Below the pieces are notes generated by a model that was not told the DNA's origin, searched no databases, and worked only from the letters and a program-made list of their open reading frames with translations. A stretch of 27,756 nt of DNA, taken from IMG/VR virus record IMGVR_UViG_3300023196_000991, positions 1-27,756 of that record. The stretch is one strand, 5' to 3'. Origin of the DNA: a virus. Numbering within the stretch: the stretch's first letter is position 1; each line of letters begins with the position of its first letter. The translations under genes and the position numbers were made by a program. Of this stretch, positions 1 to 27,756 are shown piece after piece.

Positions 1-1
1 G

Positions 2-373
2 GAATCCAAACTAACCGGATGGTCTTCGGACTATTACAAACTACCCGAGGATGCGACGGAACTTCAGGATCTGATCGAGCATAAGAACATGAATTTCGCC
101 GTCGCCAACATCTTCAAGGCTGCATATCGTCTTGGGGCCAAGGATGGTACGACCGAGAAGTATGATCTGGAAAAGATCATATGGTTTGCTCAACGTGAGT
201 TGGCGAGACATAATCAACCGACCACCTTCAAGGTCGCACTCAAGGTCTCGGAGGCACTGGCAACAAAGCTGGAGGAACGCGTTGCGAAGCAAGTCGAACA
301 AGGATGGGCTGACCACCGTCAGTTAGACCTTGATTATCCCACAAACCACAAGCCTTGGCCAGATACTGACTGA
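2..373 (+). CDS. DUF3310-like phage protein (5' end outside window)
   Basis: The reading frame is open from the left edge, so the true start lies upstream; 123 residues are visible. The sequence YYKLPEDATELQDLIEHKNMNF followed by a segment with GNIFKAAYRLG-type character (here VANIFKAAYRLG) and YDLEKIIWFAQRE matches the pattern of DUF3310 proteins, a small family common in phage DNA-metabolism regions. Members are sometimes labelled nucleotide kinase on weak grounds, and their function is not established. The C-terminal part after residue 80 is a charged helix (ATKLEERVAKQVEQGW). It is the last gene before a terminator, so it most likely closes the early/replication module that lies to the left. 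The family call is from remembered motif shape only. Confidence 0.7.
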   Translation, partial: ESKLTGWSSDYYKLPEDATELQDLIEHKNMNFAVANIFKAAYRLGAKDGTTEKYDLEKIIWFAQRELARHNQPTTFKVALKVSEALATKLEERVAKQVEQGWADHRQLDLDYPTNHKPWPDTD

Positions 374-382
374 TACCGAATT

Positions 383-424
383 AGGCAATGATTCCAATGA
401 GTTATGGGATTGTTGCCTTTTTTT
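383..424 (+). terminator. Rho-independent terminator after DUF3310-like gene
   Basis: A 14-bp stem (383-396 with 405-418, allowing G-U pairs) closes an 8-nt loop, and seven T residues follow at 418-424. It lies 10 bp after the stop codon of the upstream gene. It separates the upstream transcription unit from the structural operon, whose first ribosome site is near 466-471. Confidence 0.85.
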
Positions 425-477
425 GGGGGGTTTAGGGCGCAATGCGAAGAACTACCCTTTAGAACGGAGAGGATCTA

Positions 478-768
478 ATGGATAAATTACCAAGATTTAC
501 AGCCGAGTTGATATACGAACTCGATGAAGCCATCCCGTACACCAGTTTTCCCCATACCCAAGAAGGTATCGCGGACCTATCGGAGAGGGCAATACGACGC
601 CTTGCGTTTCAGGCCGGTCAGCGTGCACTGATTGATGACCTGCTAACCCTACTCAATGAGGATACTGATGGGAACAGAAGTAGTTTTGATAGCCATGATG
701 GCAGCCACAGCAGCGGGGTCGATGATCTCATCGCGACAGCAAACGAAGGCTCAGAACAAGACGAATGA
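478..768 (+). CDS. Hypothetical protein, first gene of structural operon
   Basis: A 96-residue, acidic protein with a helical N-terminal two thirds and a Ser/Gly/Asp-rich, probably disordered tail (from about residue 66). The start is supported by a GGAGAGG ribosome site about 7 bases upstream. It follows the terminator at 383-424 and so probably opens the late transcript. Its last 101 bases overlap the next gene in another frame, an unusually long overlap for this genome. I recognise no family. In T7-like phages small genes at this place, just before the portal, often encode minor virion or tail assembly proteins, but nothing here identifies it as one. Confidence 0.7.
   Translation: MDKLPRFTAELIYELDEAIPYTSFPHTQEGIADLSERAIRRLAFQAGQRALIDDLLTLLNEDTDGNRSSFDSHDGSHSSGVDDLIATANEGSEQDE
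658..662 (+). promoter_or_regulatory. Ribosome binding site selecting ATG at 668
   Basis: GAGGA lies 5 bases before the ATG at 668. An earlier in-frame ATG at 656 has no purine-rich site and would overlap this one, so 668 is the better start. The site is inside the coding region of the upstream gene. Confidence 0.55.
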
Positions 769-991
769 TCAGATAGCTGCACGCTATGCTGCTGAAGAGA
801 AGCGCCGACGCGATGGCAAGGAAGCTGAAAAGTCTCTAGCTGAACAGGCAGAAGCCAAGCGACAAGGACGACTCGAAGCTAACCGTGACGACGCGGACAA
901 GCTACGGGACTTCACGTCCATAGCCGGGTCGGATGACCAAGACCTACGACAAGGCCTCCAGATCGGGGCAAAGGGAGCAGACGATGCTTAA
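668..991 (+). CDS. Small protein with N-terminal membrane helix and coiled coil
   Basis: 107 residues. Residues 4-20 form a hydrophobic, small-residue-rich helix (VVLIAMMAATAAGSMIS). A strongly charged Lys/Glu/Arg/Ala helix follows over about residues 25-90, typical of a coiled coil. The layout, a membrane anchor then a coiled coil, resembles inner-membrane spanins and also several minor virion proteins of podophages; the position before the portal gene favours the virion alternative. The gene overlaps its upstream neighbour by 101 bases and the portal gene by 8. No family recognised. Confidence 0.65.
   Translation: MGTEVVLIAMMAATAAGSMISSRQQTKAQNKTNDQIAARYAAEEKRRRDGKEAEKSLAEQAEAKRQGRLEANRDDADKLRDFTSIAGSDDQDLRQGLQIGAKGADDA
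973..977 (+). promoter_or_regulatory. Ribosome binding site selecting portal start at 984
   Basis: GGGAG lies 6 bases before the ATG at 984. The longer open frame back to 933 has no such site and would give a 17-residue extension that does not look like the start of a portal protein. Confidence 0.55.
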
Positions 992-2498
992 GGAACGCTA
1001 TAACACAGGATCTAAGGAGCGTTCCCAATTCCTAAGACGGGCGCAACACAATGCCCTACTAACGATCCCCTCACTCATGCCGATGGACGGTAAGAAGGAT
1101 GGTGCACATCTGGTCGAACCTTATCAAGGTCTCGGATCGATGACTAACATCCATCTGTCTTCGCGCATGGCAATTAATTTCCTCCCTGCGGGTCGCCCGT
1201 ATCTACGGCTCGACCTTCCTCCTCGTGTACAAATGGAGTTGGAAGGCGAAGTACCCACAGACATCAGCGTCGGCTTGTCCAAGTCAGAACAAATGATACA
1301 AGCCGAGGTCGAGGATAAGGGTTGGCGGAAGTCAACATTGATGACCCTACAGCAATTGATTTGCTCCGGGAATATCCTAGAATTTCTCCAACCCAACAAC
1401 ACAATCAAGCACTATCGTCTTGATCAGTATGTCCAATGGTTCGACAACGAAGGTCGATTCATCGAATGTGTTATCAAGGAAGAGTTCCCCGCGAGCGAGA
1501 TCCCTGAGAGCATGAACCCACCGTCACAGGTAGGGGCTACGATGAACGGTGAAGAGAAGGTCGAACTCTATACACAGGTCAAGTATATCGGCAACGGGAA
1601 GTATCGTCGGATCATGACGTGGTCTAATGATGAACCCGTTGGTCAGCCCACTGAGTGGGATGAAGCACGTATGCCATACATCCCCCTTGGATGGACGTGG
1701 ATGCCCGGAGAGAATTATGCCCGTGCTAAAACCAGCGATCACATTGCCGACCTACGTAGCTTGGATGCCTTGGAGAAAGCTCAGTTGGAGATGGCTGCAA
1801 TGGCATCTCGAAACTTCATCCTCATACGACCGGGCGCGACCGCCAACACTCTGCGCTCTCGACTCACACGAGCAAGAAATGGTGATGTCTTGGTGGCGGA
1901 CCCAGATAGCGTCGCAGCAAAGACGTTCGAGAATTTCCGTGGTGTGCAGCAGATCCAACAGCACATTCAGGTGTTGAGAGATTCCCTCTCGCGTGCCTTC
2001 CTCCTAACTTCTGGGGGGCAGCGGGATGCTGAACGTGTGACGGCTACTGAGATCGAGCGAGACATCGCAGAAATTGAGAGCGCCCTAGGTGGCGTCTTCT
2101 CCATGTTGGCTCAAGAGATGATGAAGCGTCGGACGCAAGTTCTGATGTTTCAGATGATGGATCAACAGAAGTTGCCTAAGGTTGATGACAACATGGTAAC
2201 CCCCACGATCCTGACGGGTCTTGAGGCGTTGTCTCGCGAGCGTGATGTATCACGGGCCATGCAGGCCGCACAGATTGTCCAAGCCTTCGGGCCTGAAGCC
2301 GTCGATGTGGTTAAGCTTGAGCAGGTGATTGGACGTGCGTTCATAGGCCTTGGTATCGCGGATTCAGTTCGTTCTGAAGAAGAGATCCAACAAATCAAGG
2401 CAGAGCGTCAACAGGCGCAACAAGAACAGGCTGCACTAGAGAAGCTTGGTCCCGAAGTGGTCAAGCAAGCTGGACAGCAACAACAACAAGGTGGGTAG
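984..2498 (+). CDS. Portal protein (head-tail connector, T7 gp8-like)
   Basis: 504 residues, close to T7 gp8 (536). The portal is the dodecameric ring at the capsid vertex through which DNA is packaged and ejected. The family pattern is visible: an N-terminal KERSQFLRRAQHNALLTIPSL region, a glycine-turn segment before SRMAINFLPAGRPYLRLDLP, a central section with VKYIGNGKYRRIMTWSND, the helix-rich LDALEKAQLEMAAMASRNFI, and VTATEIERDIAEIESALGG, the hallmark MTATEI-type motif of T7-type connectors. The C-terminus is Gln-rich and helical (about residues 465-504). The start at 984 is chosen for its ribosome site and its 8-base overlap with the upstream gene. The scaffold and capsid genes follow in standard order. 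Confidence 0.93.
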   Translation: MLKERYNTGSKERSQFLRRAQHNALLTIPSLMPMDGKKDGAHLVEPYQGLGSMTNIHLSSRMAINFLPAGRPYLRLDLPPRVQMELEGEVPTDISVGLSKSEQMIQAEVEDKGWRKSTLMTLQQLICSGNILEFLQPNNTIKHYRLDQYVQWFDNEGRFIECVIKEEFPASEIPESMNPPSQVGATMNGEEKVELYTQVKYIGNGKYRRIMTWSNDEPVGQPTEWDEARMPYIPLGWTWMPGENYARAKTSDHIADLRSLDALEKAQLEMAAMASRNFILIRPGATANTLRSRLTRARNGDVLVADPDSVAAKTFENFRGVQQIQQHIQVLRDSLSRAFLLTSGGQRDAERVTATEIERDIAEIESALGGVFSMLAQEMMKRRTQVLMFQMMDQQKLPKVDDNMVTPTILTGLEALSRERDVSRAMQAAQIVQAFGPEAVDVVKLEQVIGRAFIGLGIADSVRSEEEIQQIKAERQQAQQEQAALEKLGPEVVKQAGQQQQQGG

Positions 2499-2500
2499 TA

Positions 2501-2806
2501 ATGAAAGCAAAGCGAGGGTTAGGAAATAAACCCAAGGTACATGAACGTCCCGGTTACGGCGGCGGCGGAGGCAGCGGTAGTTGGGGAGGCGGCGGTGCCC
2601 AAGGCGGATTGTTCGGGATGCAACGCTCCTTACACAATAAGGCACCTGCATCAACGAGTTCGCGTATGAGCAATCCCAACTACGAAAGTCCGAAAGCAAT
2701 CCAACGGCAGAACTTCAAGGATGAAGTTCGGGACGGCCTGTCTACAGGCTTGAAGCAGAAATCACTCAAGGGCAAGAAAGTCCTACAGATATTGAAGAAG
2801 TACTGA
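2501..2806 (+). CDS. Gly-rich basic small protein between portal and scaffold
   Basis: 101 residues starting 2 bases after the portal stop, with an AAGGTGG-like ribosome site inside the portal end. Residues 18-37 are almost entirely Gly with Ser, Trp and Ala; the rest is basic and ends in a Lys-rich helix (LKGKKVLQILKKY). Composition and place recall the small Gly/Lys-rich head or tail assembly proteins of T7-like phages such as T7 gp7.3, but there is no clear sequence match. It might bind DNA or the connector during assembly; that is conjecture. Confidence 0.7.
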   Translation: MKAKRGLGNKPKVHERPGYGGGGGSGSWGGGGAQGGLFGMQRSLHNKAPASTSSRMSNPNYESPKAIQRQNFKDEVRDGLSTGLKQKSLKGKKVLQILKKY

Positions 2807-2807
2807 T

Positions 2808-3173
2808 ATGGGATCAACACCAACTAAAGAGAAGCCAACACGCGGGCGCATGTCCGCTGGCTTGAACAAGGTCAAAGCAAACAAAGCTGATAAAGCTAAG
2901 ACCTCTGCGATGTCTGCGCCGACGAAGCCCAACGCCACAGACTATGGTGGGTCCGCTGGTAAGGGTTCACGTCTGGCGAATGTCCGTCCACGTAATGTCA
3001 CACTGTCCAAGCAGACAGGTGTGGTGAAGACGGGCGGCGGGGACTACCCCGTGTACGCCAAGAAGTCTTCTGCCGCTAAGTCCTTCCGTGCATCCTTCTC
3101 GGACGCACGCGCAAAGAAGCTTAGTGTCTTCAAATGGCAGGGACGCAAGTACAACACCAAACTCAAGAAGTAG
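2808..3173 (+). CDS. Basic protein with conserved C-terminal phage motif
   Basis: 121 residues, very basic (Lys/Arg/Ala/Ser-rich). The first 60 residues look disordered. The last 45 are ordered in appearance: GGDYPVYAKKSSAAKSF, then a short helix, then FKWQGRKYNTKLKK. The pattern of S.FR..F..AR followed by F.W.GRKY.T at the very C-terminus recurs, as I remember it, at the ends of small proteins in head-gene regions of many tailed phages; its role is unknown to me. It begins 1 base after the preceding stop and lies between portal and scaffold genes, consistent with a minor head protein or assembly factor. Confidence 0.75.
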   Translation: MGSTPTKEKPTRGRMSAGLNKVKANKADKAKTSAMSAPTKPNATDYGGSAGKGSRLANVRPRNVTLSKQTGVVKTGGGDYPVYAKKSSAAKSFRASFSDARAKKLSVFKWQGRKYNTKLKK

Positions 3174-3176
3174 TAT

Positions 3177-3386
3177 ATGGCACTAACACCTAAAGACTTT
3201 AGGCTAGGCAAACAGGGCGTAGTGATCGGTGGAGATAACATACCGTTCAGCGCCGACCGCCGAACAGCCTACTTAGCATATAAGCAGAACAGGGCAACTC
3301 CAGAACAAATCGAGTTGCTCATGGAAACTGACACTATGCTCACAAAAGCAATGAATGGAGAAGAAGATGCCCCCGGAACAAACTGA
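3177..3386 (+). CDS. Hypothetical protein before scaffold
   Basis: 69 residues with an N-terminal section rich in turns (LGKQGVVIGGDNIPFSADR), then a helix with TPEQIELLMETD, and an acidic tail. It starts 3 bases after the previous stop and overlaps the scaffold gene by 20 bases. No family recognised. Good codon structure and tight packing support it as real. A role in head assembly is suggested only by position. Confidence 0.65.
   Translation: MALTPKDFRLGKQGVVIGGDNIPFSADRRTAYLAYKQNRATPEQIELLMETDTMLTKAMNGEEDAPGTN
3356..3360 (+). promoter_or_regulatory. Ribosome binding site selecting scaffold start at 3367
   Basis: TGGAG lies 6 bases before ATG 3367. The alternative ATG at 3355 sits inside this site and has no comparable one of its own. 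Confidence 0.5.
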
Positions 3387-4194
3387 TGCCAACGTATCCG
3401 CATCAACGGTCGTCGGGTCGCAAGCAGCGACCATCGACACCACAATCGGAGAAGTCAACGCAGCCGAAGCTGCCGCCGACGCCCCAAGCGCCGACAAGCT
3501 CAATGTTACGCAAGCTCAGTTCGACAAGTACTACAACGCCGCAGACGACACCTACAACTGGGAAGCACACGCCCGTGAGCAAGCGTTCGTCGCCGACCAA
3601 GCAGGCGATGACACGCCCGCGCCCGAATACGCGGAAGAGCCGCAAGAGGTTACCGAAGAATATATTGACGACGCGCAGGACATTGTAGATTCAGCCGGTC
3701 TGGATTGGGATGACCTGACGTACAAGATTGGTATGCAGGGTGACATCGATCCCGTGGACTACGATGCCCTCATGGCACTCGGTATACCTCGTGAGGTTAT
3801 TCAGAACCACATCTCAACGATCAGTAATGACGCGCAGGAACATGTGTCTAACGTCACTGACGCATTCGGAGGAAAAGAACAATGGATGCAGACGCAAGCA
3901 TGGGCCAACCGCAATCTGAACGAGACGGAACTAGACCAGTTGAACGTGATGCTGGCGAGTCCCAATTACCAGATGGCAGTGGACATGATCCAGCAACGGG
4001 CTGGAACATCGAATCCGACCTCGCAGCTAACCCAGACACAACCGGGTACTGCCCAAGTAGCGGGTTACGCCTCCCAAGCGGAGATGGTAGCGGACCAACG
4101 GAAGCCTGAATATAAACGTGATCCCGAATTCCGGGCGCGCGTAATGGCTCGTGCCGCACGTTCTGATTGGGCACAGGGAGGGCACACGTTATGA
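3367..4194 (+). CDS. Capsid scaffolding (assembly) protein, T7 gp9-like
   Basis: 275 residues, acidic, rich in Ala, Asp, Gln and Glu, without Cys, as expected of a scaffold that fills the procapsid and leaves before DNA entry. The N-terminal 90 residues are low-complexity; the middle (about 95-200) holds acidic helices with EEYIDDAQDIVDSAGLDWDD. The C-terminus has the basic pattern PEYKRDPEFRARVMARAARS, resembling the DP.FR..V...A..S motif of T7-type scaffolds, where the C-terminal helix binds the coat protein. T7 gp9 is 307 residues. The gene lies between portal and capsid genes, as in T7. Its stop shares ATGA with the next start. Confidence 0.85.
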   Translation: MPPEQTDANVSASTVVGSQAATIDTTIGEVNAAEAAADAPSADKLNVTQAQFDKYYNAADDTYNWEAHAREQAFVADQAGDDTPAPEYAEEPQEVTEEYIDDAQDIVDSAGLDWDDLTYKIGMQGDIDPVDYDALMALGIPREVIQNHISTISNDAQEHVSNVTDAFGGKEQWMQTQAWANRNLNETELDQLNVMLASPNYQMAVDMIQQRAGTSNPTSQLTQTQPGTAQVAGYASQAEMVADQRKPEYKRDPEFRARVMARAARSDWAQGGHTL

Positions 4195-4544
4195 ATACTC
4201 CCGACTACTACGAGAAGAAACGGAAGACACTCACAGGTCAGGTCAACAAGCTCCTCACCGAGAGAGACAAGTTGGCCGACCTAAAGCGTCCCATTGCCGA
4301 GAAGCTCCGTGAGGTTAATGGGCGACTCATCTATGACAAAGAGAACAAGCTCCTCATGGATGAGAGAGATGTTCTCAAGGCCGAACAGTATGTAATGGGT
4401 AGTGAAGTCCGTCGCGTTCGTGGTGAGCTACAGAAGCTCAAGAAGGAATGGATGCAAATGTCCGGTGATGAGAACATCGATCAGCAACGCGCTGATGGCC
4501 GTTCACAACCATCCGCTACGACTGATCGCGTCGAAGACTACTAA
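4191..4544 (+). CDS. Coiled-coil protein following scaffold
   Basis: 117 residues that are almost all charged helix with heptad-like spacing (KTLTGQVNKLLTERDKLADL, then LREVNGRLIYDKENKLL, then VRRVRGELQKLKKEW), ending in a polar tail. A longer frame begins at 4167, but ATG 4191 overlaps the scaffold stop as ATGA and has a GGGAGGG ribosome site. Coupling to the scaffold suggests a helper in head assembly or a minor head component. No family recognised. Confidence 0.75.
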   Translation: MNTPDYYEKKRKTLTGQVNKLLTERDKLADLKRPIAEKLREVNGRLIYDKENKLLMDERDVLKAEQYVMGSEVRRVRGELQKLKKEWMQMSGDENIDQQRADGRSQPSATTDRVEDY

Positions 4545-4561
4545 CTCTTGGAGGAGAGGAT

Positions 4562-5233
4562 ATGCCTAAGAAGAAAGCTGCACCCGTCAAAAACCCGCTG
4601 GGGATTATGACAGCATTCCCAACGAATATTGGGATGAAGACATACACGGACGTAGATGATCTGAACAATCGTCTACGTACGTCTATCTACAAGAAACGTG
4701 GGGAAGACCACGAAGGCATGTATCGCAGCAACACTGCAGGTACATGGCACAGTGACACCGAACTCATGGAGTGGATTAACTCCCCTGAGTTACAGGACAT
4801 GTTCGCTTCGTGCTTCCGAGATTATACCCAAACGTACGGCGTCAAACAAGGCGCGTCGATTGGTCTCAAGCTACAGGCTTGGGCAATGTTATATCAAGAT
4901 GGCGGATACGCCACAGTTCATACACACCCTAACTGCCACTTCTCTGCCGTCTACTACATCGACAACGCGAGCGATGAGGATTCAGGTAGGACGATGGTGA
5001 CAGGGTGTCGCAGTTGTCCCGGAGATATTGAATTCGTGGACAGCCGCGCAACAGGCGGATATCAATTCCCCGGCGTCAACTTCTTGCCAGCCTTCCGGCT
5101 GACACCGAAGGCTGGGATGTTAATAGTCTTCCCCTCGTGGCTCCAACACTTTGTACATCCAGTGATTGGTAAAGAAGATCGCATGTGCATCGCGTGTAAC
5201 GCCACAATCGTATCACACACTGAGAAGGAATAA
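4562..5233 (+). CDS. Putative 2-oxoglutarate/Fe(II)-dependent oxygenase
   Basis: 223 residues preceded by a GGAGAGGA ribosome site. The core matches the small phage/marine 2OG-Fe(II) oxygenase family I know as 2OG-FeII_Oxy_5: QAWAMLYQDGGYATVHTHP (candidate metal ligands His120 and His122), a S..YYID strand (near 127-133), and near the C-terminus GMLIVFPSWLQHFVHPV (candidate distal ligand His196 or His199) followed by EDRMCIACN, where Arg207 would bind the 2-oxoglutarate carboxylate. Such enzymes hydroxylate proteins, nucleic acids or small molecules; no substrate can be read from the sequence. It is embedded between scaffold and capsid genes and so is probably made with virion proteins, raising protein hydroxylation as one possibility. 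The usual HxD carboxylate ligand is not evident; HTH stands at that place. Confidence 0.8.
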   Translation: MPKKKAAPVKNPLGIMTAFPTNIGMKTYTDVDDLNNRLRTSIYKKRGEDHEGMYRSNTAGTWHSDTELMEWINSPELQDMFASCFRDYTQTYGVKQGASIGLKLQAWAMLYQDGGYATVHTHPNCHFSAVYYIDNASDEDSGRTMVTGCRSCPGDIEFVDSRATGGYQFPGVNFLPAFRLTPKAGMLIVFPSWLQHFVHPVIGKEDRMCIACNATIVSHTEKE

Positions 5234-5238
5234 ATCTC

Positions 5239-5763
5239 ATGGCTGACCCTACTACTAACCAGAAGATCGAAAGCGCCGAAATCTCCGGTGACTTTGCTGC
5301 CGACACCTCTGCCGCCATTATTGGCGAAGCGGGCGAAGGACAGGTTATCACTGTCACTGACAACGCTGACTGGACCTACTCCGCTGCTGCCGAAAGCGTC
5401 GGCGGTGAAGTCACAGGCGTTGGTGGTCTCGACTTTGATGTCGAACCCGGTCTCATCTACTCCGGTCCCGTCGGCGGCGCAATTCGCGTCAAGTTCGCGG
5501 GCCTTGATGTCGATCATGGGCTGATTGCCCCTGAAGCGACTGACGTTGTGCAAGCTGCCGTTGTTCTGAACAACGACATCATTGCCTTTGCAGACGAAGG
5601 AAATGCGGTTGAGTTCGACGCTGAACCCGCCATCGAATTCAACTGCGATACCTACATCGGCAATCTCCAGACCGGAGATGTCGTGCGCGTTGCCCTGATT
5701 GGCACGAACGAAGAAACTCTCGATCTCGATGTCGCCGAAGGCGGAACTTTCGTTATCGTTTAA
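5239..5763 (+). CDS. Probable head decoration / minor capsid protein
   Basis: 174 residues, very acidic, almost free of Lys and Arg after residue 10, and rich in beta-strand patterns with regular Gly/Asp turns (GEGQVITVTDNADWTYSAA at the start; GDVVRVALIGTNEETLDLD near the end). Sequences like this, directly upstream of the capsid gene, commonly encode capsid decoration proteins that bind the outside of the head. It lies 5 bases after the oxygenase stop. I recognise no named family, so the role rests on composition and position. A GC-rich hairpin follows at 5803-5838. Confidence 0.6.
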   Translation: MADPTTNQKIESAEISGDFAADTSAAIIGEAGEGQVITVTDNADWTYSAAAESVGGEVTGVGGLDFDVEPGLIYSGPVGGAIRVKFAGLDVDHGLIAPEATDVVQAAVVLNNDIIAFADEGNAVEFDAEPAIEFNCDTYIGNLQTGDVVRVALIGTNEETLDLDVAEGGTFVIV

Positions 5764-5802
5764 CCAGTTTGGTGCAAGCCCTAAACAGGCCCACCATCCC
5801 GA

Positions 5803-5838
5803 GGGGGAGCCGCGTCCTTCGAACCGATAGGCTCCCCC
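5803..5838 (+). terminator. GC-rich hairpin without T-tract before capsid gene
   Basis: A perfect 9-bp stem, GGGGGAGCC at 5803-5811 with GGCTCCCCC at 5830-5838, closes an 18-nt loop containing the self-complementary TTCGAA. No T-run follows, so it is not a classical terminator; it could be an attenuator, an RNA-processing site or a barrier protecting the 5' end of capsid mRNA. The rest of the 5764-5957 gap holds an AAGGA ribosome site at 5946-5950 and no recognisable promoter. Confidence 0.55.
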
Positions 5839-5957
5839 CACTCTATCATACTAAAGGCTTCACGGCTGGGTACGTCCGCTATATGCGAGGCCTCTTCCCT
5901 AACCAAGATAACCAGAAGCATGATGATCCATAAGCCAATAATATAAAGGATTATCAC

Positions 5958-6983
5958 ATGGCTTTATTTGTAGGGGACCCAAGTGCCCCGACTCGCTTCG
6001 GTACTGATGTTGCCGATACAAGCGATAATACCGGACTCTTCTTGAAGGTGTTCGGTGGAGAAGTCTTCGCGGCTTTCTCCGAAACTACCCACACGATGGA
6101 CAAGCACTACGTGCGTGAGATCGCAAGTGGAAAATCGGCTCAATTTCCTAAGACTTGGAAAGTGGACGCCGCCTATCACGAAGCCGGGCAGGAAATGCTT
6201 GGTCAGGATACTGACGAAACCGAACGAGTCATCACAATCGATGGCCTGTTGGTCTCGCATGTCGGCATCTACGATCTCGATGAGGCCATGAGCCACTTCG
6301 ACGTTCGTGGACGTTACAGTGAAGAACTCGGTCGTGCGCTCGCACGCGTGTTCGACACCAACGTATACCGGACCATTGTCTCGACTGCCAAGCAGTCCAC
6401 TGCATTGTCTGGTGCCAACTCCACCTCCCCGTTCCCCGACGGTCAACGTATCCTGTCTGCTGATGTGACGGGCACGCTTGCCGCGTCTGGTGGCGGTTCT
6501 GACTGGTGGGAAGCTATCCGTGAGATGCGGATTGGTGCTGGTGGAGACAACATCCCTGATGATGATCAGTTGTTTGTTGCGATGCCGTACAACACATTCG
6601 ACAGTCTCAAGTACGCGCAGGTTGCGGACACCGCAGCCAATCCATTCCTCTACGCTAACCGTGACCTCTCCTTTGGTGGTCAGGGTGGCGCTGGTGTGGA
6701 TGGTGCTATCGTCACCGATGGTATTGTCGCGTTCCGGACCAACCTCCTGCCTCAGTCCAATGACATTGCGAACAGCAATATCAAGGCTAAGTACCGCGCC
6801 AACTACACGACCGTTCTGGGCGTGGGCTGGCATGGTGAGGGCGTAGGTACCGTCAAGCTCGTTGGTATGGGCATGGAGCAGACTCGTGACGTTCGTCGTC
6901 AGGAAGACTTCATGGTCGCCAAGATGGCTTGTGGTCATGGCCCACTTCGGAATGAAGGTTGCTGGGAATTCTCGGACACCTAA
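5958..6983 (+). CDS. Major capsid protein (T7 gp10A-like)
   Basis: 341 residues; T7 gp10A has 345. This is the coat protein of the icosahedral head, expected to adopt the HK97 fold. Family features are the N-terminal FLKVFGGEVFAAF segment, the strand KSAQFPKTWKVDAAYHEAG, ERVITIDGLLVSHVGIYDLDEAM, and the helix SEELGRALARVFDTNVYRTI. The ribosome site AAGGA (5946-5950) is well placed. The gene stands alone between a hairpin and a terminator, which would allow its mRNA to be set apart from head and tail genes. I see no slippery site near the 3' end that would make a T7 10B-like frameshift product, and the terminator follows within 50 bases. Confidence 0.95.
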   Translation: MALFVGDPSAPTRFGTDVADTSDNTGLFLKVFGGEVFAAFSETTHTMDKHYVREIASGKSAQFPKTWKVDAAYHEAGQEMLGQDTDETERVITIDGLLVSHVGIYDLDEAMSHFDVRGRYSEELGRALARVFDTNVYRTIVSTAKQSTALSGANSTSPFPDGQRILSADVTGTLAASGGGSDWWEAIREMRIGAGGDNIPDDDQLFVAMPYNTFDSLKYAQVADTAANPFLYANRDLSFGGQGGAGVDGAIVTDGIVAFRTNLLPQSNDIANSNIKAKYRANYTTVLGVGWHGEGVGTVKLVGMGMEQTRDVRRQEDFMVAKMACGHGPLRNEGCWEFSDT

Positions 6984-6986
6984 GTT

Positions 6987-7031
6987 GAGGAATTGATCCG
7001 GTCTCCTCTCCTCCAATTCCTCTGCCGGATC
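6987..7031 (+). promoter_or_regulatory. Two mutually exclusive RNA stems after capsid gene
   Basis: Stem A pairs GAGGAATTG (6987-6995) with CAATTCCTC (7014-7022). Stem B pairs GATCCGG (6995-7001) with CCGGATC (7025-7031). The arms interleave, so the two hairpins exclude each other unless they form a pseudoknot, which the 0- and 2-nt connectors make unlikely. Stem B ends just before the terminator stem at 7033. The 12-nt stretch between arms, 7002-7013, is purely C/T. Confidence 0.5.
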
Positions 7032-7032
7032 A

Positions 7033-7068
7033 GGGGTGCGATGGGTAATTCCTCGCACCCCGTTTTTT
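7033..7068 (+). terminator. Rho-independent terminator after capsid gene
   Basis: A perfect 9-bp stem GGGGTGCGA (7033-7041) with TCGCACCCC (7053-7061) closes an 11-nt loop, and six T residues follow at 7063-7068. This matches the place of the T7 late terminator after gene 10. The tail genes begin 14 bases later, so they need read-through or a promoter not recognised here. Confidence 0.9.
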
Positions 7069-7082
7069 CTTAAGGAGCTAAC

Positions 7083-7745
7083 ATGCCTACAAACGCTGGT
7101 CACATGACCAAACTACAAGCGGTCAACGAGATGCTTTGGACAATAGGAGAAGCTCCAGTTTCTTCTTTAACGTCAGGACTCGGTGATGCAGCGATTGCTG
7201 AAACTATACTTGATCGCGTAAGTCGTGAGATCCAATCTACGGGATGGCACGTCAACACACTACGTGCGTACGAACTGACGTACAACAGCGTCTTCCAACA
7301 TGTCCTACCAGATGACACGCTCAAGGTTGATACCGTCAATCACAAGGGCGGGCGTAAGGCCGACACCCCAGCCCCATCTGCATTCATCAACGCAGTGATG
7401 CGACGCAGTGCGGATGACACCATGTGGCTGTTATTTGACATGGATAACCATACTGAGCTTTGGACTGATGGTCCCGCTACACTGACGGTTGACCTCGTAA
7501 AGCTTCTTAACTACGCTGACCTACCCCCCAGTCTCCAGTACTACGTCTGGACGAAAGCGGCACGTCGTTACCAACAGGGCGCAATGTCCTCTACGATACT
7601 GCATAAGATGGCTGAGAGGGATGTTATGGAAGCACTGACGCAAGCGATGCAGGATGACATGGATACTGAGGATGCAAACATGTTGCATGATAATTTCGGT
7701 GCCCGCGCAATTGCGCTAAGGAATAATCCACTATCGGGAGTTTGA
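7083..7745 (+). CDS. Tail tubular protein A (T7 gp11-like adaptor)
   Basis: 220 residues; T7 gp11 has 196. It forms the ring joining the portal to the tail nozzle. The family signature is clear near the N-terminus: KLQAVNEMLWTIGEAPVSSL, then AETILDRVSREIQSTGWHVN, the typical L..vNeML..IGE.PV and SREIQ..GW..N patterns. A C-terminal helix region (YYVWTKAARRYQQG) is also typical. It has an AAGGAG ribosome site 6 bases before the start and ends 1 base before the next gene. Confidence 0.93.
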   Translation: MPTNAGHMTKLQAVNEMLWTIGEAPVSSLTSGLGDAAIAETILDRVSREIQSTGWHVNTLRAYELTYNSVFQHVLPDDTLKVDTVNHKGGRKADTPAPSAFINAVMRRSADDTMWLLFDMDNHTELWTDGPATLTVDLVKLLNYADLPPSLQYYVWTKAARRYQQGAMSSTILHKMAERDVMEALTQAMQDDMDTEDANMLHDNFGARAIALRNNPLSGV

Positions 7746-7746
7746 T

Positions 7747-10470
7747 ATGGGTAAGTTAGTTGAGGGACGATTATCTTCTCTGTTTGGGGGAGTATCTCGC
7801 CAACCAGATGCGGTACGTCGGGCCGAACAGGTCAACTCTGCAGATAACGTACTTCTGTCTGTAACCACCGGAGGATTCGAGAAGCGCCCTGCAACTCAAT
7901 ACATTGCTGACTGCTCCTCATATTTAGATGCGACTGCTGATTATGCCTTCCACTCAATCGACCGTGATGCGGCAGAACAGTATTTCGTTCTTGTTGATCA
8001 TTCAGCCCCTGACATATTCGTGATCAACACTCTCACAGGCGCACAGGTCACAGTGGATGTGGAAGATAGTACGCGATACTTTGCTATCGAGAACTCCTCG
8101 ATGGGCACCGGCACCGGAATCCTAGAGGATTCTCTTTCCGTAGATATTGAAACTCAGGTTGCTTACGCAACAGGGGAGACGACATTCGCATGGGCGTGGA
8201 GTATGTCCGACGCCACTACTGGACGCTTCAAGATTGAAGGTAGTGCCAACGGTACTGTTTGGAATGACATAGCTACTGGTAAGGGTGGCGCATCCTCCGG
8301 TACCTTTAATACCACCATTGCCGCCGTCGCAACGGGCGACCACAATTATATCCGGGTCACTATGACCACAGGCAACGGAAGTGCAAGTGATACAGTCACT
8401 GTCAAGGCGACCTTCAAAGATAAGACGTATCTCCTGCAAGGTGCGAGTTCCGACGATTTCAAGCTTTCAACGGTTGCTGATACGACGTTCGTATTGAACA
8501 GACAGGTCGTATCTCGGATGGCAGAAGCAGACACGGGTTCCGTCACTGGAACCTATCAAACATTCTCCGACCTCCCAGCGGCATCAGCTAGTGGGAACAT
8601 CCATAAAGTCATTGGTAGTGATACAGACGGCTTTGGTACGTACTTCGTTAAGGACGATACTGGCTCCATCTACCGAGAGTGGGTAGATCCTGCTGCACAC
8701 AATAACTTCGATGCATCTTCGATGCCCCATCTACTTCAGCGCCAAGCTGATGGGACCTTCCACTTCTCCGCTTCAACATGGGGACCCCGTACGTCGGGTG
8801 ATGAAACACTGACGGCAGCCCCTACCTTCATTGGACTGAAGCTACAGGATATCGGCCTCTATAGAAATCGACTTACAATCATTGCCGATGAGAACGAGTA
8901 TTCCTCGCGTGTGGGCGAACCTTTCGAAATGTTCCCCCAGAAAGCCGTGGAAGTTTTAGATAACGATCCGGTTACACGCGGGGCTACTACCAACGATGTG
9001 AACATCCTGAAGGTCATGACGGTCTTCAAGAAGGTTCTCTTCTGTTCCTCGAATCGAAACCAATTCGAACTATCCAGTAGTAACGCATTCACGCCGACCA
9101 GTGCGGTGTTCGATCTCGCTACGTCCTACCCCAGTAGCCCTAATACGCGGCCCGCTGTCATGGGGGACAATCTATACTATCCCGGTGTGGGCGCGGAGAA
9201 TGCTACGATCTATGAGTATTTCTTTGATGACGCCAGCTTGTCCAATACGGCGGCTGACGTAACGAAGCATTGCGCGGGGTACATCAAGAACGATGTCAAA
9301 CTGATCGCAGGGGACGCCACTTCAAACTCCCTGTTTGTGATGACCTCTAATGATCAGAACAGACTGTACGTCTACAAGACATACTTTGACAATTCCCAGA
9401 AGCTACAGAGTGCGTGGTCTCGATACGAATTCGGTTCATCCGAATCTAACGCATTCATCTATGGTTACGCCGTGTTCGACGGGTTCCTCGTGATGCTTAT
9501 CGAACGTCAAGACGGTGGTATCTACTTGGAGCAGATGCCTATCGAGCGTGAAGATTACGATACGACGATGGGGTACATTCCTCTGATAGATCAGCGCGAT
9601 ATCCTGACGGGAACATACGTATCCGCACAGGATGCCACTCACTGGACTACCCTGTGGGAGCATGATACTGATGCACGCGTTGTCCTAGGACCTAGCTTCA
9701 CAGCGGGTGCAGGAGCCGCACCTACTACGTACCACCCATCCTCTGTAAGCTTGACTATTGATAATATACAGGCTGGAGAGACCTTCATCCTTGGAGGTCT
9801 AACGTATACGGCACATCTGAATACGACGACCGTTGCTAATCGTGAGTTCAAAATGAACGGCAATAGCATTCAAGACGCAGGGGACTTGGCTACGTGCCTT
9901 AATGACGCTACCTATGGTCTCGTGGGGGTCACGGCCACTAACAACGGTGACGCAACCCTCACGCTGAACATGGACAATCCAGCACAAGACGGCGGGATTT
10001 TAACACCAACGGGAACGACAATCTCTCAAGGAACCGTCGTCTCGGTGGATCTGATGAATCGTGTCGCAGCGAAAGGGGATTGGTCAGCACAATCAAGCTA
10101 CGTCGGACGGACCTACACATCCTCTGTTGAATTATCTAAGCTCTTCGTACAGGAAGAGGGAGTGTCCGCCATCACGGGTAAGGTGGTGGTCAAGGATATC
10201 ACATTTAGATTGGTGGATGCAGGGTACCTGAAGGTGACAGTAACTCCTGAAGATCGTACCACCTATAACTATGAGTTTGAGGGACGTATTCTGGGAGATA
10301 CCGCAGCGGCTGGTCCGCAGGAGTTGGCGGACGAACAACTATTCCGCACGCCTATTAACGCTGATGGACGCACAACGGTGGTGACGCTCTCTAATAATCA
10401 GCCAATGCCATGTGTGGTGACCAGTGCCGCGTGGCGTGGCTTCTATAACGAAATAACAAGACAGGAGTAA
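7747..10470 (+). CDS. Tail tubular protein B / nozzle (T7 gp12-like)
   Basis: 907 residues; T7 gp12 has 794. It forms the tail nozzle. The start is typical: GRLSSLFGGVSRQPDAVR, then GGFEKRPATQYI. The central signature is GLYRNRLTIIADENEYSSR (about residues 377-396), VGEPFEMFP and a DNDPVT motif. Extra length seems to come from two beta-rich insertions: about 108-226, a Ser/Thr/Gly sandwich-like segment, and about 670-765, resembling small Ig-like or surface-binding domains (GETFILGGLTYTAHLN, then TATNNGDATLTLNMDN). These may project from the nozzle. It ends 5 bases before the internal protein gene. Confidence 0.93.
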   Translation: MGKLVEGRLSSLFGGVSRQPDAVRRAEQVNSADNVLLSVTTGGFEKRPATQYIADCSSYLDATADYAFHSIDRDAAEQYFVLVDHSAPDIFVINTLTGAQVTVDVEDSTRYFAIENSSMGTGTGILEDSLSVDIETQVAYATGETTFAWAWSMSDATTGRFKIEGSANGTVWNDIATGKGGASSGTFNTTIAAVATGDHNYIRVTMTTGNGSASDTVTVKATFKDKTYLLQGASSDDFKLSTVADTTFVLNRQVVSRMAEADTGSVTGTYQTFSDLPAASASGNIHKVIGSDTDGFGTYFVKDDTGSIYREWVDPAAHNNFDASSMPHLLQRQADGTFHFSASTWGPRTSGDETLTAAPTFIGLKLQDIGLYRNRLTIIADENEYSSRVGEPFEMFPQKAVEVLDNDPVTRGATTNDVNILKVMTVFKKVLFCSSNRNQFELSSSNAFTPTSAVFDLATSYPSSPNTRPAVMGDNLYYPGVGAENATIYEYFFDDASLSNTAADVTKHCAGYIKNDVKLIAGDATSNSLFVMTSNDQNRLYVYKTYFDNSQKLQSAWSRYEFGSSESNAFIYGYAVFDGFLVMLIERQDGGIYLEQMPIEREDYDTTMGYIPLIDQRDILTGTYVSAQDATHWTTLWEHDTDARVVLGPSFTAGAGAAPTTYHPSSVSLTIDNIQAGETFILGGLTYTAHLNTTTVANREFKMNGNSIQDAGDLATCLNDATYGLVGVTATNNGDATLTLNMDNPAQDGGILTPTGTTISQGTVVSVDLMNRVAAKGDWSAQSSYVGRTYTSSVELSKLFVQEEGVSAITGKVVVKDITFRLVDAGYLKVTVTPEDRTTYNYEFEGRILGDTAAAGPQELADEQLFRTPINADGRTTVVTLSNNQPMPCVVTSAAWRGFYNEITRQE

Positions 10471-10475
10471 GCTAC

Positions 10476-11069
10476 ATGGCTTGGCAAATGATGGCGGCAC
10501 AAGGTGCCATGAACGCCTTCGGCAGCATCTCGAAGATGGGACAGGCGGCGGCACAATCTAAAGCGGCGAGGGCGCAAGCTCTGGCTGAGGTAGATCGTAT
10601 CCATGATGAGATGCGAGATGTTCGCGATGAGTATCGCGGTAAGATGGATGATCGTGCCCGCGATGCTGACTACCAGATGGGCGCAATGATTGCTGCTATG
10701 GCAGACAATGGTGGATCTGGTACTTCGAATGAGTCTCGACTTGCCGGTGAGATTTCATACTTCAAGGGTGTAGATATCGGACGACTCGAAGCTAGTCGGA
10801 TGTCCAAGATCAAATCCCTTAAGACTGGACAAGTCGTCGCTAATCAGAACGCCCTTAACATTCAGACAAAGGCGTGGCAGGGAGCTTTGGACTCGTGGAT
10901 GAATACCGGGAAGTCCGCATTCGGTTCCTACGCGGCTGATGCATCCAAACGGGCCACAGACCCCGCACTGGCGAAGGGTAAGATCAAGCCACAACAAGTC
11001 ACTGGTCGCGTCAGTCGCAACTTCAAGTCGTCCTACATCACGGGCACCAACGACAATATAGGAATGTAA
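10476..11069 (+). CDS. Internal virion protein (T7 gp14-like)
   Basis: 197 residues, against 196 in T7 gp14. In T7 this protein leaves the head first and forms the outer-membrane channel part of the ejection apparatus. The sequence is helical with an Ala/Gly/Met-rich amphipathic N-terminus (MAWQMMAAQGAMNAFGS), a long charged helix to about residue 80, then GGSGTSNESRLAGEISYF and DIGRLEASR, patterns I associate with gp14 proteins. Position between tail tube B and the large internal proteins agrees. An AGGAG ribosome site lies 8 bases upstream. Confidence 0.85.
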   Translation: MAWQMMAAQGAMNAFGSISKMGQAAAQSKAARAQALAEVDRIHDEMRDVRDEYRGKMDDRARDADYQMGAMIAAMADNGGSGTSNESRLAGEISYFKGVDIGRLEASRMSKIKSLKTGQVVANQNALNIQTKAWQGALDSWMNTGKSAFGSYAADASKRATDPALAKGKIKPQQVTGRVSRNFKSSYITGTNDNIGM

Positions 11070-11072
11070 AAC

Positions 11073-14000
11073 ATGGCATGGGATTTCACGCTAAGTACCG
11101 GGAACAAATCCGGACGATCTAGGAGATCCTCTGGTTCCAATGCAGCCCGCCCTACCTCTTCTGTAAACCAGACCTCAACACCAGAAGCCACCATCCCGAT
11201 GGCTGAGATTGGTGAGAGCGCACTTACCAAGGCGGCAGGAGCGTTCGGGGACTTCTTCGGAAATATGTCCCAAGTCGAGACTGCCAAGGAGATGAAGGTC
11301 GAATCTGCTAAGAATGATGAGGCCATTAAAGAAGCATCACGCCGGGTCCTAGCAGACCCAGAGGGTGCTAACGAGGCCATCAAGACAGGAGACTATAGTA
11401 ACTTCATCGATGACGATGAGCTACGAAGTCGTAAGTCAGTCCAAGAAGGTTTCATGTCTTCTGTGGGCGGCGTCAATGGTATGGACGCATGGGAGACAGA
11501 GGGCAAAGCCTTCATTGCCGCCCTAGGTCCCGAAGCTAATCCAGACGAAGCGTACGGTCAGTGGCTGGCGCAACGAGTCGAGGGGACCTCCCCCGTATAC
11601 GCCGATTCGTTCATGCGGGCAGGTATGCGCTCTGGTGCGAAGACCATTACGCAGTGGAGAGATTCCCGCACCAAGTACGTCAACGAGCAAGCAACACAAG
11701 CCTTCCGAGGCGTCACCTCGCGTATCTTCAAAGATACAAGTATGCCTAGAGATTTCGAGGTGATTGAAGGGCAAGTTATGGCGGCGGCGGGAGGTTTAGC
11801 TATACCCCACCCGCAGAAGCTGAAGATGGCTAGAGAAGCCATTGGTAAGGCGGCGATGCAGAACTCTGCAACCAACCGTGCTGCCTATGATTATGCAACG
11901 ACGACTCCGGTGGACCCGCTTAATCCGAATTCGTTGACGATTGCTGAGGACTCCGCGCTGAAAGGTACAGGATCTTTAGCAGAGTATGCGGACAAGACGA
12001 ACGCGGGGAATCGTGAGGAGTTGGGGCACAACGCCCAGAAGCGTCTGACGAACCTAGAGGCCCTAGCCAAGACCCAACCACAGATGGCGCACAGTGGCCT
12101 AGTGGACCTGATCATGAATAAGGGGGCAGATCGACTGAACCCGCGTGTTGATAAGCTTTGGAAGGAGCTTTCAAAACAAATCGGAGCCCAACAGGGGAAC
12201 AACCTCCTTGCAGATGTCTGGCGTAACAGTGGTACAAATATCGCGAGTATGAGTGCCGACCAGATTGCAAAGGTGAAGAAGGCTCGCGAAGGAATCCCAT
12301 TCGACCAGCTTAAGGCCGCAGCTAATGCGTTGGGTATTTCCGAACAGGAGGTAATGCGTGCGGAAGCCATGATGCGTCAACACGGGATGTCTCCCTCGGC
12401 TGAACAGAAACGGTTCGCACAACAGATGCTGTCAGCAAATACCAAAGATCAGGAGGCTGCGCTTCAGGAGTTCCAAAGCTTCAAGGCCATGACCGACACT
12501 GGTAACGGGCGGGCACTGTTCCCGAAAGGTGCCGAAGGTGAAAAGGCGTTTGCAATTGCCAGCTTCGCATCCTCACATCCCAAGGTCACAGAGAAGTTCA
12601 TGTCCGCCCTACAGAAGTTTACGGGTAACTTCGACAACCCGTGGATTGGTGAGGGTACTACCAAGACATTGATGGATCATCTTAGTAGTAAGAGTGACAC
12701 TTCATATCTCATGGACTCTACACCGGAATTTAAAACAAACATGAAATCAGCAGCAGCAATTCTCTACATAGGATTAGGTAGCTGGTCAACAGACTCGTTC
12801 AACAGCACCTTACAGGAGATGTACCCAGAAGACGGACCAGTGATCATGACATCTAAGGATGGTAAGCCTCTAATGACTGTTCCGTCTAATGACCGAGAAC
12901 AGTGGCGGAAGGATCAGATGGATGCTATGGATGTAATGCCAAACAACTTCTACCCGACTGGAGTCGCAGGAGAACTCGGAGGCGTGAGAGTTGCAGATGA
13001 CGTACATGGGCAGGACCAAATCCATCTCCCAAACACTACGGAGAGTTTCGCTACCGAGGAGGAAATCCCTCCATACATGCGCCCCTTGGGTAAGATCATA
13101 AAGAATGCTGACGGAACCGTAACTATGAAATTCGATGGGGCACCCGCAGACGGTGAGCCTTTGATCCGTAAGAGTACCGACGCAGCGAATGATAACACAT
13201 ACTCTGCATGGGTAGGAAGTCACTGGCAGGTAGTTATGTCAGAGACGGATCTAACGAAAAGACAGGAGTTCACGGGACCCCAATCCAAGCGTCTATCCCA
13301 ACTGTTGGGCCAACGTAAATCCCTACAGGCGGACTTAGATAAGGGCGCGGAAGAAGCACAAGGGCAGCGAGGCATCAGGGCAGGCGCAACGCGTACGCGG
13401 GGAGCCGATCTCCAGAAGGAACTCGCTCGTACCGAGACCACGATCAACAAGATGATCAAGCAGCAGGCCTCGACCAACGCAGCTATCCTTAATACCCTAA
13501 AGTCTCATCAGGAAGCATTTGGGGGCGGACCCTTCTTGTCAGGAGCAATCTCTAAGTTGGAGGCCACTAATGAGCCTACCGTTCAGGGTAAGACTGATGA
13601 GGAGGAACAGGACGCCAGCGTAAAGAAGATCCAATCCACTATTCACACCGACCTTAAAGAACAACAGAAGGTCAACCACGACGTACACAAGGACCCTGAG
13701 TTCACGTACACCAAGGATATCGAGTCCTTCTTCATCGAGCATGAAGGGATCACTCCTACTTCGTACGCCGACACTAACAAAGCTACTTCGGTCGGAATCG
13801 GGTTCAATCTCGACAATGGGGACGTTCAGGCTATGGTCCGGGAGTATGGCTTCTCGGTAAAGAACCTTAAGAACAAGTCCGAGGTCATGCGCGATAGCGT
13901 GTCCAAACGAATCCTTAAGGACCTGTACAAGCAGAAGCGTGAGCGTCTGATTGATATGTTCACCATCAATGATTGGGTGGAGCTAGGAGACAATGAAATG

Positions 14001-14453
14001 TTGGCCTTGGTCTCCATGTACTACAATGCGTCATCCACCATCACCCCTTCCACGAGGATCTATGCGTCCATCAAGGCTCTGGCAGAGTCCAGACGCACCG
14101 AGGATACTGAGTTGGAAGAGGCGGCGATAGGGTCGATTCAGCATGAGATTCGTAACAAATCTCTACCAGTCGCGAAGATGCTTAACGAAGGTAATGGACA
14201 GTCTATCGATGGTCTATGGTACCGTCGCAACTCTGAGGCAGACAAGTTCTTAGGCATGCGTATATGGAATGCTGATGACACCATCAAGTACCCCACACGG
14301 GAGAACAACTGGCGTGATAATCCTGTGGCCAAGGAACTAGCACACCGCAACAAGAAGGGTAATCGTCCTAACAAGGCTGATCCCTTGAGGTATCTGTACG
14401 AGAAGAAAGTCACTCGTCAGTCCAAGACGCGGTTGAATAGGAAGAAGAAATGA
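11073..14453 (+). CDS. Internal virion protein (gp15-like) with C-terminal lysozyme domain
   Basis: 1126 residues, longer than T7 gp15 (747). The first 850 or so are polar helices, as in core proteins ejected with the genome. Residues about 880-1075 resemble T4-type lysozyme (GH24): IEHEG with Glu891, YADT with Asp900, then SVGIGFNLD. The spacing E-x8-D and the following GIG match T4 lysozyme Glu11, Asp20 and GIG 28-30; the place of Thr26 is Ser906. The domain would cut peptidoglycan during DNA entry. T7 instead carries a transglycosylase at the N-terminus of gp16, so the activity has moved gene and type. The C-terminus is very basic (about 1095-1126). The stop overlaps the next start as ATGA. 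Confidence 0.88.
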   Translation: MAWDFTLSTGNKSGRSRRSSGSNAARPTSSVNQTSTPEATIPMAEIGESALTKAAGAFGDFFGNMSQVETAKEMKVESAKNDEAIKEASRRVLADPEGANEAIKTGDYSNFIDDDELRSRKSVQEGFMSSVGGVNGMDAWETEGKAFIAALGPEANPDEAYGQWLAQRVEGTSPVYADSFMRAGMRSGAKTITQWRDSRTKYVNEQATQAFRGVTSRIFKDTSMPRDFEVIEGQVMAAAGGLAIPHPQKLKMAREAIGKAAMQNSATNRAAYDYATTTPVDPLNPNSLTIAEDSALKGTGSLAEYADKTNAGNREELGHNAQKRLTNLEALAKTQPQMAHSGLVDLIMNKGADRLNPRVDKLWKELSKQIGAQQGNNLLADVWRNSGTNIASMSADQIAKVKKAREGIPFDQLKAAANALGISEQEVMRAEAMMRQHGMSPSAEQKRFAQQMLSANTKDQEAALQEFQSFKAMTDTGNGRALFPKGAEGEKAFAIASFASSHPKVTEKFMSALQKFTGNFDNPWIGEGTTKTLMDHLSSKSDTSYLMDSTPEFKTNMKSAAAILYIGLGSWSTDSFNSTLQEMYPEDGPVIMTSKDGKPLMTVPSNDREQWRKDQMDAMDVMPNNFYPTGVAGELGGVRVADDVHGQDQIHLPNTTESFATEEEIPPYMRPLGKIIKNADGTVTMKFDGAPADGEPLIRKSTDAANDNTYSAWVGSHWQVVMSETDLTKRQEFTGPQSKRLSQLLGQRKSLQADLDKGAEEAQGQRGIRAGATRTRGADLQKELARTETTINKMIKQQASTNAAILNTLKSHQEAFGGGPFLSGAISKLEATNEPTVQGKTDEEEQDASVKKIQSTIHTDLKEQQKVNHDVHKDPEFTYTKDIESFFIEHEGITPTSYADTNKATSVGIGFNLDNGDVQAMVREYGFSVKNLKNKSEVMRDSVSKRILKDLYKQKRERLIDMFTINDWVELGDNEMLALVSMYYNASSTITPSTRIYASIKALAESRRTEDTELEEAAIGSIQHEIRNKSLPVAKMLNEGNGQSIDGLWYRRNSEADKFLGMRIWNADDTIKYPTRENNWRDNPVAKELAHRNKKGNRPNKADPLRYLYEKKVTRQSKTRLNRKKK

Positions 14454-17400
14454 CGCAAGACAGATTTGAGAAGGAGCGGTGGGCAAAGCACTTTGCTGAG
14501 ATCCCCGCCGAACAACTGTATACTCGTCCTGAGTTCATAGATAACATCACTGATAACCAGATTGATGGATTCTGGGACTCGACGGCTGCAGGATTCTCTC
14601 TTGAGAGTGGAACGCTCCCTAGTGTTGGTATGGCTATACATGATCGTTTCAAGTTTGGATCTGACGCCGACGTGAAGGACCCTAACTTCAACCCTTACAA
14701 GCATATGCAGGATCAGGGCCTCTGGCAGCAGGGTGTGTGGAAGAGGTTGGAGGAGTCCGATCAACCTGCGGATATTATAGCGTATGAGATGATCACTAAC
14801 GCCACATCTCCACACCAAGTTGAGCGGGCCATACTCCAATGGGGCCGTAAGCGAGAGCTTGAGGAGTCCTCCGAGGAGCATGGTTTCGGTACCTTCTTAG
14901 GGTCTGTCGTAGGGTTTATCCCTGACGTAGCGACAGCGTTCGTCCTTGGGGGACCAGTTGCTTCTGGTGTTGCAGGGGTGGCACGCTTATCTAAGTGGAT
15001 TGAACTGTCTCAACGAATCAATAAGATTGCACAGGTATCGCGCGGAAGCATAGCCACTGCCCGCCTTCCCGGTGCCATTAAGGCCGGTCTCACTGGTGGG
15101 GCATGGGGTCTTGGTGAGACAGCTATGTATGATATAAACAGAATCGTAACAAATGATGAATATCTTTTCAACACACTGGGCGGTATACTCTTTGGCGCAG
15201 CCTTGGGTGGTATCTTTCCCCGCGTTATTGGACGCGTTCACGTAAATGAGACGGGGGAACTTCGTTATGGTCCCACGCTCGTCAACGAGGCGTTGTTGCA
15301 CAAGGCTATGGCTGAGAGCGAATACGCAGGCACTGCGGGCGCTAAGGCTGTAGACGAAGATGCGGCTTCAGCAGCAGCGGAGCAGAACGTACGTATGACA
15401 GTTGCCAAGTCTCAGTACTCCCCGTGGCACAATCTACAACAGAAGTGGGCGGGTATTGTTGGGACGGCCAAGATGTTCACATCCCCCAAAAACTTCATTG
15501 GTCAACTGGGTAACGGAGCTATACTATTCGGTAAGAAGCACCCCTCTTTGGGGACATATATGGAGGACGTGTATAACGTCATGGGACGCTTCACACGAGG
15601 CGTGTACAAACATGAGCATGAGCTACGTGGGGGCGCGGGCGTACGTACAGCGGCAGATGAATCTGAGTTCTACGGTAAGGAAGCCTCCTCATGGGTTGAG
15701 CAGAATGACCGCATGTATGAGGATGACTTTATCAAGAAGATAGGAGACAAGTTCGGTCTCTTCGAGCAGGTGGGTAAGGGAAGTGAACTCCTCAATAGGA
15801 CGCGACGGTTCTTTAACGTCCGGCAGATTCCCCAGAAGGCTGAGATACTAGCGGCGGCTCAGTTCATCCGCCGTAGACGGGCACTCCAGTTAGAGAATGA
15901 CCGCATCATGGAGAAGATGGCGGCTAAGTTTGAAGAAGACCCCACGCTAAATCCAGACGATTTCATAACCGCTATCCCTACTGATCAGGGCATTATGGAT
16001 CTGATGCCCGGACTCAAGGCACTGGACAATGATGACGAAATCAACAAGGCCTTTATGGACTTGGCAGAGCAGTACGCTGACCGTTACGACAAACGCTATG
16101 AGGGTCTACAGAAGATCAACCAAGACGCTGGGATGCTCAAACCTGAGCAAGTGATCGACCACTACTTCCCACAACTGTATAACGTCAAACAGGCCCGACA
16201 GGACATGACGGGCTTCCTCCACTTCATCCATCAGGTGTTTGAGAAAGAACCTGACATCGATTGGATCAACGAGATGTTCCACCGTGAGATGGTGGATGCA
16301 GGAGTTGACGCCAATGGTAACAAGATTCAGAAGCCCGATGGGAAGGCAATTGATGAAGGTGAGACCCTCGCGGACGTAGCGGCGCGTGACCCCAAGCTGT
16401 ATACGGAGATACGTGAGCGGTGGGCTGATACAGTCCGTGCAGCGGAGCTTGATCACCTTGAGAAGAACATAGAAGCAATCCAAGCGAAGCTTGACGATTC
16501 TCAGTATGGCTCCATGAAAGAGATGGAAGCCCATCATGCGAAGCTTGACGCAGCGCATAACAAGGCGATTGATAAAGACAATGCCGCATTAGATGCGGGC
16601 GATGAGGTATACCTTAATGACCCAGATGCGAACGAGGGATGGTCCCAACTTCGCGATGGTATTAAGGAGCGTTTGGCAAAGCGTTCATGGAAGCGTGCTG
16701 AGGATCAGAAGAAATTAGATGAGAATCGTGCAGCGTATGACATGGCGGATCGTCATGAGTTCCTGAAGAAGGAGCGTCGCCGGAAGGCTTCGAATAAGGT
16801 GGAGTCCTCCAAGCTGATGAAGCAGTTGCAGAAGAAGACGGACAAAGAAGTTGAACTGTTAGCAAGGGACACGCTTGCTCAAGCCGTCATGAAGATTCGT
16901 AACGCAATCGCATCTGGCTCTCAATCACACATGGGTTCCCTGCCTACAAACACCTTAACTACGGGTAACTCACGATACATGGAACGTCAAATCAACTGGC
17001 GTCAACATGCCTTCACTCCTCAAGGTAAGAAGTTCCTAGATCAGAACGTCGAAAGGGCGGACAACATCTACGCGCATACGACCATGCGTCAGGTGGCTCT
17101 TAGGCAGACGCTAGGTAAGTATATGGAGGGAGTGACGGGAGAGTCCTTCGAGGGCAGCGGGGATGAGATGATCCAAGCGACTATAGGATACATCGCATCA
17201 CAAGCAGAGATAGCCCTAGCAAAGGCAACCAGCCAGCGTGAGATCGACCTGATCAACAAGGTCCGGACGAGGTCACTGGATACCTTTGAAGCGTTTCTGA
17301 AGAACTACAACAACAGTCACACCAGTGACATGAACGACAGCATGGGTCTAGAGATTGTTAAGGGTGGGGTTGCTATCACATCCCTCGGAACTCTAGGCAT

Positions 17401-18634
17401 CTCCCAGCTAACCGATCCAATCGCCGCTACGGCTGCCCTACCGGGCGGATTCGGTGCGAAGTGGTGGGGGAACGCGTTGAACCCAACCATGTGGAGTGGA
17501 CGTAAAGCCCAGAGCCTAATGGCTCAGGTTGAAGGTCTGTCTGAGCAAGAGGGTCTGGTGTTCAAGATTATGGGTGCGAATGCCCAAGGAACATCACGCT
17601 TTGATAACATGGTGAACCCTGAGAACATTGGGGAGGTCCTGAACAATCACTACGGTGAGGACAATGCCGGGAAGATGGGGCTGTTGCACATCATCACGCG
17701 TGAGGCGGGGCATCTTCAGAATTGGGCTACGTTAGCTCCGATTATGAATAAGGGCACCCAAGGCAACGCAGGCATGTTGCAAGCCAAGGCTATGTACAAG
17801 TACATCACGGACTACGACAGCTTCAAGCAGATCGACAAAGAGAACTTCGCCCGCTTAGGGCTTGGTAAACGACAAGTCGATATGATGAAGAAGTTGATGG
17901 ACGATCCTTCGATGGTTCAGAAGCTTGACGATGGTACCGCCGATGGTATCATTATTCCACGCATAGATAAGTGGCCGGAAGGGCTGGGTAGTGCGTACGA
18001 GCGAGCCATCTCAAAGGCTCAGAACGAAGCGTTGATTGCTCCCGCATTCGGGGACATGCCTAGTGCACTTGGGGCATACAAGCCCCTTGGTTTGTTCTAT
18101 CAATTCTCCAGCTTCTCGTACACCATATCCAGTACCCTGCTGAGGAAAATGATACAGGACGCTCGTCTACATCCCTCGCAAATTCAGAACCATCTCCTGC
18201 CATTAGTCGCAGGCATTGGTCTAGGGGCGCAGGTGATGTATCTAAAGAATCGTCTGATCTACGGAAAGTCAGACGAAGAGATATGGGATCGTCCCATGCC
18301 AGAGATTGTCTGGGATGTATATAGTCGGTCTCCATTCGTTGCAGGACAGGTAGCAGCTTTCACTGAGGCTGCATTCCAGTTAGTTGGTGGAGGTATCAAT
18401 GATGCTGTAGGACGTAATGTTGTTCCTCAAGCAGCTAACTACTTCAAGCAGAATCAGGGAACAATGGGTATGTTCGGACCTCTAGTTGGTAAGGTCGGTA
18501 CCTATGGTTCAATGGCGTCGCAAGTCGCAAACGGTAAGGGAGAACAAGCTCTCGAACGATTCATAAAACAAACGGCCATCTTGAATACGACAATAGCTCG
18601 TACCTTGATGACTGTAACTTCAGGAGAAAACTAA
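14450..18634 (+). CDS. Largest internal virion protein (T7 gp16-like)
   Basis: 1394 residues; T7 gp16 has 1318. In T7 this forms the inner core and, after ejection, the inner-membrane part of the DNA channel. I see no transglycosylase motif at the N-terminus, unlike T7. Several Gly/Ala-rich hydrophobic stretches could enter the membrane: about 147-180 (LGSVVGFIPDVATAFVLGG), 239-262 (LGGILFGAALGGIF), 973-1005 and 1249-1269 (LVAGIGLGAQVMYL). Residues about 654-805 form a long charged coiled-coil region rich in Lys, Glu, Asp and His. Start ATGA overlaps the upstream stop. The call rests on length, order and composition. Confidence 0.85.
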   Translation: MTQDRFEKERWAKHFAEIPAEQLYTRPEFIDNITDNQIDGFWDSTAAGFSLESGTLPSVGMAIHDRFKFGSDADVKDPNFNPYKHMQDQGLWQQGVWKRLEESDQPADIIAYEMITNATSPHQVERAILQWGRKRELEESSEEHGFGTFLGSVVGFIPDVATAFVLGGPVASGVAGVARLSKWIELSQRINKIAQVSRGSIATARLPGAIKAGLTGGAWGLGETAMYDINRIVTNDEYLFNTLGGILFGAALGGIFPRVIGRVHVNETGELRYGPTLVNEALLHKAMAESEYAGTAGAKAVDEDAASAAAEQNVRMTVAKSQYSPWHNLQQKWAGIVGTAKMFTSPKNFIGQLGNGAILFGKKHPSLGTYMEDVYNVMGRFTRGVYKHEHELRGGAGVRTAADESEFYGKEASSWVEQNDRMYEDDFIKKIGDKFGLFEQVGKGSELLNRTRRFFNVRQIPQKAEILAAAQFIRRRRALQLENDRIMEKMAAKFEEDPTLNPDDFITAIPTDQGIMDLMPGLKALDNDDEINKAFMDLAEQYADRYDKRYEGLQKINQDAGMLKPEQVIDHYFPQLYNVKQARQDMTGFLHFIHQVFEKEPDIDWINEMFHREMVDAGVDANGNKIQKPDGKAIDEGETLADVAARDPKLYTEIRERWADTVRAAELDHLEKNIEAIQAKLDDSQYGSMKEMEAHHAKLDAAHNKAIDKDNAALDAGDEVYLNDPDANEGWSQLRDGIKERLAKRSWKRAEDQKKLDENRAAYDMADRHEFLKKERRRKASNKVESSKLMKQLQKKTDKEVELLARDTLAQAVMKIRNAIASGSQSHMGSLPTNTLTTGNSRYMERQINWRQHAFTPQGKKFLDQNVERADNIYAHTTMRQVALRQTLGKYMEGVTGESFEGSGDEMIQATIGYIASQAEIALAKATSQREIDLINKVRTRSLDTFEAFLKNYNNSHTSDMNDSMGLEIVKGGVAITSLGTLGISQLTDPIAATAALPGGFGAKWWGNALNPTMWSGRKAQSLMAQVEGLSEQEGLVFKIMGANAQGTSRFDNMVNPENIGEVLNNHYGEDNAGKMGLLHIITREAGHLQNWATLAPIMNKGTQGNAGMLQAKAMYKYITDYDSFKQIDKENFARLGLGKRQVDMMKKLMDDPSMVQKLDDGTADGIIIPRIDKWPEGLGSAYERAISKAQNEALIAPAFGDMPSALGAYKPLGLFYQFSSFSYTISSTLLRKMIQDARLHPSQIQNHLLPLVAGIGLGAQVMYLKNRLIYGKSDEEIWDRPMPEIVWDVYSRSPFVAGQVAAFTEAAFQLVGGGINDAVGRNVVPQAANYFKQNQGTMGMFGPLVGKVGTYGSMASQVANGKGEQALERFIKQTAILNTTIARTLMTVTSGEN

Positions 18635-19615
18635 ATGGCATTCGCTCGCGATGTTTACACCGCCACCGCATCTCAAACCGACTTCACTATCACCTTTTCA
18701 TATGTTGATTCTGGTGATGTGTTGGTCTACTCGGATGGCGTACTACAATCGGCGTACACTCTACCCAACGCCACGACCATCCGTTACGATTCAGGACAGG
18801 CAGTGAACACTGTGGTGGTTATCCAGCGCAGCACATCACAATCAGCGCGACTCGTCACGTATACGGCAGGTCCCTTACTTACAGCGGACCTTAATACTGA
18901 CTCACTGCAGGCGTTCTATATGGCACAAGAAGCCGTAGACATTTCAAACAATTCTCTAGGTCTTGCAGCCACAGATCAATGGGACGCCGCATCTTTACGA
19001 ATGGAGAACCTGACGGACCCCACAGGAAATCAGGATGCTGCTACCAAGAAGTATGTGGATGATTCTGTTACTTCCGCAGCTACAGGAACACTCGGATCGC
19101 CCATTACCATCGCCAACGGTGGAACCGCTTCAGCCACTGCGTCAGCAGCGCGTACTGCGCTTGGTCTTGCAATTGGTTCCGACATTCAAGCTTACGACGC
19201 GGACACTGCCAAGATAGATGCAGCGCAAACGTGGTCGGCAGCCCAGAACCTTGCTGATCAATTACTCAGACGACCCAAAATCATTGACTACTCAGAGTCT
19301 GTAAACGCCATTGGAGCTATAGGTGGAGGTACCCAAGACATCGATCTAACACTCGGGAATGTGGTGTCTGGGACGGTGGACACATCCACTACCACCTTCA
19401 CTTTCTCTAATCCTCCGGCTACTGGAGCATGTGGCAGCTTCACCTTCATTATGACCAATGGGGGCTCTCAGACCGTGAACTGGCCTGCCTCTGTAGACTG
19501 GGCGGCAGGTACTGCTCCGACTCTAACGACAGCCGGAGTAGATATCTTTGTGTTCTTCACAGTGGACGGTGGGACGATTTGGTATGGATTTACTTCAGGA
19601 TTGGATATGCAATAA
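18635..19615 (+). CDS. Tail fibre protein with T7 gp17-type N-terminal anchor
   Basis: 326 residues, starting directly after the upstream stop with AGGAG 9 bases before. Residues 1-150 match the T7 fibre anchor domain that binds the tail: FTITFSYVDSGDVLVYSDG, then a strand with TTIRYDSG, VVVIQRSTSQSARLVTYTAG and LTADLNTDSLQAFYMAQEA. A short linker with DAATKKYVDDSV follows, as in many phage fibres. The C-terminal 70 residues form a compact beta domain (GSFTFIMTNGGSQTVNWP, then DIFVFFTVDGGTIWYGF), also common at fibre ends. T7 gp17 is 553 residues, so this is short; the receptor-binding part may be in the next gene, whose ATG overlaps this stop (TAATG). Confidence 0.9.
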   Translation: MAFARDVYTATASQTDFTITFSYVDSGDVLVYSDGVLQSAYTLPNATTIRYDSGQAVNTVVVIQRSTSQSARLVTYTAGPLLTADLNTDSLQAFYMAQEAVDISNNSLGLAATDQWDAASLRMENLTDPTGNQDAATKKYVDDSVTSAATGTLGSPITIANGGTASATASAARTALGLAIGSDIQAYDADTAKIDAAQTWSAAQNLADQLLRRPKIIDYSESVNAIGAIGGGTQDIDLTLGNVVSGTVDTSTTTFTFSNPPATGACGSFTFIMTNGGSQTVNWPASVDWAAGTAPTLTTAGVDIFVFFTVDGGTIWYGFTSGLDMQ

Positions 19616-20307
19616 TGCTTGGCGGGAAATTACTAATGACGAACGCAGGAGAATCCTTCGAGCTAAGTTCAAGCTCCAACAACTACAACATCTTTACAAC
19701 TGCTTTCGGATCACCAGCCGTTGCCGGTAAGTTCACACTTACGATTGCGTCGGGTGTTACGGTTGGATCAACCTCTACTGCAACCGTATCTCTCACAGTC
19801 GGTAACTTCCCCGCCGGGTCTAATGTAATAATCATCAACAATGGTACCGTTGAGGGTAAAGGCGGTGCCGGTGGAGCAGGAACATACGCTGGCGTTGGGC
19901 TGGCGGGCGGAGCGGGTGGTGATGGGTTTGACGCCACGGTCGCGTGCACTATCATCAACAACGGCACCTTCTCAGGTGGCGCTGGCGGCGGTGGCGGTGG
20001 CGGTGGCGGAGGATTTTGGGACGGTAAGGACTGTAACCCCAATGACGGTGGTGATGGTGGTGATGGGTACGGGACTAACAGTACCCTAGATGCCGGACTG
20101 AATGCTGGAAAACTCTCCTACGGCGGTGCCGGTGGATCAGGCGGAGCCGCTGGTGCAGCAGGTTCTACGGGCAGTACCGGAACCACTAACCTGTCTTGCA
20201 CCACCTACGCAGGGGGTGCTGGTGGTGCTGCCGGAAAATACTCAATTAACAACGCCAATGTAACATGGAGTGTCACAGGGACACGGAACGGGAGTGCAAG
20301 TGCATGA
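19615..20307 (+). CDS. Glycine-rich probable tail fibre tip / adhesin
   Basis: 230 residues from ATG 19615, which overlaps the fibre stop; ATG 19636 is an alternative start. After a beta-rich N-terminus (to about 80) the chain becomes glycine-rich: GKGGAGGAGTYAGVGLAGG, a run of ten consecutive Gly near residues 124-134, GDGGDGY, and GGAGGSGGAAGAAGSTGS, separated by short strands such as IIINNGT, which appears twice. This pattern resembles T-even gp38-type adhesins, in which Gly-rich segments form packed polyglycine-II helices that present receptor-binding loops. Host recognition is therefore the likely role. The relation is by composition and gene order, not by a match to a named family. Confidence 0.75.
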   Translation: MLGGKLLMTNAGESFELSSSSNNYNIFTTAFGSPAVAGKFTLTIASGVTVGSTSTATVSLTVGNFPAGSNVIIINNGTVEGKGGAGGAGTYAGVGLAGGAGGDGFDATVACTIINNGTFSGGAGGGGGGGGGGFWDGKDCNPNDGGDGGDGYGTNSTLDAGLNAGKLSYGGAGGSGGAAGAAGSTGSTGTTNLSCTTYAGGAGGAAGKYSINNANVTWSVTGTRNGSASA

Positions 20308-20930
20308 CTACAGTATATAATAATACAGCGGACGGTTCATATCGTCCTCCCAATGGGGATAGGGGCGATGCAGCCACCCGAGTTTACGATGACTCTGGAT
20401 CAGGGGGCTTTATGAGAGTGTATTTCCTCGAAGCCAGCGCAGGCGCGGTCATAGGGCCGCACCTCTCGTATCGTGGCTCCAACAACGGTAAGCCCAAAAC
20501 TGAGCAGCTTCCCTCGAGGACCACTGTGGTCTTGTCAGGTCAGAAGATAGTCGAGGAACTAGATGACAATAACGACGTGACGAAGTCCGATGACACTGGA
20601 CCCGGACGCCCCGGTGGACAGCACGGTGGACATACTAAAGGGTACAGCGGCATCATTCGTGGGAACTACCCTGTAGACACCACTATGTTCTGCATCATGG
20701 CCCTTGACCGAGACATAATCACGGAGGTTCCACACTCGACAATCACCGGGGAAAGTATCAACGTCGGTGGTCCTAACACGGTGATCGCTCTTTACAAGGG
20801 GTCTGTCGAACTCGATGGCAATACCTACGACGCTCCGTATTGCTTTTATAGTTCAAGTCCTCGGGGGACAGAACCCGTCGCTCTCACTTCTTGTGAGTGG
20901 AAGCGGTTGACAGTGGTGGATAGGACATGA
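20304..20930 (+). CDS. Hypothetical protein of tail fibre cluster
   Basis: 208 residues from ATG 20304, which overlaps the adhesin stop as ATGA and has GGGAG 9 bases before it; a longer frame from 20265 is less likely. The chain is polar and Gly/Asp/Thr-rich, with a disordered-looking middle containing GPGRPGGQHGGHTKGY (about 100-115) and beta-strands on both sides. It ends CEWKRLTVVDRT. No family recognised. Being coupled between a probable adhesin and holin-type genes, it may be a fibre component, a fibre chaperone or an accessory protein; the sequence does not decide. Confidence 0.7.
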   Translation: MTTVYNNTADGSYRPPNGDRGDAATRVYDDSGSGGFMRVYFLEASAGAVIGPHLSYRGSNNGKPKTEQLPSRTTVVLSGQKIVEELDDNNDVTKSDDTGPGRPGGQHGGHTKGYSGIIRGNYPVDTTMFCIMALDRDIITEVPHSTITGESINVGGPNTVIALYKGSVELDGNTYDAPYCFYSSSPRGTEPVALTSCEWKRLTVVDRT

Positions 20931-21175
20931 GCATGGATGATCCCAACACCGCACGAGACAGGATACTCGTGATACTCGCGAAGATGGAAGGTAAAATGGA
21001 CCTTCTCGTTGAGCATAACAAGAACCACACAGAAGCCTGTGACCCGGATCGTAAAGAACTTCGGGACAACATGAAGGCACTCGAAAAGAAGCAGTCATGG
21101 ATACTAGGCGGCGGCTCCGCACTAGCTATGGTTGCCGCTCTCATTGTCACAATATATAACAAGGGAGGTCCCTGA
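20927..21175 (+). CDS. Haemolysin XhlA-like membrane protein (possible holin component)
   Basis: 82 residues: a charged coiled-coil N-terminus (about 10-56, with ILAKMEGKMDLLVEHNKN and ELRDNMKALEKKQSW) and one C-terminal membrane helix (about 59-77, GGGSALAMVAALIVTIY), then a short basic end. This layout is that of XhlA-type phage lysis proteins, which act with a holin. ATG 20927 overlaps the upstream stop as ATGA; ATG 20933 has a better spaced AGGA (20922-20925) and may be the true start. It overlaps the next gene by 1 base. Confidence 0.65.
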   Translation: MSMDDPNTARDRILVILAKMEGKMDLLVEHNKNHTEACDPDRKELRDNMKALEKKQSWILGGGSALAMVAALIVTIYNKGGP

Positions 21176-21615
21176 TGTTACCCCTACCTCTTGAATTGGT
21201 TACAATGTTGGGGAGCAGCCTGATAGGCGGTTTCCTAACGATATGGGCCAAGAAGATAGAGAACCAGAAGGCTCAGACTGAGATGTTGATTGGTCTTCGA
21301 AAGCAGGAAGCCGAAGCAATAGACGCGGCACGACGCTATGAGAATCCCGGCTTCCAGTACACGCGACGGACAATCGCTATACTCGCGGTCCTATTCATTG
21401 TCGTATGGCCTAAGATTGTGCCTGTATTCTGGCCGGACGTGTTGACCATCGTAGGATGGACTACATGGGACCCCGGCTTCTGGATATTCGAGGGCAAGGA
21501 ACTTACGAAGTTTCAATACCTCAAGGGGCTGGTTATTACACCCCTAGACACCCACCTGATGTCTGCCATCGTTGGCATGTACTTCGGGGCAAGCATGGTA
21601 AAGAATATAAAATGA
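21175..21615 (+). CDS. Putative holin with three membrane helices
   Basis: 146 residues with three hydrophobic segments: about 5-25 (ELVTMLGSSLIGGFLTIWA), 66-88 (TIAILAVLFIVVWPKIVPVF) and 125-142 (THLMSAIVGMYFGASMV). A charged helix joins the first two. The general form, N-terminal helix, KKIENQKAQ linker, R..IA..AV.F, and a glycine-containing last helix, resembles three-helix holins of phages and gene transfer agents. A holin makes the inner-membrane hole at lysis. An AGGGAGG-type ribosome site lies just before, within the previous gene. No separate endolysin is present in this window. Confidence 0.65.
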   Translation: MLPLPLELVTMLGSSLIGGFLTIWAKKIENQKAQTEMLIGLRKQEAEAIDAARRYENPGFQYTRRTIAILAVLFIVVWPKIVPVFWPDVLTIVGWTTWDPGFWIFEGKELTKFQYLKGLVITPLDTHLMSAIVGMYFGASMVKNIK

Positions 21616-22103
21616 TTGTACCTTTGTGGTTAGAGTCTGAGGAGGCCGAAGATGAGTACAAGAACATTCTCTCTGACAATATCAACCATTTCTACCCCGG
21701 ACATCCGGGTACTTCTTGTGTCTTCATTGACACCGTGAAGGAGACCGTGGCAGGGATAGTTCACATAAACAACTATCAACCGCAGTACAAAACAGCGGAC
21801 TTGTCCGGCGTCTTCTTCGACAAACGTGCGTTCACACGTCAGAATCTGATCTACATCTATCAGTGGATCTTTGAAGACTTAGGTGTAACGCGTCTTAATA
21901 TGGCAACCACTGCAAACAATCGACAGGCCCAAAGAATCAACACTATGATGGGCGGGAAGCTTGATGCCATATTACCAAAGTGGTGGGGTGATGAACCCAT
22001 GCACCTGTACGGTCTACTTGGACCGGACGCACTAAAATATCTTGAAAGGTTACGACATGGTAAGAAAAAGGACGATCTGGGCACAGGATCTAGCCCAGTT
22101 TAA
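21612..22103 (+). CDS. GNAT-like acetyltransferase family protein
   Basis: 163 residues from ATG 21612 (ATGA overlap with the holin stop); an earlier in-frame start at 21456 would overlap that gene heavily. The pattern of strands and helices fits the GNAT fold: VAGIVHINNYQ as the central strands, DLSGVFFDKRAFTRQNLIYIYQW near the acetyl-CoA-binding strand and helix, and LGVTRLNMATTANNRQAQRINTMMGGKLD as the C-terminal motif, in which N-R-A-x-R and a final Gly are typical. The classical Q/RxxGxG/A pyrophosphate loop is not obvious, so activity is uncertain. In phage structural regions such proteins occur as small internal or host-modifying enzymes; the substrate is unknown. Confidence 0.65.
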   Translation: MIVPLWLESEEAEDEYKNILSDNINHFYPGHPGTSCVFIDTVKETVAGIVHINNYQPQYKTADLSGVFFDKRAFTRQNLIYIYQWIFEDLGVTRLNMATTANNRQAQRINTMMGGKLDAILPKWWGDEPMHLYGLLGPDALKYLERLRHGKKKDDLGTGSSPV

Positions 22104-22350
22104 TGATGAGGATCAGATGCGTTGGAGCTTCGGCGGCGGCGGTAAAGCCGGACCACCGCCAACGCCCCCGCCTGAGCCTCGCGATGACGGACGCCCCGAC
22201 AACGCCAAGTCCAAAGGCATCGAGGAAGCTTCGCGTATGCGGACAGCCAATCGGAATAAAGGCTCCCGTGGGGGTCTGAAGATTGCTATGAATAAGAATA
22301 AGGGCGGCGGAACGGGTATTGCAACACCGGGTAAATCCGAAACCCTATAA
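22057..22350 (+). CDS. Small Pro/Gly-rich basic protein before terminase
   Basis: 97 residues starting at ATG 22057 with AAAGG 7 bases upstream, overlapping the GNAT-like gene by 47 bases. After a short helix (TIWAQDLAQFNDEDQMRWSF) it is disordered in appearance: GGGGKAGPPPTPPPEPRDDG, then Lys/Arg/Gly-rich to the end. It sits where T7 has the small terminase gene 18, directly before the large terminase, yet shows no recognisable small-terminase helix-turn-helix. It may be a highly divergent small terminase, a packaging accessory protein or a minor structural protein; I cannot decide. Confidence 0.6.
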   Translation: MVRKRTIWAQDLAQFNDEDQMRWSFGGGGKAGPPPTPPPEPRDDGRPDNAKSKGIEEASRMRTANRNKGSRGGLKIAMNKNKGGGTGIATPGKSETL

Positions 22351-22362
22351 TAGGAGAGATTG

Positions 22363-24540
22363 ATGCCACCGAAGACAAAGCGTAAATCAGCCATGAACCC
22401 CATCACCAAAGCGGAGATGGGCGTATCACGAACGTGTGTCGAGTGTGAGGAGTCCAAGCTGGTCTCCAACAAGACATACTCCCGTAACAACAAAGGGCTG
22501 CGTGGTTGGTCTACGACTTGTCGGGTGTGCCAAGCAATCAACACTGCCGAGACCCAAGGGTGGTCTGTAAAGAAGACTGTTGCTCAGATCAAGCAAGAGC
22601 GTGAGACTCTCGATAGTATGATCGCCGAGATGTATCTGCTCGCCGAGACCAACAAGAACCAAGGCAGAATAAACGACATAGTTGCTTACCTATCTCAAAA
22701 CGTGATGGATGAGATGGACCCCAAGAAAAGCTTCAAGAACTTCATCAACATCATCAAACCTCTGGTAGCTGGGTGGAGGGAACCCGGAGTAATTCATGAC
22801 GACATCATTGATGGTCTACTGAGTCCTCACAGACGCAGACTAATCATCGCTACGCGTTACTCTGCCAAGTCAACCCTGACGGGCATATACGTGGCGTGGA
22901 GGATCTTCCGAGATCCTTTGATTAAGGTGATGTTGATATCGCGTGGCTCTCGATTAGCGTCGCGTATGTTGCGATCCATTCGCAAGGTCTATATCCAACA
23001 TTGTCCGATGCTCCACCATCTCATGCCAACCGAGGACTGCCTTGATAATGCTGAACAATTCCAAACACCTCAAAGCTCTGCCCTCACCACTGGGGGTGCC
23101 ACTATGTCATCCTTTGGTGTCTCCTCTGACCTTCCCGGCTACCGGGCAGACCTTACCATCGGTGATGATGTTGAGGGACCATCTGATGACACACCTGAGA
23201 AGGTTGGAGAACTCCTTGAGCGACTGAACGAACTACACATGATCAACCCTACGGGTGAGAAGGTCATGTTGGGGACCTACCAGACTGAGTTCTCGATCTA
23301 CGCGCAGTACGCGGACCAGTATGATACGGAGTCATGTGAGAACGTGTGGGAGAACCACCGGGCTTGCATGTTCGATGAAGATGAGAACGGCAATCTCAAA
23401 TCGAGATGGCTGGGCATGTTCACCGATAAAGATGCGGTTGATTGGAGACGATCTGTTACGAAACGTGCGTGGCGCTTGCACGCCATGCTTATTGCCGACC
23501 CCTCCATCCTAAATGAACGCCCACTCAAGATCTCTGACTTACCAGTGATCAAGTGTGACGCGAGGAAGGGAGAAGGTCCCGTCCGAATAGAGCGCACAGT
23601 CACCGCCGCGAACTTACCCACTTGGGGCGCACCCAAGGGTGATGGTTGGTACTGGGGTGACCCCGGTACCGAGAACGCTGTCTATGCACAGACAGTAGCT
23701 GCCATTGACCCTGCCTCCGGGTTGGCTGCACGGGATGCTATCGGTTGTGCAATCGTTAGCGTTACCCCTGCTGGGTTCGCGGTTATTCGACACCTAGAGG
23801 GCGTGCGTGGGCTTACAAAGGCCGACAACATGCGACGGTGTGCGTTGCTGATGCGTACCTTTAAGGTACAGCATTTGCTAATTGAGGAACTCGCTGATGG
23901 GTTCTTCGGAGAGATGCTTGAAGCTGAATTGCTCAACATCGATTACCCTATGACTGTAGAGAAGGTTACAACAGGTGGACAACAAAAAGGAAGACGCATC
24001 ATCGAAGTCCTTGCGCCCCCAATGGGGGAAGGTCGTATTGTCATGGTTGACAGCGTTGTTGATTCTGATGATGGGGGTGAATTCGTCAACCAACTCACCC
24101 GTATCTCATACGATGGCACAACAGGTAAAGGCCGACAGCACGACGACATCGTCGATGCCCTAGCCCATGCCATCCAACACATCAAGGGAAGTGTGACCTC
24201 CGATATCACATCTAACCTTGAAGGTTTGGAAGCAGAACGAATCGACAGACTTCGGTACATCCCAATGCGTGCCGGTGGTCTTGGTGGATTCACTGACGAC
24301 CCTAACTCTAACGGTAACATTGTCGGACGAGACGTTGACCATACGATGGATTTGTCTATGGCTGAACTATTGTTCGAGGATGATACTGTACTCATCACAT
24401 TGCAGACGCGACGTGATGCCCTCCAAGCACGAGTTGCTGAGGAGAGACTGATTGGCCTTACACCACTGAAGAGCCAACAGCGCAAGCTGGCGCAACTTAA
24501 CCAGCAAATCAAGGAACTACGGGAGCATAAGATACTATGA
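22363..24540 (+). CDS. Terminase large subunit (T7 gp19-like) with N-terminal zinc finger
   Basis: 725 residues; T7 gp19 has 586. This is the DNA-packaging ATPase and nuclease. Residues 25-56 hold CVEC and CRVC (Cys25, 28, 53, 56), a likely zinc finger in an extra N-terminal region. The ATPase follows: a variant Walker A ATRYSAKST (Lys169) and a Walker B strand DLTIGDDVEGP (Asp268, Asp269). The nuclease domain has AIDPASGL (Asp449), LLIEELADG (Glu508, Glu509) and HDDIVDALAHA (Asp594, 595, 598), the expected acidic metal ligands. The C-terminus is a coiled coil. The ribosome site AGGAGAG lies 4 bases before the start. The end of this gene closes the T7-like morphogenesis block. Confidence 0.95.
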   Translation: MPPKTKRKSAMNPITKAEMGVSRTCVECEESKLVSNKTYSRNNKGLRGWSTTCRVCQAINTAETQGWSVKKTVAQIKQERETLDSMIAEMYLLAETNKNQGRINDIVAYLSQNVMDEMDPKKSFKNFINIIKPLVAGWREPGVIHDDIIDGLLSPHRRRLIIATRYSAKSTLTGIYVAWRIFRDPLIKVMLISRGSRLASRMLRSIRKVYIQHCPMLHHLMPTEDCLDNAEQFQTPQSSALTTGGATMSSFGVSSDLPGYRADLTIGDDVEGPSDDTPEKVGELLERLNELHMINPTGEKVMLGTYQTEFSIYAQYADQYDTESCENVWENHRACMFDEDENGNLKSRWLGMFTDKDAVDWRRSVTKRAWRLHAMLIADPSILNERPLKISDLPVIKCDARKGEGPVRIERTVTAANLPTWGAPKGDGWYWGDPGTENAVYAQTVAAIDPASGLAARDAIGCAIVSVTPAGFAVIRHLEGVRGLTKADNMRRCALLMRTFKVQHLLIEELADGFFGEMLEAELLNIDYPMTVEKVTTGGQQKGRRIIEVLAPPMGEGRIVMVDSVVDSDDGGEFVNQLTRISYDGTTGKGRQHDDIVDALAHAIQHIKGSVTSDITSNLEGLEAERIDRLRYIPMRAGGLGGFTDDPNSNGNIVGRDVDHTMDLSMAELLFEDDTVLITLQTRRDALQARVAEERLIGLTPLKSQQRKLAQLNQQIKELREHKIL

Positions 24541-24701
24541 GACAAACAGATACTCGTAAGAACCTTAAACGAATCAGAGGAGATGAGGAACGACATGAAA
24601 CTACTAGCACAGAACGTGGAGCGCAAGGGCGACACCGTACGCGTAACCGGGACCTTCGCAAACAAATGGCGCAAGCCCGCGACGGTAACAATAAGCGTTG
24701 A
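24537..24701 (+). CDS. Possible 54-residue Arg-rich ORF overlapping terminase end
   Basis: ATG 24537 overlaps the terminase stop as ATGA, the junction type used repeatedly in this genome. It would encode 54 residues, very rich in Arg, Lys, Glu and Gln (MRQTDTRKNLKRIRGDEE at the start). The last 107 bases overlap the next gene in another frame, and the ribosome site (GGGAG, 11 bases away) is poorly spaced. It may only be a chance reading frame. No family recognised. Confidence 0.25.
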   Translation: MRQTDTRKNLKRIRGDEERHETTSTERGAQGRHRTRNRDLRKQMAQARDGNNKR

Positions 24702-24861
24702 TGATAACACGAACGACGTTATCATGGAGGGGGATGTTAAGGAAACAATGGAGACGCTTCACTGCATAGCGGAGATTGCGTGGAACAATGGATGGCGTCC
24801 CGCCGGACTAGGTCACTATCTAACCGCTTGTATACAGAAGTTCACGATTCCAAAGGGTTAG
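24595..24861 (+). CDS. Hypothetical small protein between terminase and ribonucleotide reductase
   Basis: 88 residues from ATG 24595, chosen over ATG 24583 because GAGGA (24585-24589) lies 5 bases before it. The first half looks like beta-strands (DTVRVTGTFANKWRKPATVTISVDD), the second like helices (DVKETMETLHCIAEIAWNNGW). No membrane helix or known motif. Codon pattern is good. It lies between packaging and nucleotide metabolism genes, and neither neighbour indicates its role. Confidence 0.65.
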   Translation: MKLLAQNVERKGDTVRVTGTFANKWRKPATVTISVDDNTNDVIMEGDVKETMETLHCIAEIAWNNGWRPAGLGHYLTACIQKFTIPKG

Positions 24862-24884
24862 GGGCAGACTACTCCAAACAACCC

Positions 24885-24896
24885 GTTCTGCAGAAC
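24885..24896. repeat. 12-bp perfect palindrome before ribonucleotide reductase gene
   Basis: GTTCTGCAGAAC is perfectly self-complementary and lies 26 bases before the next start codon, in the 60-bp gap. It could be an operator, but several 12-bp palindromes are expected by chance in a window of this size. Confidence 0.25.
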
Positions 24897-24921
24897 TCAA
24901 GCAGGAAAGGAATCCAAAGAG

Positions 24922-26634
24922 ATGCTTAAGAATTCTTACGGACCAGAAACTATAGTGTCTCTGGACATACTATTAGAGAAGCATAGACTACCGGGTGAAG
25001 ACTTTGAAGAAGGGTGTAGTAGAATAGCTAACGCTCTAAAGGATGATGACCATCACTTTAGGACGTTTCGATCCTCTCTCCTTCGACTAGCCTTCCTCCC
25101 CGGTGGTCGTGTGCAAAGCGCAATGGGCGCACCACGTACAGTCACTCCCTACAATTGCTTTGTATGCATGACCATACTCGACAGCATGGACAGCATCACA
25201 GACGCCGTGAAGTACGCTGCAGAAACAATGAGACTAGGAGGCGGCATTGGTTACGACTTCTCTCCCCTCAGGCCTAACCGCGACATCATTAAATCCCTTG
25301 ACAGTTGGTCAAGCGGACCTCTTGCTTTCATGGATATATTCGACGCCTTATGTAAAACAATATCTTCAGCAGGGCATCGCCGTGGGGCGCAGATGGGGGT
25401 CCTCCGGGTTGATCATCCTGACATCGAAGAATTTGTCAGAGCCAAGCAAAACAAAGACAGACTCACCACCCTCAACCTGAGTGTCGGTATCACTGATGCA
25501 TTCATGAACGCCGTCCTTGAGGACACAGACTTCGATCTGGTCTTTGAGGGTCGGGTGTACAAAACCATCAGGGCTGTTGACCTGTGGGATGAGATCATGC
25601 GGGCAACATGGAACTGGGCAGAACCCGGTGTCATCTTCCTAGACACAATAAACAACATGAACAATCTATACTACTGCGAGACAATCTCTACCACCAACCC
25701 CTGTGGGGAGCAACCGCTCCCTTCCAATGGTGCATGTCTACTTGGATCGTTCAACCTCGCATCATACATCTTCCCCGCCATAGGTGGGGGCTACCTGTTC
25801 GACTGGGATCAGTTTACGGCTGATATCGGTCCTGTGGTCCGTGCTATGGACAACGTGGTGGACCGTGCCCTCTACCCGCTTGATGCCCAACGTGAAGAAG
25901 CATTCGCGAAGCGTCGCATGGGTCTGGGTGTCTGTGGTTTGGCTAATGCTGCGGAGGCGCTAGGATTGCCCTACGGTACTGACCGCATGCTTGCGTGGAC
26001 TGAGGAAGTCCTGACATGCCTACGAAACACGGCCTATTATGAGTCCATGCTCCTCGCTAAGGAGAAGGGACCATTCCCCCTGTTCAATGCTACGAAGTAC
26101 TGTTCTGGTAAGTTCATCCAGACGCTTCCGGCTGATCTGGTCAGACAGATACGAGAACACGGCATACGTAACTCCCATCTACTAAGCATCGCTCCGACAG
26201 GGACGATTGCTTTGGGTGCGGACAACGTAAGCGGTGGTGTAGAGCCTCCCTTTTCCATCGAGTACACACGCGTGAAGCAGGAACCCGATGGAGAAGTGGA
26301 GCTTCTCGTTCAAGACTATGCTTACATGAAGTGGGGCATCAAGGGCCGTACAGCAACAGAGATCACTGGTGAGGAGCATGTTAAGGTCCTGACCACTGCT
26401 GCGAAGTACGTTGACTCTGCGGTGTCCAAGACATGCAATGTTGATCCCAACATGACATGGGACGACTTCAAAGACTTGTACATGCAGGCTTGGAAAGGCG
26501 GTGCTAAAGGATGCACCACCTTCAACCCTTCCGGTAAGCGGTTCGGGATACTTAAGGAAAGTGCACCCTCAGTGAAGATTGAGGCTGAGGCATGTTACGT
26601 AGACCCAGAGACAGGTGCGCGTAGCTGTGGATAG
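24922..26634 (+). CDS. Ribonucleotide reductase, class II (adenosylcobalamin-dependent)
   Basis: 570 residues. The enzyme reduces ribonucleotides to deoxyribonucleotides for phage DNA synthesis, using vitamin B12 to make the thiyl radical. Visible sites: YNCFV with Cys79 and ACLLGSFNL with Cys272 as the redox pair; NPCGEQPLP with Asn259, radical Cys261 and Glu263; SIAPTGTIALG near the end of the barrel; and a C-terminal cysteine pair (Cys558, Cys569) to pass electrons. GGGIGYDF, RRGAQMG and the NPCGEQ form favour class II over class I. No radical-generating small-subunit gene follows. There is no N-terminal ATP cone. It is shorter than many cellular NrdJ enzymes. The gene lies after the terminase, outside the usual replication block. 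Confidence 0.9.
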   Translation: MLKNSYGPETIVSLDILLEKHRLPGEDFEEGCSRIANALKDDDHHFRTFRSSLLRLAFLPGGRVQSAMGAPRTVTPYNCFVCMTILDSMDSITDAVKYAAETMRLGGGIGYDFSPLRPNRDIIKSLDSWSSGPLAFMDIFDALCKTISSAGHRRGAQMGVLRVDHPDIEEFVRAKQNKDRLTTLNLSVGITDAFMNAVLEDTDFDLVFEGRVYKTIRAVDLWDEIMRATWNWAEPGVIFLDTINNMNNLYYCETISTTNPCGEQPLPSNGACLLGSFNLASYIFPAIGGGYLFDWDQFTADIGPVVRAMDNVVDRALYPLDAQREEAFAKRRMGLGVCGLANAAEALGLPYGTDRMLAWTEEVLTCLRNTAYYESMLLAKEKGPFPLFNATKYCSGKFIQTLPADLVRQIREHGIRNSHLLSIAPTGTIALGADNVSGGVEPPFSIEYTRVKQEPDGEVELLVQDYAYMKWGIKGRTATEITGEEHVKVLTTAAKYVDSAVSKTCNVDPNMTWDDFKDLYMQAWKGGAKGCTTFNPSGKRFGILKESAPSVKIEAEACYVDPETGARSCG

Positions 26635-26646
26635 AAAGAGGAAATC

Positions 26647-26763
26647 ATGTTATTCAGGATTAAGCGACATCCCGTCGCACGTCGGTGGTACATGGAATGG
26701 TTTGGTCGGATCTTCTGGCTTACCACCAAACGCCGAGGACCGACACCAAAAAACGGTAGATAA
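26647..26763 (+). CDS. 38-residue basic, Trp-rich small protein
   Basis: An open frame from ATG 26647 to TAA 26763 with the ribosome site AGAGGAAA (26637-26644). The product is strongly basic, with four Trp residues, two of them in the segment MEWFGRIFWL, and Arg/Lys on both sides (FRIKRHPVARRW and TKRRGPTPKNGR). An amphipathic, membrane-touching peptide is plausible. It fills nearly the whole space between the reductase and the next gene, which supports it as real. No family recognised. Confidence 0.55.
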   Translation: MLFRIKRHPVARRWYMEWFGRIFWLTTKRRGPTPKNGR

Positions 26764-26779
26764 GTAGAGGAATAGAGGA

Positions 26780-27385
26780 ATGAAAGATGTTAAAGGAAAG
26801 ATTATCCCCGACGCGCCTATGGACGGGGATGAGAGAGTTGAGTTTCACGATGATGATGGGAAGCTTGTGGGTATTGCTGATGTGGGCGTGGGTCATCCTG
26901 ACGATCCTTATCGGGGTCAGCTACTGTCTGTGGACGATGAGCGACGCCTTGACGAGAAGGGCGAACTGGTTGTACGAGGTCTTCCTTGGTCTGAAGCACC
27001 AACTGGTCTGTGGTTTACAATCGCGGCTGGAACGGGCGCGCTTACGTCCCTCACTCCAGCATATAGTGGAACAAGCATGTCCATCCCCCCACGAATTGTT
27101 TCCGGAGCGGACGGACGAGTCTTCGTCGGTGTATTCCGAGACCGCAAGCCCCGCTTCGGACAACCCGTATGCGGAGCGGCTATCGAACTTCCAAGCGACT
27201 TGGGACAAGATGACATCAAGAGGAAGTATCTAACCGAGTGGATTGCCCACACGACCATCGAAGCTCTCGGTGGTATAGGCATTGCCTTTCGGATGGACGA
27301 TCCTAACCTTGGTGTCGAGTTTACTAAGATTGCGACGATGGTTACGTGGGCTGCTGAGGACGCTATCAAGGAGTGCGGTCTGTGA
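26780..27385 (+). CDS. Hypothetical protein
   Basis: 201 residues. The N-terminal 65 are very acidic and contain EFHDDDGKLVGIADVG. The middle is Gly/Ser/Pro-rich and strand-like (PPRIVSGADGRVFVGVFRD), and the C-terminus is helical (YLTEWIAHTTIEALGGIGIAF, then FTKIATMVTWAAEDAIKE). No family recognised. Upstream an 8-base sequence, TAGAGGAA, is repeated in tandem (26765-26780), giving two possible ribosome sites; only the first is well spaced. A 148-codon frame with hydrophobic sections overlaps in the +1 frame, but the G-first codon pattern clearly favours the frame given here. Its stop overlaps the next start as GTGA. Confidence 0.7.
   Translation: MKDVKGKIIPDAPMDGDERVEFHDDDGKLVGIADVGVGHPDDPYRGQLLSVDDERRLDEKGELVVRGLPWSEAPTGLWFTIAAGTGALTSLTPAYSGTSMSIPPRIVSGADGRVFVGVFRDRKPRFGQPVCGAAIELPSDLGQDDIKRKYLTEWIAHTTIEALGGIGIAFRMDDPNLGVEFTKIATMVTWAAEDAIKECGL
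27368..27373 (+). promoter_or_regulatory. Ribosome binding site selecting GTG start at 27382
   Basis: AAGGAG lies 8 bases before GTG 27382, which overlaps the upstream stop as GTGA. Other in-frame starts (GTG 27373, ATG 27397) are respectively on top of the site and too far from it. Confidence 0.6.
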
Positions 27386-27666
27386 TCAAGATCAATATGG
27401 TCCGACACCTAGATGGTCTCTCTGCGACCTACTCCGAGACTACTGTGGACACGAAGCACTATCACTCCTCCAAGATACTTGGTATCAAGGATCATGATGG
27501 GAACCCTGTGGTACAGATGTACCGTGAGGGGTCCGTGTATAACATCATGATCCAATTACTGGAGGCTGGGTATGCTGGTGAGGTGTTCCAAGTTCTCGAG
27601 GATGGGAAGATCATTATGAACGGGATCTTAAACTACAAGCATATCCCTACCTCATATAAACCGTAG
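27382..27666 (+). CDS. Hypothetical small protein with GTG start
   Basis: 94 residues from GTG 27382. It looks like a small mixed alpha/beta protein: KHYHSSKILGIKDHDGNPVV at residues 25-44, then YNIMIQLLEAGYAGEVFQVL and a final strand. The second half, a helix followed by GEVFQVLEDGKIIMNG, suggests a compact folded domain. No family recognised. It is translationally coupled to the preceding unknown gene and is the last gene seen before a hairpin-rich non-coding end. Confidence 0.65.
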   Translation: MIKINMVRHLDGLSATYSETTVDTKHYHSSKILGIKDHDGNPVVQMYREGSVYNIMIQLLEAGYAGEVFQVLEDGKIIMNGILNYKHIPTSYKP

Positions 27667-27683
27667 ATACCACGATAGCGGTG

Positions 27684-27735
27684 CCCTTATACGCTCAGGA
27701 CGCGCGTGAGCGTGTATGGGGTACCGAGGGTACCC
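27684..27735. repeat. Two adjacent inverted repeats in non-coding end
   Basis: The first pairs TATACGCTCA (27688-27697) with TGAGCGTGTA (27707-27716), one G-T pair included, and extends past a T-T mismatch by three G-C pairs (27684-27686 with 27718-27720). The second is a perfect 7-bp repeat, GGGTACC (27719-27725) with GGTACCC (27729-27735), around GAG. No T-run follows. They may be a structured 3' end, an operator or a DNA element near a genome end. Confidence 0.55.
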
Positions 27736-27756
27736 GGCGAGAAGAGATGCGCCTGT

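Follow-up and report, generated by a model that had tools for sequence, protein, structure and literature searches.

What does an oxygenase act upon when its gene lies among the genes for a phage head? Genes for 2-oxoglutarate (2OG) oxygenases are numerous in marine phages and are mostly filed as auxiliary metabolic genes; in the portions of the literature covered, none has been assigned an experimentally shown function. The gene analysed here belongs to a marine phage related to T7. The window, i.e., the whole stretch of DNA under analysis, is a complete IMG/VR virus record of 27,756 bases, the late region of which is T7-like. The features relevant to the question are the following:

933-2498: portal gene
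3355-4194, plus strand: gene for the scaffold (T7 capsid assembly) protein (PF05396, E 9.8e-10; phrog_1052, head assembly)
4191-4544, plus strand: coiled-coil ORF, overlapping the scaffold gene by 4 nt
4550-4559, plus strand: likely ribosome-binding site of the oxygenase gene, GGAGGAGAGG, read directly from the sequence
4562-5233, plus strand: oxygenase gene (TIGR02466/PF13759), 223 residues, ATG start
4919-4927, plus strand: codons H120-T121-H122, predicted metal ligands (HxH)
5147-5149, plus strand: codon H196, predicted distal metal ligand, conserved in the aligned rows
5180-5182, plus strand: codon R207, predicted contact of the 2-oxoglutarate carboxylate, conserved in the aligned rows
5239-5763, plus strand: gene for an acidic protein of 174 residues, a predicted C1q/TNF-like jelly roll and putative decoration protein and substrate
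5437-5451, plus strand: codons D67-V68-E69-P70-G71, hypothetical candidate modification site (14 homologues)
5958-6983, plus strand: gene for the major capsid protein (MCP; PF21703, E 2e-39; phrog_267)
7083-7745 and 7747-10470: tail tube genes
22360-24540: gene for the terminase large subunit

The oxygenase ORF sits in the head block, between the T7-type scaffold and MCP genes, 17 nt from the upstream coiled-coil ORF and 5 nt from the downstream acidic ORF. The original prediction had placed it between scaffold-associated and decoration genes with junctions of 5-17 bp; the coordinates and the PF05396 and PF21703 matches of the neighbours agree, and the presence of the ORF in the head operon is confirmed. 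Homologues of the coiled-coil ORF were not found in the relatives scanned. Scans for promoters and terminators performed no better than on shuffled sequences, Rfam and tRNA scans found nothing, and a DNA-level search with the head region returned only matches shorter than 90 bp, from six Pseudomonas phages.

The gap between the acidic and MCP genes features a G-rich hairpin (5803-5838; GGGGGAGCC...GGCUCCCCC). Similar GGGGGGC...GCCCCCC hairpins, each followed by CA(C/U)UCU, are found in the same gap in two relatives (L015 and L021). The hairpin 5' of the MCP gene is possibly an mRNA processing or attenuation site; fold z-scores in these gaps are only -1.1 to -1.7. Elsewhere in the window, an ORF for a GNAT-like acetyltransferase (21456-22103; weak PF13302 match, phrog_4470) lies between the late genes and the terminase gene, and is a possible second late-region enzyme of the protein-modifying type. 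An adenosylcobalamin-dependent ribonucleotide reductase (24922-26634; NrdJ_Z, 483.8 bits) is encoded downstream of the terminase gene.

Profile searches bear out the assignment of the protein to the 2OG oxygenases, as had been proposed from the sequence. The score against TIGR02466 is 69.2 bits (curated cut-off 62.5) and that against PF13759 (2OG-FeII_Oxy_5) is 64.8 bits (curated cut-off 27); PHROG 81 (phrog_81) is matched at E 3e-32. The closest solved sequences are 2RG4 (E 0.0059) and 3BVC (E 0.039). An AlphaFold2 model built from 23 aligned sequences (pLDDT 87.0, pTM 0.86) has the fold expected of a 2OG oxygenase, a predicted double-stranded beta-helix, and gave 433 matches in the PDB at E <= 0.001. 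In VIA-align comparisons, in which rows differing by less than 1 in Z are regarded as tied, 3BVC (Z 18.3) and 2RG4 (Z 18.1) lead, and both are likewise the top Foldseek matches. They are followed by the P. putida prolyl hydroxylase P4H (Z 16.1, or 15.5 in complex with EF-Tu), a Dictyostelium PHD (15.7), PHD2 (15.6) and OGFOD1 (15.4). The matches to protein prolyl hydroxylases reach Z 15-16 over 173-185 residues, and the number of PHD2-type rows means little because PHD2 is over-represented in the PDB. Membership of the prolyl hydroxylases was not assigned, since the HxD...H that it requires is absent (HxH is found instead) and the likeness is one of fold only. It is the fold and the profile matches, not the metal triad, that place the protein in the Fe(II)/2OG superfamily. 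A search of the genome contigs with one alignment (A1) yielded 45 pattern matches, none of which was confirmed.

The proposed motif set consisted of HTH at residues 120-122, H196 or H199, and R207. In a family-profile alignment of 68 phage rows, HxH is present in all 63 rows having those columns, the distal histidine (H196) in 60/60 and the arginine (R207) in 58/58. H199 is poorly kept (His in 25 of 59 phage rows) and drops out of the set. A second set of 32 rows, made up of 30 rows from L245-L274, the 2RG4 gene locus (L165, the same gene as L245) and the window, features HxH in 28/28 rows with that column (27 bacterial rows and the window), the distal histidine in 32/32 and the arginine in 30/31. 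The canonical HxD/E...H facial triad is not found, residue 122 being His and HxH occurring in every aligned row. The lack of a clear HxD carboxylate had been noted originally and stands, but the site is not merely unclear: His replaces the carboxylate throughout the family. Because HxH is kept across phage and bacterial rows, this is a family rule and not decay. E157, a candidate for the missing carboxylate, was set aside, as its column contains K or S in some rows. The spacing of H120, H122 and H196 would suit a three-histidine centre, which, like the fold around it, is a prediction. R207 presumably contacts the carboxylate of 2-oxoglutarate, as in the superfamily at large.

The three-histidine site is the main reason for caution over the oxidation that we propose. 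In the available part of Gorres et al. (2009; PMC2767507), human prolyl 4-hydroxylase carrying Asp414->His (D414H) is described as having no detectable hydroxylase activity; since this three-histidine enzyme is inactive, oxygenase chemistry cannot be assumed from the fold. The same result, with HxH in place of HxD and a small gene located beside its putative client, would suit a metal-binding or assembly protein that has lost, or has never had, oxygenase activity and uses the fold as a chaperone for the jelly-roll protein. We consider such a protein improbable, because phages show no variation, and bacteria almost none, at the distal arginine and the three histidines, as in an active site.

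To follow the gene through related phages, viral contigs were gathered with oxygenase, MCP and acidic-protein queries and then scanned for the proteins of the window, the loci of one contig being merged. Among 101 contigs with a scaffold-to-MCP interval, 12 (the window being one of them) carry both the oxygenase and the acidic gene, 89 carry neither, and none carries one alone; in distant relatives, the absence of the acidic gene could partly reflect divergence beyond detection. The order scaffold, oxygenase, acidic protein, MCP is the same in 12/12 contigs with a complete interval. The oxygenase was found in 20 distinct T7-like contigs, of which fewer than 20 are independent because several (L004/L006/L010, L007/L008 and L002/L011) duplicate one another closely or are probably pieces of a single genome. 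All 18 of these contigs with a visible upstream flank carry the scaffold gene there, and in 16/16 the acidic gene follows the oxygenase directly. Placement with the head genes rather than in an early metabolic block, as predicted originally, is thus seen in every T7-like relative with a visible flank. Conservation of this placement, and its link to a single partner gene, make the observation stronger than first stated. A location mainly in the early operons of relatives, which had been named as evidence against the idea, does not occur in the T7-like clade; the contexts in distant T4-like phages are mixed.

Five contigs (L018 and L092-L095) fall in the same MCP clade as the window and carry neither gene. 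The MCP of L018 is 65% identical to that of the window, and the MCPs of L092-L095 are 71% identical to that of L018. In L092, the slot is filled by a different, unrelated-looking ORF of 156 residues. Gene order is rearranged in L018, in which the MCP gene lies upstream of the portal gene, and an Hfq gene (15287-15580; PF17209, E 7.9e-24) directly 3' of the scaffold gene is followed by two ORFs with an Mtd_N domain. In an MCP tree of 70 rows, 63 of which were scored for the trait, the oxygenase-acidic pair switches state three times, always jointly (3/3). A sign test on these three independent joint transitions gives p 0.25, and three transitions cannot reach significance.

These patterns bear on a role in metabolism. 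For cyanophages, the accessible text of Sullivan et al. (2010; PMC3037559) describes a phytanoyl-CoA dioxygenase-like gene in the core genome and proposes 2OG modulation, and the window enzyme might similarly act on a metabolite or use up 2-oxoglutarate, shifting the nitrogen status of the host. There is little likelihood of this here, given that the gene holds a fixed position in a structural operon and is tied to one structural gene, and that no metabolic neighbours of the oxygenase were found in the T7-like clade.

The partner gene encodes a protein with a computed pI of 4.05. Searches of Pfam and PHROG-type profiles gave no convincing family match, and nothing in 50,697 named phage records matches it at E 0.1. 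The small gene T4-GC516, which precedes cyanophage oxygenases, was considered as a homologue and rejected by eye from alignments A3 and A4. The AlphaFold2 model of the acidic protein (14 sequences, pLDDT 83.8) consists almost entirely of beta structure and resembles C1q/TNF-like jelly rolls, such as EDA-A1 (Z 12.5) and C1QL1 (Z 11.4). It also matches the portal-tail complex of cyanophage A4 (Z 11.7), a short tail fibre domain of A-1(L) (11.2), the spore-surface proteins ExsFA and BxpB, and numerous predicted structures of viral fibres or C1q domains. On this model, a jelly roll of the C1q/TNF kind is predicted, together with a decoration or fibre-tip role. The original idea of a decoration protein draws its support from this model, and gene order marks the protein as a putative decoration protein of the capsid. 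D67, P70 and G71 are invariant in 14/14 homologues and come after a low-confidence loop of the model at residues 59-61; the patch is a possible modification site, nothing more.

Because its gene travels with that of one predicted capsid-surface protein, the oxygenase may modify the virus shell. We propose that the gene product would be a catalytically active non-haem iron oxygenase, a TIGR02466/PF13759 member made late and translated beside its protein substrate. Before or during head assembly it would modify a virion protein, the neighbouring acidic jelly-roll protein being the likeliest. We infer that the reaction would be a 2-oxoglutarate-dependent hydroxylation and that the acidic protein would be its substrate. 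Besides the placement and joint occurrence of the two genes, this proposal is favoured by the fold matches ranking next after 2RG4 and 3BVC, which are enzymes with protein substrates, and by the grouping of the T7-head oxygenases with T4-like copies from tail-fibre modules. That two genes adjoin says little about an enzyme-substrate relationship when the phage operon is compact. That a late, three-histidine-type member of TIGR02466 oxidises the jelly-roll protein encoded next to it is a tentative proposal, with somewhat less than an even chance of being correct.

Other virion proteins were considered by comparing oxygenase carriers with L018, L092 and L095, all of which are without the oxygenase. 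None of the 124 MCP residues that are invariant in carriers is changed in all three non-carriers; the corresponding counts are 1/13 for the scaffold and 1/116 for the portal. For the two tail tube proteins, 4/19 and 5/31 residues are changed, only L092 and L095 being compared. The enzyme might modify one of these proteins (MCP, scaffold, tail or fibre), the acidic gene being a passenger. The shared operon and the T4-like relatives located beside gp23 and gp3 (P-SSM2) or beside tail-fibre genes would fit such a target, and the near absence of co-varying residues in MCP, scaffold and portal speaks against it; overall, we find it quite improbable. Co-variation lends no support to the MCP as an obligate substrate, and the MCP was rejected as the target on this evidence, which is weak, as a target residue could outlast the enzyme.

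Beyond the T7-like phages, 96 records of named phages match the oxygenase at E 1e-5, every one of them bearing a cyanophage or marine virus label, and 188 match at E 0.01. Twenty places in named records were inspected, and the context labels given to them reflect our own judgement. In P-SSM2, the homologue lies between gp23 and gp3, a virion-type context. In ACG-2014d (copy 1), S-RIM8, P-HM1, Syn1, MED4-213 and S-SSM6b, it belongs to one shared module with two further conserved genes, located mostly after tail-fibre genes, as is the case for the copies of P-HM1, Syn1, MED4-213 and S-RIM8; S-SSM6b, which is unannotated, was assigned to the module by its gene pattern. The S-SKS1 homologue is near a tail-fibre gene, and one HTVC008M copy lies between terminase genes; both of these, like the shared module, were also classed as virion-type. 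A second HTVC008M copy, beside baseplate genes, was counted as another context. Distant homologues also occur in non-virion contexts, the neighbours being phoH, tRNAs, RecA or, in arrays, other oxygenases.

In a tree of 43 oxygenase rows, the 15 T7-head sequences form one group (100/99), which joins the six T4-like sequences of the shared module in a group of 21 rows (98/92). Three other virion-context rows fall elsewhere. A single clade of all 24 virion-module oxygenases is not rejected (p-AU 0.152), a result that does not show such a clade to exist. The deep joins of the tree are unsure because many rows are long-branched.

Several further observations were made in these records. S-CREM1 (L080, 1585-7075) has an unbroken row of nine genes; the annotation of eight is 2OG-Fe(II) oxygenase and that of the remaining one JmjC. 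In Syn10 (L076), at least two ORFs in a tightly spaced run of "hypothetical" ORFs match the oxygenase profile. In HTVC008M (L071, 5120-5824), a "minor coat protein" gene overlaps a 2OG oxygenase gene; the protein is DUF6445 in Pfam, so the label of PHROG 1644 may be wrong, and phrog_1644 was rejected as support for a virion context. The 2RG4 gene (L165) has close relatives in many Rhodobacterales, with at least 514 confirmed candidates, 80 loci of which were kept (L165-L244); a function for these relatives was not found in the literature searched.

Oxygenase homologues are also present in 22 of 150 sampled cellular genomes. Together with the non-virion contexts in T4-like phages and the match of the fold to OGFOD1 and to P. 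putida P4H, the prolyl hydroxylase of EF-Tu, this would suit an enzyme with a host protein as its late-infection target, for instance a translation factor or a ribosomal protein, the kinds of substrate used by P. putida P4H and OGFOD1, and with a place in the head operon only for high late expression. The acidic gene need not come and go with such an enzyme, yet none of the 101 contigs is discordant, and we regard a host target as unlikely.

Our preferred reading remains modification of the acidic protein. In its fullest form, a natural three-histidine oxygenase with a prolyl-hydroxylase fold would oxidise a capsid decoration protein post-translationally, a different target being used in the tail-fibre modules of T4-like cyanophages; this we put forward as doubtful, if still conceivable. 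If the two genes act together as proposed, phage capsids bear oxidative modifications made by an enzyme. Linking the clade to one predicted capsid-surface protein turns a "function unknown" into a test of two genes and, if the pair works, the family-wide HxH...H would be a natural test of 2OG chemistry at a three-histidine metal centre. Should the three-histidine reading be true, the phage would encode an enzyme that matures the surface of its own virion, and a metal site of the kind that abolishes activity in engineered prolyl 4-hydroxylase would here be functional.

In the accessible parts of the open-access literature searched, neither this gene pair nor virion hydroxylation is described. 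Phage 2OG oxygenases resembling human EGLN3 are already in print (PMC12774648, as far as its accessible text goes), and the available portions of PMC9599517, PMC10580990, PMC11561400 and PMC2984593 discuss genes of this kind as markers, whether auxiliary, seasonal or conserved. According to the accessible part of PMC10575957, Syn5 has knob-like capsid proteins, and P-SCSP1u and P-SSP7 are without decoration proteins. The acidic gene occupies the same kind of head module as the Syn5 knobs.

Among known enzymes, P. putida P4H, PHD2/EGLN1 and OGFOD1 are similar to the window oxygenase in predicted fold. The metal site of PHD2 and OGFOD1 is HxD...H, and PHD2 features a distal H-x-V...R pattern, as does the window oxygenase. 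P4H likewise has HxD...H (PMC2767507, available text), in contrast to the HxH...H of the window family. Members of TIGR02466/PF13759/PHROG 81 share HxH...H...R with the window oxygenase in both bacteria and phages, and the solved folds closest to it are 2RG4 and 3BVC. The cyanophage core "phytanoyl-CoA dioxygenase" T4-GC 101 is homologous, its identity to the window protein being mostly about 22-31%, but is found in T4-like genomes with other neighbours. The other members of TIGR02466/PF13759 that we met come from cellular genomes or from marine phages, T4-like ones among them; unlike them, the window clade keeps a constant place in a T7-like head operon, beside a neighbour of its own.
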